From: Bradyrhizobium paxllaeri
Lineage (GTDB): Bacteria > Pseudomonadota > Alphaproteobacteria > Rhizobiales > Xanthobacteraceae
Length of the DNA stretch: 64,000 nucleotides
Assembly (NCBI RefSeq): GCF_001693515.2
Contig: NZ_CP042968.1
Span: forward strand, 372,001 to 436,000
Direction of reading: 5' to 3'
In this document: in pieces, positions 1 through 64,000 of the stretch
How positions within the stretch are numbered: the stretch's first letter is position 1
How the letters are laid out: every line of letters starts with the position of its first letter
The notes under the pieces: model-generated
Databases searched by the model: none
Seen by the model: the letters and a program-made list of their open reading frames with translations, nothing else
Told to the model about the DNA's origin: nothing
Made by a program: the position numbers and the translations under genes

Positions 1-112
1 CGGCGACGTAACGGTCCTGGGGGTCGGCGAGGGTGGAAAGACCCTCGATATGATCGCTTCGCCATTGTCGTTTCGCAATGCCATCACCGCACGACCGGCC
101 GGCACCTGAACC
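1..112. other. Left-edge region, no gene resolved
   Basis: I see no convincing reading frame in the bases before ubiG. In many Rhizobiales an aspartokinase gene lies divergently next to ubiG (recollection), but no recognisable LysC N-terminus can be read on the minus strand here. The stretch probably carries the ubiG promoter. Confidence 0.4.
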
Positions 113-880
113 ATGGCTATGCAGCAGAATTCTTCCGCCGGTTTCTCCGCCACCGGCTCGACCGTTGACCCGGCCGAGGTCGCGAAATTCTCCAAACTGT
201 CCGACGAGTGGTGGGACCCCAGGGGCAAGATGGCCCCGCTGCACAAGATCAACCCGCTGCGGCTCGGCTACATCAGAGACGCCGCATGCCGCAAGTTCGA
301 GCGCAATGCCCGGAGCCTGAGCTGCCTGTCGGGCCTGCGGATCCTCGATATCGGTTGCGGCGCGGGTCTGTTGTGCGAGCCGTTGACGCGGCTCGGTGCG
401 CAGGTAATCGGGGTCGACCCGTCAGCGACCAACATTGCCGCTGCCAGGCTGCATGCCGACAAGGGCCATCTGTCGATCGACTATCGCTGCACCACCGTCG
501 AGCAGATGGACCACCGCGAGCGCTTCGACATCGTGCTGGCGATGGAAGTGATCGAGCATGTCACCGATGTCGGCGCGTTCCTCACCCGCTGCGCGGCCAT
601 GGTCAAGCCGGGCGGGTTGATGGTGGTCTCGACGCTGAACCGCAACTGGAAGAGCTTTGCGCTCGCGATCGTCGGCGCGGAATATGTGCTGCGCTGGCTG
701 CCGCGCGGCACCCATCAATGGGACAAGTTCGTCACGCCGGACGAGCTTGCGCAGCATCTCGCCAACAACCGCCTCACCATCACCGAACAGGCCGGCGTAG
801 TTTATAACCCGCTCGCCGACCGGTGGAGCATCTCGTCCGACATGGACGTGAACTATATGGTGGTGGCGGAGGGCGTGTAG
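113..880 (+). CDS. ubiG: Ubiquinone biosynthesis O-methyltransferase UbiG
   Basis: This 255-residue protein is the SAM-dependent O-methyltransferase that acts twice in ubiquinone synthesis (2-polyprenyl-6-hydroxyphenol and the final demethylubiquinone step). Visible evidence is the UbiG signature around residues 33-50 (WWDP, then PLHKINPLR), the SAM-binding motif I ILDIGCGAG at about 77-85, an acidic residue ending strand 2 (VIGVDPS), and a post-motif GGLMVVSTLNRN typical of UbiG. The length matches the family. The ATG at 113 gives the usual N-terminus. It stands alone, followed by a short gap before a transporter gene on the same strand. Identification is firm. Confidence 0.95.
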   Translation: MAMQQNSSAGFSATGSTVDPAEVAKFSKLSDEWWDPRGKMAPLHKINPLRLGYIRDAACRKFERNARSLSCLSGLRILDIGCGAGLLCEPLTRLGAQVIGVDPSATNIAAARLHADKGHLSIDYRCTTVEQMDHRERFDIVLAMEVIEHVTDVGAFLTRCAAMVKPGGLMVVSTLNRNWKSFALAIVGAEYVLRWLPRGTHQWDKFVTPDELAQHLANNRLTITEQAGVVYNPLADRWSISSDMDVNYMVVAEGV

Positions 881-1011
881 GGATTCTTGATCCCTGCTTT
901 CGCAGGCACGACACCGCCTTTCGGGCCGAGCGCAATCCTGTCATGACGCCGCTTCGGTTGACCTGATCCGTCCTGCCCGGCACGGTGCGGCAGCTCCCGC
1001 CGGTATTTCCG

Positions 1012-1911
1012 ATGTTTTCCATCGCCTCGCTCTGGATTCCCTTCACCCTCATCGCTGCGCTCGGCCAGGTCGCGCGCAATGCGATGCAGCGCTCGTTGAC
1101 GGGACCGCTCGGGACCTGGGGCGCGACCAATATCCGCTTCCTGTTCGGCTTTCCGTTCTCGGTTATTTTCTGCGCGCTCGTGATCGCCGTCACCGGCGAT
1201 CCCGTGCCGTGGCCGGCCGCGGTGTTCTGGCCATGGCTGCTGCTCGGCGCACTGAGCCAGATCGTCGCCACCGGCCTGATGCTGCTGGCGATGAACGACC
1301 GCTCCTTTGTCGTGACGACGGCCTATCTGAAGACGGAAGCAATCCAGACCGCGATCTTCGGCTTCATCTTCCTCAGCGATCATTTGACGGTGCTGAAAGT
1401 GGTCGCCATCATCATCGCGACCGTCGGCGTGGTCATCACCGCGCTGCGGCCGGGCGGTGAGAAGGGCTTTGCCGAGCTTAAGCCGACGATCATCGGCCTC
1501 GTTGCCGCCGGTTGCTTTGCGCTGTCGGCAATCGGCTTCCGCGGCGCGATTATCTCGGTCCCCGGCGCCTCCTTCGTCACTACTGCCTCCTTCACGCTGG
1601 TGTTCGGCCTGTTCGTGCAGACGCTGGTGCTGACGGTCTATCTGCTCGCCCGCGCGCCTGATGTGCTGATGAAGATTTTCGGCCTGTGGCGGCCCTCGAT
1701 GCTGGCGGGCTTCATGGGCGCGTTCGCCTCGCAGTTCTGGTTTCTGGCGTTTGCGCTGACGGCGGCCGCCAACGTGCGCACGCTGGCGCTGGTCGAGGTG
1801 TTGTTCGCGCAGGCCGTTGCGTATTACTCGTTCAAGCAGCCCATTTCGGCGCGAGAGTTGTCAGGGATCGTGCTGATCGTGCTGGGCGTGGCGCTATTGG
1901 TGGCGGCGTAG
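1012..1911 (+). CDS. EamA/DMT-superfamily transporter
   Basis: The product (299 residues from the ATG at 1012) is an inner-membrane protein with about ten hydrophobic helices in two homologous halves, the plan of EamA drug/metabolite exporters. The second half opens at roughly residue 155 after the charged stretch RPGGEKGFAELKP. An in-frame GTG at 985 would add nine residues; I prefer 1012 because the first membrane helix then starts normally. The substrate cannot be told from sequence; relatives move amino acids, nucleosides or other small metabolites. It reads in the same direction as ubiG, but the 131-bp gap with a decayed repeat argues against one operon. Confidence 0.85.
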   Translation: MFSIASLWIPFTLIAALGQVARNAMQRSLTGPLGTWGATNIRFLFGFPFSVIFCALVIAVTGDPVPWPAAVFWPWLLLGALSQIVATGLMLLAMNDRSFVVTTAYLKTEAIQTAIFGFIFLSDHLTVLKVVAIIIATVGVVITALRPGGEKGFAELKPTIIGLVAAGCFALSAIGFRGAIISVPGASFVTTASFTLVFGLFVQTLVLTVYLLARAPDVLMKIFGLWRPSMLAGFMGAFASQFWFLAFALTAAANVRTLALVEVLFAQAVAYYSFKQPISARELSGIVLIVLGVALLVAA

Positions 1912-1920
1912 TCAGAAGCC

Positions 1921-2010
1921 GTAGGGTGGGCAAAGCGAAGCGTGCCCACCATTCCAACCACAGATGTTTGCCGCTACATGGTGGGCACGCTGCGCTTTGC
2001 CCACCCTACG
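1921..2010. repeat. Palindromic intergenic repeat, family A
   Basis: A near-perfect inverted repeat. The left arm begins GTAGGGTGGGCAAAGCGAAG and continues CGTGCCCACCA. The right arm is its reverse complement, after a spacer of about 30 bases. It could form a long hairpin between convergent genes. Related copies lie at 38421-38506, 62276-62360 and, cut by the window edge, from 63966. Confidence 0.9.
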
Positions 2011-2026
2011 GAATCGTGCCCGCTTC

Positions 2027-2494
2027 TTAATTCCTGTCGTCCGGCAGCACCGGCAGCGGGGAGACCTCGACGCCTTCGTCGATCAGCGCGCGCGCCTCGT
2101 CCGGCGAGGCCTCGCCGTAGATCGGGCGATGCTCGATATCGCCGTAATGCATCTTGCGCGCTTCGTTGGGAAAGCGCTCGCCGACATTGTCGGCATTTTT
2201 CACGATGTGATCGCGCAACTCCTTCAACTTGGCGCGCAACTCGCGCTCCTGCGCCATCAACAGCGGCGTCGATTCCGATCCCGCTGTTTCTGCGGGCGCC
2301 GGCGCGGGCGCGGCTTGCTCGCGGCCCTTCTTGCTGACGATCTGCGGGGCCATGATGGCGCGCTCAACCTTCACCGAGCCGCAAGCAGGGCAGCTCACCA
2401 GCCTGCGCTTTTCCTGGCTTTCATAGGCCGCGGAGCTTTGAAACCAGCTTTCGAACGCATGGCCCTTCTCGCAGCGAAGGTTGTAGCGGATCAT
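2027..2494 (-). CDS. DUF1178 family protein
   Basis: A 155-residue protein beginning MIRYNLRCEKGHAFESWF, the hallmark start of DUF1178. A zinc-ribbon-like set of cysteines is visible (CEKGH near residue 8, CPACGS at 35-40), followed by an Ala/Pro-rich linker (about 58-72) and a conserved C-terminal region with RKMHYGD and an EA-rich helix. The molecular function of the family is not established. The start codon overlaps the stop of the upstream carbon-nitrogen hydrolase by four bases, so the two are almost surely co-translated and grxC precedes both. Confidence 0.9.
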   Translation of the reverse strand: MIRYNLRCEKGHAFESWFQSSAAYESQEKRRLVSCPACGSVKVERAIMAPQIVSKKGREQAAPAPAPAETAGSESTPLLMAQERELRAKLKELRDHIVKNADNVGERFPNEARKMHYGDIEHRPIYGEASPDEARALIDEGVEVSPLPVLPDDRN

Positions 2495-3369
2495 GCCGAG
2501 CCCCGGACGAGGTGCAGATGCTCGGGGCCGGCCTTGGGGTCGGCGATGCCGAAGCGCCTGCCATGCTGCAGCGACGGCACGGCCTTCCGCGCCGTCTCCA
2601 CCTTGGATGTGTCGATCTTGGCAAGGAACAAGCCGGGCTCGACGCCGCCCTCGGCGAGAATTTCGCCCCAGGGCGCGATGATCAGCGAATGCCCGTAGGT
2701 CTCGCGCTTGTTCTCGTGCATGCCGGCCTGCGCCGCGGCGAACACGAAGCAGCCGTTCTCGATGGCGCGGGCGCGCAGCAGCGTGTGCCAATGCGCTTCG
2801 CCGGTCTTCTTCGTGAACGCGGAAGGGACGGTGAGGAACGATGCGCCGGCTTCGGCCAGCGCCCGATAGAGCGCGGGAAAGCGCACGTCGTAACAGATCG
2901 TCAGTCCGATGCGGCCCCACGGCAGATCGGAGATCACGGCGGTTTCGCCCGGCTGGTAGTTGGCTGACTCGCGATAGCTCTCGCCGCCGGGCAGGTCGAT
3001 ATCGAACATATGGATCTTGTCGTAGCTGGCGAGCAGATTGCCGTCAGGCCCGATCAGGAACGAACGGTTGACGGCGCGCTCCGGCGAGAAGCGCAGCGCC
3101 AGCGAGCCGATATGGAGATGAATCTTCAGTTCCGCGGCCAGCGCGCGATAGGCTTTCAGCGAGAGGTCATCTTCTTCCGATGCGAGATGCTCGAACAGCG
3201 CCTTGCGATTCAACTGCATCATGTTGCTCACTTCGGGCGTGAGCACGTAGTCGGCGCCTTGCGCCACGGCCTCGCGGATCAGTGTGACACCCTGCTCGAG
3301 GCTCGGCTCAGGCAACAGCCCGGTGCGCATCTGCACCATGGCAGCGGTGAAGGTGGAATCAGCGCTCAT
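2491..3369 (-). CDS. Carbon-nitrogen hydrolase (nitrilase/omega-amidase-like)
   Basis: A 292-residue cytosolic amidohydrolase of the nitrilase superfamily, Nit-like branch. The catalytic triad can be placed: Glu46 in LTPEVSN, Lys118 in SYDKIHMFDI and Cys159 in LTICYDVRFP. Known relatives hydrolyse deaminated glutathione or omega-amides; the exact substrate here is inferred only by resemblance. The adjacent glutaredoxin gene, with a 4-bp ATGA overlap, makes a role in repairing glutathione damage (deaminated glutathione amidase) attractive. The same overlap type links it to DUF1178 downstream. Confidence 0.9.
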   Translation of the reverse strand: MSADSTFTAAMVQMRTGLLPEPSLEQGVTLIREAVAQGADYVLTPEVSNMMQLNRKALFEHLASEEDDLSLKAYRALAAELKIHLHIGSLALRFSPERAVNRSFLIGPDGNLLASYDKIHMFDIDLPGGESYRESANYQPGETAVISDLPWGRIGLTICYDVRFPALYRALAEAGASFLTVPSAFTKKTGEAHWHTLLRARAIENGCFVFAAAQAGMHENKRETYGHSLIIAPWGEILAEGGVEPGLFLAKIDTSKVETARKAVPSLQHGRRFGIADPKAGPEHLHLVRGSA

Positions 3370-3638
3370 GATGAGGCCTTTTCTCCGGCCAGCAAGGCGT
3401 CGAGCTTGCCGGCGCGGTCCAGCGCGTAAAGCTCGTCACAGCCGCCGACATGGGTCGTGCCGATGAAGATTTGCGGAAAGGTCGAGCCGTGGCCCGCACG
3501 GTCGTACATCTGATCGCGATAGATCGGATCCGTGGCCACGTTCAGTTCCGTGAACGCGGCATTCTTGCGCGTCAGCAGCGATTTGGCGGCGGTACAATAG
3601 CCGCAGCCCGGACGGGTATAGATTTCAATGGCAGTCAT
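3366..3638 (-). CDS. grxC: Glutaredoxin 3
   Basis: A 90-residue dithiol glutaredoxin. The start is taken at MTAIEIYTRPGCGYC, which puts the redox motif CGYC at residues 12-15, close to the CPYC of classical Grx3. The cis-Pro motif (STFPQIFI) and the glutathione-binding GGCDEL segment follow in the expected order. It reduces disulfides using glutathione in the cytosol. First gene of a three-gene minus-strand operon with the carbon-nitrogen hydrolase and DUF1178. Confidence 0.94.
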   Translation of the reverse strand: MTAIEIYTRPGCGYCTAAKSLLTRKNAAFTELNVATDPIYRDQMYDRAGHGSTFPQIFIGTTHVGGCDELYALDRAGKLDALLAGEKASS

Positions 3639-3682
3639 GGCGCGCCCTGATTTGGCAAGTCCTTGAAGCACAAGCCTTTGAA

Positions 3683-4492
3683 TTATATGGGAGCCCGGTG
3701 GCTGTCCACAACCCGCGCGAATACCAGCACGTCGACCTGTGCGGCCTTGGCGCGCAGCAGCGCGCGGGCGCAGGCGTCAGTGGTGGCGCCTGATGTTAGC
3801 ACGTCATCGATCAGGATGACGCGGCGGCCCTGGATGTCGGCCATGCGATCGGCGGCGACCTTGAAGGCGCCCTGCACATTGCTGGCGCGTTGCGGCCGCG
3901 ACAGGCCGATCTGCTGCTCGGTGGCGCGAATGCGGCGAAGCGCCTCCGCGGCCAGTTTGACGCCGCTTTGCTGCGAAATCACCCGCGCCAGCGCGCCGGA
4001 CTGGTTGTAGCGGCGGCTCCAGCCGCGTCGCCAGTGCAGGGGTACCGGCACCAGCACGTCGGTCTCGTCGAGCAATTCCTTGCCCGCCCGGGCCATCCAG
4101 CGGCCCATCGCCGGCGCGAGATCGGTGCGGTCCTGGTACTTCAGCGCATGAACCAGCGTGCGTGCGACGTCGTCATAACGCACCGCGGCGCGGACGCGCT
4201 GATAGGCCGGCGGATTGGCGATCGCCTCCATCGACAGCAATTCGGGGCCGGGATCATAGACAAAGGGAATGCCGAGCCGCGGACAGAACGGCGGCGCGAT
4301 GAACGACAATTTTGCCCAGCATTCGGCACAGACTCCCTCGCCATCCACCGGTTCGCGGCAGGAAACGCACTGCGTCGGCAGCGCGATGTCGAGCGCCAGC
4401 CGCGGGATGTGTGCAAACATGCCGCGGCAGGCGCCGAGCGCGCCGCGAAGCTGGCTTGCGATGGAGCGTGATCGTGATGCCTCGGCGTCCAT
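3683..4492 (-). CDS. comF: ComF family phosphoribosyltransferase-like protein
   Basis: A 269-residue ComF-type protein. The N-terminal part holds a zinc-finger-like double CxxC (CVSC and CAEC, near residues 42-58), and the C-terminal part the type I PRTase phosphate-binding loop VILIDDVLTSGATT. In naturally competent bacteria ComF acts in DNA uptake with the ComFA helicase; in alphaproteobacteria the gene is widespread and its role is unclear. It lies 44 bp upstream of grxC on the same strand and is divergent from the methyltransferase gene, leaving only 78 bp for two promoters. Confidence 0.9.
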   Translation of the reverse strand: MDAEASRSRSIASQLRGALGACRGMFAHIPRLALDIALPTQCVSCREPVDGEGVCAECWAKLSFIAPPFCPRLGIPFVYDPGPELLSMEAIANPPAYQRVRAAVRYDDVARTLVHALKYQDRTDLAPAMGRWMARAGKELLDETDVLVPVPLHWRRGWSRRYNQSGALARVISQQSGVKLAAEALRRIRATEQQIGLSRPQRASNVQGAFKVAADRMADIQGRRVILIDDVLTSGATTDACARALLRAKAAQVDVLVFARVVDSHRAPI

Positions 4493-4570
4493 GGGATGAG
4501 GCTAGCGCCGTGCCGCGTGCGGCTCAAGCGCGGCATTGCCAGAGATGGGCGGCCGGCGTACCAACCGCGC

Positions 4571-5416
4571 ATGGCTTCGAACCCGATCACCGCGCCCCTC
4601 CTGTTCGACCGCGCGTTGCTGCGCGCACGGATGGACCGCGCGCGGCGTGGCGGGCCGGTGACGTTTCTGCTCGATCGCGTCCGGGAGGATTTTGAAGAAC
4701 GGTTGCAGGCGGTGATGCGGAATTTTGCCGATGTCGCAGATATCTGGACGCCGGGCGAATTGCTGCGAAAACCTGTTGCGGATCGCTTCCAGTCGATCAC
4801 CCGTATCGATCCCGATCAATCTGAAACGCTGCGCTTGCCGCCGCAGTCCCTCGATCTCGCCGTCTCTGCGCTTGCATTCCAGTTCGTGAACGACCTGCCG
4901 GGCGTGCTGGCGCAGGTTCGCCGTGCGCTCAAACCCGATGGCTTGTTGCTCGCAGCGATGCTCGGCGGCGATACGCTGACCGAGCTCCGGCAAAGCTTTG
5001 CTGGGGCGGAAGCCGAATGCGAGGGCGGGGTGTCGCCGCGGGTTGTGCCGTTCGCCGATCTGCGCGACGTCGGCGCGCTGCTGCAGCGGGCGGGCTTCGC
5101 GCTGCCGGTGACCGATGTCGATCGCGTCGTGGTGCGCTACGACAGCGCGTTTGCCCTGATGGCCGATCTCAGGCGGATGGGGGCGACCAATATCCTGGTC
5201 GAGCGGCGGCACACGCCGACCCGTCGCGCGACCATGTTGCGGATGGCGCAGATTTACGGCGAGCGGTTTGCCGACGCGGATGGCCGCATCCGCGCGACGT
5301 TCGATATTGTCTGGCTGTCCGGCTGGGCGCCGCACGAGAGCCAGCAGAGGCCGCTGCGGCCGGGATCGGCGAAGGCGAGTCTGGAGGCGGCAGTGAAGAG
5401 GGTGCCGAAGGGCTGA
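4571..5416 (+). CDS. SAM-dependent methyltransferase, NDUFAF5/BioC-like
   Basis: A 281-residue methyltransferase-domain protein with the layout of mitochondrial complex I assembly factor NDUFAF5: an N-terminal FDRALLRARMDRA segment, an atypical SAM site, then the diagnostic LDLAVSALAFQFVNDLPG and LKPDGLLLAAMLGGDTLTEL stretches. By homology it may modify the NuoB-type subunit or another complex I component, but this has not been shown for bacterial members as far as I know. I start it at the ATG at 4571; an earlier ATG at 4496 would sit on the start of comF. Confidence 0.85.
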   Translation: MASNPITAPLLFDRALLRARMDRARRGGPVTFLLDRVREDFEERLQAVMRNFADVADIWTPGELLRKPVADRFQSITRIDPDQSETLRLPPQSLDLAVSALAFQFVNDLPGVLAQVRRALKPDGLLLAAMLGGDTLTELRQSFAGAEAECEGGVSPRVVPFADLRDVGALLQRAGFALPVTDVDRVVVRYDSAFALMADLRRMGATNILVERRHTPTRRATMLRMAQIYGERFADADGRIRATFDIVWLSGWAPHESQQRPLRPGSAKASLEAAVKRVPKG

Positions 5417-5424
5417 TCCGAACT

Positions 5425-5509
5425 CGTCATTGCGAGGAGCGGAGCGACGAAGCAATCCATTCTATGCCCGGGTGGCCACATGGATTGCTTCGCTACGCTC
5501 GCAATGACG
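5425..5509. repeat. Palindromic intergenic repeat, family B
   Basis: Arms reading CGTCATTGCGAGGAGCGGAG with CGACGAAGCAATCCA, and the inverse TGGATTGCTTCGCTACGCTC with GCAATGACG, around a short variable spacer. It lies between convergent genes. Other copies: 34724-34802, 36083-36168, 38291-38374, 45339-45421 and a decayed one at 54231-54328. Confidence 0.9.
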
Positions 5510-5535
5510 GCAGGAGAAGTGCTCGCGAACGAGCC

Positions 5536-5946
5536 TCACATCAGCAAATCAATCAGATGCGGGATCAGCGGAATGTCCGCGGGCGGCATCGGATAGTCGC
5601 GCAGCTTGTTGGCGCGGACCCAGGCCAGTTGCTGGCCCTCGCGCGCGACAACCAGGCCTTCCCAGCGCCGGCAGATATAGAGCGGCATCAGGAGGTGAAA
5701 GTTGTCATAGGCGTAGCTCGCAAAGGTCAGCGGCGCCAGGCACGGCTCGCTGACGTCGATCCCGATTTCCTCGTGCAGTTCGCGGATCAGGGTCTGCTCC
5801 GGCCGCTCGCCGGGCTCGACCTTGCCGCCCGGGAATTCCCAGAGGCCGGCGAGTGCCTTGCCTTGCGGACGCTGCGCGATCAGGACGCGCTTGTCGGTAT
5901 CGACCAGGGCGCAGGCGACGACGAGGGTGAGCTTGATGTCAGCCAT
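5536..5946 (-). CDS. mutT: 8-oxo-dGTP pyrophosphatase MutT-like Nudix hydrolase
   Basis: A 136-residue Nudix hydrolase. The Nudix box spans about residues 40-62 with all signature residues (GGKVEPGE, then RELHEEIG). The N-terminal VVACALVDTDKRVLIAQRP is typical of MutT, which removes oxidised dGTP from the nucleotide pool. It lies 15 bp downstream of argJ on the same strand and is probably co-transcribed with it, an arrangement I recall from other Rhizobiales. Confidence 0.9.
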   Translation of the reverse strand: MADIKLTLVVACALVDTDKRVLIAQRPQGKALAGLWEFPGGKVEPGERPEQTLIRELHEEIGIDVSEPCLAPLTFASYAYDNFHLLMPLYICRRWEGLVVAREGQQLAWVRANKLRDYPMPPADIPLIPHLIDLLM

Positions 5947-5961
5947 GCGCCGCTGCCTCGC

Positions 5962-7221
5962 TCAGGACCGGTAGTCGCCGTTGATCGCGACATATTCCTT
6001 GGTGAGGTCGCAGGTCAGCACGCGGTCGCGGCCCTTGCCGAGGCCAAGCGCGACCTTGATCTGGATCTTCGGGTTCTTCATCACCTCGGAAACCTCCGCC
6101 TCGTTGTAGGACGGATCGCGCGCGCCGCTTTTGGCGACGCGGATGCCGTTGAACGAGATCGAAAGCTTGTCGCGATTGGCGGGCTCGCCGGCCTTGCCGA
6201 CCGCCATCACCACGCGGCCCCAATTGGCGTCCTCGCCGGCGATCGCAGTCTTCACCAGCGGCGAGTTTGCGATCGACATCGCGATCTTGCGCGCCGAGGT
6301 CCTGGTGGTCGCGCCTTCGACGATCACCTCGACCAGCTTGCGTGCGCCTTCGCCGTCGCGGGCGACCTGTTCGGCAAGGTCGGCCAGTACCTCGTGGAAA
6401 GCCTTGGCGAATGCCTTCAGGCGCGGATCGCTGGCGCGGCTGATCTTCGGCGCGCCATTGGCAGCGGCCGCGCCGGTGGCGAAAGCCAGCAGCGTATCCG
6501 ATGTCGAGGTGTCGCTGTCGATGGTGATGGCGTTGAACGTGTCCTCGACGCCGGTCTTGAGGAGCGACTGCAGCACGGCGGATGACACCGGCGCGTCGGT
6601 GAAGACGAAGGACAGCATGGTGGCCATGTCGGGCATGATCATGCCGGCGCCCTTGGCCATCCCGTTGATGGTGACCTTGGTCTTGCCGAGCTTCACCGTG
6701 GCGGTTGCGACCTTCGGGAAGGTATCGGTGGTCATGATGGCCTTGGCGGCGTCCATCCAGTGGTCGGGCGTGGCAGCTTCAGCCAGTGTTCCCAGCACGC
6801 CGTCGAACTTGGTGGCATCCAGCGGTTCGCCGATCACGCCGGTTGAGGCGAGGAACACGTCTGATGTCGAGCAGCCGACCGCCTTCGCTGCGATCTGCGC
6901 GGTCAGCGCCGTCGACTGCTTGCCGGTCTTGCCGGTGAACGCATTGGCATTGCCGGAATTGACAACCAGCGCGCGGGCAAATGCTGGCTTAGAAGATCCG
7001 CCGCGGCCTAGCTTGGCGCGGCACCACTCTACCGGCGCGGACGGGCATTTCGATTTGGTGAAGACGCCGGCGACCGTGGTTCCCTTGTCCATGACCGCGA
7101 GCAGCACGTCGGTACGGTTCTTGTAACGGATGCCGGCGGCCGCGGTGGCGAGCTTCACGCCCGCAATCGCGGGCATGTCGGGGACATCGGTCGGGGCGAG
7201 GGGGGAGACGGTAGTGGACAT
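5962..7221 (-). CDS. argJ: Bifunctional glutamate N-acetyltransferase / amino-acid acetyltransferase ArgJ
   Basis: A 419-residue ornithine acetyltransferase that recycles the acetyl group between acetylornithine and glutamate in arginine synthesis. The self-cleavage site is visible as DMATMLSF, with Thr201 as the new N-terminal nucleophile of the beta chain. The [14 protein letters not shown] segment before it and the ending [18 protein letters not shown] are family-typical. The start at 7221 is chosen over an ATG at 7281 because the longer form adds a Glu/Ala-rich tail not usual for ArgJ. mutT follows at 15 bp and a PPIase gene precedes it. Confidence 0.95.
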
Positions 7222-7355
7222 GCGAGCACCTTCTTCGACCGGATCAACCGCAGCCGGGGCTGCCAACTCGTCCCCGGACATGGAATGGCCGGGCGCTTCG
7301 GCCCGGCCATGACAACGGTAAATACTATCGGTCTCGAAGAAGTGACAGCGGTTTT

Positions 7356-8276
7356 TTACTTCTTCGCCGGCGCCATCTTGGAATCCGCGGGCTTGGCGGC
7401 ATCCGGCTTGGCGTCGGTCTTGGCGGCCTCGGCCGGCTTGTCCATGCGCTCGACCTTGGCGGCTTCGCGCAGCTTGGCCACGTATTCGGCCTGTGCCTTG
7501 CGCGTTACATAGGTCTCGATCTGGGCCTTGACCTGCTCGAAGTCGGGCGCCTTGCGGGCGCGCTTTTCCTCGACCTTGATGATGTGCCAGCCGAACTGCG
7601 ACTTCACGGGGTCGGAGATCTTGCCGGGTTCGAGCGTGAACGCGACGGCGGAGAATTCCGGCACCATCTGTTCCTTGGTGAAGAAGCCGAGATCGCCGCC
7701 ATCGGAGGCGCCCGGGTCCTTGGATTTCTTCTTCGCCAGTTCGGCGAAGTCACCGCCCTTCTTCAACTCTTCCGCGATCGCCTTGGCCTCGTCCTCGGTC
7801 TCGACCAGGATGTGCCGGGCGTGGACTTCCATTTCGCCGGTGATCTGCTTGGCGGCCTCCTCATAGACCTTCTTCATGGCCTCGGCGGTGGTCGCGGCCT
7901 TGCCCTCGGACGCGAGCAGGCTGTCCATCAAAAGGCGGCTGCGGGTGAAGGCCAGGCGCTTCTTGAAGTCCTCGGAATTCTCGACTTTTTTGTCCTCGGC
8001 AGCCTTGGCGACGATCTTCAGGTCGATCAGGAAGGCCAGCACATTGTCCTTCTTGGTTGCCGGGTCCATTTGCGCGAGGCTGGGGCCGAGTTCCTCCTCC
8101 GCGAGCGCAACGTCGCTCTGGCGGATCTCCACGCCATTAACCTTGGCGAGAACGGGGTTGTCCTGGGCACGAACCGGCAGGCTGGCAGCCAGAATCGCAG
8201 CCAGACAGGCCGTGGTGGCCAGGGAGGCGAGGCCGAAGCGCAGGCCGGTTTTCGTTTCCGGGAACGAGGTGGTCAT
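7356..8276 (-). CDS. Periplasmic parvulin-type peptidyl-prolyl cis-trans isomerase
   Basis: A 306-residue exported foldase. The start at 8276 yields an N-terminal signal segment rich in Ala and Leu ending near [10 protein letters not shown] SurA/PrsA-like N-terminal chaperone region (residues about 35-130, with [15 protein letters not shown]) precedes one rotamase domain at roughly 135-235, recognisable by [36 protein letters not shown] and [12 protein letters not shown]. The C-terminal tail is Lys/Ala-rich. It likely helps folding of outer-membrane or periplasmic proteins after Sec export, which suits its place divergent to secA. Confidence 0.9.
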
Positions 8277-8621
8277 GGAAAATCCTTGTCTTGAAGAGGG
8301 GGCGGCAAAGGCGGCGGGACACTCGCCCAATCATGCCGGCTTGGCAACGCGAAAAGTCTGTCAAAATGATGAATTCCTTGACAGATGGACCTACGTTGAC
8401 AAGACCCCGACCCAGCCATATCTGTGCCGGAACCTCCAGCGGCGATAGCGCTTATTTTGCTGCGTTTTTTGCCGTTGAACCTTGGATTGCTTAATTCCCA
8501 CTCATTAGGCGAATGATGCCCCGGAACGGGTATTTGCCGCGATGCGTCACGGTGAGTTGATAGGCAACTTGGTGGACCACGTCACGGCGTAACGCAAGTA
8601 ACGGCAAAGGCAGGAATTGGC
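8277..8621. other. Divergent control region between PPIase gene and secA
   Basis: A 345-bp intergenic stretch that must hold promoters in both directions. No open frame with coding character is visible. Two perfect TTGACA hexamers occur (8378-8383 and 8396-8401), and an AT-rich run (TTATTTTGCTGCGTTTTTTG) lies at about 8452-8471. No repeat or RNA structure is evident. Confidence 0.5.
8396..8424 (+). promoter_or_regulatory. Possible sigma-70 promoter of secA
   Basis: TTGACA at 8396-8401 followed after 17 bases by TATCTG at 8419-8424, about 200 bases before the secA ATG. The -35 is perfect and the -10 matches four of six positions. Prediction by eye only. Confidence 0.35.
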
Positions 8622-11462
8622 ATGATCGGCGCGCTCGCCCGCAAGTTTTTCGGCTCCGCCAACGACCGGCGGGTGAAGGGGTACCAGTCCCGAGTCAACG
8701 CCATCAACGCGCTTGAGCCCGAGGTCTCGAAACTATCGGATGAGGCGCTGAAAGCCCGCACCGCCGAATTCCGCCAGCAGCTCGCCGACGGCAAGACGCT
8801 CGACGACATCCTGATTCCGGCCTTCGCCACCGTCCGCGAGGCCGCCAAGCGCACCCTCGGCCAGCGGCATTTCGACGTCCAGCTGATCGGCGGCATGGTG
8901 CTGCATGAGGGCGACATCGCCGAGATGAAGACCGGCGAAGGCAAGACGCTGGTGGCGACGCTGGCGGTCTATCTCAACGCGCTGGCCAGTCGCGGCGTTC
9001 ACGTCGTCACCGTCAACGATTACCTCGCCCGCCGCGATAGCGAATGGATGGGCCAGATCTACAATTTCCTCGGGCTCACCGTCGGCGTGATCGTGCATGG
9101 CCTCGATGACGCCGAGCGCAAGGACGCCTATTCGCGCGACATCACCTACGGCACCAACAACGAATACGGTTTCGACTATCTGCGCGACAACATGAAGTAC
9201 CGGCTGGAGGACATGGTCCAGCGCGGGCACTATTACGCGATCGTCGACGAAGTCGACTCGATCCTGATCGACGAAGCGCGCACGCCGCTGATCATCTCCG
9301 GTCCGCTCGACGACCGTTCGGATTTCTACAACACCATCGACACCTTCATGCCGAAGCTGGAGAAGGTTGTCGACTTCGAGGTCGACGAGAAGCAGCGCAC
9401 GGTGACGCTGACCGAAGGCGGCATGGAGAAGATCGAGACGCTGCTGCGTGACGCCGGCCAGCTCAAGGGCGAGTCGCTCTACGACGTCGAGAACGTCTCG
9501 GTCGTGCACCACGTCAACCAGGCGCTGCGCGCCCACTCGCTGTTCACCCGCGACAAGGACTACATCGTCCGCGACAACGAAGTCGTGATCATCGACGAAT
9601 TCACCGGACGCATGATGCCCGGCCGGCGCTATTCCGAAGGCCTGCACCAGGCGCTGGAAGCCAAGGAGCACGTCCAGGTCCAGCCGGAAAACCAGACGCT
9701 GGCCTCGATCACCTTCCAGAACTATTTCCGCATGTACGAAAAGCTGTCGGGCATGACCGGCACGGCCGCGACCGAAGCCGACGAACTGTTCGACATCTAC
9801 AAGCTCGAGGTCGTGGAGATCCCGACCAACGTGCCGGTGGCGCGTCTCGACGAGGACGACGAGGTCTACCGCACCCAGAACGAGAAATACGCCGCGATCC
9901 TGGCGGAGATCGAGCGCGCCAATGCGCGGATGCAGCCGGTGCTGGTTGGCACCGCCTCGATCGAAAAGTCGGAAGTGCTTGCCGACTATCTGAAGAAGCA
10001 CGGCTACAAGCAGATCGATTTCGGCAGCGAAGCCGGCATGGAGAAGCTCTATGCCGCGGCGCGTGCCGGCAAGCCGGCCAAGCTGTTCGCGGTCTTGAAC
10101 GCGCGCTTCCACGAACAGGAAGCCTATATCGTCGCCGAAGCCGGCGTCCCCGGCGCGATCACGATCGCGACCAACATGGCGGGACGCGGTACCGACATCA
10201 AGCTCGGCGGCTCGCTCGATATGCGGATCCAGCAGGAGACCGCCAACATCACCGATGAGGCCGAGAAGGCCAAAAAGATCGAGCAGATCAAGGCCGACAT
10301 CGAGCGCTTCCGCGAGATCGTGCTGAAGGCGGAGGAAGTGGTCGAGATCGAACCCGCCAAGGGCTCAAAGCCGGCCAAGACCATGACCAAGCCCGGCGGT
10401 CTCTACATCATGGGCTCGGAGCGGCATGAATCCCGCCGCATCGATAACCAGCTTCGCGGCCGTTCCGGCCGTCAGGGCGACCCCGGCCGCTCGAAGTTCT
10501 TCCTGTCGCTGGAAGACGATCTGATGCGGATCTTCGGCTCCGACCGTCTCGACACCATGCTGCAGCGGCTCGGCCTCAAAGAGGGCGAGGCCATCATCCA
10601 TCCCTGGATCAACAAGGCGCTGGAAAAGGCGCAGCAGAAGGTCGAGGCCCGCAACTTCGACATCCGCAAGAACCTGCTCAAATTCGACAACGTCCAGAAC
10701 GACCAGCGCAAGGTGATCTTCGACCAGCGCGTCGACCTGATGAAGGACGACAGCGTCGCCGAGACGGTTGCCGACATGCGTCACGCCTTTGTCGACGACG
10801 TCGTCGCCAAGCACGTGCCCGAGCATGCCTATGCCGAGCAGTGGGATGTCGCCGGCCTGAAGGACGAATTGAAGCGTGTGCTCGATGTCGATCTGCCGGT
10901 CGACGAATGGGCCAAGGAAGAGGGTATCGCCGACGAGGAGTTGCTGGCGCGCATCGAGAAGCATGTCGACGAGCACATGGCGGCCAAGGTCGCGCAATGG
11001 GGCCCCGACGTGATGCGCTATGTCGAGAAGACCATCCTGCTGCAGACGCTGGACCACCTCTGGCGCGAGCATCTGATCATGCTCGACCATCTGCGCCAGG
11101 TGATCGGCCTGCGCGGCTACGGCCAGCGCGATCCGTTGCAGGAATACAAGTCGGAGGCCTTCAGCCTGTTCGAGGCGATGATCGCGCATCTGCGCGAGGC
11201 GGTGACGGCGCAGTTGATGCGCGTCGAGATCGTGCCGCCGGAAGAGCAGCAGCCGGTGCTGCCGGCGATGGAGGCGCACAAGTTCGATCCCAACACGGGC
11301 GAGGACGAAATGGCGTTCGCCAACGTCTCGCTGGTGCCCCAGGTCGCCGCCGCAGATCGCGATCCGAAAAATCCCGCCAGCTGGGGCAAGGTCGGCCGCA
11401 ACGAGGATTGCCCCTGCGGCAGCGGCAAGAAGTTCAAGCACTGCCACGGCAAGTACGGTTAG
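8622..11462 (+). CDS. secA: Preprotein translocase ATPase SecA
   Basis: A 946-residue motor of the Sec translocon. It shows the Walker A motif in [10 protein letters not shown], the DEVD of motif II ([15 protein letters not shown]), the conserved [17 protein letters not shown] of the preprotein cross-linking/nucleotide-binding region, [13 protein letters not shown], and [18 protein letters not shown]. The C-terminus ends in the zinc-binding SEC-C tail [14 protein letters not shown] used for SecB and lipid contacts. Length matches Rhizobiales SecA. It is monocistronic: a divergent PPIase gene lies upstream and a strong terminator follows 22 bases after the stop. Confidence 0.97.
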
Positions 11463-11483
11463 GCGCTGATTTCAGAGGACGAC

Positions 11484-11513
11484 AATGGTGGCAGGTCATC
11501 GCCTGCCACCATT
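11484..11513 (+). terminator. Rho-independent terminator of secA
   Basis: A perfect 12-bp stem (AATGGTGGCAGG at 11484-11495 with its complement at 11502-11513), loop TCATCG, and a run of T residues to 11516. Confidence 0.9.
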
Positions 11514-11563
11514 TTTATGACCGTGCTCGACAGTGTGCAGGCAAGTAGCCGGTCACCGATCAC

Positions 11564-11899
11564 TTAGCCGCCGGGCGGCGTGTACGAGCCTTTGATCTGG
11601 ACCGCCTTTTGCCGAACCTGCGTGATTTCATCCGGCGTCCAAAGGCGAGTGAGGGTTACATTGTGGACGGCGCCGCTCGCAATCACGACACCTGACATCG
11701 CCGATGCCGAGTTGGGATCGGGCACATCGAAGATCACGAGAACGCCGGGCCCGTTGGCAGCAGTGCTGTACATCGAAATCAACTTGCCGCCGGCGGCTTC
11801 GACCATCTTCTTGGCCGCTTCGTAGCGATTGGTCTTTGGATTTTCCAGGATAGCGTTGAGAGATTTCGGCGTGTATTGCGCAGTCATACAGAAGTGCAT
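11564..11899 (-). CDS. GYD domain-containing protein
   Basis: A 111-residue protein of the GYD family (alpha/beta dimeric-barrel-like fold; function unknown). The typical pattern is present: TAQYTPKSLNAILENP, then a helix, AAGGKLISMYSTAANGPGV, and a C-terminal TRLWTPDEI. The start at 11899 is decided by a strong Shine-Dalgarno AGGAGG five to six bases upstream; an internal ATG at 11887 is less well placed. Its 3' end faces secA, whose terminator separates them. No operon partner is visible. Confidence 0.85.
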   Translation of the reverse strand: MHFCMTAQYTPKSLNAILENPKTNRYEAAKKMVEAAGGKLISMYSTAANGPGVLVIFDVPDPNSASAMSGVVIASGAVHNVTLTRLWTPDEITQVRQKAVQIKGSYTPPGG

Positions 11900-12496
11900 G
11901 ATGTCCTCCTGTCAGGGCGTGTTTGATCGATGAGGCGTTAGCCTCTCTTCCGGCTCACATGAAAAACGAGCCGGCACAAAACCTGGAGATGAAGGATTTC
12001 AGCCCCGCCGTGGGCACCAGGCCGCTGATACTCCGACGGGCCTTCGGCACTGCCCGCTGGCGGCCTGTTATGAGGCTACATCACCTCCTTGCCGCGCGGA
12101 AGGGTCATCGAGCTGGACCTGCGATCGTTTGAAGCGGTCGTTCAGCCAGCGAGCTATGCTTAGAGGCATCCTGGTGTTGCGCGGCAACAAGTTCGAAATC
12201 GAAGAGGCTGCGTACTAGTAATGCGGAATGAATCGTTCCGAGCCGACTGCGTTGATCGTCCAGTGCGGCTCTTCCGTCCGCGTCTAGTTTCACCGCCTCG
12301 ATGCGGGTGTTGAGCATAAGGGCGGCGCGGAGCGCCCGAGCTCAAGTCCGTCTTCGGATTTTGCTGAGTATTCAATCTTGAAATGCAGAAATCGCGATAA
12401 AGGAAGGCCGTGCTACCACAGGTTATAGCTAGAGTAAGTCGCACCCCTCGCGCACGCTATATTAACCGGAGCTCATATTTAACAGTTTATCCCGTC
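11900..12496. other. Long stretch without a recognisable gene
   Basis: About 600 bp with no frame showing family resemblance. Short frames occur on the minus strand (for example 12105-12317) but lack a ribosome site and any motif. Base composition drops from GC-rich to clearly AT-richer from about 12340 onward, which marks the left border of the PEP-CTERM cassette. It may be decayed coding sequence. Confidence 0.5.
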
Positions 12497-12525
12497 TTGA
12501 CACGATTCAAAAGAATCAATTTTAT
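12497..12525 (+). promoter_or_regulatory. Probable promoter of the PEP-CTERM cassette
   Basis: A perfect -35 TTGACA at 12497-12502, a 17-base spacer containing the palindromic GATTCAAAAGAATC, and TTTTAT at 12520-12525 as a -10. It lies about 40 bases upstream of the ATG at 12563, in locally AT-rich DNA. The spacer palindrome could be an operator. Confidence 0.55.
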
Positions 12526-12562
12526 GGTGCCCAATTTTAATAAACATTTTTGAGGCAGGGAC

Positions 12563-13304
12563 ATGTTAAATTACCGTTTGGGTTTGATGTCTTTGGGGGC
12601 GCTGTCCTTCGCGCCAAGCGTGGCTGATGCTGCTATCGTCGGGGTCACAGGCCTTAACCAGTCGATAGCGCCAAATTCAACCTTTACGCTGGATATCGAC
12701 GGCACCAATAAGTTCGCGATAAACAATGCCTACGGCTATGCCGGCACCGATTACTACGGCACTGCCTACTATAATAAGTCTGTCGGCATACAAATCGATC
12801 GGGACAACTCTTGTCGGTCCACCCGTTTCCTCGGGCGTGACTCCGGGTTCGTCCCCCAGCTTGTCGGGCGAAATCCTAGCCAGCCAAGCCGCTAGTTTTT
12901 ATTCCGCGCAGGTCGGCACCTACTATGCGGGAACGGGAAGTTGCGGAAAGAACTGCTCATACCCGATTTACTATCCGATCTACGGTACTTTGGCCTCCTA
13001 TAACTTCGGCGGTAACACGGGCGAACTGTTCGTTCCGATGTCCTTTACCTCTGGAGCACAGACCTACTTCGGCTTCATTGATCTGGTTATCACCAACAGC
13101 AATGTACACTCGCCTTATAATGTCGTCCTCAAGGGATATGAGTACGACAACACCGGCGCCAGGTTTGCTGCGGGATCACCGTTGACGCCTACTCAGGTCG
13201 CTGCTGTTCCGGAGCCTTCGACCTGGGCTTTGATGGCGTTGGGCTTCGTGGGACTTGCCCTTTATCGGAGACGAGCGAACAGCAAATCGCTCGCCGCCGC
13301 CTAG
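12563..13304 (+). pseudogene. PEP-CTERM sorting-domain surface protein, frameshifted
   Basis: An exported protein with a signal peptide (MLNYRLGLMSLGALSFAPS, cleaved near ADA) and, at its far end, a textbook PEP-CTERM anchor: VPEPSTWALMALGFVGLALY followed by RRRA. Such proteins are cut and anchored by an exosortase; none lies in this window. The body is rich in Tyr, Gly, Ser and Asn. The two halves are in different frames: the first runs to a stop at 12893-12895, the second continues the natural sequence from about 12805. Removing one G from the GGG at 12801-12803 restores one frame of about 246 residues. Either a real inactivating mutation, phase variation at a short G run, or a sequencing error. 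No sequence family beyond the sorting signal was recognised. Confidence 0.8.
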
Positions 13305-13326
13305 GCGATTCGGCCAAAGCCAAGCC

Positions 13327-14193
13327 TTGAGGCTGAGGAAAGCTCTTCCATCGGATATCGAGGGAGTAGTCCGGCTGATTCCGGATATCCCCTCTTCCAA
13401 CGTGCCGATGGAGAGCATTTTCGTTGCGGAAACTTCCGGCGGCCTTGCCGGAACTGCATGTTTTTCCCTCACGCCCTATGGAAATCGTGTCTATGGGCTG
13501 CGAGGAAATGTCGTTGTTGTCCCAGAATTTCGTCGTCAGGGAATTGGAAAAGCGCTCTTAGACGAACTGGGAAAGGAAGTTCGTCTTTGGCAGGTTGAGC
13601 GACTCTTTGCTTGGCGCCCCACGGCATATCCCCAGGAACAGACTCGACTTCTGTCTTGGGGTTTTCAACCGGAATATCACAACTACACATTCGAGATATT
13701 CTCCGTTCCGACGATCGCGGCCCTGGCGCCCAAGGTCGAGAAATTGCGTGCCCACAAAAAGATTCCGACCGATCTGATCATCGCTCCGCTTCGCACTTTG
13801 GATATCGTACCCGCGAGCTCGCTCTATGCCCAATTCTACGGAATGGATTCGCAGCAAGCGCAGCACCGCCTTAACTATCTGCTGCGGGACGAACGCTGCG
13901 CGCGCTACTCGATCGGGATCACGCAGAATGGTCTCTTGCTGGGCCTCATCGTTTGGGACGGCAGCGGCGAAGTGCCTTCCGTCGATCTCTTGGCCGTCAG
14001 TCCTTCGTGGAAATCTCCATCGGGGCCGCTACTTCTGCTTTATGAATCGGTGCGGATTTTTTTTGAAGCAGGAGAGGAGAAAGCACATTACAAGTGCTCG
14101 GACGCGGTGTCTTTCTCCCTTCAAATTGCTCGATTGAGCGGCGCGAAACAGGTCAAGGATGAAGTTGCGTACTCGCTCGACCTCCGCCGCTAG
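13327..14193 (+). CDS. Two-domain GNAT N-acetyltransferase
   Basis: About 288 residues from a TTG at 13327 (start uncertain; an in-frame TTG at 13255 would overlap the PEP-CTERM stop, and no clear ribosome site marks either). The first half is a GNAT domain: LRLRKALPSDIEGVVRLIP at the N-terminus and the acetyl-CoA pyrophosphate loop VVPEFRRQGIGKALLDEL. The second half, from LRTLDIVPASSLYAQFYG, looks like a second, weaker GNAT-like fold ending in ARLSGAKQVKDEVAYSLDL. It begins 23 bp after the PEP-CTERM gene and overlaps the AlkP/TPR gene by 35 bp, so the three form one transcription unit. Codon choice is less GC-biased than in core genes nearby. Substrate unknown. Confidence 0.75.
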   Translation: MRLRKALPSDIEGVVRLIPDIPSSNVPMESIFVAETSGGLAGTACFSLTPYGNRVYGLRGNVVVVPEFRRQGIGKALLDELGKEVRLWQVERLFAWRPTAYPQEQTRLLSWGFQPEYHNYTFEIFSVPTIAALAPKVEKLRAHKKIPTDLIIAPLRTLDIVPASSLYAQFYGMDSQQAQHRLNYLLRDERCARYSIGITQNGLLLGLIVWDGSGEVPSVDLLAVSPSWKSPSGPLLLLYESVRIFFEAGEEKAHYKCSDAVSFSLQIARLSGAKQVKDEVAYSLDLRR

Positions 14194-15754
14194 ACATATG
14201 GTCATTGCAATTGAAGGGCTGGGTTGGGACCTGCTTTCCAGGTTGTTGGAAGCAAAGCGCCTGCCGCACCTGGAAAAGCTTTCAAGCCTAGGCCATCGGC
14301 GTCCTACATATTTTCCTCCCCCTCATCTTTCAATCTCTTCCTGGGCAACGGTTGCGACCGGCTGTCATGCAGATCGTCACGGTATCGTTCTTCCATTCAG
14401 GCAAATCGGAGAAACTGCGCTCTATGAAACGGTAGGTTTTCGAGCGGGGGCCGCAAAGACCATCTGGGAGTGTCTTGATCAAGCCGGAATCGTCACGGCT
14501 GTGATTAATTGGCCGGCAACTCATCAGCTATGCTTGGAAAATGGATACGTAGTGGCCCCGGGATTTGAAGTATCTCCGCCTCCGGGCGTCGGCGTCTGGC
14601 CGCTTAATCCATATAGCTACTCTCCGCCGAATCTTCGCGAGCCGATACTTGAATGCCGCCTGGCTTCTGACCAAGTCCAGATCGACCAAATTGGCCAGTT
14701 GTTGCGAGAAATTCCAGTCGCCCGAAGAATTCCATTGGGTCTTCAAGTCTTGGCAGCGCTCTCGGCCCAATCAACAGTTCACAATCTTGCAACTTATGTG
14801 TTGGAGGCCTATTCGCCGCAGGCTTTTTTCGTGAAGCTGAACTTCCTACATGATGTCATGCGAGCTATTGACGTTGTCGATTGCCGTAGCAAGTCCGCCG
14901 CCGCCATCGAAGATGCGGCAGTTTTCATCGATGCGCTGATTGGGCGCTACATGAATATCGCCGGTCCGTCGGCCTCTTACTCCATCATTTCGACTCCGAC
15001 CTACGCTGACGCGTCGATATTTGGGACATGCATTACGAGCGGCGATGCAACTCCCGAGCCAGGGCGAGCCACTGAACCGGAAGAGTGCACCACTCTTTTT
15101 TACTCGTTGCTAAGACGGATTTCAGTCGAGGCCCCCACGACCACGTGTGTTGGCGGCGATTGTCCGCTAAGCGCTGATCTGGTGTCCGTGCTGGCGAAGC
15201 TGCATTATTATCGCAATGAGATCGATGCTGCGGTCGAGGTCCTGTCAGACGCTCTGCAGCGAGCGCCATCGCTGGAAAATGCGATTCTTCTTTCTGACCT
15301 CTTGCTTGAAGTACCGCACGAGCGAGCCGCACAAACAGTAGTCAATGCGCTGCATCAACTGCCAAGGAGCGCATCGATATCGGTCCATCTAGTCGACGGC
15401 CTGAAAAGCTATGTAACTCAAGACTATCAAGGGGCCTTACGAGCTTTCCAGACAATGACGGACCTTCCGCAAATCCCGATTAACCCACCGTCCTGGGCCG
15501 GTTGGTCTTTGATGAGGATGGCGCACTATCAGGATGCAGTCACGAGCTTCGAATTAGCAGTGAAAAGGGACCCGCTTGACTGCCGCGCATGGGAGGGCCT
15601 CGCGCTCTCTCTCCTCAACGTCCGGCGAATTGGCGATGCATACGGTGCTTTCGTTCGAGCTTCCAATATCGCCCCCAATAGTCGGCGGCTAAGAACTCTC
15701 CGCGATTTTGCGGCGAAAGAAGCCAAGGGAGCCAAGCCGGGCGAAATGGCCTGA
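14159..15754 (+). CDS. AlkP-fold (type I phosphodiesterase-like) protein with C-terminal TPR repeats, apparently catalytically dead
   Basis: A 531-residue protein. Residues about 14-330 follow the AlkP/nucleotide pyrophosphatase pattern: MVIAIEGLGWDLLSRLL, LPHLEKLSSLGHRR, LSISSWATVATG, then ADRHGI and GIVTAVINWPA. From about 338 to 520 TPR-like helices appear (DAAVEVLSDALQRAP; YQDAVTSFELAVKRDPLD; AYGAFVRASNIAPN). Compared with active relatives, the first metal Asp is Glu19, the nucleophile Thr/Ser position is Ala63, the distal D..H pair is replaced around Asn228-Asp232, and the usual SDHG is STPT at 278-281. I infer a non-hydrolytic scaffold. No signal peptide, so it is probably cytosolic. 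An ATG at 14198 is an alternative start. It overlaps the GNAT gene by 35 bp. Confidence 0.75.
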   Translation: MKLRTRSTSAARHMVIAIEGLGWDLLSRLLEAKRLPHLEKLSSLGHRRPTYFPPPHLSISSWATVATGCHADRHGIVLPFRQIGETALYETVGFRAGAAKTIWECLDQAGIVTAVINWPATHQLCLENGYVVAPGFEVSPPPGVGVWPLNPYSYSPPNLREPILECRLASDQVQIDQIGQLLREIPVARRIPLGLQVLAALSAQSTVHNLATYVLEAYSPQAFFVKLNFLHDVMRAIDVVDCRSKSAAAIEDAAVFIDALIGRYMNIAGPSASYSIISTPTYADASIFGTCITSGDATPEPGRATEPEECTTLFYSLLRRISVEAPTTTCVGGDCPLSADLVSVLAKLHYYRNEIDAAVEVLSDALQRAPSLENAILLSDLLLEVPHERAAQTVVNALHQLPRSASISVHLVDGLKSYVTQDYQGALRAFQTMTDLPQIPINPPSWAGWSLMRMAHYQDAVTSFELAVKRDPLDCRAWEGLALSLLNVRRIGDAYGAFVRASNIAPNSRRLRTLRDFAAKEAKGAKPGEMA

Positions 15755-15826
15755 TCAGCGGCAGATCTATTCAAAAGTGCCGTTGGCCGCCTCTTCCTCG
15801 TCGGTCAGGAGACGAAACGAGGCTTC

Positions 15827-17320
15827 CTACTTCACCGCCCCGAAGCGGCTGTCGAACGAGTTCGTCGACACGATCGGCGCCGATCCCGAGACCCGATTGT
15901 CCTTGGCGGCCGGAGCCGGAGCATCCGACACCGACGGTTTCAGCGGCGGGCGAGTTGCGGCAGCGTGCTTGGTGTCGGGCTTCGGTGCCGTGGTCTTGGG
16001 TGCGGACGCTTCAGGACGCGGGGGCTGCTTGGCCTCGGCCGCCTTCGGTTTTGAAGGCGGTGTGCTGGCGGTGGCGTCGGCTGCGCCGCCACCGAACCCG
16101 ACCTTGCGAGCGAGATTGGAGAACCACCCATCATTCTGGCTCGTGGCTGCCGGCGCTGCATTGGCAACCCGCGTCGGAGCGGGGGCAGGAGCGGCGGCCG
16201 GCGCGGCGACCAGCTTCGGCTGTTCCGGCGCGCCCATCAGCAAATTCTCGGAAGGCGCCCGATCGGCGGGCGCTTTCGGCGGATTGACGTGGGAGGGAAC
16301 GGTGCCGGGCGCCCGCGCCATGAGCGACAGGCTCGAGCCGTCGCCGGGTTCGGAAAGACCGGTGCTGCCCTCGGGCACGCGGGCCGCGAACACCCGGTGC
16401 ATGCCGCCGTCGATGCCGGTGTTGATGCGTGCCATGGGCGTTCCCTTGGCGATCAGCCGCGCGGTCTCGGCAAGGTCGGTGGCCTGCTTGTCGCGCACGG
16501 CGTCGGCGATCTCTTCGGGAATCACATAGGCCGGGCACTTGGCCGAAGCGTCAAATACCAGGTCACGCGTCGCGTTCGGCGGCTTGGCGGCATCGAACAC
16601 GTATTTCTTTTCGCAGAAATCGACCTTCGGTTCCTGCTTCGTCACCTCGAAATGATCATTGCCTTCCTTGATCATTTTCCAGAACGGCATGTTCGGGTTG
16701 TTGCGATGCTTCGCCATGTTCGTTGGCGTCATCTTGAACGGATAGGCCTGCAACTGGAACGATTTCTGGCCGCCGAAGAAGGATTCGCGGCCCAGCGAAT
16801 AGATTTCCGCGATCTGCTCGTCGGTCATCGCGTAGCAGCCGCGCGAGGAGCAGTCGCCGTGCACCATCAACTGCGAGCCGGTGCGCCCCAGCGCCTTGTC
16901 GAATGCGTTGGGATAGCCGGTGTTGAAGGAGAGATAATAGGCCGACTGCGGATTCATCTGCGCCGGCGAGATCGAATAGAAGCCTTCCGGCGCCTGGCGG
17001 TCGCCTTCCTTGATCTTGGGGCCGAGATCGCCCGACCAGCGGCAGATCGGATAGGTCTTCAGGAGCGCGAAGCGGCCGGAGCGGTCCTGCTTCCAGATTT
17101 CCAGTTCGGCTTCCTGCTTGAACAGGCGGACCAGGATCGGGGATTGCAGATCCATGTCCTTTGCCGTCATGTCGGCGACCAGCTTTGGCGGGACGGGCTG
17201 GTTGGCCTTGGCGTTATTGGCGAGGGACATGTCCCCGCCGTTACAGCCGGCCAGTAATGCGCCCGTGCCTGCGAGGGCAGCCGACGTGACGAGCGCGCGA
17301 ACCAGCGACCGGTTAATCAA
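15827..17320 (-). CDS. YafK-type L,D-transpeptidase lipoprotein
   Basis: A 497-residue exported protein. The N-terminus has a lipoprotein signal ending in LLAGC, so it is likely lipid-anchored in the periplasm. The catalytic segment MVHGDCSSRGCYAMTD carries the active-site Cys of the YkuD/YafK fold; IWKQDRSGRFALLKTYPICRW upstream is typical of YafK-like proteins, which cross-link murein or trim lipoprotein-murein links. From about residue 330 a Pro/Ala/Lys-rich low-complexity tail follows (many APAPA and PKA blocks), perhaps a wall-spanning linker. It is convergent with the AlkP/TPR gene and has a 294-bp upstream gap without other genes. Confidence 0.88.
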   Translation of the reverse strand: MINRSLVRALVTSAALAGTGALLAGCNGGDMSLANNAKANQPVPPKLVADMTAKDMDLQSPILVRLFKQEAELEIWKQDRSGRFALLKTYPICRWSGDLGPKIKEGDRQAPEGFYSISPAQMNPQSAYYLSFNTGYPNAFDKALGRTGSQLMVHGDCSSRGCYAMTDEQIAEIYSLGRESFFGGQKSFQLQAYPFKMTPTNMAKHRNNPNMPFWKMIKEGNDHFEVTKQEPKVDFCEKKYVFDAAKPPNATRDLVFDASAKCPAYVIPEEIADAVRDKQATDLAETARLIAKGTPMARINTGIDGGMHRVFAARVPEGSTGLSEPGDGSSLSLMARAPGTVPSHVNPPKAPADRAPSENLLMGAPEQPKLVAAPAAAPAPAPTRVANAAPAATSQNDGWFSNLARKVGFGGGAADATASTPPSKPKAAEAKQPPRPEASAPKTTAPKPDTKHAAATRPPLKPSVSDAPAPAAKDNRVSGSAPIVSTNSFDSRFGAVK

Positions 17321-17614
17321 AGGCTAAGCTCCACACCCACCCGGGCATTTTCGCACCCCAAATCACAGCGAACATGCCCTGAAGCCATTAGATAAAACTG
17401 TATCCTTTGACCTTCTGCGCCGCAACCCAAACGAGACCGTCCAGCGGCTGCGGGTGGCAGGCATGGTCAACAGAATTTAAAGACCGGCGCCGCGGCCTAA
17501 TTGCGGCCGAATCAAGCGCGCTGGCGAAAATAATGGCCGTTTAGAGGTTGTTAAAGATTGTGGCGGGCAGGCCCAAGTGACCGCACCAGACGCGATCATC
17601 CGAGGGCGAAACAA

Positions 17615-18577
17615 TCAGCCCAGTTTGCGGCCGATATCGAGGAATTTCTGCCGCCGCTGCCGGCGGATACCGTCCGCATCGAGGTTGCGCAGCTCGTTGA
17701 AGGCCTCGGCGATCGCATCACCGGTGGCCGAGATCATCGCGGCCGAATCGCGATGGGCGCCGCCGGAAGGCTCTTTCAGGATCTGGTCGATCACGCCGAA
17801 GCGCAGCATGTCCTGCGCGGTGATCTTCATGTTGGTGGCGACTTCTTGGGCCTTGGTGCCGTCGCGCCACAGGATCGAGGACGCCGCTTCCGGCGAGATC
17901 ACGCTGTAGATCGCGTGCTCGAACATCATCACCTTGTTCGCGGTGGTGATGGCGATGGCGCCGCCCGACATGCCTTCGCCGGTGATGATCGCGACATTGG
18001 GGACGCCGAGCGCGAGGCAGGTGTCGGTCGAGCGCGCGATCGCTTCCGCCACGCCGCGCTCTTCGGCGCCGATGCCGGGATAGGCGCCGGCGGAATCCGC
18101 AAGCGACAGCACGGGGATGCCGAAACGGTCCGCCATCTCCATGAGCCGTACCGCCTTGCGATAACCTTCGGGGCGGGCCATGCCGAAATTATGCTTGATG
18201 CGGCTGTCGGTGGTGGCGCCCTTTTCCTGGCCGATCACGCAGATGCTCTCGCCGCGGAAACGACCGAAGCCGCCCATCAGCGCCTCGTCGTCGGCGAATT
18301 TGCGGTCGCCGGCGAGCGGGGTGAATTCGGTAATCAGCGCATTGACGAAATCGGTGAAGTGCGGGCGCTGCGGATGGCGCGCCACCAGCGTCTTCTGCCA
18401 CGGCGTCAAATTGTCGTAGAGATCGGTAAGCGCCTGCTGCGCCTTGTCCTCAATGCGCGAAATTTCATCGCCGATGTCGCTGCCGGACGCCGCCAGCGCG
18501 CGCAATTCGTCGACCTTGGCTTCAAGTTCGGCGACGGGTTTTTCAAAGTCGAGATAGCTGCGCATCTGATCCGGCAT
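17615..18577 (-). CDS. accA: Acetyl-CoA carboxylase carboxyltransferase subunit alpha
   Basis: A 320-residue AccA, which together with AccD transfers carboxyl from biotin to acetyl-CoA in fatty acid synthesis. Family marks are YLDFEKPVAELEAKVDELR at the N-terminus, LTPWQKTLVARHPQRPHFTD, GFGRFRGESICVIGQEKG, FGIPVLSLADSAGAYPGIGAEERG and a crotonase-fold GEGMSGGAIAI. Start at 18577 (MPDQMRSYL) follows the usual N-terminus; an ATG at 18604 would add nine residues. Confidence 0.95.
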   Translation of the reverse strand: MPDQMRSYLDFEKPVAELEAKVDELRALAASGSDIGDEISRIEDKAQQALTDLYDNLTPWQKTLVARHPQRPHFTDFVNALITEFTPLAGDRKFADDEALMGGFGRFRGESICVIGQEKGATTDSRIKHNFGMARPEGYRKAVRLMEMADRFGIPVLSLADSAGAYPGIGAEERGVAEAIARSTDTCLALGVPNVAIITGEGMSGGAIAITTANKVMMFEHAIYSVISPEAASSILWRDGTKAQEVATNMKITAQDMLRFGVIDQILKEPSGGAHRDSAAMISATGDAIAEAFNELRNLDADGIRRQRRQKFLDIGRKLG

Positions 18578-18776
18578 CAAAGCAATATAGGTAACATCGT
18601 GCATTGTGGCGAAGCGGTTTCGATTCGCTTCAGGAAAGCACGCATCTTCAATGATTTAGCGCGCATCTCGGTCCGGCGACCCGGCTTTCCGAAAGCGCGC
18701 CAAACAAGGCCGCGGGCGGGAAACGGCTGTTTCGGGGGAGATGGCGCGGAAGTCAAGGCGTCGCTTGGGGCGAAGG

Positions 18777-19739
18777 TTACTTCTCCGCTAGCGGATGCAG
18801 GTCGCGCACCAGGCTTTTCAGCCGTTCCTCGACCACATGGGTATAGATCTGCGTGGTGGAGATGTCGGTGTGGCCGAGCAGCGTCTGCACGATGCGCAGG
18901 TCCGCGCCGTTATGCAGCAGATGACTGGCAAAGGCGTGGCGCAGCACGTGCGGCGAGACCAGCCGCGGCGCAAGGCCCGAGGCCGCCGCCAGTTCCTTCA
19001 GGTCGCGGGCAAAATGCTGCCGCGTCAGGTGGCCGCTCTCGCCGAACGAAGGAAACAGCCATTTCGACGGGCTGGCGCTTTTCTTCTTCTCAGGTCTGAG
19101 CGCTTCCATCGCGGCGAGATAATCGGCCATCGCCTGCCGCGAGGCTTCGTTGAGCGGTACCAGCCGTTCCTTGTTGCCCTTGCCGCGCACGACGATCATG
19201 CGCGCATCGCGCCGCGAGGCCGACAGCGGCAGCGCCACCAGTTCCGAGACGCGCAGGCCCGTGGCGTAGAGGACTTCGAGGAGGCAATAGAGCCGCAGCG
19301 CACGCAGCCGCTGCTGGGGTGAAGCGTTCTCGGCCTCGGTCAATTCTTTCGCCCGCGTCAGCATGCGGTCGACATCCGCGATCGACAGCACTTTCGGCAG
19401 GCCGCGGCCGCGTTTCGGGCCGGACAGGATCGCCGCCGGATCGTCGCCGCGGATCCGCTCGTTCAGGAGGAAGCGGAATAAATGCCGCATCGCCGACAGC
19501 CGCCGCGCCACGCTGGAGGATTTGAAGCCGCGGGTGTCAAGGTCGGCGAGGTAATCGCGCAGCACGTCGGTCCCGGCGCCGGAAAAGCTCTCGCCGGCGC
19601 GGGTCAGAAACTCCGAGAGATCGGTGAGGTCGCGGCGATAGGCGTCCAGCGTGTTGTCGCCCGCGCCCTGTTCCGCCGCGAGCATGTCGAGGAACAGGTT
19701 GATCAGTGTCCCGTCTTTGGCCGTCTTGCTGGTACGCAT
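18777..19739 (-). CDS. xerD: Tyrosine recombinase XerD
   Basis: A 320-residue site-specific recombinase that resolves chromosome dimers at dif with XerC and FtsK. The N-terminal SAM-like core-binding domain (DMLAAEQGAGDNTLDAYRRD) precedes the catalytic domain, where the Arg (ATGLRVSELVAL), His-x-x-Arg (HVLRHAFASHLL), His (LLGHTDIS) and nucleophile Tyr (TTQIYTHV) are all present. It sits among housekeeping genes next to aroK-aroB, as in many Rhizobiales, and no att-like repeat or cargo is nearby, so it is the cellular recombinase and not a phage integrase. Confidence 0.93.
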   Translation of the reverse strand: MRTSKTAKDGTLINLFLDMLAAEQGAGDNTLDAYRRDLTDLSEFLTRAGESFSGAGTDVLRDYLADLDTRGFKSSSVARRLSAMRHLFRFLLNERIRGDDPAAILSGPKRGRGLPKVLSIADVDRMLTRAKELTEAENASPQQRLRALRLYCLLEVLYATGLRVSELVALPLSASRRDARMIVVRGKGNKERLVPLNEASRQAMADYLAAMEALRPEKKKSASPSKWLFPSFGESGHLTRQHFARDLKELAAASGLAPRLVSPHVLRHAFASHLLHNGADLRIVQTLLGHTDISTTQIYTHVVEERLKSLVRDLHPLAEK

Positions 19740-19808
19740 TGCCCGGACATCCCCGTCGATGGAGATGCCTCTCCCCGAATTGGTCTCTCACCAATCAGAC
19801 GATAGCGG

Positions 19809-19955
19809 CTATTTCTTGAGGAACTTGTCTGCGGGGATCGTGACCGTCATTTCCCGGGGTTTTGGGGTGACGAAGTTCGCCAGCGCAAAAATGGCGCCAT
19901 AGATCACCGCGGCGATCACGCCGACGACCGTCAGAAAGCGGAACAAACTGGGCAT
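19809..19955 (-). CDS. 48-residue single-pass membrane protein
   Basis: A small frame starting MPSLFRFLTVVGVIAAVIYG, with one membrane helix (about residues 6-29), then PKPREMTVTIPADKFLKK, a positively charged end. The frame shows normal high-GC third positions and I recall a similar small protein in the same place (between xerD and aroK) in related genomes; that is memory, not a search. It lies divergent to aroK and 69 bp upstream of xerD, perhaps co-transcribed with it. Function unknown. Confidence 0.7.
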   Translation of the reverse strand: MPSLFRFLTVVGVIAAVIYGAIFALANFVTPKPREMTVTIPADKFLKK

Positions 19956-20098
19956 AGGGGGCTCAGGGCGGCGAATTAACCAATGAAATCATCCATCATG
20001 TTCCCATCCCCGTGGCAAGAGTCTCTGGCAACGGCCTCGATGGGGGTAGTATAGGTGGCGCAGCGCGGGTCAAATCCCGCCAAACAGCAGGGTTTTTG

Positions 20099-20731
20099 AT
20101 GTCCGAGACCGCCGCACCGGCACAGGCGAGCCCGACCCAGGAGGCCGACATCACGTCGGCGCTGGGAAGGCGTTCGATCGTGCTGGTCGGCATGATGGGT
20201 GCCGGCAAGTCGACCATCGGCCGGCGGCTGGCGGTGCGGCTGCAACTGCCCTTTACCGACGCCGACACCGAGATCGAGACGGCACACCGGATGACGATCC
20301 CGGAAATCTTCCAAAACTATGGCGAGCCCTATTTCCGGGATGGCGAAGCCCGGGTGATTGCACGAATTCTCGAGGGCCGCCCCGTGGTGCTTGCCACCGG
20401 TGGCGGCGCCTTCATGCGCGAGGAGACCCGCAATCGCATCCGCGACAGGGCGGTCTCGATCTGGCTAAAAGCGGACGTCGACATCATCATGAAGCGCGTC
20501 AGGCGCCGCGCCGACCGGCCGCTGCTGCAGACCGAGGATCCGGTCGCGACCGTCAGCCGCCTGCTCGAAGCGCGCGAGCCGGTCTACCAGACCGCCGACC
20601 TGACCATTCTGTCACGCGACGTGCCGCACGACCGTATCGTCGACGAATGTATCGATGCCCTGCGCGCCCGGCTGTGCGCTGGCAGCCCTTCTGCCCAGCC
20701 GGCAACCGACGGGATCAACGTCACGCCATGA
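20099..20731 (+). CDS. aroK: Shikimate kinase
   Basis: A 210-residue enzyme phosphorylating shikimate in the chorismate pathway. Walker A is GMMGAGKST at residues 31-39; DADTEIE (shikimate binding) and GEPYFRDGEARVI and ATGGGAF follow in the family order, as does the adenine-side RRRADRPLL. An N-terminal extension of about 25 residues before GRRSIVLVG is common in Rhizobiales. Start at 20099 instead of an upstream frame at 20012. Its stop overlaps the aroB start (ATGA), giving tight coupling of two steps of one pathway. Confidence 0.94.
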   Translation: MSETAAPAQASPTQEADITSALGRRSIVLVGMMGAGKSTIGRRLAVRLQLPFTDADTEIETAHRMTIPEIFQNYGEPYFRDGEARVIARILEGRPVVLATGGGAFMREETRNRIRDRAVSIWLKADVDIIMKRVRRRADRPLLQTEDPVATVSRLLEAREPVYQTADLTILSRDVPHDRIVDECIDALRARLCAGSPSAQPATDGINVTP

Positions 20732-21870
20732 CTGCGCCATTGAAACATTCCGCTGACATCACGGTCGATGTTGCCCTCGGCGACCGCGCCCATGACATCG
20801 TCATCGGCCGCGGCGTGCTGGAGACGCTCGGCGCGCGCGTCGCCGCGCTGCGCCCGGGCGTGCGCACCGCCATCGTCACCGACCGTACCGTGGCAAAGCA
20901 TTGGCTGGAGCCGACCGAGCGTTCGCTCAGCGAGGCCGGCATTCCGACCTCGCGCGTCATCGTCGAGGAAGGCGAGATATCGAAAACCTATGCCGGTCTC
21001 GAGAAGGTCTCGGAAGCGCTGATCGCGGCGAAGATCGAGCGCAACGATCTGGTGATCGCGCTCGGCGGCGGCGTGGTTGGCGATCTCGCCGGCTTCGCGG
21101 CGGCGATCCTGCGCCGCGGCGTCGATTTCGTGCAGGTGCCGACCTCGCTACTGGCGCAGGTGGATTCGTCCGTCGGCGGCAAGACCGGCATCAATTCGCC
21201 GCAGGGCAAGAACCTGCTCGGCGCGTTTCATCAGCCAGTGCTGGTGATCGCGGATACCTCCGTGCTCGACACCCTGTCGCCGCGCCAGTTCCGCTCCGGC
21301 TACGCCGAAGTCGCCAAATATGGCGTGCTCGGCGACGAAGCCTTTTTCACCTGGCTCGATGCCAACCACGCCGACATCTTCTCCGGAGGCGCGGCGCGCG
21401 AGCACGCCATCGCGACCTCCTGCCGCGCCAAGGCCGCGATCGTCTCCCGCGACGAGCGCGAAAATGGCGAGCGCGCGCTGCTCAACCTCGGCCATACGTT
21501 CGGCCATGCGCTGGAGGCCGCGACCGGCTTTTCCGATCGCCTGTTCCATGGCGAAGGCGTTGCCATCGGCATGGTGCTGGCGGCGGAGTTTTCCGCTCAA
21601 CTCGGCATGATCTCGGCGGCCGACGCTGCCCGCGTCGAGCGTCACCTTGCGTCCGTCGGCCTGCCGACCCATTTGCAGGACATCGCGGGCTTTGCCCAGG
21701 AGGGGCTTGCGGATGCCGACGCGCTGATGGCGCTGATGGCGCAGGACAAGAAGGTCAAGCGCGGCAAGCTGACCTTCATCCTGCTGCAGGCGATCGGCCG
21801 CGCGGTGGTGGCAAACGACGTGGAGCCGGCGCTGGTGCGCGATTTCCTGCAACAGAAGTTGTCGGGATGA
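20728..21870 (+). CDS. aroB: 3-dehydroquinate synthase
   Basis: A 380-residue NAD- and metal-dependent enzyme making dehydroquinate from DAHP. Visible are the NAD-binding EEGEISKTY / ALGGGVVGDLAGFAA, the VPTSLLAQVDSSVGGKTGIN active-site loop, and metal ligands in YAEVAKYG, NLGHTFGHALE and FHGEGVAIGM. Overlaps aroK by four bases. A hemolysin/CorC-family gene follows 67 bp later on the same strand and could be read through. Confidence 0.96.
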   Translation: MTAPLKHSADITVDVALGDRAHDIVIGRGVLETLGARVAALRPGVRTAIVTDRTVAKHWLEPTERSLSEAGIPTSRVIVEEGEISKTYAGLEKVSEALIAAKIERNDLVIALGGGVVGDLAGFAAAILRRGVDFVQVPTSLLAQVDSSVGGKTGINSPQGKNLLGAFHQPVLVIADTSVLDTLSPRQFRSGYAEVAKYGVLGDEAFFTWLDANHADIFSGGAAREHAIATSCRAKAAIVSRDERENGERALLNLGHTFGHALEAATGFSDRLFHGEGVAIGMVLAAEFSAQLGMISAADAARVERHLASVGLPTHLQDIAGFAQEGLADADALMALMAQDKKVKRGKLTFILLQAIGRAVVANDVEPALVRDFLQQKLSG

Positions 21871-21937
21871 GAACGGGATTGCCGGGGCGCAGCGTGGGGC
21901 AAGCGTCGCGCGTGGCCGGGGCTGTCACGAGGCATAT

Positions 21938-23290
21938 ATGAGTTCGACCGCGTCCAATCTGCTGCTCGCGATTCTGTTGCTCGCCGCCAACGCGTTTTAC
22001 GTGGCCGCCGAGTTTGCGCTGGTCAAGAGCCGCGGCTTTCGCATCCGGGCGATGGTCGAGCAGGACCGCTTCGGCGCGCGCCTGTTGCACGGCATGATGG
22101 GCAATATCGAGGCCTATCTCGCCTGCTGCCAGCTCGGCATCACCATGGCCTCGCTCGGCCTCGGCTGGGTCGGCGAACCCACGGTTGCGGCGCTGCTGGA
22201 GCCGCTGCTGATCCCGCTCGGCATGTCGGAACGTACCCTGCACTTCGTGTCGTTCCTGGCCGGCTTTCTGATATTCTCCTCGCTGCACATCGTGATCGGC
22301 GAGCAGGTGCCAAAGACGTTTGCGATCAGGCAGCCGATGCCGGTCTCGCAATGGATCGCCTATCCGCTGCATCTGTCCTACCTGGTTTTCTGGCCGCTGA
22401 ACTGGCTACTCAATAGCGCCTCGCGCGGGATCCTGCGCATGTTCGGCGTGCAGGAATCCTCGCAGCATGAAATCCTCACCGATTCCGAGATCGAGGGACT
22501 GGTGGAGGAATCCGCCGTGCATGGCGGGATTGAGAGCGGCGAGGCCGAGTACATTCACAACGTCTTCCGCTTCGGCGATCTCGCCGTATCCGACGTCATG
22601 GTCCATCGCACCGCTATGATGATGATCAACGCCGATCTGCCACCCGAAGACCTGGTGCGCGAGGTGCTGGCGACCGAGTACACTCGCATTCCGCTGTGGC
22701 GCGACAAGCCCGAAAACATCATCGGCGTGCTGCACGCCAAGGATCTGTTGCGCGCGATCCGCGCCTCCGAAGGCGATATGTCGCGCATCAACGTATCGGC
22801 GATCATGCTGCCGCCCTGGTTCGTGCCGGAGATGCGGCCTTTGTCCGAACAGTTGAAGGCGTTCCGCCGCCGCAAGACCCACTTCGCGCTCGTCGTCGAC
22901 GAGTACGGCGAGGTCGAAGGCATGGTGACGCTGGAAGATATCCTGGAGGAGATCGTCGGCGATATTTCCGACGAGCATGACGTCGTGGTTGCTGGCGTCC
23001 GCGTTCAGGCCGACGGCTCCGTGGTGGTGGATGGTTCGGTGCCGATCCGCGATCTCAACCGCGCCATGAACTGGCATCTGCCCGACGAGGAGGCGACCAC
23101 GGTGGCGGGCCTCGTGATCCACGAAGCGCGCTCGATCCCCGAACGCGGCCAGAATTTCACCTTCCATGGCTGCCGTTTCCGCGTGTTGCGCCGCGAGCGC
23201 AACCGCATCACCGCGCTGAAGATCACGCCGCTGCCGCGCGAAGCCGAGGGGGAAGATCCGAAACCGAAGCGGGCGGGGACGGCGTTCTAG
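21938..23290 (+). CDS. CNNM/CorC-HlyC family membrane protein
   Basis: A 450-residue protein of the hemolysin-C/CorC family. The N-terminal DUF21 (CNNM) domain has about four membrane helices (residues 5-180) with LGITMASLGLGWVGEP. A CBS pair follows (about 205-335), including MVHRTAMMMINADLPPEDLVREV and VVDEYGEVEGMVTLEDILEEIVGDI. The C-terminal CorC_HlyC domain spans about 350-435. Related proteins affect magnesium or cobalt transport; the hemolysin name is historical. Possibly co-transcribed with aroKB. Confidence 0.9.
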   Translation: MSSTASNLLLAILLLAANAFYVAAEFALVKSRGFRIRAMVEQDRFGARLLHGMMGNIEAYLACCQLGITMASLGLGWVGEPTVAALLEPLLIPLGMSERTLHFVSFLAGFLIFSSLHIVIGEQVPKTFAIRQPMPVSQWIAYPLHLSYLVFWPLNWLLNSASRGILRMFGVQESSQHEILTDSEIEGLVEESAVHGGIESGEAEYIHNVFRFGDLAVSDVMVHRTAMMMINADLPPEDLVREVLATEYTRIPLWRDKPENIIGVLHAKDLLRAIRASEGDMSRINVSAIMLPPWFVPEMRPLSEQLKAFRRRKTHFALVVDEYGEVEGMVTLEDILEEIVGDISDEHDVVVAGVRVQADGSVVVDGSVPIRDLNRAMNWHLPDEEATTVAGLVIHEARSIPERGQNFTFHGCRFRVLRRERNRITALKITPLPREAEGEDPKPKRAGTAF

Positions 23291-23316
23291 CCGGCGTATG
23301 CCGCAAGCGGCGTCGG

Positions 23317-23760
23317 CTATTCGATATCGATCGCGACGCCAGATAGTTTCCACTGGCCGTCGGAGGGAATGAAGCCGAGCTGGTACTTCACCTTCTTCGG
23401 CGTGGTATCGAAGCGACCTTTGAGGCGCAGCACGCCCTTGTCGTCGATTTTCGCGTCTTCCTCTGAAATGACCGGGCTGGCGACGATCGCGTCAAACACG
23501 GCGTGCTTCTCGACCAGGTCCTTGAAGATGATCCGGAGCTTCTCGGGCGGAAACTGATCGCGGAACGGCTTTGAGATCTTGGCGTGCAGGACCGTGAAAT
23601 TATCCGACACCACCGCATCGTTGAGCGTCACCAGAATGCTCTTGACCAGCACTTCCTGGACAAAGGGGCTCGGCATATCAAGCGCCTGCGCCCGCACGGA
23701 AGGTGCCGCAATCGTCAACGCCACGGCGGCGGTCCATCTGAAGCGTGTCCAATATCGCAT
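23317..23760 (-). CDS. Secreted protein of unknown function
   Basis: A 147-residue protein starting at MRYWTRFRWTAAVALTIAAP, a Sec signal peptide ending near VRAQA. The mature part contains LVTLNDAVVSDNFTVLHAKISKPFRDQF and ends in a small beta-rich region (VKYQLGFIPSDGQWKLSGVAID), reminding of NTF2-like periplasmic proteins; I do not recognise a named family with certainty. Upstream in-frame starts to 23811 are rejected because they precede the signal peptide. Confidence 0.7.
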   Translation of the reverse strand: MRYWTRFRWTAAVALTIAAPSVRAQALDMPSPFVQEVLVKSILVTLNDAVVSDNFTVLHAKISKPFRDQFPPEKLRIIFKDLVEKHAVFDAIVASPVISEEDAKIDDKGVLRLKGRFDTTPKKVKYQLGFIPSDGQWKLSGVAIDIE

Positions 23761-23909
23761 CGGACGACCCCATCGAGCTGCGATGGCATCTGGGTCAGCC
23801 CGACCCCGCATCCGAACGGAACTTGATGCATCGCCTCAGTGATTGTCTCACGTTTGCGAAAATCGTTCTACCGTCTCCGCCGATCTTCACAGAAAGCTGG
23901 CTGATAGCC

Positions 23910-24425
23910 TCATGTCAGGTAGCCGATGGCTTCGGCGAGCAACCGTTCGGGCGGGTGCGCCGACGTATCCAGCGTCAGCCTCGCATCGGTCCAGGCTTCA
24001 TATTCCGCGCGCCGCTTCTCGACCCTTTCCCAGGTGACCTCGGCCATGCCCTCGATGCCGCGGATTCGCGTTTCGATCCGCCGGCGATGCGTCGCCTGGT
24101 CGACGCAGACGCATTCGATGACCTTCAAATCCGCGCGATATTTTGCGGCGAGCTTTCGCCACGCCGCGCGCGGCGCCTCGACCGGATTGACCGCGTCGAT
24201 CACGACGGATCGCCCCAGTCGTAGATGCTCCTCGGCCAAGGCTTCCGCGACCACGTAGGCCGCGATTCCCGTATGATCCCGGGACAGCCCGCCGCGCCAC
24301 ATCGCCGCCTCGATCGGGTCGACGGAAAACAGCGGCAGCGAAAAATGGTGGGAAAGGCCTTCGGCCAGCGTGCTCTTTCCGGAACCGGGAAGGCCGGCCA
24401 AAACAATGAGCCTCTGCGACACCAT
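23910..24425 (-). CDS. Small P-loop kinase (AAA_33-type)
   Basis: A 171-residue ATP-binding protein beginning MVSQRLIVLAGLPGSGKSTL, Walker A at residues 11-19. It has RSVVIDAVNPVE as the Walker B-like strand and a basic lid region (THRRRIETRIRG). This is the pattern of predicted kinases of the zeta-toxin/AAA_33 group; the substrate is unknown. It lies just downstream of bolA on the same strand (34-bp gap), so may share its transcript. Confidence 0.75.
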   Translation of the reverse strand: MVSQRLIVLAGLPGSGKSTLAEGLSHHFSLPLFSVDPIEAAMWRGGLSRDHTGIAAYVVAEALAEEHLRLGRSVVIDAVNPVEAPRAAWRKLAAKYRADLKVIECVCVDQATHRRRIETRIRGIEGMAEVTWERVEKRRAEYEAWTDARLTLDTSAHPPERLLAEAIGYLT

Positions 24426-24459
24426 CGGATGCTCACATTCTTGCGCCGGGTTTGCCGGA

Positions 24460-24735
24460 TTACCGGGCGGCTTCTCCCGGCGCCTGCGCCCTGATGGCGA
24501 GCGCATGGACGGATCCCCTGAGTTCCGCCTCAAGCGTCGCATTTACCATGCGGTGGCGCTCGATCCGGCTCTTCCCTTCGAAGGCCGGAGACACGATATA
24601 CACTCTGAAGTGCGTCTCGCCGCCCGGTCTGTGGCCGGCATGGCCCTCATGCAGATGAGATTCGTCCGCGACGTCGAGGCTTTCCGGCAAGAAAGCTTCA
24701 CGCAACTTGTTTATGATAATATCCCTGGTGCTCAT
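24460..24735 (-). CDS. BolA family protein
   Basis: A 91-residue BolA protein. The fold is recognised by IINKLREAFLPESLDVADES, HEGHAGHRPGGETHFRVYI and FEGKSRIERHRMVNATLEAEL with the invariant RHR-type helix. BolA proteins bind [2Fe-2S] with monothiol glutaredoxins in iron metabolism, and act as regulators. It is divergent from the J-domain gene (109 bp between starts), an arrangement I recall as conserved in Rhizobiales upstream of cobST. Confidence 0.9.
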   Translation of the reverse strand: MSTRDIIINKLREAFLPESLDVADESHLHEGHAGHRPGGETHFRVYIVSPAFEGKSRIERHRMVNATLEAELRGSVHALAIRAQAPGEAAR

Positions 24736-24844
24736 GGTGGTGGCAGATAATTCCGTGTCTGCTTTTCGTCAATGTTGTATCCGAACGGAGGTATTCGCAA
24801 TGTCAAGACTTGAAGCCTTGCGCATTGCGTAGTCAAAGTCAGCT

Positions 24845-25492
24845 ATGCCGATTGATTCATCCAAGTTCTTCGATTCCATTCGCATCAAGCCCAACAAGGT
24901 CAGCGCGAAGGCGCAGGCGCGTGCGAATGAAGAATCCGCCATGTGCGAATGGGCGGGCTGCCAGAACAAGGGCCCGCATCGCGCGCCCAAGGGCCGCGAG
25001 AATTCCCGCGAGTACTTTCACTTCTGCCTCAACCACGTCCGCGAGTACAACCAGAACTACAATTTCTTCCAGGGCATGAATGCCGATGCCGTCGCGCGCT
25101 ACCAGAAGGATGCGCTGACCGGCCATCGTCCGACCTGGAAGATGGGCGCCAACACCGGCGGCAAGAAGGGCAAGCAGCCCAGCGCCGAGGACTTTGATGG
25201 CGCCGCCGATCCCTTCAGCATGTTCTCCGAGCTCAACGGCCGCGGCCGTTGGCGGCCCGGACCCGGCGCGGAGGCCAAGGCCGAAACCCGCAAGGTGATG
25301 AACGCCGAACGCAAGGCGCTGCAGGTGATGGGGCTTTCCGCCGAAGCAACGCTGGATGACGTCAAGGCCAAGTACAAGGCGCTGGTCAAGCAGCACCATC
25401 CCGACGCCAATGGCGGCGACCGCTCCACCGAGGACCGCCTGATCGAGATCATCAAGGCGTATAATTATTTAAAGACCGTGGTACGCGCCTGA
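24845..25492 (+). CDS. J-domain protein with N-terminal Cys/His region
   Basis: A 215-residue protein with the J domain at the C-terminus (ALQVMGLSAEATLDDVKAKY, then the HPD motif in KQHHPDANGG, and DRLIEIIKAYNYLKT). The N-terminal half carries MCEWAGCQNKGPHRAPKG and FHFCLNHVREYN, a spaced set of Cys and His that may bind metal, and lacks the G/F and CxxCxGxG parts of true DnaJ. It would stimulate an Hsp70 for a special client. In related genomes (recollection) it sits between bolA and cobS; here 3.4 kb of other genes intervene. Confidence 0.88.
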   Translation: MPIDSSKFFDSIRIKPNKVSAKAQARANEESAMCEWAGCQNKGPHRAPKGRENSREYFHFCLNHVREYNQNYNFFQGMNADAVARYQKDALTGHRPTWKMGANTGGKKGKQPSAEDFDGAADPFSMFSELNGRGRWRPGPGAEAKAETRKVMNAERKALQVMGLSAEATLDDVKAKYKALVKQHHPDANGGDRSTEDRLIEIIKAYNYLKTVVRA

Positions 25493-25615
25493 TCGTCGCC
25501 CCTGCGAAAGCAGGGGCCCATACGCCGTGGCTTCTAGATTTAATTCCACTGGTTGACGGCTTTCGCGCAACATCACGCATTTGTGGTTATGGGTCCCTGC
25601 TTTCGCAGGGACGAC
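25493..25615. repeat. Inverted repeat, family C
   Basis: Left arm ATCGTCGCCCCTGCGAAAGC with AGGGGCCCATACGCC; right arm GGTTATGGGTCCCTGCTTTC with GCAGGGACGAC. Spacer of about 50 bases. It lies between two convergent genes and may act as a bidirectional transcription stop. A second copy is at 44921-45043; a fragment is at about 889-911. Confidence 0.85.
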
Positions 25616-25662
25616 AGCGGAGATGATAGCTCCGTTGTTGCCTTCCAAACACTTTTGCTCGC

Positions 25663-26754
25663 TTACCCCGGCATGGGCCCGATATACGCCGAACTCGGCC
25701 GGATCAGCCGTCCGCCGCGCTGCTGCTCGCGGGCATGCGCCGTCCAGCCCGCCGCACGGGCTACCGCGAAGATCGGCGTAAACGCCTGCCGCGGGATTTT
25801 GAGCGCGTCGAGCAGGATCGCGGTGAAGAACTCCACATTGGTGTCGAGCGGCCGGTCCGGATTCTTGATCCGCAACGCGCTGCGGATATAGGCCTCGACC
25901 TCGCCCGCAAACGGCAGGTCGGTGCCTTCACCGGCGAGCCGCTCGATCGCGCCCTTGAGAACATCGGCGCGCGGGTCGCGGACGCGGTAGACGCGGTGGC
26001 CGAATCCCATCAGCCGCTCGCCGCGGGCGAGCGCACTATCGACCCACGGCTTGATGCGCTCGGTCGAGCCGATCGCATCCAGCATTTCCAGCACCGGCTC
26101 GGGTGCGCCGCCATGCAGCGGACCCGTCAGCGCGCAATAGCCGGCGGTGACAGCCGCGAACAAATCCGCCTGCGTCGAGGCGACCACGCGCGTCGCAAAC
26201 GTCGACGCGTTCATGCCGTGGTCGCAGACCGTGACGAAATAGGCGTCGAGCGCGGCGGCTTCCCGCGCGTCAGGCTTGCGGCCGAGCATCATCGACAGCG
26301 TGTCGGCGGCATGGCTTGCCGTCGGATCGGGTGCGACGGGATCATTGCCCTTCACCCGCTGCACCAGTGCGCCGGCAATCACCGGAAAGGCGCCGACGAT
26401 CGTGGCCTCATGCGCGAGGCCTGCTTCCGCGCGCAGCCCGGCGATCGCCGCCCGAAAACCGTCGATGATCGACAGGCCGCGCGTAATGCCGAGAAGATCC
26501 GGCAACCGGGCGAAGGCGCGTTCACGCCCCGCGCCGAGCGCTGCACGAACCGCGGCTTCGCCGATCGGCTGGCCGGTGCCGCCGCTCCATAACCGGGCGG
26601 TCACGCCCTCAAAACCGGTCTTGCGGGCGAGGTCGCCGACCCGCTCGCCGGCGATGATCAGTTCCCCGCGCTCGCCATCGACATGGCTGAGCACGGTTTC
26701 GGCGGCCGGAATGCCGTCGAGGCCGATCGGGGTCTTCGAAATCTGCATGTTCAT
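25663..26754 (-). CDS. Citrate synthase / 2-methylcitrate synthase family protein
   Basis: A 363-residue short citrate synthase, starting at the ATG at 26754 with AGGAG six bases upstream. The catalytic histidines lie in TGPLHGGAPE and GFGHRVYRVRDPRAD, and the Asp in PLDTNVEFF, so it should be active. It is shorter than GltA, matching the methylcitrate-synthase-like branch; acceptor CoA ester not determinable. It is divergent from a second citrate synthase gene with an N-terminal helix-turn-helix, the two starts being 73 bp apart around two palindromes. Confidence 0.88.
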   Translation of the reverse strand: MNMQISKTPIGLDGIPAAETVLSHVDGERGELIIAGERVGDLARKTGFEGVTARLWSGGTGQPIGEAAVRAALGAGRERAFARLPDLLGITRGLSIIDGFRAAIAGLRAEAGLAHEATIVGAFPVIAGALVQRVKGNDPVAPDPTASHAADTLSMMLGRKPDAREAAALDAYFVTVCDHGMNASTFATRVVASTQADLFAAVTAGYCALTGPLHGGAPEPVLEMLDAIGSTERIKPWVDSALARGERLMGFGHRVYRVRDPRADVLKGAIERLAGEGTDLPFAGEVEAYIRSALRIKNPDRPLDTNVEFFTAILLDALKIPRQAFTPIFAVARAAGWTAHAREQQRGGRLIRPSSAYIGPMPG

Positions 26755-26798
26755 GGGGCTCTCCTTTGCCTGCTGCCAAAGGTCGGGCCTCTCGACAG

Positions 26799-26826
26799 AT
26801 TGATCAATCTTGATTATGTAAATCAA
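26799..26826. promoter_or_regulatory. Paired palindromes between the two citrate synthase genes
   Basis: A perfect 10-bp palindrome ATTGATCAAT at 26799-26808, and immediately beside it TTGATT-ATGTA-AATCAA at 26810-26826, abutting the ATG at 26828. Both share the half-site TTGAT. The position, over the start of one gene and in the leader of the other, suits an operator through which the HTH-citrate synthase controls both. Confidence 0.6.
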
Positions 26827-26827
26827 T

Positions 26828-28045
26828 ATGAAAAAATCTGCCGGCCTTTACCTCTCGGCCCGCGAGGCCTCCGCCGAACTCGCGATCTCGCAGGCCACCC
26901 TTTATGCCTATGTCAGCCGTGGCCTGATCCGCTCGGAGCCGTCGGAGGATTCCCGCAGCCATCGCTACCGGGCCGAAGACGTCCGCACGCTGAAGGAGCG
27001 GCGTACGCCGTCGCCGGAGCCGCGTGGCCTGCGCAGCTTCGACGCCGATCTGCCGGTGATGGATTCGACCGTCGGGACCATTACCGAGGAGGGTGCGATC
27101 TATCGTGGCGTCAACTGCATCGATCTCGCAGAGCGCGACACGCTCGAACATGCCGCGACGCTGCTGTGGGACGTGACCGGCGTCGACCCGTTCGATCAGG
27201 ACAATTGCCCGATCATTTCAGACGAAATGCGCGCCGTCGCCGAGGCCACGCGCAAAGCCAATGCGATCGATCGCGCCATCGCCGTACTGGCGCTGGCGGC
27301 CGCCGCGGACCCGCGCGCCTTCACCCGGGCGCCCGACGGGCGCGCGATGGTCGGCGGCCGCATCGTGCGGCTGGTGGTTGCGACCATGCTGAATGCAAAA
27401 TCATCGGCAAAACCGCTGCATTCCCAGATTGCCCGCGCCTGGGCGCCGGACAACAAGCACGCGCCCGATCTGATCCGCCGTGCGCTGGTGCTGCTGGCCG
27501 ACCATGAACTGAACGCGTCGACCTTCACCGTGCGCTGCGCGGCGTCAACCGGCTTGAACCTCTATGATGCGGTTATCGCCGGCCTCGTCGCGCTGAAGGG
27601 GCCGAAGCATGGCGGCGCCGGCGTGCTGGCGGCGCAGCTTCTGAAGACGCTTGCCAATGGCGAGGTTGCCCCCGTCATCCGCGAGCGCGTCGCGCTCGGC
27701 GAACGTTTCGCAGGCTTTGGCCATGGGGTCTACAAGCACGGCGATCCCCGCGCACGGGCGCTGCTGGAAGCGCTGGCGCGCTCGGGCGCCGACCGCAAGC
27801 TCACCCACGAAATTCCTGAACGGATTGCCGAAGCAACCGGTGAGTTCGTCAATATCGACTATGCGCTTGCGGTGCTCGTGCACACGCTCGGCCTGCCGCC
27901 GGGTCATGAACTGGTGCTGTTTTCGATGGCGCGCACGGTCGGATGGATCGCGCATGCCTGCGAGCAATTGCAGCACGGCCGCCTGATCCGGCCCCGCGCG
28001 CGCTATGTCGGTCCGGCGCCGGGACGAAGCCCCGGCCGCGCCTGA
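26828..28045 (+). CDS. Citrate synthase with N-terminal MerR-like helix-turn-helix
   Basis: A 405-residue fusion. Residues 1-60 form a winged helix-turn-helix of MerR type (LSAREASAELAISQATLYAY, VSRGLIRSE, then RYRAEDVRTLKERR). Residues about 75-400 are a citrate synthase with catalytic residues kept: GPKHGGAG, GFGHGVYKHGDPR and VNIDYALAVL. In most citrate synthases Arg follows the GFGH histidine; here it is Gly. It probably binds DNA and may sense oxaloacetate, acyl-CoA or citrate through its enzyme domain; whether it also catalyses is open. Its 3' end overlaps the dedA-like gene on the other strand by 43 bp. Confidence 0.88.
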   Translation: MKKSAGLYLSAREASAELAISQATLYAYVSRGLIRSEPSEDSRSHRYRAEDVRTLKERRTPSPEPRGLRSFDADLPVMDSTVGTITEEGAIYRGVNCIDLAERDTLEHAATLLWDVTGVDPFDQDNCPIISDEMRAVAEATRKANAIDRAIAVLALAAAADPRAFTRAPDGRAMVGGRIVRLVVATMLNAKSSAKPLHSQIARAWAPDNKHAPDLIRRALVLLADHELNASTFTVRCAASTGLNLYDAVIAGLVALKGPKHGGAGVLAAQLLKTLANGEVAPVIRERVALGERFAGFGHGVYKHGDPRARALLEALARSGADRKLTHEIPERIAEATGEFVNIDYALAVLVHTLGLPPGHELVLFSMARTVGWIAHACEQLQHGRLIRPRARYVGPAPGRSPGRA

Positions 28046-28695
28046 CGGCGGCGCAGCGTCCAGACGCCGAGCGCGATGATCGCCGTTGCGAACACGCCCA
28101 AAATCCAGAGATGTTTGCCGATGTGTTGGTGATGCGGCAGGCCAGCATAGTGGTGCAGCGCCGAGACCGCGAATACGCCCGGCAGCACATGCGCCGAAGC
28201 CCATGCAAGGACGGCAGCAATATTGACGCTGTAGAACCTCGCCGGCGACATCCCGAGCGCGCCCGCAGTGATCGGTACGAAGGCGCGAATCGGCGGCACA
28301 AAGCGCGCGAACAGCACGGCGAGCGCTCCCCAACGCTGGAAGAACGTCTCGCTCTGGGCCATCACGGCGGGATATTTCGACATCGGCCAGGCGCCGAGAA
28401 TCTCGCGTTGCGAGCGATGGCCGGCCCAGAAGGCCGAACCGTCGCCGAGCAGGGCGCCCGCGATCGCGGCCGCCAGCACGCCCCACAGATTCAGTTCGCC
28501 GCCGGGCACCAGCGCGCTCAGGGCCAGGATGATGGTCGATCCCGGCACCAGCGCGCCTGCGACCGGGATCGCCTCCAGGAGGGCTGCGAGAAATAGCGTC
28601 AGATAAGCCAGCCACGGGTGGGCCGAAACGAATGCGATCACGGGATCGAGGAATGAAGTCACAACCTTGCCGTCCTCTGGGTGGGCCGCCTGCAT
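28003..28695 (-). CDS. DedA family membrane protein
   Basis: A 230-residue DedA/VTT protein with five to six hydrophobic segments. The conserved FLAALLEAIPVAGALVPGST (glycine/Pro-rich re-entrant part) and FARFVPPIRAFVPITAGALG motifs are clear. DedA proteins take part in lipid-carrier recycling and membrane homeostasis. Start at 28695 is tentative; a GTG at 28662 preceded by AAGG is an alternative. Its end overlaps the antisense citrate synthase gene. Confidence 0.88.
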   Translation of the reverse strand: MQAAHPEDGKVVTSFLDPVIAFVSAHPWLAYLTLFLAALLEAIPVAGALVPGSTIILALSALVPGGELNLWGVLAAAIAGALLGDGSAFWAGHRSQREILGAWPMSKYPAVMAQSETFFQRWGALAVLFARFVPPIRAFVPITAGALGMSPARFYSVNIAAVLAWASAHVLPGVFAVSALHHYAGLPHHQHIGKHLWILGVFATAIIALGVWTLRRRQARPGLRPGAGPT

Positions 28696-28967
28696 TCAGA
28701 GCTACCAAGCCCGGATGAGGCCTGAAAGTGCCGCCGCCCTCCGGTTTGGGCGTGGGCAGGGCGCAAACCGGCAAAAGTGCGGCGTGATTCGCAGGGCAGC
28801 CCTCCAAAAAGTCGATACACAGCCTATCTCAATGATAAGGCAACGGAACTTTGATTGCGCCGCGGGCTTCTGCCGGCCCTTGCTCTCTGCTAGGTTGGTA
28901 ACAGCCCCCATCCGCAGCCATTTAACAGATCTGGTTTCGGGAACGCCCGGGACCTCTCGGAGGATTG

Positions 28968-29966
28968 ATGACGACCGCCGCCATGAGCAAAGTTTCGGAG
29001 CCCGCCGGTATGCCCGACATGAAGGTGTCGGTCCGGCAGGTCTTCGGTATCGATAGCGACCTCGAAGTGCCGGCCTATTCCGAAGTCGACCCGCACGTGC
29101 CGGAGGTCGATTCGGATTACCGCTTCGACCGCGCCACCACGCTCGCGATTCTCGCCGGTTTCGCCAAGAACCGCCGCGTCATGGTCACCGGCTATCACGG
29201 CACCGGCAAATCGACCCACATCGAGCAGGTTGCGGCGCGCCTGAACTGGCCGTGCGTGCGCGTCAACCTCGACAGCCACATCAGCCGTATCGACCTGGTC
29301 GGCAAGGACTCGATCGTCATCAAGGACGGCAAGCAGGTCACCGAATTCCGCGACGGCATCCTGCCTTGGGCGCTGCAGCACAACATCGCGCTGGTGTTCG
29401 ACGAATATGACGCCGGCCGCCCCGACGTAATGTTCGTGATCCAGCGCGTGCTGGAAGTCTCCGGCCGCCTGACGCTCTTGGACCAGAACAAGGTGATCAA
29501 GCCGCACCCGGCGTTCCGCCTGTTCTCGACCGCCAACACGGTCGGCCTCGGCGATACCTCGGGTCTTTATCACGGCACCCAGCAGATCAACCAGGGCCAG
29601 ATGGACCGCTGGTCAATCGTCACCACGCTGAATTATCTGGCGCATGACGAGGAAGTCGAGATCGTGCTTTCCAAGGCGCATCACTATCGCACGCAGGAAG
29701 GCCGCGACATCGTCAACAAGATGGTGCGGCTCGCCGACCTCACCCGCAACGCCTTCGCCAATGGCGACCTGTCGACGGTGATGAGCCCGCGTACCGTGAT
29801 CACCTGGGCCGAGAACTCCGAAATCTTCGGCGACATCGGCTTTGCGTTCCGCGTCACCTTCCTCAACAAGTGCGACGAGCTGGAACGGCCGCTGGTGGCC
29901 GAGTTCTATCAGCGCTGCTTCAACGCGGAGCTGCCGGAATCGGCGGTCAACGTGGCGCTCAGCTAG
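28968..29966 (+). CDS. cobS: Aerobic cobaltochelatase subunit CobS
   Basis: A 332-residue AAA+ ATPase that with CobT drives CobN to insert cobalt into hydrogenobyrinic acid diamide in B12 synthesis. Walker A is GYHGTGKST and Walker B lies in [30 protein letters not shown] at the N-terminus is CobS-specific. Start at the ATG at 28968, with GGAGG shortly upstream; a TTG directly before it and an ATG at 28983 are alternatives. It heads the cobS-GNAT-cobT unit. No cobalamin riboswitch is recognisable in the 270 bp upstream. Confidence 0.95.
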
Positions 29967-29969
29967 CCC

Positions 29970-30380
29970 ATGGCGAAAATTTCCGTCGAGCGCACCATTG
30001 GAAAGACCAAGAAGGCGGTGCTCGGCGGACTTCTCGGCTTCAACGCCGAGAAGATGGGGAAGCAGAAATACAAGCGCCTCGCCATCGCGCTGCGTGAAGA
30101 GGACAAGATCGTCGGCGGGATCGTCGGCGAAGTCTGGACCACGGTGCTGTTCATTCAGCTGTTCTGGATGGAGCAGAAGCTTCGCGGCAAGGACTATGGA
30201 ACGAGGCTGATAAAGGCGATTGAGGACGAAGCGAGAAGGTTTGGGGCCACGCGGTCCTATCTGGACACGATGAGTTTTCAGGCGCCGGGTTTCTACCGCG
30301 CTTGCGGTTACGAGGAATTCGGTTCGATCGAAGGCTATCCCGGCGGCGTCACGCGGCACTGGTTTACGAAAGCGCTATGA
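29970..30380 (+). CDS. GNAT family N-acetyltransferase within the cob operon
   Basis: A 136-residue single-domain acetyltransferase. The acetyl-CoA loop appears as [20 protein letters not shown], and the C-terminal part [20 protein letters not shown] is a normal GNAT beta-4/5 region. It starts three bases after cobS and its stop overlaps the cobT ATG (ATGA), so it is translationally tied to both chelatase subunits. Its substrate is unknown; small-molecule or protein acetylation in B12 synthesis is only a guess. Confidence 0.88.
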
Positions 30381-32284
30381 GCACATCATCCAACTCCAAA
30401 TTCCGTACCGGATCCAAGGAAGCGCCGACCGAGCCGTTCAAGCGCGCGGTGACCTCATGCCTGAAGGCGATTGCCAAAGCGCCGGAACTGGACGTGACGT
30501 TCGCGGCCGAACGTCCCGGTCTCGCGCCGGGCAAGGCGCGGCTGCCCGAGCCCGCCCGCAAGATGACCAAGCGGGACGCTGCGATCGTGCGTGGCCACGC
30601 CGATTCGATCGCGCTGAAGCTCGCCTGTCACGATCCCAAGGTGCACCGCAAGCTGATGCCGGGAAATCCGCAGGCGCGCGGCGTGTTCGAGGCGGTGGAG
30701 CAGGCCCGCGTCGAAGCGATCGGCTCGCGCCGGATGTCAGGTGTTGCAAAAAATCTCACCGCAATGCTCGATGATCATTTCCATCGCGGCAAGTATGACG
30801 AGATCACCGACCGCGCCGATGCGCCGCTGTCGGATGCGCTGGCGATGCTGGTGCGCGAGCGGTTGACCGGCCTTGCGCCGCCGACGGCTGCCAAGAAGAT
30901 GGTCGATCTCTGGCGGCCGGTGCTCGAAGACAAGATCGGCGCCCGGCTCGACAAGCTCAGCCGCGTCACCGAGGACCAGGCCAAGTTCGGCGACCTCGTG
31001 CATGACCTGCTGTCGGCGCTCGACCTCGGCGACGACCGCGACGCGGATGCCGATGACGACGAGAACGACGACGAGAACCAGGACGGCGAGAACGATCAGT
31101 CCGGGGCCGAGGGCTCGCCCGACAGCGATGCCGCGCAGGAAATGAGCGCTGACCAGGCGCAGGCGTCCACCGACGAAATGTCTGAGAGCGCTATGGAGAG
31201 CGCGCAGGCTTCCACGTCGGATACGTTCGACGACGGCGAACTCGGCGACGACGAGACACCGGGCGAGGCGACACGGCCGAACACGCGCGGCGCCAACGAG
31301 CCGCGCGGGCCGGAATATCACGCCTTTGCGCCGAAATTCGACGAGGTCATCGCCGCCGAAGATCTCTGCGACCATGACGAGCTGGAGCGGCTGCGCTCCT
31401 ATCTCGACAAGCAGCTCGCGCATCTGCAGGGTATCGTCGCGCGGCTCGCCAACCGGCTGCAGCGTCGGCTGATGGCGCAGCAGAACCGGGCCTGGGAGTT
31501 CGATCTCGAGGAGGGCATCCTCGATCCGGCGCGACTGTCGCGCGTGGTTACCGATCCCTATCATCCGCTGTCCTTCATGCATGAGAAGGAGGCGACCTTC
31601 CGCGATACGGTCGTGACGCTGCTGCTCGACAATTCCGGTTCGATGCGCGGCCGCCCGATCACGGTGGCGGCGACCTGCGCCGATATTCTCGCGCGCACGC
31701 TGGAGCGTTGCGGCGTCAAGGTCGAGATTCTGGGCTTCACCACCCGCGCCTGGAAGGGCGGGCAGTCGCGCGAGGCGTGGCTTGCCGCCGGCAAGCCGGC
31801 CAATCCGGGCAGGCTGAACGACCTGCGGCACATTATCTACAAGTCTGCGGACGCGCCCTGGCGGCGCTCGCGCAAGAATCTCGGCCTGATGATGCGCGAG
31901 GGCCTCTTGAAGGAGAACATCGACGGCGAGGCGCTGGATTGGGCGCACAAGCGCCTGCTCGGCCGGCCCGAACAGCGCAAGATCCTGATGATGATCTCGG
32001 ACGGCGCGCCGGTGGATGACTCCACGCTGTCGGTCAATCCCGGCAACTACCTCGAGCGGCACCTGCGCCACATCATCGAGGAGATCGAGACCCGTTCGCC
32101 GGTCGAACTGATCGCGATCGGCATCGGTCACGATGTCACGCGCTACTACCGCCGTGCGGTCACCATCGTCGATGCCGAGGAGCTCGGCGGCGCCATCACC
32201 GAAAAACTCGCCGAACTGTTCAGCGAGACTCACGGCGCCGCGCCCGTCTCCGGCCACCACCGGCCGCGCCGCCTGCATTCGTGA
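30377..32284 (+). CDS. cobT: Aerobic cobaltochelatase subunit CobT
   Basis: A 635-residue CobT. The N-terminal helical region (residues 1-220, [20 protein letters not shown]) leads to a strongly acidic, Asp/Glu/Asn-rich linker at about 225-310, then a C-terminal VWA-type metal-ion domain from about 415 with the MIDAS motif [11 protein letters not shown] and [11 protein letters not shown]. It forms a ring complex with CobS to power cobalt chelation by CobN, which is not in this window. Start at 30377 overlaps the GNAT stop. Confidence 0.95.
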
Positions 32285-32288
32285 GCGC

Positions 32289-33359
32289 ATGCCCCCACCC
32301 ATAGGCCGCCGCCGCCTTTTGAAATATGCAGCGGCGGGGCTTTCGTTAACGGCCATGCCGGCCATCGCGGCTGCGCAAACGGCCGTCCAGCGGCCGCCGA
32401 AGCAGGCGACTCCTGACGAGTTCACCGTCAGCACCCCGGTTTCGATCGACGTCAACGCCCGGCCGCTACCCTCGTTCGATACCCGCGACCGGTCGCGGGT
32501 GCGGTTCGGCGAACTCGAATATCGCAGCGGCCTCATTCTCACTTCGCGCTTTCGCGGCTTCGGCGGATTGTCGGGGCTGCGGCTGGACGCCAAGGGCGAG
32601 CGCTTCATCGCCATCAGCGACAAGGGCGGCTGGTTCACCGGCCGCATCGTCTACAAGGGCCGCGAAATGGCCGGGCTCGACGATGTCGAGGCCTCGCCGA
32701 TGATCGGCCCCGACGGCAAGCCGATCACCTCGCGCGGCTGGTTCGACACCGAGGCGCTCGCGCTCGACGGTTCGCTGGTCTATGTCGGGCTCGAGCGCGT
32801 CAACCAGATACTGCGCTTCGACTTTGCCAGGGGATTCACGCGCGCACACGGCGAGTTGATTCAACTGCCGCTGGGCGTGCGCAAGCTGCCCTACAACAAG
32901 GGCATCGAGGCGCTGGTGGTGGTGCCGAAGGGCTTGGCCCTGGCGGGAACGCTGATCGCGATCTCCGAACGCGGGCTCGACGCGCAGGGCAACATCACAG
33001 CCTTCCTGATCGGCGGCAAGTCGCTGGGGCTGTTCAGCATCCGCCGCACCGACAATTTCGACGTCAGCGACGCGGTGCTGCTGCCCTCCGGCGGGCTGTT
33101 GCTGCTGGAACGCAAATTCTCCTGGCTCGGTGGGGTCGGCATCCGCATCCGCCGCATCGCGCTCGCCTCCATCGTCCCCGGGGCGGTGATCGACGGTCCC
33201 GCGATATTCGAGGCCGATCTCGGCAACGAGATCGACAACATGGAAGGCATTGACGCCCATGTGACGGCCGAGGGCGAGACGGTGCTGACGCTCGTCTCCG
33301 ACGACAATTTCTCGATGATCCAGCGCAATCTGCTGCTGCAATTCACGCTGGTGGAGTAG
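32289..33359 (+). CDS. Esterase-like activity of phytase family protein
   Basis: A 356-residue exported protein of the phytase-like (PF13449-type) family. The N-terminus GRRRLLKYAAAGLSLTAMPA resembles a Tat signal (double Arg followed by a hydrophobic stretch and AAAQ). The mature protein repeats beta-propeller-like blades: GGLSGLRLDAKGERFIAISD, GWFDTEALALDGSLVYVG, and EIDNMEGIDAHVTAEGETVL. Activity is predicted by family name only; many members are annotated as periplasmic esterases. It starts four bases after cobT, so read-through is likely though a B12 role is not implied. Confidence 0.85.
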   Translation: MPPPIGRRRLLKYAAAGLSLTAMPAIAAAQTAVQRPPKQATPDEFTVSTPVSIDVNARPLPSFDTRDRSRVRFGELEYRSGLILTSRFRGFGGLSGLRLDAKGERFIAISDKGGWFTGRIVYKGREMAGLDDVEASPMIGPDGKPITSRGWFDTEALALDGSLVYVGLERVNQILRFDFARGFTRAHGELIQLPLGVRKLPYNKGIEALVVVPKGLALAGTLIAISERGLDAQGNITAFLIGGKSLGLFSIRRTDNFDVSDAVLLPSGGLLLLERKFSWLGGVGIRIRRIALASIVPGAVIDGPAIFEADLGNEIDNMEGIDAHVTAEGETVLTLVSDDNFSMIQRNLLLQFTLVE

Positions 33360-33442
33360 GGGAGGGTTGCAGCGGCACGGGTTGAGGAGAGGAGAGCGGC
33401 TCGCTAGCATTGAGGCCCGCTTTCCTTCCGGATCCCCCTGTC

Positions 33443-34555
33443 ATGAGCGCTCTGTTTACCCCGATCAAGCTGCGCGGCCTCAACCTTGCCAACCGCATCA
33501 TGGTGGCGCCGATGTGCCAGTACTCGTCCGTCGATGGCGAGGCCAATGACTGGCACTTCACCCACATCAATTCGCTGGCGCTGTCGGGCGCCGCGATCTT
33601 CTGCATCGAGGCGACGGCGGTGGAGGCGTCTGGCCGCATCACGCCGGGCTGCCTCGGCCTCTACAACGACGCCACCGAAGCCGCGCTGAAGCCGATCCTC
33701 GCCTCGGTGCGGAAGCGCTCGAAGGCAGCGGTGATGATGCAGCTCGCCCATGCCGGCCGCAAGGCGTCGAGCCATACGCCGTGGGACGGCGGACAACTGA
33801 TCCCCGTCAGCGAAGGCGGCTGGCGGGCGGAGGGGCCGTCGGCGATCCCGCACAAGCAGGGCGAGACGCCGCCGGTTGCGTTCGACGCCGCCGGCCTTGC
33901 CCGCGTGCGCGAGGCGTTCGTAGCGGCGACGAAGCGCGCCGAGCGGCTCGGCATCGACGCCATCGAGGTGCATTCGGCGCACGGCTATCTCTTGCACCAG
34001 TTCCTGTCGCCGATATCAAACCAGCGCACCGATCAATATGGCGGCTCGCTTGCGAACCGCATGCGCTTTCCGCTCGAAGTGTTCGACGCGGTGCGCGCGG
34101 CGTTTGCGCACGACAAGCCGGTCGGATTGCGCGTCTCCTGCACCGACTGGGTCGAGGGCGGCTGGGATCTGGCGCAGACCATCGAATTCGCGCATGAACT
34201 GAAGAAGCACGGCGTCGACTGGATCGACGCGTCCTCGGGCGGCGTGTCGCCGCTGCAGAAGATTCCGCTCGGCCCCGGCTATCAGGTGCCGTTCGCGCAG
34301 GCGATCCGCGAGGCGACGGGGCTCATCACCATCGCTGTCGGCCTGATCACGGAGCCGAAGCAGGCCGAGGAGATCGTGGCGAGCGGCAAGGCCGACATGG
34401 TCGCGCTCGCCCGCGCCATGCTCTACGATCCGCGCTGGGGCTGGCACGCGGCCGCCGAACTCGGTGGCGAGGTGTTCGCGCCGCCGCAATACTGGCGCTC
34501 GCAGCCCTCGACACAGAAGGCGCTGTTCGGCGCGACCACGTTCGGGACGAGGTAG
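33443..34555 (+). CDS. NADH:flavin oxidoreductase, Old Yellow Enzyme (YqjM/NamA-like)
   Basis: A 370-residue FMN-dependent ene-reductase with a TIM barrel. The N-terminal LFTPIKLRGLNLANRIMVAP, MCQYSS, MMQLAHAGRKAS, IEVHSAHGYLLHQFLSP and NQRTDQYGGSLANR motifs mark the thermophilic-like OYE class, with the substrate-binding histidine pair replaced or kept as in YqjM (HSAHGYL). It reduces activated C=C bonds, often xenobiotic enones. Start at 33443 is chosen because the barrel begins right after; an upstream frame to 33410 lacks a site. Confidence 0.92.
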   Translation: MSALFTPIKLRGLNLANRIMVAPMCQYSSVDGEANDWHFTHINSLALSGAAIFCIEATAVEASGRITPGCLGLYNDATEAALKPILASVRKRSKAAVMMQLAHAGRKASSHTPWDGGQLIPVSEGGWRAEGPSAIPHKQGETPPVAFDAAGLARVREAFVAATKRAERLGIDAIEVHSAHGYLLHQFLSPISNQRTDQYGGSLANRMRFPLEVFDAVRAAFAHDKPVGLRVSCTDWVEGGWDLAQTIEFAHELKKHGVDWIDASSGGVSPLQKIPLGPGYQVPFAQAIREATGLITIAVGLITEPKQAEEIVASGKADMVALARAMLYDPRWGWHAAAELGGEVFAPPQYWRSQPSTQKALFGATTFGTR

Positions 34556-34570
34556 CGCGTTGCTTTCTTT

Positions 34571-34700
34571 CCTTCTCCCCCTGTGGGAGAAGGTGGCGCG
34601 AAGCGCCGGATGAGGGGTTCTCTCCGCGGAGACAGACCCCTCATCCGTCTCGCTGCCGCTGCGCGTCAGCGAGCCACCTTCTCCCACAAGGGGAGAAGGG
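34571..34700. repeat. Inverted repeat, family D
   Basis: Left arm CCTTCTCCCCCTGTGGGAGA through AAGGTGGCGCGAAGCGCCGG and ATGAGGGG; right arm CCCCTCATCCG, GCCACCTTCTCCCACAAGGG, GAGAAGG. The arms nearly pair over about 45 bases each. It may stop transcription after the OYE gene. Confidence 0.85.
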
Positions 34701-34723
34701 AAGGGAGCGCTCCGCTCTTTCCC

Positions 34724-34802
34724 CGTCCTTGCGAGCGCAGCGAAGCAATCCATTCTTTCTTTGTGCGGTGAGATGGATTGCTTCGCTTCGCTCGCAATGA
34801 CG
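34724..34802. repeat. Palindromic intergenic repeat, family B
   Basis: Second copy of the CGTCATTGCGAG-type palindrome (here CGTCCTTGCGAGCGCAGCGA and the inverse TTCGCTCGCAATGACG), directly after the family D repeat. Confidence 0.85.
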
Positions 34803-34924
34803 ATCTCGAAACCTGACCTCTGCCCATCCGTTTCGTCATAACTCGGCCGCACGCCGGGCGTGCTATGCTCTCGCTTGCGCGCGACAGACGCGTTTTCAAT
34901 AACAACATACAGCGAGGACGCCCT

Positions 34925-36025
34925 ATGGAAATCGGATATTTCACGATGCCGTCCCATCCGCCGGAGTGCGGATTGAAAGAGGGTCACGACTGGGACCTGC
35001 AGACGCTGCGCTGGCTCGATGAACTCGGCTATCAGGAAGCCTGGATCGGCGAGCACCACACCGCGCCCTGGGAACCGCATCCCTCGCCCGATCTCGTCCT
35101 CGCGCAGGCGTTCTTGCAGACCAAGAATATCCGTCTCGGCCCCGGCGGCTTCCTGCTGCCCTATCACCACCCGGCGGAACTGGCGAACCGCGTCGCGATG
35201 CTCGATCACCTCTCCGGCGGACGTCTCAACTTCGGCGTCGCGGCCTCGGGCCTGCCGAGCGACTGGGCGATGTTCAATGTCGACGGCATGTCCGGCCAGA
35301 ACCGCGACATGACGCGGGAGGCGCTGGAGATCATCCTCAAAATGTGGACCGAGGACGCGCCCTGGAACTACACCGGCAAGTTCTGGACCGTGAACAAGCC
35401 GGACACGATGTTCGACTTCCTCAAGCCCCACCTCAAGCCGCTGCAGGCGCCGCATCCGCCGATCGGCGTCGCGGGCCTTTCCAAGGGCTCGGACACGCTC
35501 AAGCTCGCGGGCGAGCGCGGCTACATTCCGATGAGCCTCAACCTCAATCCCGCTTACGTCGGCAGCCACTGGGAATCCGTCGAGGTCGGTGCTGCGAAAA
35601 CCGGACGCAAGCCGAAGCGCAGCGACTGGCGGCTGGTGCGCGAGGTCTTCATCGCCGATACCGACGAGGAGGCGTGGCGGCTTTCGGTCGGCGACATGAT
35701 GGGCCGGATGATGACCGAATATTTCCTGCCGTTGCTCGGCCATTTCGGCTTCAAGGACTATCTCAAGGCCACGCCCGATATCGCCGACAGCGACGTCACC
35801 GCCGAATATTGCGCGCGCAACAACTGGATCGTGGGCTCGCCTGCGACGGTCACCGAGAAGATCGAGAAAATCTATCACGAGGTCGGCGGCTTCGGCACGC
35901 TGCTGGTGTTCGGCTTCGACTACAAGCACAAGCCGGAAGCGTGGTACAATTCGCTGCGCCTGCTGCGGCACGAAGTGATGCCGCGGCTGAAGCATCTCGA
36001 CGCTGGGCTGACAAAGGCGGCGTGA
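34925..36025 (+). CDS. LLM-class flavin-dependent monooxygenase (luciferase-like)
   Basis: A 366-residue member of the bacterial luciferase fold, near limonene/alkanal monooxygenases. Signs are MEIGYFTMPSHPPE at strand 1, EAWIGEHHTAPWEPHPSPDL, LGPGGFLLPYHHPAELANRV, LDHLSGGRLNFGVAASG and GSPATVTEKIEKIYHEVGGF. It uses FMNH2 from a separate reductase. Start at 34925 follows a purine-rich AGCGAGGACG; a longer frame from 34865 is unlikely. Its neighbour, an Old Yellow Enzyme, fits a xenobiotic/terpenoid oxidation theme, but the repeat-filled 369-bp gap argues against a shared transcript. Confidence 0.88.
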   Translation: MEIGYFTMPSHPPECGLKEGHDWDLQTLRWLDELGYQEAWIGEHHTAPWEPHPSPDLVLAQAFLQTKNIRLGPGGFLLPYHHPAELANRVAMLDHLSGGRLNFGVAASGLPSDWAMFNVDGMSGQNRDMTREALEIILKMWTEDAPWNYTGKFWTVNKPDTMFDFLKPHLKPLQAPHPPIGVAGLSKGSDTLKLAGERGYIPMSLNLNPAYVGSHWESVEVGAAKTGRKPKRSDWRLVREVFIADTDEEAWRLSVGDMMGRMMTEYFLPLLGHFGFKDYLKATPDIADSDVTAEYCARNNWIVGSPATVTEKIEKIYHEVGGFGTLLVFGFDYKHKPEAWYNSLRLLRHEVMPRLKHLDAGLTKAA

Positions 36026-36082
36026 CGGATCTTCCCTTCTTCCGCAAGGGGAGGAGGGCAACTGAGTTCGCCGCTCCTTCCA

Positions 36083-36168
36083 CGTCATTGCGAGCGAAGC
36101 GAAGCAATCCATTCTTTCTTTATGCCGAGAGGTGGATTGCTTCGTCGCTAGCGCTCCTCGCAATGACG
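36083..36168. repeat. Palindromic intergenic repeat, family B
   Basis: Third copy, arms CGTCATTGCGAGCGAAGCGA and its inverse ending GCAATGACG, placed between the convergent monooxygenase and DUF2336 genes. Confidence 0.88.
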
Positions 36169-36192
36169 GTGGATGGAGCGTCGCCTCATTCC

Positions 36193-37311
36193 TCACTTCG
36201 TCTTTGCGGCATCCGCGGCGCGGACTTGCCAGAATTTCAACAAACGCCGCGCGTTCTCCACCGTCAGCCTGGCGTATTGCTCTCTCGCTTTCGCCAGTTC
36301 ATGGCGGCCCATGCTGCCGGCGGCAAAGCGGCTGTCGAGGATGGCGGCCACCGTTTCCCAGTTTAATCCGGCGACGCGGCAGGGGATCAGCACGCCGTCG
36401 TCGCGCAGGCTCTGCATGACCGGGCGGATCACCTCGATGCTCGACGCCGACAGTTCGGCGAGTGCTGCGACGGTCTCGGCGTATTTGCGCTCCTTCGCGA
36501 ACGCCAGCAGCGCCGGCTCGTTGAGCTTGCCGTGTTTGCTAAGTGCCGCGACGAAGCGGCGGGCGGCGGAAAAATCGCGGGTGCGCGACATTTCGCGGCT
36601 GGCGCCGACGGAGGCGGCCGCGATCGCGCTGCGGATTTCCTCGAACAGATGCGGCGGTGCGCGCGACAACAGCCGGGTGCGCACGGCCTCGGTCGCGCTC
36701 TGCAGCAATTGCCGGCGCTGCTCGACCGGCAGGTCGACGCGAATGCCGGTCTCGACCGCGAGATCCGGATCGCTTTCCGCCTGCTTCAGCACGATGGCAT
36801 AGCCGGACGCTGACATCCGCGCGCCGGGATTGCTCACCAGCCGCCGGCTGACGGAGGGATAATGCCGCTTCAGCAGCGCGTCCGTGACGATCTCGGTCAG
36901 CCACCAGCGCCCGGAGATCGCGAGCAGATGCTGCTCGCTCTTGGTCTCGGCGAGTTCGATCAAATCCTCGGCGGAAAGCCGCGCCGATTCGGTCAGCACG
37001 GGACGCGCGATCGTGATCTCGTCATTATTCGCGAGCCTGCGGATCACCGCCTTCGGCGCCTGCTTGATGGAGGCGAGCTGCGTGCTCATTTCGGCGAGCG
37101 CAATGCGCGCGGAGACATCGGCCAGCGCGCGCAGCTCGATGGTGCGGATCAGCCGTTCCAGCACGTCGCCGAACAGCTCGATCTGTTCGCCGGAATAGCC
37201 GTCGGCGGACAGAAACAGGTCCGTGACCTGCCTCAGCGCGTCCAGATGTTTTTCCGCCGAACCGGCCTGGATGGCCGCCTCGACTTCGTCGGCGATCGAT
37301 CGTGTCAGCAT
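36193..37311 (-). CDS. DUF2336 domain-containing protein
   Basis: A 372-residue, mostly helical soluble protein of the DUF2336 family, common in alphaproteobacteria and of unknown function. Features are LIELAETKSEQHLLAISGRW, WLTEIVTDALLKRHYPSVSR and LVSNPGARMS, suggestive of HEAT-like helical pairs. Start at 37311 has AGGA seven bases upstream; longer frames run into repeat DNA and are rejected. No operon partners. Confidence 0.85.
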   Translation of the reverse strand: MLTRSIADEVEAAIQAGSAEKHLDALRQVTDLFLSADGYSGEQIELFGDVLERLIRTIELRALADVSARIALAEMSTQLASIKQAPKAVIRRLANNDEITIARPVLTESARLSAEDLIELAETKSEQHLLAISGRWWLTEIVTDALLKRHYPSVSRRLVSNPGARMSASGYAIVLKQAESDPDLAVETGIRVDLPVEQRRQLLQSATEAVRTRLLSRAPPHLFEEIRSAIAAASVGASREMSRTRDFSAARRFVAALSKHGKLNEPALLAFAKERKYAETVAALAELSASSIEVIRPVMQSLRDDGVLIPCRVAGLNWETVAAILDSRFAAGSMGRHELAKAREQYARLTVENARRLLKFWQVRAADAAKTK

Positions 37312-37467
37312 CGCTCGTCCTGAGCGTTTCAAGCCGGTTCTGGCCCCAGATGGGTGAGAATAGGGGGCAGTGTTGAACGATTCGTAAACCATTTGGGTCG
37401 TGCGGCGGCGGGAATGGGGCCGGAGGGTAGCGGAGGCGATGGGCCAATGGCCGAATAGTGCGGAGTT

Positions 37468-37633
37468 CCCCCTCTCCCGCTTGCGGGGGAGGGCCGGGGT
37501 GGGGGTCTCTCCGGATAACGCGCTCATCATTACGATCCCCATCAATCTCTGTGCAGATGTCGTTCCATTCGACGAGTCATTATGCGGAGGCACCCCCACC
37601 CCGACCCTCCCCCGCAAGCAGGAGAGGGGGAGG
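37468..37633. repeat. Large inverted repeat, family E
   Basis: Left arm CCCCTCTCCCGCTTGCGGGG with GAGGGCCGGGGTGGGGGT; right arm CACCCCCACCCCGACCCTCC with CCCGCAAGCAGGAGAGGGGG. Spacer of about 80 bases. The arms are so G/C-polar that long mirror-like reading frames appear across them, which are artefacts. Confidence 0.88.
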
Positions 37634-37689
37634 CGCACCGCCGCGTTCTCGCAGCGTGGTTCGCCCGAGTTTTTCCATTTCGTTCACCC

Positions 37690-38130
37690 CCCAAAATCGA
37701 GAGGGCGCTGGGAATGCCGGGTGACGGCTGCCACCCGCGGTCTCGTGTGCAATGTGTAGAGAGAAGCGCACACGAGCATACAGGTGAAGCCGGGGCACGC
37801 CGGCATTCCCTGCGCAGTGGTTTTACGGCTTATGCCGTGCTCTCCCTGGAGACGAATTCCTTTTGCCTCCATCGCCGGCGGATTGAAGGTTTTGAAAAGC
37901 CCGGTCGGGCTTTTGCAAATCCTCCGCCGGCTTAACGCCAGCCACGGGCGCCAGGACCACACGGTTTTGCCGTACGCGATTGCGCCGCTCGTCCTGCGCG
38001 GAATTGTTGCTCACGGCCAAAGGGCCGCCCTGCAATGCCTCGCGCGCGCGTGCGCTTTCACGTCCACCGCTCCCCGCACTCCACGTATCGTGACGACGCG
38101 TACGCCCCTCTTCGATGAGGCGGGATAGCG
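37690..38130. repeat. Long structured non-coding element
   Basis: About 440 bp without a plausible gene. It holds nested inverted repeats: outer GGGAATGCCGG (37710-37720) with CCGGCATTCCC (37800-37810), inner CTCGTGTGC (37742-37750) with GCACACGAG (37768-37776), and a terminator-like hairpin further on. I recall very similar text as a multi-copy intergenic element in Bradyrhizobium genomes, but this is memory and unchecked. Short frames within it are not believable proteins. Confidence 0.65.
37895..37914. terminator. Terminator-like hairpin inside the long element
   Basis: AAAAGCCC (37895-37902), loop GGTC, GGGCTTTT (37907-37914). Symmetric, so it could end transcription in either direction. 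Confidence 0.65.
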
Positions 38131-38290
38131 CGCAAAGGAGGGTGATTTGCGTTGAAAGGGAAGCGGAATATTTTTGCCGGGCGATCTGGACGGCGCAAAT
38201 CACGTTGAATCGGCTGATGAAATTAGATTATTCGCGCAGCGGGTTTTTGCCTTCTCCCTGAGAAGGGAAGGGGGCACTCCGCTCTTTCCG

Positions 38291-38374
38291 CGTCATTGCG
38301 AGGAGCGAAGCGACGAAGCAATCCACACTTCCGCTTGCTGAGGCATGGATTGCTTCGCTTCGCTCGCAATGACG
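38291..38374. repeat. Palindromic intergenic repeat, family B
   Basis: Fourth copy with both arms intact; a further half arm (CGTCATTGCGACGAGG) follows at about 38403-38418, directly touching the family A repeat. Confidence 0.88.
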
Positions 38375-38420
38375 GCTGAGAGACAGTTTCGCTCGCTTTC
38401 TCCGTCATTGCGACGAGGCC

Positions 38421-38506
38421 GTAGGGTGGGCAAAGCGAAGCGTGCCCACCATTCGTGACGCGGGTGAGGATAGATGGTGGGCACGCTTCGCTTTGCCCAC
38501 CCTACG
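38421..38506. repeat. Palindromic intergenic repeat, family A
   Basis: Second copy of the GTAGGGTGGGCAAAGCGAAG palindrome, ending 10 bases before the stop of the DUF2235 gene. Confidence 0.9.
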
Positions 38507-38515
38507 AAACTAGCC

Positions 38516-39802
38516 TCACTCCGCTCCAACCTCCTCCGCGCTCGCATGCGCCGGCGGCACGGGCATCGGGAATTTCTCGTAACTCCGCGGCAAATTCACC
38601 GGGCGGTAGCTCGGCAGCGCGTCCATGCGCTGCAGCGCGGATTCGTGGATCACGGCGCCGTCGGGAATGAAGCGCGGCTCGCCATCGGGAATGTAATAGC
38701 CGAAATGCGCCCTTCGCGCCGGCCATTCCTTGTAGGTCGCGCGCTTCGGCAGATATTCGAGCAGCCACCACGCGCCCTTCAGCGAAATGTGCAGGTCGCC
38801 CCTGATATCGGGCACGACATAGGAGAACGGACTGCCCTTGCGCTGGACGCCCCAGGCGAGCTGGTTCACCGTGGCCTGGTTCACCGTGAGCCCGCATTTG
38901 GTTGCCTCGTCGATCATCCAGAGCAGCGGATATTTGGAAAGCCCGCTTTCCTTTTCCGGATAGCCGCCGCCGATATCGGCATGCACGCCGGCGAACCACA
39001 CCTGCAGGATATCCTGCGGCTCGGCATGGGCGTCGTTGAAGCGGTTGTGCTTGTAGGTTTGCGGGGCGTCCCACTTTTTCAGGCGGAACATGCAGCGCCG
39101 CTCGTCGATCGAGATCGCCTGCCGGAACGTCTGCACGCTCGGGTTCACGATGGTGAACGCCAGCTCCTCCAGGCTCGGCCAATAGAAGCGGTCGGCCCGC
39201 GGCACGATCACGCTCGCCACCGTATCCCAGACGCCGACGAAGCGGATGGTGGGCCAGCGCGTCGAGGTGATGCGCGCGAATTGCGCGGCGTTGTCGAAGG
39301 CGTTCGGCGGCAGCGTGTCTTCCGCGGCGATCGCCTCGATGGCCGACGTGAACTGCGCCCGAAGCTTCGGCGCCACGTCGGAGGAGAACTGCTTGTAGGC
39401 GATCAGGCCGCTTCCTGCGAGATTGACCTGCTCCGGCGTGATCAGCCCGATTTTATGCACCAGCCCCGCCAGCACCCGCACGGTATAGGCGCCGCGGGAA
39501 AAGCCGAACAGGTAGATCTGGTCGCCGGCCTGATAATTGTGGACCAGGAAGGAATAGGCCGCGAGCACGTTGTCATCGAGCCCATAGCCGGTGGCGAGCC
39601 CCAGGATGGCGTTGAAATCCTGCTTCAGCTTGTGCCACGGGTCCGGGCGCTCCAGCGTGCCGACCCCCGGATCGTAAAACACCAGCTGCCGCGGCTCGGT
39701 CTTCTCCGTCTTGCGCAGGCAGCGATAGAGCTTGAGCACGTTGGAGATGTTCTCGGAAATCTCGTTGCCGGTGCCGTCGCAGCAGATGATGATGTTGCGC
39801 AT
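38516..39802 (-). CDS. DUF2235 (Tle1-like) alpha/beta-hydrolase
   Basis: A 428-residue hydrolase of the DUF2235 family. It starts MRNIIICCDGTGNE, and the nucleophile elbow is GFSRGAYTVR with Ser as nucleophile; Asp and His partners are likely in FVGVWDTVASV and WFAGVHADIGGGYPE. Related proteins include the type VI effector phospholipase Tle1, but many stand-alone chromosomal members exist. No VgrG, PAAR, Hcp or immunity lipoprotein gene is adjacent and there is no signal peptide, so a toxin role is not supported here. Confidence 0.87.
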   Translation of the reverse strand: MRNIIICCDGTGNEISENISNVLKLYRCLRKTEKTEPRQLVFYDPGVGTLERPDPWHKLKQDFNAILGLATGYGLDDNVLAAYSFLVHNYQAGDQIYLFGFSRGAYTVRVLAGLVHKIGLITPEQVNLAGSGLIAYKQFSSDVAPKLRAQFTSAIEAIAAEDTLPPNAFDNAAQFARITSTRWPTIRFVGVWDTVASVIVPRADRFYWPSLEELAFTIVNPSVQTFRQAISIDERRCMFRLKKWDAPQTYKHNRFNDAHAEPQDILQVWFAGVHADIGGGYPEKESGLSKYPLLWMIDEATKCGLTVNQATVNQLAWGVQRKGSPFSYVVPDIRGDLHISLKGAWWLLEYLPKRATYKEWPARRAHFGYYIPDGEPRFIPDGAVIHESALQRMDALPSYRPVNLPRSYEKFPMPVPPAHASAEEVGAE

Positions 39803-40103
39803 GGTGTCTCCCCAATGCTACCTCAGCGAGTATAGGGGATTCTAGGAGAAATGGCCTATGCGCTCGACGATTACCAACAAATGCCTAGGGTTATCAGATC
39901 GGAACGATTCGGCGGGCACAGGACGGATATCCGCCAAAATGCAAAGAAACTAGCCTAAATCTCGAAATCACCGGGAGTTCGAGGTCGAGTTGGATAGGAC
40001 GGAGCGCCCACCCGAAGAGCATGAAAAGAATAAGCAATTTTCTAGCGCGTCCTTTGTTGTCTGTAGCGGGCTTTGAATTGTATCCGGTTCAAGGTCATTC
40101 GGC
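39803..40103. other. Intergenic region, nothing recognised
   Basis: About 300 bp between two minus-strand genes, less GC-rich than core DNA, with no repeat and no coding frame that I can support. It probably contains the DUF2235 promoter. Confidence 0.5.
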
Positions 40104-41777
40104 CTATGCCGGAATCCCTCTTCGGCTTTGATCAAAGAGCCAAGACTTTACCCTTCCGATGAACTCCCAAACGTCGCCCTCAGTAGGCCGCACATACTGG
40201 GGCGCGGTAGGTTCCTCGCCCATCCGAGTGAAAATATCTATCAGCCACGGTGGTCCGTGACCCTTGGCCCCCAATTCCTTAAGCCATGATTCCAACTCGC
40301 CCCGAGGCACAACAAACAGTCCATATTCGGCCATTTGCCTAAAAAGACTTTCAGCGGCCTCGCGGGGGTCGCCGGCTAAAACAGCGATTCCTCCATCCCT
40401 TTTCATATTTAAGCTGGTTGCATCGATTGCTGTCTTAATCGCAGTTCGGAGAGCGGCAAACGATTGTCTCGAAGTCTGAGGAATATTTGCTCCATCCAAT
40501 ACGCCAGACCATTGCGCCCCGGTGTCCTTCAATACATCGACATCAACTATACCGGCAGCCGGAATGCCCAGCTTGCGAAGGGGGCGCATGATGGTCTGTA
40601 ACGTGTGTTTGCCCTGCGAGTTCAAGAAAAGGCAATTTGGGACACCCCACTCTGGTCTAAAACGCAGCAGACGTTCGTTGATCTCCTGATAGAACGCGCG
40701 GTCAGCATCAGATTCCGTGACAATGACATGCTCATAGAAAAGACCATTCAAGACACCTGTTGACCGCAGCAGAGGGTTTCGCATTAGCTCCAAAATTTCT
40801 GCACTGGGTAAAACTCGAGCTGTGGGCACGCCAGCACGATAGGTGAGCCGCACTATGTTTATTGGCGCTCCCGATTGAATGCACCCCATGACAAACTGTG
40901 GACTGTGCGTAGACGCAAAGATGCGTTTATTTGAGTCCACGGCTGCGCGTGAGATTTCATAGCCGAGCTTCGTAGCAAGTGAAGGATGGAGAAAAGCTTC
41001 CGGCTCATCGATGAGCAGAACGCGCGGATCACCGGCGATCAATGCCATTACAATACCAATAAACGCCTTGACGCCGTCACTAGCGACGTCAATCGAAGTT
41101 GCTAACGAATGGAAAGCTACGCCTTCAGCGTGAATATTCCGCTCTTCTATGTCGTTCACAGGCGGCCGCGGCGATAGTCGGATGCGGAGCTGCCCGAGGT
41201 TCGTTGGATCAATTACAAAGTATGAGCCAAAGGCCTCGTGGACGATGCGGCGGACCTCTTTCCTCTTCACTTCGTCCTTAAATAACGATTGTAAGGCGTT
41301 CTGAGGTCGCGCTTGTAAATCGCCCGCGTTCTGTTGTCCGATGAGCCCCACTCGGCCCGGCCCATCGAGCTTTAGGATGAAGTGCCGGAGGAACCAAGCA
41401 GCGAAGATATTCGTACTAGAGGATGGGTTCTGAAGGGTTTGAAGCAGTTGATTGGTTTCAACATGCACCCGACCCCCTCGAACGCTTTCTAGAAAAATAT
41501 GACCTGGGGTCAGTGTCTCGTTCTGATTTGGACTGACCGTGATGTCGGCTACGGCCATTTGAGCTTCGTCGGCTAGCAATGGTTGAAAGGTAAGCCTATC
41601 AAGTATCACGTCAGCCGTGCTCGCCAGTCCTTGAGTCGAGAAGCGCTCGATTTCCGTCAGAACCTTACTTTTTCCTGAGTTGTTTGGCCCGACGAAGAGC
41701 GTCACAGGAGCCACTGACGTTGCTAACGCAGGTACGCCGGGAGCGCTTCCAAACTTCAAAAGCATTTCGCTGATCAT
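40104..41777 (-). CDS. OLD-like ATPase with C-terminal TOPRIM domain
   Basis: A 557-residue ABC-type ATPase fused to a TOPRIM nuclease domain. The Walker A GPNNSGKSK lies near residue 30, SDGVKAF stands at the ABC signature position, Walker B is VLLIDEPEAFLHPS and the H-loop ASTHSPQFV. TOPRIM acidic positions appear in VIVTESDADRAFYQEI and GIVDVDVLKD (about residues 345-425). This is the plan of overcoming-lysogenization-defect nucleases used against phages. No UvrD-like helicase or reverse transcriptase lies beside it, so it would be a stand-alone class. Codon use is less GC-biased than in flanking core genes, suggesting acquisition. Confidence 0.82.
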   Translation of the reverse strand: MISEMLLKFGSAPGVPALATSVAPVTLFVGPNNSGKSKVLTEIERFSTQGLASTADVILDRLTFQPLLADEAQMAVADITVSPNQNETLTPGHIFLESVRGGRVHVETNQLLQTLQNPSSSTNIFAAWFLRHFILKLDGPGRVGLIGQQNAGDLQARPQNALQSLFKDEVKRKEVRRIVHEAFGSYFVIDPTNLGQLRIRLSPRPPVNDIEERNIHAEGVAFHSLATSIDVASDGVKAFIGIVMALIAGDPRVLLIDEPEAFLHPSLATKLGYEISRAAVDSNKRIFASTHSPQFVMGCIQSGAPINIVRLTYRAGVPTARVLPSAEILELMRNPLLRSTGVLNGLFYEHVIVTESDADRAFYQEINERLLRFRPEWGVPNCLFLNSQGKHTLQTIMRPLRKLGIPAAGIVDVDVLKDTGAQWSGVLDGANIPQTSRQSFAALRTAIKTAIDATSLNMKRDGGIAVLAGDPREAAESLFRQMAEYGLFVVPRGELESWLKELGAKGHGPPWLIDIFTRMGEEPTAPQYVRPTEGDVWEFIGRVKSWLFDQSRRGIPA

Positions 41778-42041
41778 GTTTTACTTTCGGCCTAATGGAG
41801 ACCCAAGTTGAGCAGACACTAAGCGCAATAAACCTAAGCGTGAACGATCCGCGCACAGCAAGTTCATTGTAAACGTAAGGATTTCGGCGTGGTCAGGTCA
41901 GCCTTCGAAACAAAGCGGTCGATCCGTCCAAACGCAACGACCCTCTTCGTTTAACTCGCCAATTCCCCCTCAGTTCGCCTTCGCGACCGGCGCGCGGAAT
42001 TGTCATGATTAGATCGAACACCCGATGCTACACGCATCGGC

Positions 42042-42779
42042 TTACGTTCCCGCAGGCCCCTGATTGACATCCACCACGTGCCGGTCCTGCCCGACAGTAA
42101 TCACAATCGTATAGCTCTTCTTCCCACCAGCCTGATCCGTCGGCGGCGCAAGATGCAACTGGCCGCCGTACCATTCACCGGGCATGAGCGTGTTGTCCTT
42201 GATGACCGTCTGCTCAAGCGTGGCCATGTTGCGCTGTCCCGTTTCGACGACAGCGGCGAACATGGCCTCGTTCTGAATGGCGGCGTTGTTCTGTGCGATT
42301 ACGGCGGCTGTCGGGCTATAGAAGGTGCCTGTGCGACCGCTTGGTGTCGTGTAGGTCCCATGGCCGGCCTGCGAGGCGCTATAGGCGTTCGCAGCACCAG
42401 CAACGCCAGCAAGCACGGCGCGGGCTACCTGCCGGTTTTTCTCTTCCTGCTGCAGCATCTCGAAGGTGACGATCTGCATTCCAAAGTCGGAGCCGCCGAC
42501 GTGCTGGACGGCTTCCACTTGGGCGACGCGGAATTCGGTGGGTTGTTTGCCGACGTTGTTGATGCCGACGACAAACACCGGCCGTCCGTTCGCCTGCAAT
42601 TGGCGCGAGGCTGGTCGCACCAGCACCAGCGAGCTCTTCTGGCGTGAAACCAGCGCCGGTTGCCCGTCGCGCATCATCGCCTGTTGTTGTGGATTGGAAG
42701 CGCGAAACGCAATGGTTTCGCCGTTCGAAACACAGCCGCCCAACGCGGCGCAAAGCGCCACGATTCCCAGATTACGCAT
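42042..42779 (-). CDS. Putative lipoprotein of unknown function
   Basis: A 245-residue protein starting MRNLGIVALCAALGGCVSNG, a lipobox with Cys16. The mature part contains VFVVGINNVGKQPTEFRVAQ, like a beta-sandwich, a Gly/Ala/Ser/Tyr-rich middle (AYSASQAGHGTYTTPSG) and QNNAAIQNEAMFAAV. I do not recognise a named family. A start at 42815 would put charged residues before the signal and is rejected. Confidence 0.75.
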   Translation of the reverse strand: MRNLGIVALCAALGGCVSNGETIAFRASNPQQQAMMRDGQPALVSRQKSSLVLVRPASRQLQANGRPVFVVGINNVGKQPTEFRVAQVEAVQHVGGSDFGMQIVTFEMLQQEEKNRQVARAVLAGVAGAANAYSASQAGHGTYTTPSGRTGTFYSPTAAVIAQNNAAIQNEAMFAAVVETGQRNMATLEQTVIKDNTLMPGEWYGGQLHLAPPTDQAGGKKSYTIVITVGQDRHVVDVNQGPAGT

Positions 42780-42972
42780 GACAAGACCCCCAGACCCGTC
42801 GTCATACAAGCGCAACCGGAAGGCGCAGACAAGGTCGAGTGCGCGAAACTTGTGGAGGATGTCTCGTCCGTGAAATTACGGTGATCGTGACGCGGTGAAG
42901 GGCCGCGGCGTGCTATATAGCCACGAGGGCGCGCCTTCGTGCGCGGCGCGGCAAGGGTGAGACAAAGCCGAT

Positions 42973-43212
42973 ATGTCGAAGCCGGTCATTTTTGCCATTT
43001 CCGCGACGTGGGACGATGACGCTTCGGTCTGGAGCGGGCATTGCGACGACATTCCGGCCGCGGCCGACGCAGCCACGCTCGACGAGTTGCTGGCGAAGAT
43101 ATCGGCGATGGCGTTCGACCTGCTGCCCGACAATCATCCGGACGTTGATCCTGCGTCGATGTCATTCCAGATCACCGCGCTGCGTCAGGCAGGACTGCCG
43201 AAGGCGTTTTGA
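42973..43212 (+). CDS. DUF1902 domain-containing protein
   Basis: A 79-residue protein of HicB-antitoxin-like fold: FAISATWDDDASVWSGHCDD, IPAAADAATLDELLAKISAM, then AFDLLP. DUF1902 proteins resemble HicB without DNA-binding parts. No HicA-like toxin frame is found next to it, so it is not called an antitoxin. Its 3' end faces rpmB across a terminator. Confidence 0.8.
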   Translation: MSKPVIFAISATWDDDASVWSGHCDDIPAAADAATLDELLAKISAMAFDLLPDNHPDVDPASMSFQITALRQAGLPKAF

Positions 43213-43297
43213 GCCGGCACGGCAAGTAAGACGTGGATGGCCGGGACAAGCCCGGCCATGACGGAAAGAGCGGAGCCCGCGTCCCCAAAAACAAAAA

Positions 43298-43321
43298 CGG
43301 CCGGGTCTTCCGACCCGGCCG
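43298..43321 (-). terminator. Rho-independent terminator of rpmB
   Basis: Stem CGGCCGGGTC (43298-43307) with GACCCGGCCG (43312-43321), loop TTCC. Read on the minus strand the stem is followed by TTTTTGTTTTTGG, a proper T-tract downstream of rpmB. Confidence 0.88.
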
Positions 43322-43353
43322 CTCCGAACTCCGATCCGCCGATTTCGCTTGGC

Positions 43354-43662
43354 TCAGCTCGCCTTCTTCACGAACGCGGGCTTGCCGATCTTCTTCTCGA
43401 TGGCGCGCTTCAGGTCGAGCGCGCGGGGGGAGAGGACGTCGACCTTGGCCTTGAGGAGGTAGGCGTCGAGGCCGCCATTGTGGTCGACGCTCTTGAGCGC
43501 GTTTGTCGAGACGCGCAGGCGCACGTTGCGGCCGAGCGCGTCCGAGATGAAGGTGACGTTGGTCAGGTTCGGCAGGAAGCGCCGCTTGGTCTTGATGTTC
43601 GAGTGGCTCACCTTGTGGCCCACCTGGGGGCCCTTGGCCGTCAGTTCGCAGCGCCGGGACAT
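43354..43662 (-). CDS. rpmB: 50S ribosomal protein L28
   Basis: A 102-residue L28. It starts [20 protein letters not shown] and shows the family motifs [33 protein letters not shown] and the basic C-terminus typical of alphaproteobacteria. The start at 43662 is fixed by the invariant N-terminus. It is a single gene with its own terminator. Confidence 0.96.
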
Positions 43663-43995
43663 CTTGCAAATCCTCTTCCATCCCCGCCTAAAGCCAAGCC
43701 GCATCTCGCGGGCGCCGCGGGGGTCCAAAATCGCGTCCATTTCCAGGAACCGCGGACGTATAGGGGGAGACGGCTGCGGGGTCAAGGTTCTTTGGCCCGC
43801 CGGGCGGCGCGGAATGGGGCCGAAATAATAGGGAGTTCCAGCGGCTTAAGCCTTCCTTATAAAGGGCGCAATCCGCGCCGACATCATGGGTTTCGCGATT
43901 AAGACCCCTCGGCCGCAGGATGTGGCGCCAATACCGGGTCAAGTGAAGCGTGTTTTCGCGTCAACACGCGTTGTTTGCGGGATATTTCTGCCTAA

Positions 43996-44886
43996 ATGAA
44001 CAATAGCTCGCGCCGATCCCGGGACCTGCAGGAATTGACCAGCCGCAAAACCCCTCCACCCCTCGCCAGGCTCGCGCTCGGCCTCGGCGCCGCCGCGTGC
44101 CTCTGGCTGGCGCCGCAAGGCGCTTCGGCGCAGGGCCGGCTGGATGCGCAATATGAGGCGACGCTGGCGGGGATTCCCGTCGGCAAGGGCACCTGGACCA
44201 TCGAAGTCGGCGACGACATGTTTGCCGCCACCGCCAAGGGCGGCACCGCCGGGCTTTTGAAGGCGTTTTCCGGCGGCAGCGGCTCCGGCGCCAGCGTCGG
44301 CCGGATCGTCAATGGCGCAATGGTCCCCAGCTCCTATACCGCGACCACCACCACGCAGAAGAAATCCGAAACCATCCGCCTGTCGCTGGTGGGCGGCGGT
44401 GTGAAGGAATTTTCGATCGACCCGGCGCCGCCGGTCGATCCGGACCGCGTTGTCGTCACCGAGGCACACCGCAAGGGCGTGCTCGATCCCATGACCGGCT
44501 CGATGGTGCGGGTGCCAGGGAATGGCGAGGTGATGACGCCGGATGCCTGCCGCACCGGCACCGGCATTTTCGACGGGCGCATGCGCTACGACCTCAAGCT
44601 CGATTACAAGCGGATGGAAACGGTCAAGGCGGAGCGCGGCTATCACGGGCCGGCGATCGTCTGCGCGATCTATTTTACGCCGGTTGCGGGCTACATCCCC
44701 GATCGGCCCGTGATCAAATACCTCGCCACCGAGCGGAAGATGGAAGTCACGCTGGTGCCGATCACGGGAACCCGGGTCCTGGTTCCCTTCCGCATGACCA
44801 TCCCGACGCCGTTTGGCCTGGCGATGCTGGAAGCGACGTCGTTTGTCACGACGGCGACGCCGCCGAGGGTAGCGAAGACGAATTGA
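43996..44886 (+). CDS. DUF3108 domain-containing exported protein
   Basis: A 296-residue protein with an N-terminal signal sequence (hydrophobic part LARLALGLGAAACLWLAP, cleaved near ASAQG). The mature protein matches the DUF3108 pattern: LDAQYEATLAGIPVGKGTWT, FAATAKGGTAGLLKAFSGG, and a late RPVIKYLATERKMEVTLVPI. The family is periplasmic with unknown function. The first ATG is kept, though its 20-residue charged lead is longer than usual. Confidence 0.85.
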   Translation: MNNSSRRSRDLQELTSRKTPPPLARLALGLGAAACLWLAPQGASAQGRLDAQYEATLAGIPVGKGTWTIEVGDDMFAATAKGGTAGLLKAFSGGSGSGASVGRIVNGAMVPSSYTATTTTQKKSETIRLSLVGGGVKEFSIDPAPPVDPDRVVVTEAHRKGVLDPMTGSMVRVPGNGEVMTPDACRTGTGIFDGRMRYDLKLDYKRMETVKAERGYHGPAIVCAIYFTPVAGYIPDRPVIKYLATERKMEVTLVPITGTRVLVPFRMTIPTPFGLAMLEATSFVTTATPPRVAKTN

Positions 44887-44920
44887 GGGTTCGGTCGGCG
44901 CTCGCAATCCACGCTCCGCC

Positions 44921-45043
44921 GTCGTCCCTGCGAAAGCAGGGACCCATACGCCGCGGCCGTGCGGATTGAGGGACTCGGAGTTACTGCCGGCGCCAACCAA
45001 TGAGCGCCTGTGGTTATGGGTCCCTGCGTTCGCAGGGACGACG
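44921..45043. repeat. Inverted repeat, family C
   Basis: Arms GTCGTCCCTGCGAAAGCAGG with GACCCATACGCC, and TTATGGGTCCCTGCGTTCGC with AGGGACGACG. Same design as the repeat at 25493-25615. Confidence 0.88.
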
Positions 45044-45338
45044 GCGCGGCGGGAGTTTGCTGAATCCGCCTTGACTCTTACCCACTTCTGATTCGACTCC
45101 ACTCTTTAAGAATTTGGTCCCGAAACCGTCGCTTGTGGAGCCCGCGTAAACTTGATCTAGTGCCGCCCCTGGCGTGTCAGCGCGAGATGTTGCGGTGAAC
45201 GTATCGGGTCTCGGGAGGAGTCAGCGATTCGGACTGGATTCGTTCCAGACTCGTTCCAGAGCTTAAGCCGCGACCGCATCGCCGTCGCAAAGTGAAACAG
45301 AATCGGCCGAATTGACGCCGAGCGACCAGAAAGGCTTC

Positions 45339-45421
45339 CGTCATTGCGAGCGTAGCGAAGCAATCCATGGCGCGGCAAAGGAACAATGGATTGCTTCGTC
45401 GCTTCGCTCCTCGCAATGACG
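45339..45421. repeat. Palindromic intergenic repeat, family B
   Basis: Copy in the leader of the helicase gene, 37 bases upstream of its ATG: CGTCATTGCGAGCGTAGCGA and the inverse ending GCAATGACG. Its closeness to the start means it is probably transcribed as part of the 5' leader. Confidence 0.85.
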
Positions 45422-45458
45422 GCTTGAACGCCAGCGCTTAATAGAAACACCTGCATCG

Positions 45459-48400
45459 ATGGCTTTCTCTCCTTCCACGTTCGCAACCGAACGCGCGCCC
45501 GGCGCGGGCGTTACTGCCGTGCTCGGGCCGACCAATACCGGCAAGACCCATCTCGCCATCGAGCGCATGCTGGCGCATTCGTCCGGCGTGATCGGCCTGC
45601 CGCTGCGCCTGCTCGCGCGCGAGGTCTACAACAAGATCGCCGATCGCGCGGGCGTTGAGAGCGTCGCGCTCGTCACCGGCGAGGAGAAGATCAAGCCGAA
45701 GAATCCACGCTACTGGGTCTCGACGGTCGAAGCGATGCCGAGGGATCTCGACGTGTCGTTTCTCGCCGTCGACGAAATCCAGATCGCCGCCGATCTCGAG
45801 CGCGGGCATGTCTTCACCGACCGCATCCTGCATCGCCGCGGCCGCGATGAGACGCTGCTGCTGGGCGCTGCGACGATGCGCCCGATCATCGAGCGGCTGC
45901 TGCCCGGCGCGTCGATCATCACGCGTCCGCGGCTGTCGCAGCTCGAATTCGCCGGCGATCGCAAGATCACGCGGCAGCCGCGCAGAACGGCCATCGTCGC
46001 GTTCTCGGCCGATGAAGTTTACGCGATCGCGGAGTTGATCCGGCGCCAGCATGGCGGCGCTGCTGTTGTGCTCGGCTCGCTCTCGCCCCGCACGCGCAAT
46101 GCGCAGGTCGCGATGTTCCAGAACGGCGACGTCGATTACCTCGTCGCCACCGACGCGGTCGGCATGGGGCTGAACCTCGACGTCGATCACGTCGCCTTCG
46201 CCTCGGATCGCAAGTATGACGGCTATCAGTTCCGACGCCTCACGCCCGCCGAGTTCGCGCAGATCGCGGGCCGCGCCGGGCGCGCCACCCGCAACGGCAC
46301 ATTTGGTACGACGGGACGCTGCGCGCCGTTCGAGCCGGAGCTCGTAAACGCGCTGCAGAACCACACGTTCGACAGCGTCAAAATGCTGCAGTGGCGCAAT
46401 TCGAAACTGGATTTCTCCTCGCTCGGGAGCTTGCAGGTCTCGCTGGCGCTGCCGCCGGGGCACGAGGTTCTGACCCGCGCGCCGATCGCCGAGGACCAGC
46501 GCGTGCTCGATCACGCCGCCCGCGACGGCGAGGTGAGGGACATGGCCCACGGCGCAGGCGCCGTGGAACGGCTGTGGGACGCCTGCGCGATCCCGGATTA
46601 CCGCAAGATCGCGCCGGCTGCCCACGCCGAGCTCGTGACTACGCTTTATGCATTCCTGATGAAAAAGGGCCGGATCCCTGACGCATGGTTCGCCGCCCAG
46701 GTCGACCAGGCCGACCGCGTCACCGGCGATATCGACACGCTGTCGGGCCGGATCGCGCAAATCCGCACCTGGACCTTCGTCGCCAACCGCCCGGACTGGC
46801 TGTCCGACCCCGACCACTGGCAGGGGATCACCCGGGAGGTGGAAAATAAATTATCCGATGCGCTGCATGAACGTCTAACGGAGCGTTTCGTTGACCGGCG
46901 GACCAGTGTATTGATGCGCCGCCTGCGGGAGAACAGTGTTTTGAATACGGAAATTGGCAAGACCGGCGAAGTTATTGTGGAAGGCCATGCGATCGGCCGG
47001 CTCGATGGATTTACCTTTGCACCCGATGCGGCGGAAGCCGGCTCGGACGCCAAGGCGTTGCAGGCCGCAGCGCAACAGGTGCTGGCCAGCGAGATCGACG
47101 CGCGCGCCACGAAGCTTAGCGCCGCGCCCGACGATCAGTTCGTGCTGACCTCGGACGGTACCATCCGCTGGACCGGCGACGCGGTCGCAAAGCTCGTCGC
47201 GGCCGACGATGCGCTGCATCCGCGCATCCGCATCATTTCCGACGAGCGCCTCTCAGGCGCGCCGCGCGAGGCCGTGCAGACGCGGCTCGATCTGTGGCTG
47301 AAGACGCATATCGAAAAGCTGCTGGGTCCGCTGTTCGGCCTGTCGAAGGCCGAGGATATCACCGGCATCGGTCGCGGCATCGCGTTCCAGCTCGTCGAGG
47401 CGCTCGGCGTATTGGAGCGATCGAAGATCTCTTCCGAGATGAAGGATCTCGACCAGGCTTCGCGCGCGACGCTGCGCAAATACGGGGTGCGCTTCGGCGC
47501 TTACCACATCTATTTCCCGGCGCTGCTCAAGCCCGCGGCGCGCGCGCTGGCGTCGCTGCTGTGGGCCGAGAAGCAGGACAATGTCGACATGTCCGCGCTC
47601 TCGGGCGCGCAGCATCTGGCGAGCTCGGGCCGCACCTCGTTCCCGGTCGACAAGGCGCTGCCGCGCGATGCCTACCGCGTGCTCGGCTATCGCCAGTGCG
47701 GCGAGCGCGCGGTGCGCGTCGACATTTTGGAACGTCTCGCCGATATCATTCGTCCCGCGCTGGCGTGGCGCGAGACGTCACCCGGTGAAAAACCCGCCGG
47801 CGCGTTCGACGGCCGTGGCTTTGTGGTGACGCAGGCGATGACCTCGCTCACGGGATCGGCGGGCGAAGATTTCGCCTCGATCCTGCGCGCGCTCGGCTAT
47901 CGCATGGATAAGCGTCCGCCGCTGCCGCCGAAGCCGGCGCCCGAGGTCGTCGTCGAGACGGTCGCCGCCGAGACGCCGCCCGTTGAGGCGAGCGCCGAAG
48001 TGACGGCAGAGACGCCGGCAGAAGAAGTCGCGGCGGAAGTGCCTGTGATGAGCGAGCCGGTGTCGTCGGCTTCGCTGCTGCCGGATGTGACGCCGTTCGC
48101 GGCGCAAGAGCCTGCGTCCGCCGAGGTAACGCCGGCGGAAGCCGCGATCCTCGATGCGCCGCCGGAACAGGAGACCGCGGAAGTCGTCAGCGCGGCGGAA
48201 GCAGCCGCGGAGCCCGCTACCGCGAGCGAAGCGCCCGCAGAAGCCGAAGCGCCGGCTGAATCCGCTGAGGCCAAGCCTGAAGCGCAAATCAAGCCTGAAA
48301 CGGAAACCACGGCGGAGGCGAAATCCGAGGCGCCGGCCGAGCCGCAGCTCGTCGAAGTCTGGCGGCCGGGCGGACGTTCCGACGAGCGCCGTCCGCATCA

Positions 48401-48902
48401 CGACCGCAACCGCCAGCGCCATCATCGCGCGGGCGAAAGCGCGCAGGCGGCTGGTGGCGAAGGTGGAGAGGGCGCCCAGCGCGAGCAGCGCCACCGCCGC
48501 GGCCGTCGTCACAACGAATTCAGAAAGCCGCGCGAGGGCGCGCCGGCCGATGCTGCAGCGGCGCCGAGCGCAGAGGGCGCGCCGGCGACAGAGGCGCGTC
48601 AGGACCGCCCGCCGCGCGAGCGTTTCGAAGGCAAGGGCCGCGATCGCGAGGACCGCCGCGACAAATTCGATCGCAACAAGGGCGAGCGCAAGGGCGGCCG
48701 CGACAAGGACCGCGAACGTGGCGGCCGTGATTTCGGCGGCCGCGACAAGGGCGGTCGCGACAAGCGCGACTCCGGCCCCTCGCACCGTCAATGGGCGACC
48801 AGCGCGAACCCGCGCGAGCGCGACCGCGCGGCCGATCCGAATTCACCGTTCGCCAAACTGGCGGCGCTGAAGGAACAACTCGCGGGTAACCGGAAAGATT
48901 AG
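45459..48902 (+). CDS. SUV3-like RNA helicase with long C-terminal tail
   Basis: A 1147-residue protein. The N-terminal half is a DExH helicase close to mitochondrial SUV3: Walker A GPTNTGKTHLAIERM, VDEIQIAAD as motif II, DAVGMGLNLDVDHVAF (motif V) and QIAGRAGRATRNG (motif VI). SUV3 works with polynucleotide phosphorylase in RNA decay. From about residue 820 the sequence turns low-complexity: first Ala/Glu/Pro/Val-rich, then a basic Arg/Asp/Gly/Lys-rich stretch (KFDRNKGERKGGRDKDRERG) that probably binds RNA, ending NSPFAKLAALKEQLAGN. S4 and FdxA genes follow on the same strand. Confidence 0.9.
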   Translation: MAFSPSTFATERAPGAGVTAVLGPTNTGKTHLAIERMLAHSSGVIGLPLRLLAREVYNKIADRAGVESVALVTGEEKIKPKNPRYWVSTVEAMPRDLDVSFLAVDEIQIAADLERGHVFTDRILHRRGRDETLLLGAATMRPIIERLLPGASIITRPRLSQLEFAGDRKITRQPRRTAIVAFSADEVYAIAELIRRQHGGAAVVLGSLSPRTRNAQVAMFQNGDVDYLVATDAVGMGLNLDVDHVAFASDRKYDGYQFRRLTPAEFAQIAGRAGRATRNGTFGTTGRCAPFEPELVNALQNHTFDSVKMLQWRNSKLDFSSLGSLQVSLALPPGHEVLTRAPIAEDQRVLDHAARDGEVRDMAHGAGAVERLWDACAIPDYRKIAPAAHAELVTTLYAFLMKKGRIPDAWFAAQVDQADRVTGDIDTLSGRIAQIRTWTFVANRPDWLSDPDHWQGITREVENKLSDALHERLTERFVDRRTSVLMRRLRENSVLNTEIGKTGEVIVEGHAIGRLDGFTFAPDAAEAGSDAKALQAAAQQVLASEIDARATKLSAAPDDQFVLTSDGTIRWTGDAVAKLVAADDALHPRIRIISDERLSGAPREAVQTRLDLWLKTHIEKLLGPLFGLSKAEDITGIGRGIAFQLVEALGVLERSKISSEMKDLDQASRATLRKYGVRFGAYHIYFPALLKPAARALASLLWAEKQDNVDMSALSGAQHLASSGRTSFPVDKALPRDAYRVLGYRQCGERAVRVDILERLADIIRPALAWRETSPGEKPAGAFDGRGFVVTQAMTSLTGSAGEDFASILRALGYRMDKRPPLPPKPAPEVVVETVAAETPPVEASAEVTAETPAEEVAAEVPVMSEPVSSASLLPDVTPFAAQEPASAEVTPAEAAILDAPPEQETAEVVSAAEAAAEPATASEAPAEAEAPAESAEAKPEAQIKPETETTAEAKSEAPAEPQLVEVWRPGGRSDERRPHHDRNRQRHHRAGESAQAAGGEGGEGAQREQRHRRGRRHNEFRKPREGAPADAAAAPSAEGAPATEARQDRPPRERFEGKGRDREDRRDKFDRNKGERKGGRDKDRERGGRDFGGRDKGGRDKRDSGPSHRQWATSANPRERDRAADPNSPFAKLAALKEQLAGNRKD

Positions 48903-48907
48903 GCATA

Positions 48908-48951
48908 GCGTTTTCAAGCGAAGTGGGTACCGGTTCGCGTCAAGAAAACGC
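48908..48951. repeat. Short palindromic repeat, family H
   Basis: GCGTTTTC (48908-48915) and GAAAACGC (48944-48951) flank AAGCGAAGTGGGTACCGGTT. This resembles a small palindrome I remember as frequent between genes in Rhizobiales; only one clear copy is seen here. Confidence 0.6.
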
Positions 48952-48979
48952 GTCAGAAAAATAGACTACGGGCAGGTCG

Positions 48980-49249
48980 TTGGAGCGGCAGCGTCTCGAC
49001 AAATGGCTGTGGCACGCGCGGGTGGTGAAGGCCCGCACCTCCGCTGCCGCCCTCGTCGAGGCCGGTCACGTCCGCATCAACGGCGTGCGCGAAAAGTCGC
49101 CGGGCCATTCGGTGAAGATCGGCGACGTGGTCACGATCGCGCTCGATCACGGCGTGCGCGTCCTGAAAGTGGTGGGATTTTCCGAGCGGCGCGGCGACGC
49201 CACGGCCGCGCGGGTGCTCTATGATGAATTGCACAGTGGCAAGCAGTAA
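48980..49249 (+). CDS. S4 domain RNA-binding protein (Hsp15-like)
   Basis: An 89-residue protein consisting of one S4 domain: RQRLDKWLWHARVVKARTSA, AALVEAGHVRINGVR and KIGDVVTIALDHGVRVLKVV. It resembles heat-shock protein Hsp15, which binds stalled 50S subunits. The only possible start is the TTG at 48980 (a stop lies six codons upstream), with GGCAGG just before. It follows the helicase by 77 bp. Confidence 0.88.
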   Translation: MERQRLDKWLWHARVVKARTSAAALVEAGHVRINGVREKSPGHSVKIGDVVTIALDHGVRVLKVVGFSERRGDATAARVLYDELHSGKQ

Positions 49250-49373
49250 CTATCTGCAAGAGGCTTGCAGGGATGCCTGAAATTGGGCCGCCAGAGGCTC
49301 GCTGCTTCCCTTGCGGCAGCGCACCGCATGCGCTACGCAAACCCCGGAAAACTGATCCGTTTCGGAGCGTTGG

Positions 49374-49712
49374 ATGACTTACGTCGTCACAGAAGCCTGC
49401 ATCAAGTGCAAATATACCGACTGCGTTGAGGTCTGCCCCGTCGACTGCTTCTACGAGGGCGAGAACATGCTGGTCATCCATCCCGACGAATGCATCGACT
49501 GTGGCGTCTGCGAACCCGAGTGCCCCGCCGACGCCATCAAGCCGGACACCGAGCCGGGCCTGGAGAAGTGGCTCGAGGTCAATACCGAGTACGCCAAGAC
49601 CTGGCCCAACATCACGCAGAAGAAAGAAGCTCCGCCCGACGCGAAAGAAATGGAGGGTGTGGAGGGCAAGTTCGAGAAATATTTTTCCAAGGAGCCGGGC
49701 TCCGGCGATTAA
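49374..49712 (+). CDS. fdxA: Seven-iron ferredoxin FdxA
   Basis: A 112-residue ferredoxin. The Cys pattern [14 protein letters not shown] and [12 protein letters not shown] gives one [3Fe-4S] and one [4Fe-4S] centre, and the C-terminal half with [20 protein letters not shown] is the standard FdxA extension. An electron carrier of the cytosol. The ATG at 49374 is the conserved start. Confidence 0.95.
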
Positions 49713-49849
49713 AGCCTGTGGATAAGTTAAGGGCTCATTGGGCCTGATTCGGATCCCAATCTGTACCGGACGCGCTTGTTTGATTTAACCCTGTTCGCGG
49801 ACTTATGGCGGGAACGGGCCCATAAAGCCCCGGAACCCGGCGTAAATCA

Positions 49850-49877
49850 TTGATTTTTGCGGAAAATGTGCTATATT
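49850..49877 (+). promoter_or_regulatory. Probable promoter of the carD gene
   Basis: TTGATT at 49850-49855, 16-base spacer, TATATT at 49872-49877, in a locally AT-rich stretch about 100 bases before the GTG at 49976. Immediately around the -10 is the partial palindrome TGTGCTATATTGGGCACA, which could be an operator. Confidence 0.55.
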
Positions 49878-49975
49878 GGGCACATTATAAGCCGATCCTG
49901 GCCATGCGTATCCTGTGGCCCCGGTGGGTTCCGTAAAAACATCGAACAGGGGCGTGGCAGTTCCGCGCGCAGGCT

Positions 49976-50917
49976 GTGTCACAGAAAACGCGTAAAAAGA
50001 GTGCTTCCAAGAACGTTAAAAAAGCCGCTCCGGCCAGCCGCAGCGCAACCAAGGGCCGTGCCAAGGCGTCCGTGAAGGATGCCAGGAAGGTTGCGGCCAC
50101 AAAGTCCTCAAAGAAAAGAAGCGCGATGCCAGAAAAGACTGCCAAGACCGCCGCGAAAGCGACGTCGAAGACCAATGCCCCGAAAGTTGCTGCCAAGGCT
50201 CCCGCAAAGACCCCTGTGAAGGCCGCGCCTCCGAAGGCTGCCGTTGCGCCGAAGGCTGCCGCCCACAAGCCGGCCGCTGCGGCCGCGCCGCGCGTCGAGG
50301 AACCGAAGAAGGTCGTGACCCAGCGTCAGGGCTTCAAGGCCAATGAATTCGTGGTCTATCCGGCTCACGGCGTCGGCCAGATCCTGGCCATCGAGGAGCA
50401 GGAGATCGCGGGCGCCAAGCTCGAGCTGTTCGTGATCAATTTCATGAAGGACAAGATGACGCTCCGCGTGCCGACCGCCAAGGTCGCCAATGTCGGCATG
50501 CGCAAGCTGTCCGAGCCGGCGCTGGTCAAGAAGGCGCTGGAGACGCTGAAGGGCCGCGCGCGCGTCAAGCGCACCATGTGGTCGCGCCGGGCGCAGGAAT
50601 ACGAAGCGAAGATCAATTCGGGCGACATCGTCGCGATCGCCGAAGTGGTCCGCGACCTCTACCGTTCGGAATCGCAGCCCGAGCAGTCCTACTCCGAACG
50701 CCAGCTCTATGAAGCGGCGCTCGACCGCCTGTCGCGCGAAATCGCGGTCGTCCAGCATTCGACCGAGACCGAAGCGGTCAAGGAAATCGAAAGCCAGCTC
50801 GCCAAGAGCCCGCGCCGCGGCGCCAAGGCCGAGGCGACCGAGGCTGACGGCGAAGCCGACGAGGCGGATGTCGACGCCGATGGCGACGATGCTGCGGTGG
50901 CGGACGAAGCCGCCTGA
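49976..50917 (+). CDS. CarD-family transcription regulator with basic N-terminal tail
   Basis: A 313-residue protein if the GTG at 49976 is used; an ATG at 50126 would give 263 residues. Residues 1-105 are Lys/Ala/Pro-rich repeats like eukaryotic histone H1 tails (KAAPASRSATKGRAKASVKD). The CarD_CdnL/TRCF RNA polymerase-binding domain starts at about 115 (GFKANEFVVYPAHGVGQILA) and continues through LFVINFMKDKMTLRVPTAKV; a helical DNA-binding part with RTMWSRRAQEYEAKINSGD follows, and the end is acidic. CarD stabilises open promoter complexes. A strong terminator follows after 22 bases. Confidence 0.9.
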   Translation: MSQKTRKKSASKNVKKAAPASRSATKGRAKASVKDARKVAATKSSKKRSAMPEKTAKTAAKATSKTNAPKVAAKAPAKTPVKAAPPKAAVAPKAAAHKPAAAAAPRVEEPKKVVTQRQGFKANEFVVYPAHGVGQILAIEEQEIAGAKLELFVINFMKDKMTLRVPTAKVANVGMRKLSEPALVKKALETLKGRARVKRTMWSRRAQEYEAKINSGDIVAIAEVVRDLYRSESQPEQSYSERQLYEAALDRLSREIAVVQHSTETEAVKEIESQLAKSPRRGAKAEATEADGEADEADVDADGDDAAVADEAA

Positions 50918-50939
50918 AAGAATCGCGAGGACTGAAACG

Positions 50940-50967
50940 AAAAGCCCGGTCGCAAGACCGGGCTTTT
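50940..50967 (+). terminator. Rho-independent terminator of the carD gene
   Basis: AAAAGCCCGGTC (50940-50951), loop GCAA, GACCGGGCTTTT (50956-50967) with one further T. It sits directly upstream of a group II intron whose 5' end begins four bases later. Confidence 0.92.
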
Positions 50968-50971
50968 TGTT

Positions 50972-51618
50972 GTGCGCCGAGCATGATCGGCAGCTTGGAG
51001 GTGAAAGTCCTCTATCCAGCCTGATGACGGCGAAGGATTAGCGAAGCGCAAGGGCGTCATCGTGAGGTGGGGTCTGAAGGAAGCGTGGAGCAAATCTGCG
51101 GCCGGATGGACAAAAACCGGATAACGAGGCCTACCCAGCCGGACGAGCGGGCAACTGATCGCGAAGTCCATAGTCATCAAGGGCTGGGGTGGTAAATCCG
51201 GCGGACGTGCAGGGAAGGCGGTCGATCTTACCTCGGGAGATCTCCGTCGTGTCCGGGACACCGGACTGAGCGGGTCGCAAGGCTCGTGATCGCGGCGGAG
51301 AAGTCAGCAGACGGCGTAGTAGGTGGAACGAGTTTCGCTGAAGGCCTGAACGCTGGAAAGACGCTTGGATGTGGAAATCTCGGGCTTGCCATGCGGCAGA
51401 AAATCCAGGTCACTGGCCTTCGGAGCAGCGGGAAAGGGTGAAGCCCGGACGGCGCCGTTCAAAGGGACCGAAGCCAGCACGTAGAAGTCCACTACCAGAG
51501 CCTCTGGCACGGACGCAAAACAAACCGTCTGTGCTTAATCCGGCGAACCGCCGTATACGAACCCGTATGTACGGTGGTGTGGGAGGGGAGGAGTCGCGAG
51601 ACTCCCCCCTATCCCGAT
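50972..51618 (+). mobile_element. Group II intron, class C type, reverse transcriptase deleted
   Basis: A self-splicing ribozyme element of about 647 nt. It opens with GTGCG (50972-50976), followed by domain I text including GGAGGTGAAAGTCCTCTA. Domain V is complete at 51548-51577: CCGCCGTATACG pairs with CGTATGTACGGTGG, loop AACC, two-base bulge GT, and CGC at the catalytic triad, as in class C introns. Domain VI follows at about 51579-51616, a long hairpin with loop GCGA and a probable bulged branch-point A in CCCCTATCCC. The 3' boundary is inferred. Only a frameshifted stub of the encoded maturase is seen near 51390-51480 (MRQKIQVTGL, then KGEARTAPFKGTEAST after a one-base shift). The place just after an intrinsic terminator is the preferred target of class C introns. 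Confidence 0.82.
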
Positions 51619-51801
51619 TGGCGCTTGCTGTTTGGTGCTTGCGCGAACGGAAGATCTCGAGCGCGCTGCAGGCGCAGCAAGGACGCGACGGTTCCGGTTC
51701 CATTCCTTGGCGCGGAAACGGCCAGTTTTCGACCTCTTGTGACCCGAATCGCGGGAGATTGTCCCGGCTGCTACTTCCAGATTTACCGCAAGGGGGATTC
51801 G

Positions 51802-52182
51802 ATGAAAGGGCAGCTACAGTCCATCTGCGTCGCCGTTCTCATCGCGGCTTTCCTGGCCATGCTTGTTCCACTGAGCGCGCCGGCCGCGCAGGTCAGGCAG
51901 TGCAGCGCCGCCGTGCCCAAATCGGCGAAAGGGCATTGGTCCTGGCGCATGATCGACGGCCGTAAATGCTGGTACTCCGGCAAGGCCGTGATCCCGCGGT
52001 CAGCTTTGCGCTGGCCCGCTGCGGCGCCGGCACCGGTGCAGGCCAAGGCCGAAACGGCACCAAAGGTCACCGTCAGCGCCGCCGCGGAGAAGCGCAGCGA
52101 TCCCATGGAGGCGCAGGCGCAGATGACTGACGATGCCGATAGCTTCGAATCGCGGTGGCAATTGCGCGTCGTTTCGAGGTAG
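51802..52182 (+). CDS. Small exported protein of unknown function
   Basis: A 126-residue protein with a signal peptide (MKGQLQSICVAVLIAAFLAM, cleaved near APAAQ) and ribosome site AAGGGGG just upstream, which sets the start at 51802. The mature part has CSAAVPKSAKGHWSWRMIDG and RKCWYSGKAVIPRSALRW, a Cys/Trp motif I have seen in many Bradyrhizobium hypothetical proteins, then an Ala/Lys-rich linker and a Ser/Glu end. Function unknown. Confidence 0.75.
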   Translation: MKGQLQSICVAVLIAAFLAMLVPLSAPAAQVRQCSAAVPKSAKGHWSWRMIDGRKCWYSGKAVIPRSALRWPAAAPAPVQAKAETAPKVTVSAAAEKRSDPMEAQAQMTDDADSFESRWQLRVVSR

Positions 52183-52364
52183 GGCCGACGAGCCGCCGCA
52201 GCGCAAGAATCGTCTCGGCGGCATGAGTTGAACCGTTGTTGCCGGCGTTGAGTTGCCGGGACGTCGCGCCGGAAGGCTTGCCGCAAGGCCGCGGCCGGGT
52301 GTTCCCCGAACGGGAACTTTCGGGTGTCGGCGGGAACTTTCTGCGCACTAATGCGTTGAAATGC

Positions 52365-52553
52365 ATGACCTATGAAAACCGAACGACACCCCCGCGCTCT
52401 CGCGAGGAGCGAGCGGCATTGATGGAAAAGCGCCGTGAGGATGCCGAGAAGGCCCTCGACGAGCGCAGGAAGGCCGATGACGCCTTCCGGGCCAATTTCG
52501 AGCGGCTGAAGGCAGAGCGTCTCGCCCGCGAGGCGGCAGCCAGCAATTCATGA
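52365..52553 (+). CDS. Short highly charged helical protein
   Basis: A 62-residue product from the ATG at 52365 (MTYENRTTPPRSREERAALM), nearly all Lys/Arg/Glu/Asp/Ala and probably one long helix or coiled coil. Codon choice looks coding. No family recognised and no partner nearby; an upstream in-frame start at 52236 lacks a site. Confidence 0.55.
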   Translation: MTYENRTTPPRSREERAALMEKRREDAEKALDERRKADDAFRANFERLKAERLAREAAASNS

Positions 52554-52710
52554 TTGAGTGATTGGCGGAAGTGATTCAGCGGCGAATAACTCGCCGCTGA
52601 ATGCCACGGCGGCTGTTGTTGTCATGGCGAGGAGCAAAGCGACGTACGCATCCGGTGAAGACCGCTGAAACGGTCGTTGACCGCGCGACTTCGGTTGTGC
52701 TTGGCGCCTG

Positions 52711-53027
52711 TCAGGCAGCGGCCTTTTGCGAGCGGTCGCGTTTCCAATTCCAGGGCAGGAACTCGTCCGCCAGAACGATCTTCATTCGACTCGACGATGA
52801 CGCAGCAACAGGCCGGGTATGAGTGATCATCGCCTGTGCAAACGTAACGGTGCCCTCGTTCCCGCTCAGTCGTCCTTCGCGTATCAGGCGCCGCCAAGTG
52901 AACAGCTGGCCCGGCCGCAAGCCATGTCGTCGCGCCGTCGCCGATACCTGCCGTGGCCCGCTCTCGCTCCCTCCGCCGACCACCGCGCCCCGGTCTCGAT
53001 CACCTCAAGCCGCGATACCTTCGACAT
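52711..53027 (-). pseudogene. Collapsed IS66 element (tnpA start joined to tnpC end)
   Basis: On the minus strand the sequence begins with an IS66 TnpA start (MSKVSRLEVIETGARWSAEG), changes frame, continues with ESGPRQVSATARRHGL and QLFTWRRLIREG, and then runs into ADEFLPWNWKRD, which resembles the C-terminal end of the IS66 TnpC transposase. tnpB and nearly all of tnpC are missing, so a large internal deletion plus a frameshift has left a dead remnant. Terminal inverted repeats could not be placed with certainty. Confidence 0.72.
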
Positions 53028-53057
53028 AGGAGCTCAGTCAGTTCCAGGTATCTGTAT

Positions 53058-53945
53058 CTACGTACTGGGCTCGAACGGACCCGGTTCCGAGGAGCCCTCG
53101 ATCAATTCGACCTTTGCGTAGTTCTCAGCGATGCTCTCGGGTGTCAGATGTGCGTCGTAGAAGCCAGGTCCCATAACGATCGCGATACGTTGGATTGCTC
53201 CGGCTCCCACGTTGTAGATGTTGTTCGTCTCCGAACAACTATCGCTTGCCAGCCAGACGATCGCTGGCGCAACAGCCTCAACCGGCATGGTGGTTTTTCC
53301 ATCTGCCTCAGACAAGCGGGATCCTGCAGCCGGGTGCATCCTCGTGTACCCGACTGGGGAAATGGTATTCACGAGAATCCCGTGCTCAGCACCTTCAATT
53401 GCAAGAATGCGCATCAGTCCAACTACTGCGCACTTCGCCGCCGCATAGGTGGCTTGGCCACGCAGTCCGAACAGGCCGCTGACTGACGTCGTGAGGACGA
53501 TCTTCCCGTAGCGCTGAGCGACCATATGCGGCCAGGCCGCCTTCACCGTGTTAACCGGCCCGCCAAGGTGCACGCGCCAATAGTGATCGAAATCGTCAAG
53601 GGTGGCATCCTCGAATAGCTGGCTTCCGCAGATACCAGCGTTGTTCACGAGAAGGTCTATTCTCCCGAAATGCTCGATGGTCGTCGCGATCAGGTCACTG
53701 CCACCTTCAGGGGTGGAAACGTCGCTGTCATTCGCGATTGCCTCGCCTCCACGTGACCGAATGAGGTCGGCCACCTGTTCCGCTATCGTGGAGTCCTTCC
53801 CGAACCCCGATACGTCGGTCCCCAGGTCGTTCACCGCGACCCGGGCACCGCGTTCGGCGAGAAGTTCGACGTATGCCCGCCCCAGCCCGCGGCCTGCCCC
53901 AGTCACAACCGCGACCTTCCCGTCCAACGAAATTCGTTCAGTCAT
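53058..53945 (-). CDS. Short-chain dehydrogenase/reductase
   Basis: A 295-residue SDR. The NAD(P)-binding TGAGRGLGRAY, NNAGICG, catalytic Ser in TTSVSGLFGLRGQ and YAAAK (YxxxK) are all present. The C-terminal extension (after NNIYNVGAGAIQRIAIVMGP) resembles the (3R)-hydroxyacyl-CoA dehydrogenase-like SDRs linked to peroxisomal MFE-type beta-oxidation or steroid metabolism. Start at 53945, with GAGGA eight bases upstream, is preferred to 53966. It lies beside the IS66 remnant; its 3' end is intact. Confidence 0.88.
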   Translation of the reverse strand: MTERISLDGKVAVVTGAGRGLGRAYVELLAERGARVAVNDLGTDVSGFGKDSTIAEQVADLIRSRGGEAIANDSDVSTPEGGSDLIATTIEHFGRIDLLVNNAGICGSQLFEDATLDDFDHYWRVHLGGPVNTVKAAWPHMVAQRYGKIVLTTSVSGLFGLRGQATYAAAKCAVVGLMRILAIEGAEHGILVNTISPVGYTRMHPAAGSRLSEADGKTTMPVEAVAPAIVWLASDSCSETNNIYNVGAGAIQRIAIVMGPGFYDAHLTPESIAENYAKVELIEGSSEPGPFEPST

Positions 53946-53969
53946 CTCGCGGTCCTCTTCCGACAAGAT

Positions 53970-54188
53970 TCAACGCCCCTCCGTAACTGAGATCAACTCA
54001 CTGTCGAATTTGCCGGCGCATTCGCGCTCAAGGATCAGCGACGCATCGCCTTCGCTGGTCGCGTCCACAAAGACGGTCACCGTTACCGCATAGCGATTGG
54101 TCTGATCCCGCTGCATCCGCCGAACCGTGAGCACACAACGGATATACGGAAGGAACGTCCCCGTCCGTTCCCCATAATGTGATGGCAT
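53970..54188 (-). CDS. Small protein of unknown function
   Basis: A 72-residue frame (start uncertain; an ATG at 54116 gives 48 residues) directly upstream of the SDR gene with a 24-bp gap. The second half, RYAVTVTVFVDATSEGDASL followed by ILERECAGKFDSELISV, has normal third-position GC and looks like a small alpha/beta domain, but no family is recognised. Upstream sequence is repeat-derived. Confidence 0.45.
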   Translation of the reverse strand: MPSHYGERTGTFLPYIRCVLTVRRMQRDQTNRYAVTVTVFVDATSEGDASLILERECAGKFDSELISVTEGR

Positions 54189-54230
54189 CTGGGGGGCCTC
54201 GCAAGGCGGCCCTCGCCGGGTGCTTACTAA

Positions 54231-54328
54231 GCGACGAAGCAATCCATCTCTCGGCTCGCGGAGAGGTGGATTGCTTCCGCCTTCGCTCTTCGAGCTACGG
54301 CGGACAAGTCGCGGCGCTCGCAATGACG
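54231..54328. repeat. Decayed palindromic repeat, family B
   Basis: Left part GCGACGAAGCAATCCATCTC, inner GAGGTGGATTGCTTCCGCCT and outer end GCGCTCGCAATGACGG, with about 35 inserted or changed bases on the right arm. Confidence 0.7.
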
Positions 54329-54341
54329 GCTGTAGCCGTTG

Positions 54342-55847
54342 TCAATCCACCACGATCTTGACGCGATCCCGGGGCTTGACCTGCGCGTGCTGGTCAAGGC
54401 CGTTGAGGATGCGAAAGCGCTCGGCCGGGCGGTCGACGCCGGACATGCGGTGGGAGAGCGATTCCACGGTATCGCCGGGCTGCGCGGTGATGACCTTGAT
54501 GCGCAGCGGGCGCGCGGCCTGGATTTCTTCCATCGTCAGGCGGCGGAACGAGTTCACGGTTTCGCGCGCATTGCGCTCGCTTTCGGTGTTGCGCTGCTTG
54601 GCGGCGAAGATGAAGCGATAGACGTCGCTGCCGTAGCGCAGCGCAAACACCTTGAACTGCCACTGATCGCCGTTCGCGTTCGCCGCGGCGACCGGGAAAC
54701 CGTTGATCATGAGGTCTTCGGTCGAGCCCTTGTCGACGCCTTCCATCCAGCCGGAATTGAGGTAGTCGGCCAGCGATTGTTCGGCCGGCACGCGCACCAC
54801 GTCGAAGCGCATCGCCTGCGTGCCGCCATCGCGTACGCCGATCACGGCCTGCGCGGTATTGTCGAGCGTGAACGTCTCGGGGGCCTGGAAGGTGAAGCCG
54901 AGCTTGGGGTGCAGGAAGCGACGGCCGCGCACAAAGCCTTCGCTGGGATCTTCGCCATAGACAATGTTGTCGATTGCGGCGAGATAGGTCTCGCGGTCGC
55001 GCTCGCCGCTCTGCGGCGAGGTGTATTGCCGGGCGCTGGCCTGCGCGTTCTGCACCCGCTCGGGGGTCGCCGGGTGCGAGGACAGGAAATCCTGCGCGCG
55101 CGGATCGAGCGAGGTCTTGCCGGCCTTCAGCGCCGCGTTGCGTTCCATCGCGGCAAGGAACCGCGAGGCGCCATAGGGATCGAAACGGGCGCGGGCCGAA
55201 ATGCCAACGCCGATGCCGTCGGCCTCGAATTCCTGCGCGCGCGAGAAGCTCGCCATCGTCAGTTTTGTCTTGGCCAGCGCCAGCGCCGTCAGATCGGGAT
55301 CGTTGCTCATGTCGGTGACGACACGGGTCACCACCGCCGCCTGCCGCGCCTGGTCTTCCCGGATCGAGGCGTGTTTTGCGATGACATGCGCCATTTCGTG
55401 GCTCAGCACCGAGGATAGTTCCGACGTGTCGCTGGCGAGCGCGACCAGGCCGCGCGTCACATACAGCTGGCCGGTCGGCAGCGCGAAGGCGTTCACCGCG
55501 CCGGAATTGAGGATGGTCACCCGATAGGCTTGGTCGGGGCGGTCGGAGGCCGCGACCAGCCGGTCAACCGTCTTGCCGATCAGGGTTGCGAGTCTCGGAT
55601 CGTCATAGGCGCCGCCATAGGAGGCCAGAATCCGCTCATGCTCGCGCTCGCTCGCCGGCGTCTGTGCGACGATGCGGCTCGGCTTCGGCTGGGGAACCAC
55701 CGGCGCGGCGGTCTCGAGTTTTCCCAGATTTCCACAGGAAGAAAGTGTCAGCGCGGCGCACAACAGCGCAGGCGCAGCCAGAAGGCGGCAGCCCGTGTTT
55801 CCTCCGCGCCGTCGTGCACGATGCGTCAAATCAGCCACTAAGATCAC
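54342..55847 (-). CDS. M48 family zinc metalloprotease lipoprotein
   Basis: A 501-residue periplasmic protease of the M48 group (BepA-like). A lipobox LTLSSC ends the signal peptide. The zinc site is SHEMAHVIAKH with the third ligand Glu in EFEADGIGV. A PSEGFVRGRRFLHPKLGFTF region follows the peptidase domain, and the last 60 residues (VITAQPGDTVESLSHRM, FRILNGLDQH) look like a LysM-type murein-binding module. Probably guards outer-membrane protein quality. The ATG at 55847 leaves an extended charged lead before the signal; an internal start is possible. Confidence 0.88.
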   Translation of the reverse strand: MILVADLTHRARRRGGNTGCRLLAAPALLCAALTLSSCGNLGKLETAAPVVPQPKPSRIVAQTPASEREHERILASYGGAYDDPRLATLIGKTVDRLVAASDRPDQAYRVTILNSGAVNAFALPTGQLYVTRGLVALASDTSELSSVLSHEMAHVIAKHASIREDQARQAAVVTRVVTDMSNDPDLTALALAKTKLTMASFSRAQEFEADGIGVGISARARFDPYGASRFLAAMERNAALKAGKTSLDPRAQDFLSSHPATPERVQNAQASARQYTSPQSGERDRETYLAAIDNIVYGEDPSEGFVRGRRFLHPKLGFTFQAPETFTLDNTAQAVIGVRDGGTQAMRFDVVRVPAEQSLADYLNSGWMEGVDKGSTEDLMINGFPVAAANANGDQWQFKVFALRYGSDVYRFIFAAKQRNTESERNARETVNSFRRLTMEEIQAARPLRIKVITAQPGDTVESLSHRMSGVDRPAERFRILNGLDQHAQVKPRDRVKIVVD

Positions 55848-55932
55848 GATCCAACTGGAATCGCCGATCTCATCCCTTGTTCTTTCGCGTGTGATCCAAA
55901 TGAAAACCGGTGCCCAGTCTTCGGATCAAGCG

Positions 55933-56718
55933 CTATTTCCCGCCCAGCACCTCAATCTGCTCCACCCGGCGTACCTCAATCCGTGGCCCTCCCCGCGACG
56001 AGACAATGCCGCGGACACGAATCCTTCGATTTTCGAACGACTTAGGTCCAAGGCCGGCGTTCTCGAACGCCGGTATGATGTGCCTTGAAATAGTCGCGGC
56101 AAAGTCCTGTGTCCAGTTCCGCCCGAAGTTCAGGTAGGTAATCGCCCCCGCCTGCCGAACGGACAATACTCTGCCCTCGACCACCGTAAAGTGCCCAACC
56201 GCTGCCAGAATATCGCCCGGACTTTCGGTGTTTTTTATGGCCGTGGTTTCAGCCCAGATGCCCAATTTGGCCTGCCGCGCGCTGGTCTCGGCCGATGCCA
56301 GTGCTGCAGCGCAATTTTTCTCGGATATATCGCTCGAAACCAGCGCTTCGCCGCGGCGCAACAGCTCGATTTGCACCGAGCGTTCCGAGCCTTCGACGAA
56401 CACGAAGGCCGACTGGCGGCCATAGCGGTCTGGCGAATCGTCCTCGCCGCGCAGCGTCACGTCGCGGCCGCCGACGATTGCCGACAATGCGGCTCTGATT
56501 CGGGCCTGATCGGTTCCGGCTCGCTCGATGCCGGCGAGGCGGATCTCGCGGCCGTCCTCGAGGCGAAGGCTACGCGCATCGATCACGGCGGTGACGCGGC
56601 CTTCGCCTTGCGGCTCGAGCGCGCAATCGGCCGCCTCGGCGCGTCCGATCACGGCCAACGCGAGAAAGGACGCGGCATATGCCGGCAGCGCAGCGCTGCA
56701 ACGCGATTGCTGACACAT
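55933..56718 (-). CDS. SNase-fold (thermonuclease-like) exported protein
   Basis: A 261-residue protein from the ATG at 56718 (an ATG at 56742 adds eight residues). A signal segment (SFLALAVIGRAEA) precedes a staphylococcal-nuclease fold: GEGRVTAVIDARSLRLEDGR, EIRLAGIE and DRYGRQSAFVFV. Normal nucleases have GIDAPE with the catalytic Glu; here the text reads GIERAGT, so this Glu seems absent while the Arg in DRYGRQ remains. The C-terminal half (GHFTVVEGRVLSVRQAGAIT) resembles an OB-like domain. A non-enzymatic binding protein is possible. Confidence 0.8.
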   Translation of the reverse strand: MCQQSRCSAALPAYAASFLALAVIGRAEAADCALEPQGEGRVTAVIDARSLRLEDGREIRLAGIERAGTDQARIRAALSAIVGGRDVTLRGEDDSPDRYGRQSAFVFVEGSERSVQIELLRRGEALVSSDISEKNCAAALASAETSARQAKLGIWAETTAIKNTESPGDILAAVGHFTVVEGRVLSVRQAGAITYLNFGRNWTQDFAATISRHIIPAFENAGLGPKSFENRRIRVRGIVSSRGGPRIEVRRVEQIEVLGGK

Positions 56719-56805
56719 CTTGACGCTGCTCTCGGTCCCCAAATGTTCCTGTATGCTCGATCAGTAACCGCATTGCTACCTTAGATTGCCATGACGGAGG
56801 AGACA

Positions 56806-57219
56806 ATGGAAGTCAACGGCATCGCCCATATTTTCCTCACCGCCTCGAATTTCGAGCGCTCCCGAAATTTCTATCGAGCGTTGCTGCCGTTCCTCGGCCT
56901 GAAGCCGGTCGTCGAGACCGAGACGACCTGTTACTGCGTCGGCGGTCGCACTGCCGTCGGCATCAGCGCGCCGTCAGCGGAGCATGAAGGCGCCGCCTTC
57001 GAGCAGAAGCGTGTCGGCCTGCATCACCTCTGCTTCCGCGCCCGCGAGCGCGCCGATATCGACGAACTGCATGCCTTTCTGCAGACGCTCGGCGCCAAGA
57101 TCATCCGCGCCCCGCGCGAGGACCAATGGGCGCCGGGATATTATTCGATCCTGTTCGAGGATCCGGATGGGATCAGGCTCGAACTCAATCATGTGCCGGG
57201 GAAGGGGCTGTTGGGATAG
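56806..57219 (+). CDS. VOC-family (glyoxalase-fold) protein
   Basis: A 137-residue vicinal-oxygen-chelate protein with two beta-alpha-beta-beta-beta modules: GIAHIFLTASNFERSRNFYR, then VGLHHLCFRARERADIDEL and ILFEDPDGIRLELNHVPG. Metal ligands are likely His in GIAHIF, His in GLHHLC and Glu in RLELNH. Start at 56806 has GGAGGAGACA just upstream; an ATG at 56791 does not. The substrate is unknown. Confidence 0.88.
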   Translation: MEVNGIAHIFLTASNFERSRNFYRALLPFLGLKPVVETETTCYCVGGRTAVGISAPSAEHEGAAFEQKRVGLHHLCFRARERADIDELHAFLQTLGAKIIRAPREDQWAPGYYSILFEDPDGIRLELNHVPGKGLLG

Positions 57220-57235
57220 ATCGCGCGTTGCACTT

Positions 57236-57320
57236 CGCAGGATGGGTAGAGCGAAGCGAAACCAATCATCTTTCCGCGCGGGGACTCTGATGGGTTTCGC
57301 TTCGCTCTGCCCATCCTGCG
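57236..57320. repeat. Inverted repeat, family G
   Basis: CGCAGGATGGGTAGAGCGAA with GCGAAACC on the left; GATGGGTTTCGCTTCGCTCT with GCCCATCCTGCG on the right. Spacer of about 30 bases. Only copy in the window. Confidence 0.85.
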
Positions 57321-57563
57321 CGTCGGTTGTGCAACGCTGCTTGCTGGCGAATGTGCGCGCACCACAATTGAGTTGTCGTCATCATATCATGCGCTGCTCG
57401 GTAGCGAGCACTGTAGCGGAGCACCGTTTTTGCCGGAAATAGAGCGCGAACCGCAGCCAAATTGTCGCATCAGCGCGTGCCATGGCGGAGATCTTGGGAT
57501 AAGTTTTTCCTCGCCGTGGCCCCAACATTCGGCCTGCTGTCAACCACGCATCCGGTGGATCCC

Positions 57564-60500
57564 ATGCAGCAGATTTCAGACTGGCTCGAGAATCTCGGCA
57601 TTGGACAGTACGCGAAGCGTTTTGTCGAAAATGGAATCGATGTCAGTGTTCTTCCCGAATTAAAGGACGAGGACTTCGACAGGCTCGGGGTTCTGCTCGG
57701 CCATCGCCGCAAGATGCTGCGCGCCATCGCCGACCTCAATCAGGCCGAATTGATTGCGCCTCGCCGGCATGATGCCGAGCGACGCCACCTCACCGTCATG
57801 TTCTGCGACCTCGTCGGCTCGACGGCGCTCTCGGCGAGCCTCGATCCCGAGGACATGTGGGAAGTGATCCGTGCCTATCGCGCTGCCTGTGCGACGGTCG
57901 TCGCCGCCTATGACGGCGTGATCGCCAGGTTTGTGGGCGACGGCATCCTCGCCTATTTCGGCTATCCCCGCGCACACGAGGACGATGCGGAGCGCGCCGT
58001 TCGCGCCGGCCTCGATATCATCCCTGCCGTGAGGCGGCTCGACATGCGTACACAGGAGCGGGTCGAGGTGCGCGTCGCCATCGCGACCGGACTTGTCGTG
58101 GTGGGCGACCTCACCAGCGGCAGCGTATCGGAGCAACAGGCCATGGTCGGCGACACGCCAAACCTTGCTGCCCGGCTGCAAGCGCTGGCGGAGCCGGGGG
58201 CGGTTGTCGTTGCGGATTCGACGCGCCGGCTGCTCGGTGATCTCTTCAACTTTCAGGACCTCGGACACCGCGAGGTCAAGGGCATCTCCGAACCGATCGC
58301 GCTCTGGGCGGTCGAAGGCGGAGCCGCGTCGGAAAGCCGCTTCGAGGCGGTGCGTACCGCGCGATCCATCGGCTTTGTCGGCCGCAAGGCGGAGATCGAG
58401 CTCGTGCGCGCGCGCGAGCAACTGGCGTATCAGGGTGAAGGGCAGGTGGTGCTGATTTCAGGCGAGGCCGGGATCGGCAAGTCTCGCCTTGTGGCGATGC
58501 TCTCCGAGACTCCTGCGTTGGGGGCGCCCCGCCGGCTGCGATATCAGTGCTCGCCCTACCACTCGAACACCGCGCTTCATCCCTTTATCGCACAGCTCGA
58601 GCGCGCCGCCGGCATCGGGCTGCAGGATAGCCCTGAGCAAAAACTCGACAAGCTCGAGGTTATGCTGGCGCTCGGAACGCAGCAGGTGGCCAAGGCGGTG
58701 CCGCTGATTGCCGCGCTGCTTTCGATCCCGACCGGTGAGCGCTATCCACCGCTGGGTTTAAGTCCGGTGCAGCAGCGGCGCCAGACCTTCGCCGTCCTGC
58801 TCGACCAGTTCGAAGGCCTGGCACGGCAGCAACCGCTGCTGATCATTTGCGAAGACATGCATTGGGCCGACGCCACGACGCTCGAACTGTTCGATCTCGC
58901 GGTCGATCGGATCAGGGGCTTGCCGGTGCTTGCGCTCGCGACATTCCGGCCCGAGTTCGAGCCGCCCTGGGAGGGGCTGGCCAATGTCAGCCTGCTGCGG
59001 CTCGATCGACTTGACCGGCAGGAGACGCGCGAACTGGTCGAGCAGGTGACCATCGGACGAAAGCTGCCGGGCGAGATGATGCGGCAGATCATCGACAAGA
59101 CCGATGGCATCCCGCTGTTCGTGGAAGAATTGACCAAGATGATGCTGGAGTCGGGGCTGCTCGTCGAAGACGCCGGGCGCTACCGTCTCGATAGTCCGCT
59201 GCCGCCGCTCGCGATTCCCGCTACATTGCAGGACTCGCTGATGGCGCGGCTCGACCGGCTGGCGCCGGTCAAGGAGGTGGCGCAGATCGGCGCTGCCATC
59301 GGCCGCGAGTTCTCTTACACGCTGCTGCGATCAGTGGCGGGGCGCGATGACCTGACGCTGAGCGCTGCGCTGGCGCAACTCGAGGAAGCCGAACTGCTGG
59401 TATGCTGCGGCGCGCCGCCGGAGGCGACCTACAGCTTCAAGCATGCACTCGTTCAGGAAGCGGCTTACGAGAGCCTGCTCAAGAGCCGGCGGCAACTGCT
59501 TCACCAGCATATCGGCGATGTCTTGCGCGACAAGTTCCCCATCATCGCCGAGACCGAGCCGGAAGTTCTTGCACATCACTTCACTGAAGCGGGGTTGAGC
59601 GCAACAGCCCTCGACTGGTGGCGCAAGGCCGGCCAGCAAGCCCTGAGACGCTCGGCCTATACCGAGGCGATTGCGCATCTCGGCAAGGCGGTTGCCATCG
59701 CAGATAAACTGCCCGTTGGGCCGGGCCGGATCATGAACCGGCTGCAGCTTCAAATCGCCTATGGCCGCGCGCTGCGGAGCAACCTCGGGCACAGCGCCCC
59801 CGAAACGGTGGCGGCATGGAAGCGCGCGCGCCAATTCGCAGCCGACATCAATGATCCCGTTGAACTGGCGCCGATCCATTCGGGCCTGTTCAATGCCTGC
59901 CTGACCCATGGCGAGATCGCGCCGATGCGGGAGCTGGCCGAGGCCATCATGACCGCCGCCGGGCAGCGACCGGAATCGCCGGTGGCCGCCGTCGTCGCGC
60001 ACTGGACGACCGGAGTCACCTCCTGGTTCGGCGGCGATTACCTCAACGCACGACTGCATCTTGGGCGCGCGCTTGAAATCTATGAGGCCGAGCCTGATCC
60101 GGCGACCTTCAAGGCGTCGGCGCTGGACCTGCCGTTCGTCATCATGAGGTTCCTTGCGCTGGTGCTTTGGCCGCTTGGCATGATTGACCGATCGCGACGG
60201 CTCGCCACCGAGGCAGTATGTGCCGCGGGAGAAAAGCGGGCGCTTTCTCAAGCCAACGCGCTCGTCCACAAGGCGGTCTTCGACGGACTGTGCGGCGGCA
60301 TGTTGCAGGAGACGGAGACGATCCTGGCGCTTGCGCTGGCCCGCGAGCATACGATGCCGTTGTATGTCGCAGCCGGCAGCTACCTGAACGGCCTGGCACA
60401 GTGGCGCGCCGGCGACCGAACCGGCGGGCTTGCGGAAATGTGCCGGGGCTGGACGTTGCTTCATGAGAATGACTGCTACCTCTGTGAACCATTCTGGGGG

Positions 60501-60917
60501 ATGCAGATTGCGGTGGCGAATGCGGAGGCCGGGGACGTTGATGCCGGGCTGGAAATCCTGCGGGAGCTGATCTCCTGGACGGAACGATCCGGCCAGCATT
60601 GGCTCGATGCCGAACTCCATCGCAGCCAGGGTGAGCTTCTGTTGCGTCTTGACCCGCCTGACATATCGATGGCCGAAGACGCTTTCCGCAAAGCCCTGGA
60701 AATCGCCCGCGCTCAACGGACGAAAACGTTCGAGCTGCGCAGCGCCGTTGGACTTGCGCGGCTCTACAGCGCAAATGGCCGGGTTGATTCGATATTCGAG
60801 CTGCTCGCGCCGATCCTCGTTGATTTCGGCGCGCGGCAAGATCTTCCCGAGATCGAGCAGGCCGAAATCCTGCTCCGGCAAGCCGCTCCTTTCGAGCCCG
60901 TGCGCAGGATGGGTTGA
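57564..60917 (+). CDS. SAM domain - adenylate/guanylate cyclase - AAA ATPase - TPR regulator
   Basis: An 1117-residue multidomain protein. Residues 1-60 form a SAM domain (ISDWLENLGIGQYAKRFVEN). A class III nucleotide cyclase domain follows (about 75-240) with both metal Asp residues (MFCDLVGSTALS; FVGDGILAYFGYPRAHEDDA) and the transition-state Asn/Arg in GDTPNLAARLQ, so it should be active. A STAND/AAA-type ATPase comes next with GEAGIGKSRL and LLIICEDMHWADATTL, and a TPR-rich C-terminus (about 690-1117) ends the protein. The start is set at 57564, where the SAM domain begins. It is probably cytosolic and senses an unknown ligand through the TPRs. Confidence 0.9.
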   Translation: MQQISDWLENLGIGQYAKRFVENGIDVSVLPELKDEDFDRLGVLLGHRRKMLRAIADLNQAELIAPRRHDAERRHLTVMFCDLVGSTALSASLDPEDMWEVIRAYRAACATVVAAYDGVIARFVGDGILAYFGYPRAHEDDAERAVRAGLDIIPAVRRLDMRTQERVEVRVAIATGLVVVGDLTSGSVSEQQAMVGDTPNLAARLQALAEPGAVVVADSTRRLLGDLFNFQDLGHREVKGISEPIALWAVEGGAASESRFEAVRTARSIGFVGRKAEIELVRAREQLAYQGEGQVVLISGEAGIGKSRLVAMLSETPALGAPRRLRYQCSPYHSNTALHPFIAQLERAAGIGLQDSPEQKLDKLEVMLALGTQQVAKAVPLIAALLSIPTGERYPPLGLSPVQQRRQTFAVLLDQFEGLARQQPLLIICEDMHWADATTLELFDLAVDRIRGLPVLALATFRPEFEPPWEGLANVSLLRLDRLDRQETRELVEQVTIGRKLPGEMMRQIIDKTDGIPLFVEELTKMMLESGLLVEDAGRYRLDSPLPPLAIPATLQDSLMARLDRLAPVKEVAQIGAAIGREFSYTLLRSVAGRDDLTLSAALAQLEEAELLVCCGAPPEATYSFKHALVQEAAYESLLKSRRQLLHQHIGDVLRDKFPIIAETEPEVLAHHFTEAGLSATALDWWRKAGQQALRRSAYTEAIAHLGKAVAIADKLPVGPGRIMNRLQLQIAYGRALRSNLGHSAPETVAAWKRARQFAADINDPVELAPIHSGLFNACLTHGEIAPMRELAEAIMTAAGQRPESPVAAVVAHWTTGVTSWFGGDYLNARLHLGRALEIYEAEPDPATFKASALDLPFVIMRFLALVLWPLGMIDRSRRLATEAVCAAGEKRALSQANALVHKAVFDGLCGGMLQETETILALALAREHTMPLYVAAGSYLNGLAQWRAGDRTGGLAEMCRGWTLLHENDCYLCEPFWGMQIAVANAEAGDVDAGLEILRELISWTERSGQHWLDAELHRSQGELLLRLDPPDISMAEDAFRKALEIARAQRTKTFELRSAVGLARLYSANGRVDSIFELLAPILVDFGARQDLPEIEQAEILLRQAAPFEPVRRMG

Positions 60918-61056
60918 GCGTCGCGTCATCCCCGCAGGCATTCCGTTCAACGGAAAACGTCAGCGCCTTGCCGCTGCTGACACCATGCGGCATGATCGCG
61001 CCGACCAAAATTCAAAGCCGCAAATCAATGCGGCGCGCCGACAAGGGAGGCCTTCC

Positions 61057-62265
61057 ATGAAAAGAGCAATAACAGGCATGATTGCCGCCACGCTGGCCGT
61101 CTCGGCGAGTGCGGCATTGGCGCAAAGCAAGCCGCCGCTCAAGCTTGGCGGCATTCTCGATATGTCGGGACTCTACGCCGATATCACCGGGCCGGGATCG
61201 GAGACTGCGGCTAAGATGGCGGTGGAGGATTTCGGCGGCGAGGTGCTGGGACGCAAGGTCGAGATCCTCGCGGCCGATCATCTCAACAAGGCCGATCTTG
61301 CCGCCAGCATCGCGCGCGACATGTTTGACAACCAGGGTGTCGAGATGCTGTACGACGTGGCGGCGTCCGCGACGGCGCTTGCCGCCGGCGAAATTGCGAA
61401 AACGCGCAACAAGATCGTGATGTATAGCGGCCCGGCCTCGATCCGCCTCAGCAACGAGGCCTGCGGTCCCTACACCGTGCATTATTCCTACGACACGTTT
61501 GGACAGGCCAACGTCACCGGGCTCGCCACCGTCAAGAGCGGTTTCGAGACGTGGTTCTTCCTCACCGCCGATTATGCCTTCGGCCAGGACCTGGAAAAGG
61601 ACACGACCAACGTGGTGGTGAAGTCTGGCGGCAAGGTGCTCGGCAGCGTCAAGCACCCGCTCAATACGTCGGATTTTTCATCATTCCTGCTGCAGGCGCA
61701 GAGTTCGAAGGCGAAGGTCGTCGGTCTTGCGAACGCCGGTGGCGACACCATCAATGCGATCAAGCAGGCGGCGGAATTCGGCCTGACCCGGAGCGGCGGC
61801 CAGAAACTCTCGCCGCTGCTCGCCTTCGTGACTGATATCGACAGCGTCGGGCTGCAGACCGCGCAGGGCCTGCTGCTTGCGGAAGCTTTTTATTGGGACC
61901 TCAACGACGACACCCGCGCGTTCTCAAAACGCTTCATGGAGCGCGTCAAGCGGCCGCCGACCGCGGCGCAGGCCAGCGTCTATTCTTCCGTCCTGCACTA
62001 TCTGAAAGCCGTGAAGGCCGCGAACACCACGGATGCGGCCGCCGTCATGAAGCTGATGAAGGAAACGCCGGTGAACGACATGTTCGCCAGGAACGGCAAG
62101 ATCCGCGACGACGGCCGCATGGTGCACGACATGTATCTGTTCGAGGTCAAGAAGCCGTCGGAGTCGAAAGGACGCTGGGACTATTACAAGCTGCTGGCGA
62201 CGGTCCCCGGCAGCGAGGCGTTCCAGCCGCTGGAATCCTCACGCTGCCCGCTGGTGAAGAAATAG
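61057..62265 (+). CDS. ABC transporter substrate-binding protein (Leu/Ile/Val type)
   Basis: A 402-residue periplasmic binding protein. A Sec signal (MKRAITGMIAATLAVSASAA, cut near ALAQS) precedes a type I periplasmic binding fold: LKLGGILDMSGLYADITGPG, AAKMAVEDFGGEVLGRKVEI, YAFGQDLEKDTTNVV and IRDDGRMVHDMYLFEVKKP. Start at 61057 has GGGAGG eight bases upstream. Members often bind aromatic or acyl compounds. No permease or ATPase gene lies inside the window; enoyl-CoA hydratase downstream suggests uptake of a compound degraded through CoA esters. Confidence 0.9.
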   Translation: MKRAITGMIAATLAVSASAALAQSKPPLKLGGILDMSGLYADITGPGSETAAKMAVEDFGGEVLGRKVEILAADHLNKADLAASIARDMFDNQGVEMLYDVAASATALAAGEIAKTRNKIVMYSGPASIRLSNEACGPYTVHYSYDTFGQANVTGLATVKSGFETWFFLTADYAFGQDLEKDTTNVVVKSGGKVLGSVKHPLNTSDFSSFLLQAQSSKAKVVGLANAGGDTINAIKQAAEFGLTRSGGQKLSPLLAFVTDIDSVGLQTAQGLLLAEAFYWDLNDDTRAFSKRFMERVKRPPTAAQASVYSSVLHYLKAVKAANTTDAAAVMKLMKETPVNDMFARNGKIRDDGRMVHDMYLFEVKKPSESKGRWDYYKLLATVPGSEAFQPLESSRCPLVKK

Positions 62266-62275
62266 ACCCATCTTC

Positions 62276-62360
62276 GTAGGGTGGGCAAAGCGCAGCGTGC
62301 CCACCATTCCAGCGGCAAAGTTGGTGGGCACGGCGCTAGCGCACCTTTGCCCACCCTACG
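62276..62360. repeat. Palindromic intergenic repeat, family A
   Basis: Third copy: GTAGGGTGGGCAAAGCGCAG and CGTGCCCACCA with the inverse arm ending CCCACCCTACG, between the binding-protein gene and the hydratase. Confidence 0.9.
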
Positions 62361-62394
62361 AATTCAATCACAACCAACAACGAAAGCACGACAC

Positions 62395-63189
62395 ATGAGC
62401 GCAAACGAAATGGTCCTCCAGAATCTCGAGCAGGGCTTGCTCACCATCACCATGAACCGCCCCGACCGGCGCAACGCGCTCAATCCGGACATGACGCGCG
62501 GGCTGGTGGAGGCGGCGCGCCGCGCGCAGGAGGATCACGAGGTGCGGGCGGTGCTGATCAAGGGCGCGGGCGGCACGTTCTGCGTCGGCGGCGACGTCAA
62601 GTCGATGGCGGAGGGCAGGGCGCCGCTTCCCTTCGAGGCCAAGATGGCGAACTTGCGCCGCGGCATGGAAGTCTCGCGCATCCTGCACCAGATGCCGAAG
62701 CCCGTGGTGGCGCAGCTCGACGGCGCGGCCGCCGGCGCCGGCCTTTCGATCGCGCTGTCCTGCGACCTGCGCGTTGCCAGCGCCTCCTGCAAGATCACCA
62801 CCGCCTTCGCCAAGGTGGGCTTCTCCGGCGATTACGGCGGCACTTATTTTCTCACCCAGTTGCTCGGCAGCGCGAAGGCGCGCGAGCTCTATCTGCTGTC
62901 GCCGGTCCTGAGTGCGACCGAGGCCTATAACCTCGGCATGGTGACAAAGGTCGTGCCGGACGCCGACATTGACGCGGAGGCGCGCGACCTTGCGATGTCG
63001 CTGGCGACAGGGCCCTCGATCGCGCTCGGCTTTATCAAGCGCAATATCAATAATGCCGAGACGATGTCGCTGGAGGCTTGCTTCGATGGCGAGGCGATCC
63101 ATCACACGCGCGCCGGCGACACCGCCGACCACAAGGAAGCGGCAAAGGCTTTCGTCGAGAAGCGCAAGCCCGCATTTCAGGGACAGTGA
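62395..63189 (+). CDS. Enoyl-CoA hydratase/isomerase family protein
   Basis: A 264-residue crotonase. The oxyanion-hole segments are AGGTFCVGGDVKSMAEG and LDGAAAGAGLSIALSCDLRV. In the catalytic loop FAKVGFSGDYGGTYFLTQLL, Asp stands where many hydratases have Glu, so it may isomerise or hydrolyse. Start at 62395 is preferred because an earlier frame runs through the repeat. The next gene begins one base after its stop. Confidence 0.9.
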   Translation: MSANEMVLQNLEQGLLTITMNRPDRRNALNPDMTRGLVEAARRAQEDHEVRAVLIKGAGGTFCVGGDVKSMAEGRAPLPFEAKMANLRRGMEVSRILHQMPKPVVAQLDGAAAGAGLSIALSCDLRVASASCKITTAFAKVGFSGDYGGTYFLTQLLGSAKARELYLLSPVLSATEAYNLGMVTKVVPDADIDAEARDLAMSLATGPSIALGFIKRNINNAETMSLEACFDGEAIHHTRAGDTADHKEAAKAFVEKRKPAFQGQ

Positions 63190-63190
63190 G

Positions 63191-63955
63191 ATGGCCGAAT
63201 ATCTCAGGCTGCGGCAGATCTGCCTGGTGGCGCCGCATCTCGAGCCGGTGATCTCGGACATTGCCGCGATCATGGGTCTCAATGTCTGCTATCGCGACGG
63301 CAACGTCGCCAAGTACGGCCTGGAGAACGCGCTGCTGCCGGTCGACACGATCCTGCTCGAAGTGGTGGCGCCGACCCAGCCCGGCACCGCGGCGGGACGC
63401 TTCCTCGACAAGACCGGCGGCCGCGGCGGCTACATGGCGATCTTCTGCTGCGACGATCCCGACGCGCGCGGCAGGCACGCCAATGCGATCGGCGTGCGCA
63501 CGGCGAACGTGATCACGCATGCGCCCTATCACGGCGTGCAACTGCACCCGCGCGACTGCCGCGCCGCGTTCATCGAGTTCAATCACACTGACGGCAGCGA
63601 CGATGTACTCGGGCCCTATCCGCCGGCCGGGCCGGACTGGCAGAAGGCGATCCGCAAGGACGTGACGCTGGCGCTAACGGAAGTTCAGATGCAGAGCCCG
63701 GACCCGCAGGGCTTGGCGGAGCATTGGGGGAAGATTCTGGAAGTGCCTGTCAGCAAGAGTGCGGGCGGCGAGCCGGAATTGAAGTTGCCCAATGCGCGCT
63801 TGCGCGTTGTGAAAGGTGGAAGCGATCTGATGAGCGGGTTGACGTTTCGCGTGGCCGATGTTGCCAAGGTGCGCGATGCAGCGAAAGCGAAAGGATGCAA
63901 GTTGTCGGGCGATACGTTCGATCTGTGTGGCGTGACGTTCAGCCTGGTGGCGTGA
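63191..63955 (+). CDS. VOC-family protein (glyoxalase-like domain)
   Basis: A 254-residue double-module VOC protein starting MAEYLRLRQICLVAPHLEPV. The middle shows FIEFNHTDGSDDVLGPYPPA, and a second module lies near LALTEVQMQSPDPQGLAEHW through LTFRVADVAKVRDAAKAKGC. Its ATG lies one base after the hydratase TGA, so both are co-translated, probably in one catabolic route. The substrate is unknown. Confidence 0.87.
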   Translation: MAEYLRLRQICLVAPHLEPVISDIAAIMGLNVCYRDGNVAKYGLENALLPVDTILLEVVAPTQPGTAAGRFLDKTGGRGGYMAIFCCDDPDARGRHANAIGVRTANVITHAPYHGVQLHPRDCRAAFIEFNHTDGSDDVLGPYPPAGPDWQKAIRKDVTLALTEVQMQSPDPQGLAEHWGKILEVPVSKSAGGEPELKLPNARLRVVKGGSDLMSGLTFRVADVAKVRDAAKAKGCKLSGDTFDLCGVTFSLVA

Positions 63956-63965
63956 GCGAGAATTC

Positions 63966-64000
63966 GTAGGGTGGGCAAAGGCGCGCTTGCGCCGTGCCCA
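63966..64000. repeat. Palindromic repeat, family A, cut by the window edge
   Basis: GTAGGGTGGGCAAAGGCGCG begins at 63966 and continues to the last base; the right arm would lie outside. Confidence 0.75.

Follow-up and report, generated by a model that had tools for sequence, protein, structure and literature searches.

The window (the whole stretch of 64,000 nt from Bradyrhizobium paxllaeri that was analysed; its genome is termed G000 here, and other G numbers denote the genomes of relatives) contains a carD-family gene, an intrinsic terminator and, directly behind the terminator, a group II intron from which most of the reverse transcriptase (RT) gene is missing. The features of the locus are as follows:

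49976..50917, + strand: carD-family gene upstream of the intron, a host gene outside it (PF02559, 1.5e-13; PF21095, 2.2e-25; start codon at 49976 taken from the ORF listing)
50943..50971, + strand: terminator hairpin (9-bp stem, GCAA loop) with its TTTTTGTT tail, the 5' exon and target site (sequence, fold)
50972..51618, + strand: whole ORF-less class C group II intron (Rfam, empty sites)
50977..51236, + strand: domain I (DI; consensus fold of seven ORF-less copies)
51109..51116, + strand: candidate EBS1 GACAAAAA, able to pair with TTTTTGTT in the 5' exon, one of the pairs being G-U (read from the sequence)
51237..51305, + strand: domain II (DII; consensus fold of seven ORF-less copies)
51313..51346, + strand: domain III (DIII) with a motif confined to ORF-less copies (consensus fold, motif comparison)
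51351..51545, + strand: domain IV (DIV), in which DIVa is kept and the RT gene deleted (alignment, consensus fold, covariation)
51391..51393, + strand: remnant of the RT start codon (alignment to ORF-bearing introns)
51405..51416, + strand: DIVa hairpin CCAG-GTCA-CTGG, with a loop of 4 nt rather than 6 and the frame broken (sequences, single folds)
51507..51534, + strand: hairpin where the RT gene was lost (consensus fold, single folds, covariation)
51547..51578, + strand: domain V (DV; Rfam, consensus fold, shuffle test)
51580..51616, + strand: domain VI (DVI) with the bulged branch-point candidate A51611 (consensus fold, shuffle test)

Rfam models and empty-site comparison together identify 50972-51618 as a complete group II ribozyme of 647 nt on the + strand. 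Three models match on that strand, namely RF02001 at 51056-51227 (127 bits), RF01998 at 51268-51346 (49 bits) and, for DV/DVI, RF00029 at 51546-51618, the last with 40.1 bits barely clearing its gathering score of 40; this was the covariance check that the first-pass annotation had proposed. All three domains are likewise recognised in six of the seven full-length ORF-less copies described below, the exception being the G123 copy, whose DV-DVI falls below the RF00029 threshold. The consensus fold of the seven copies contains all six domains, DV among them, with an A bulging from DVI, and DV plus DVI of the window intron fold at -43.2 kcal/mol (z -5.0), a value that none of 200 shuffles equalled. 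DV and DVI are thus intact, as had been claimed, whereas the description of DV as perfectly paired does not hold, a 2-nt bulge being present here and in the other copies. The 5' end GTGCG and the probable branch point were read correctly, the latter being the bulged A at 51611, the eighth base from the 3' end, and the boundaries 50972-51618 proved exact, as in both G001 and G024 the two flanks of an empty carD site were found abutting at 50971|51619, with the junction T common to both flanks. We conclude that the element is a genuine and complete group II intron of class C type, and that its insertion was precise.

The insertion point lies 54 bases 3' of the carD stop codon, directly after the hairpin and TTTTTGTT; the intron had been placed four bases past the T-tract, but in fact begins three bases (GTT) after the T5 run. 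A terminator pattern scan of 50700-51900 listed none, since its rule requires five T after the stem and these can here be absorbed into the stem, and the hairpin was instead read from the sequence and folded. Neither a regular-expression search for EBS1-IBS1 pairing (nothing found) nor a covariation analysis of 39 insertion sites in seven registers (none clearly above shuffles; in the best, 84 of 500 shuffles reached the observed value) picked out the pairing, and because of the latter result the EBS1 assignment is given as a candidate. Given its position behind the carD terminator, the intron could conceivably have been co-opted to regulate the 3' end of carD. We regard this as highly improbable, as terminators are the general target of the intron family, no promoter-like site was found in 50700-51900, and the intron is present at this site in none of 24 same-genus relatives, in 23 of which the carD match reaches to within 3 bases of the insertion point. 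These matches extend at most 11 bases into the intron (that of G017 ends earlier), and the window genome is the sole carrier at this site within the sample of 24 other same-genus genomes. The location of the window intron matches the insertion habit of its family, evident at all seven full copies and described for class C introns generally (PMC4424553), and the analysis gave no support to the earlier suggestion of an action on read-through transcripts of carD or to a part in carD expression.

The first-pass annotation described the maturase as a frameshifted stub, and alignment with ORF-bearing introns bears this out: the window copy retains some 30 codons following the former ATG (51391) together with the region of the former stop, the stretch between them is missing and the remaining frame is broken. 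Measured ORF-bearing relatives are 1876-1882 nt long in nine of 11 cases (those of G104 and G119 are shorter), and seven of the 11 have an open frame of 465-466 codons; relative to the G154 intron, the net loss in the window copy is 1.23 kb. A Pfam search of the open frame 51369-51962, which runs through the maturase remnant, matched no family. The RT of the ORF-bearing G154 intron contains both RT and maturase domains (Pfam) and is closest in sequence to the GsI-IIC RT (6ar1, 2e-140), which, together with the terminator habit, is the basis on which we assign the intron to class C, in agreement with the earlier reading.

Seven full-length ORF-less copies of 643-648 nt were found in six Bradyrhizobium genomes (G000, G019 with two, G123, G055, G181 and G247), so that each carrier genome holds few, one or two. 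They occupy seven different terminators and their flanks all differ, and every 5' exon comprises a terminal hairpin with 4 to 7 T among its last ten bases. A second empty site was found for one of the G019 copies (G019a), whose insertion site is unoccupied in G023; with two empty sites examined, vertical inheritance and copying inside larger DNA may account for some of the locations. The whole intron was searched against 195 genomes of the genus and its DIV-DVI part against 265. Scoring in these genus-wide searches was limited to two candidates per genome, which makes the family counts lower bounds; a repeat search of the carriers scored either 40 candidates or all of them. Outside Bradyrhizobium, no contiguous ORF-less match was found in 198 family-level or 397 order-level genomes with two or three candidates scored per genome, both draws containing some Bradyrhizobium. 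A pattern match in Fibrivirga (L109), for which an Rfam match was absent, was taken as chance.

Incomplete ORF-less copies were also found in G253, G245, G018 and G044, those of G018 and G044 being rearranged. The G253 copy (L036, C2:369605-369900, on plasmid pCB82_1 of Bradyrhizobium sp. CB82) is 90% identical and starts only at position 350 of the intron; a separate gene with a maturase domain lies immediately upstream of it, and the genome, with 25 GIIM matches overall, is rich in group II introns. The G245 copy (C81:21079-27884) is apparently split, 6.4 kb separating positions 1-266 from positions 524-647, and the first of these pieces lies behind a terminator-like hairpin of its own. In G044 (C29:18709-19405) intron positions 5-265 and 270-586 adjoin on opposite strands, giving an inverted, rearranged copy of ORF-less type. 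The window genome itself contains a 129-base piece that is 75% identical to the intron start (L035, C1:5254498-5254626), the remains of the 5' end of another class C relative.

Phylogenetic analysis of positions 317-647 (DIII-DVI) places the seven full copies in one clade (UFBoot 98), divided into subfamily A (G000, G019a, G123; support 100) and subfamily B (G055, G181, G019b, G247; support 96). A DIII motif is present in all eight ORF-less copies compared, G253 included, and in none of 15 ORF-bearing introns. The loop of the small DIVa hairpin is similarly diagnostic, measuring 4 nt in the eight ORF-less copies, whereas 6 nt separate the stem triplets of the 15 ORF-bearing introns, one of which (G110) has lost a stem pair; the stem reads CCAG/CTGG in A and CCGG/CCGG in B. 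With this loss of 2 nt from the loop the remnant frame is broken, yet the hairpin is preserved. The hairpin was read from the sequences and single folds (by eye for G176 and G147), the automatic alignment having not predicted it. On these grounds the DIII-DVI part of the ORF-less copies has one origin.

The 5' part may have a different history. A single ORF-less clade was rejected for positions 1-316 (AU 0.024) and 1-350 (AU 0.021), but not for 1-272 (AU 0.263), and a separate clade of subfamily B alone was borderline (AU 0.051 for 1-272, 0.055 for 1-350). The first 100 bases of the G055 copy are 99% like those of the ORF-bearing G154 and G193 introns and 93% like those of its sisters G181 and G019b. 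This suggests that 5' sequence of the ORF-less copies was exchanged with ORF-bearing introns, which we put forward as a suggestion because the conflicting signal sits mainly in DII. Rows left out were G253 and three partial 5' ends for the 317-647 and 1-316 analysis, and the distant d_ rows, FL_G119 and x_G004 for 1-272 and 1-350, with p_G123, p_G058 and p_G058b also left out for 1-350; an earlier set of trees was weakly supported and no conclusion rests on it. The same rejections (1-316 and 1-350), and the strong divergence of A from B in DIV (35-54% of sites), would be expected if two separate ORF losses had founded the two subfamilies, each afterwards moving in trans. We think this improbable, as the DIII motif and the 2-nt loop loss are common to both and the DIII-DVI clade has a support of 98.

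Sequence change within the family is distributed very unevenly between the domains. Subfamilies A and B differ at 54% of sites in the 3' DIV spacer, 35% in DIVa and 27% in DII, and at 9.7% in DI, 6.8% in DVI, 4.9% in DV and 4.2% in DIII. Across 22 ORF-less and ORF-bearing introns, 93.3% of DIVa cells are paired, against 85.5% (sd 0.9) after shuffling and 35-48% in slid controls, over which the structures are favoured because they were derived from these same alignments; 42 double-change cells (17.1 in shuffles) occur in the same alignment, with double changes in 14 of 24 pairs. Within the seven ORF-less copies 96.9% are paired (93.2% shuffled) and double changes affect 30 of 188 pairs, further pair types not exceeding shuffles (120/500). 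The hairpin that replaces the lost ORF is formed in both subfamilies from different sequences, and its helix 25 has double changes in three of six pairs. The ORF-less introns are, on this comparative evidence, still under RNA constraint, with DIVa pairing kept by compensatory changes and a core that varies far less than the DIV spacer.

These patterns bear on whether the copies are relics that inserted as ORF-bearing introns and each lost the ORF later in place, being now immobile and perhaps still splicing or perhaps decaying. Several of the copies are indeed incomplete (G253, G245, G018, G044), a class C RT is not visible in some carriers, and a 2015 review regards IEP-less bacterial introns as splicing-only (PMC4424553). 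Nevertheless, losses in place would have to have struck the same positions repeatedly to leave seven sites with one DIII-DVI clade, one DIII motif and one shortened DIVa loop, and the core is conserved whereas the spacer drifts, so that we consider the relic explanation unlikely, if less so than two separate losses.

We judge it likely, instead, that the window intron is one copy of a non-autonomous class C (IIC) Bradyrhizobium lineage that class C RTs mobilise in trans. As far as sequence can establish, the lineage has a complete ribozyme, precise insertion, one DIII-DVI origin, seven different sites and a conserved and compensated RNA structure; splicing, RT binding and movement in trans of the ORF-less introns we infer from these properties. 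The original suggestion that such an intron could move with a maturase encoded elsewhere thereby gains comparative support from sister copies at different terminators, the shared ORF loss and the conserved core and DIVa. In the mechanism we propose, an ancestral intron of about 1.88 kb would have lost some 1.2 kb net from domain IV, including most of the RT gene, in a deletion that spared the ribozyme together with the 3' end and the DIVa region. Read-through transcription would yield intron RNA, which would fold and be bound, probably via DIVa, by a class C RT from another intron that assists splicing; the resulting RNP would reverse-splice behind a terminator hairpin in single-stranded form, after which the inserted intron RNA would be copied into DNA by the RT.

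A full-length RT-bearing relative had been named as something to look for in the same genome, and one is present. Two group II RTs are intact in G000, one of which (L034, near C1:5.31 Mb, 463 aa) has 61% identity to the G154 class C RT and is the candidate driver; its intron is 76% identical to the window intron over positions 1-352 and 91% over 573-647. The other (L131, 466 aa) was set aside as a class C helper, being about 34% identical to class C RTs and hence of another class. The distance of the resident RT (61% identity to the RT of the closer ORF-bearing introns) is a point against the trans model, as are the low copy numbers, the sub-threshold DV of the G123 copy and the failure to find EBS1-IBS1 covariation over the 39 sites. 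Elsewhere the picture is mixed: in G123 an ORF-bearing relative is multicopy, with its 3' end on six contigs and the RT C-terminus encoded on the three that were read, whilst in G247 a class C RT is present but broken. G019 has three intact RTs and G181 has one, all of which belong to other classes, as their identity to class C RTs is 33-35%. No GIIM match was found in G055, and no class C RT in the carrier genomes G019 and G055, a result that argues against a simple model with a resident helper unless that helper has since been lost. Many draft contig ends in G123 and G058 fall inside multicopy ORF-bearing introns, and because the contigs break there, the active RT introns can scarcely be recognised as genes in the two assemblies.

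The closest precedent, and a direct model for the proposed mechanism, is TeI3 of Thermosynechococcus elongatus, mobilised by TeI4 IEPs, in a genome with 17 ORF-less introns that derive from one deletion, have covarying DIVa loops and were demonstrated to be mobilised in trans (PMC2882425). As in TeI3, one ancestral deletion took most of the ORF from DIV and left N- and C-terminal remnants, a small DIVa change broke the remnant frame, DIVa covaries and ORF-less copies are found at many sites (PMC2882425). The two systems differ in that TeI3 is a CL/IIB1 intron of one genome (25 intact copies) in which trans mobility was shown (PMC2882425), whereas the Bradyrhizobium family is class C, targets terminators, has one or two copies per genome in at least six genomes and is a candidate for such mobility. 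DIVa is remarked upon as the RT-docking site of subgroup IIA introns (PMC2882425), and by analogy it would serve as such in class C introns too. With the ORF-bearing class C introns GsI-IIC and B.h.I1 the window copy shares insertion after intrinsic terminators (PMC4424553), but unlike them it is without an RT gene, and with ORF-less bacterial group II introns generally it shares complete domains and the lack of an IEP (PMC4424553, PMC8919778).

The review describes IEP-less bacterial group II introns as rare, with retromobility lost, and their non-mobile derivatives as seemingly short-lived (PMC4424553), and a genome survey counted 888 of 13,041 introns without IEP, Bradyrhizobium being unnamed in its main text (PMC8919778). 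The parts of these two sources drawn on here describe no class C ORF-less lineage traced across species and sites, and our literature search recognised no description of an ORF-less class C mobile family, although some likely sources lie outside that search and novelty is accordingly provisional. In contrast to the review (PMC4424553), the present family points to a non-autonomous class C lineage that endures and extends across species. More tentatively, and with rather less confidence than we place in movement in trans as such, we can envisage a SINE-like lineage that has persisted without its own RT for long enough to divide into A and B (DIV distance 0.35-0.54) and to spread between Bradyrhizobium species, that was served by RTs which other class C introns encode (61% identity here), that acquired DI-DII through recombination or template switching with ORF-bearing introns, and whose RT-docking RNA has evolved free of coding constraint, the DIVa hairpin kept and the frame lost. 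Since the broken frame uncouples RNA constraint from protein constraint in DIVa, the family can serve as a natural experiment for learning which parts of an intron RNA are needed if another intron's RT is to carry it, and it bears on the possible origin of shared RT or splicing apparatus.

Finally, several distant class C introns (L002, L031, L032, L042 and L120, and also L034) have short CCGC/GCGG hairpins upstream, ending TTCGTT, TTCGTC or TTTAGTC, in place of T-rich terminators; these hairpins perhaps represent another target type.
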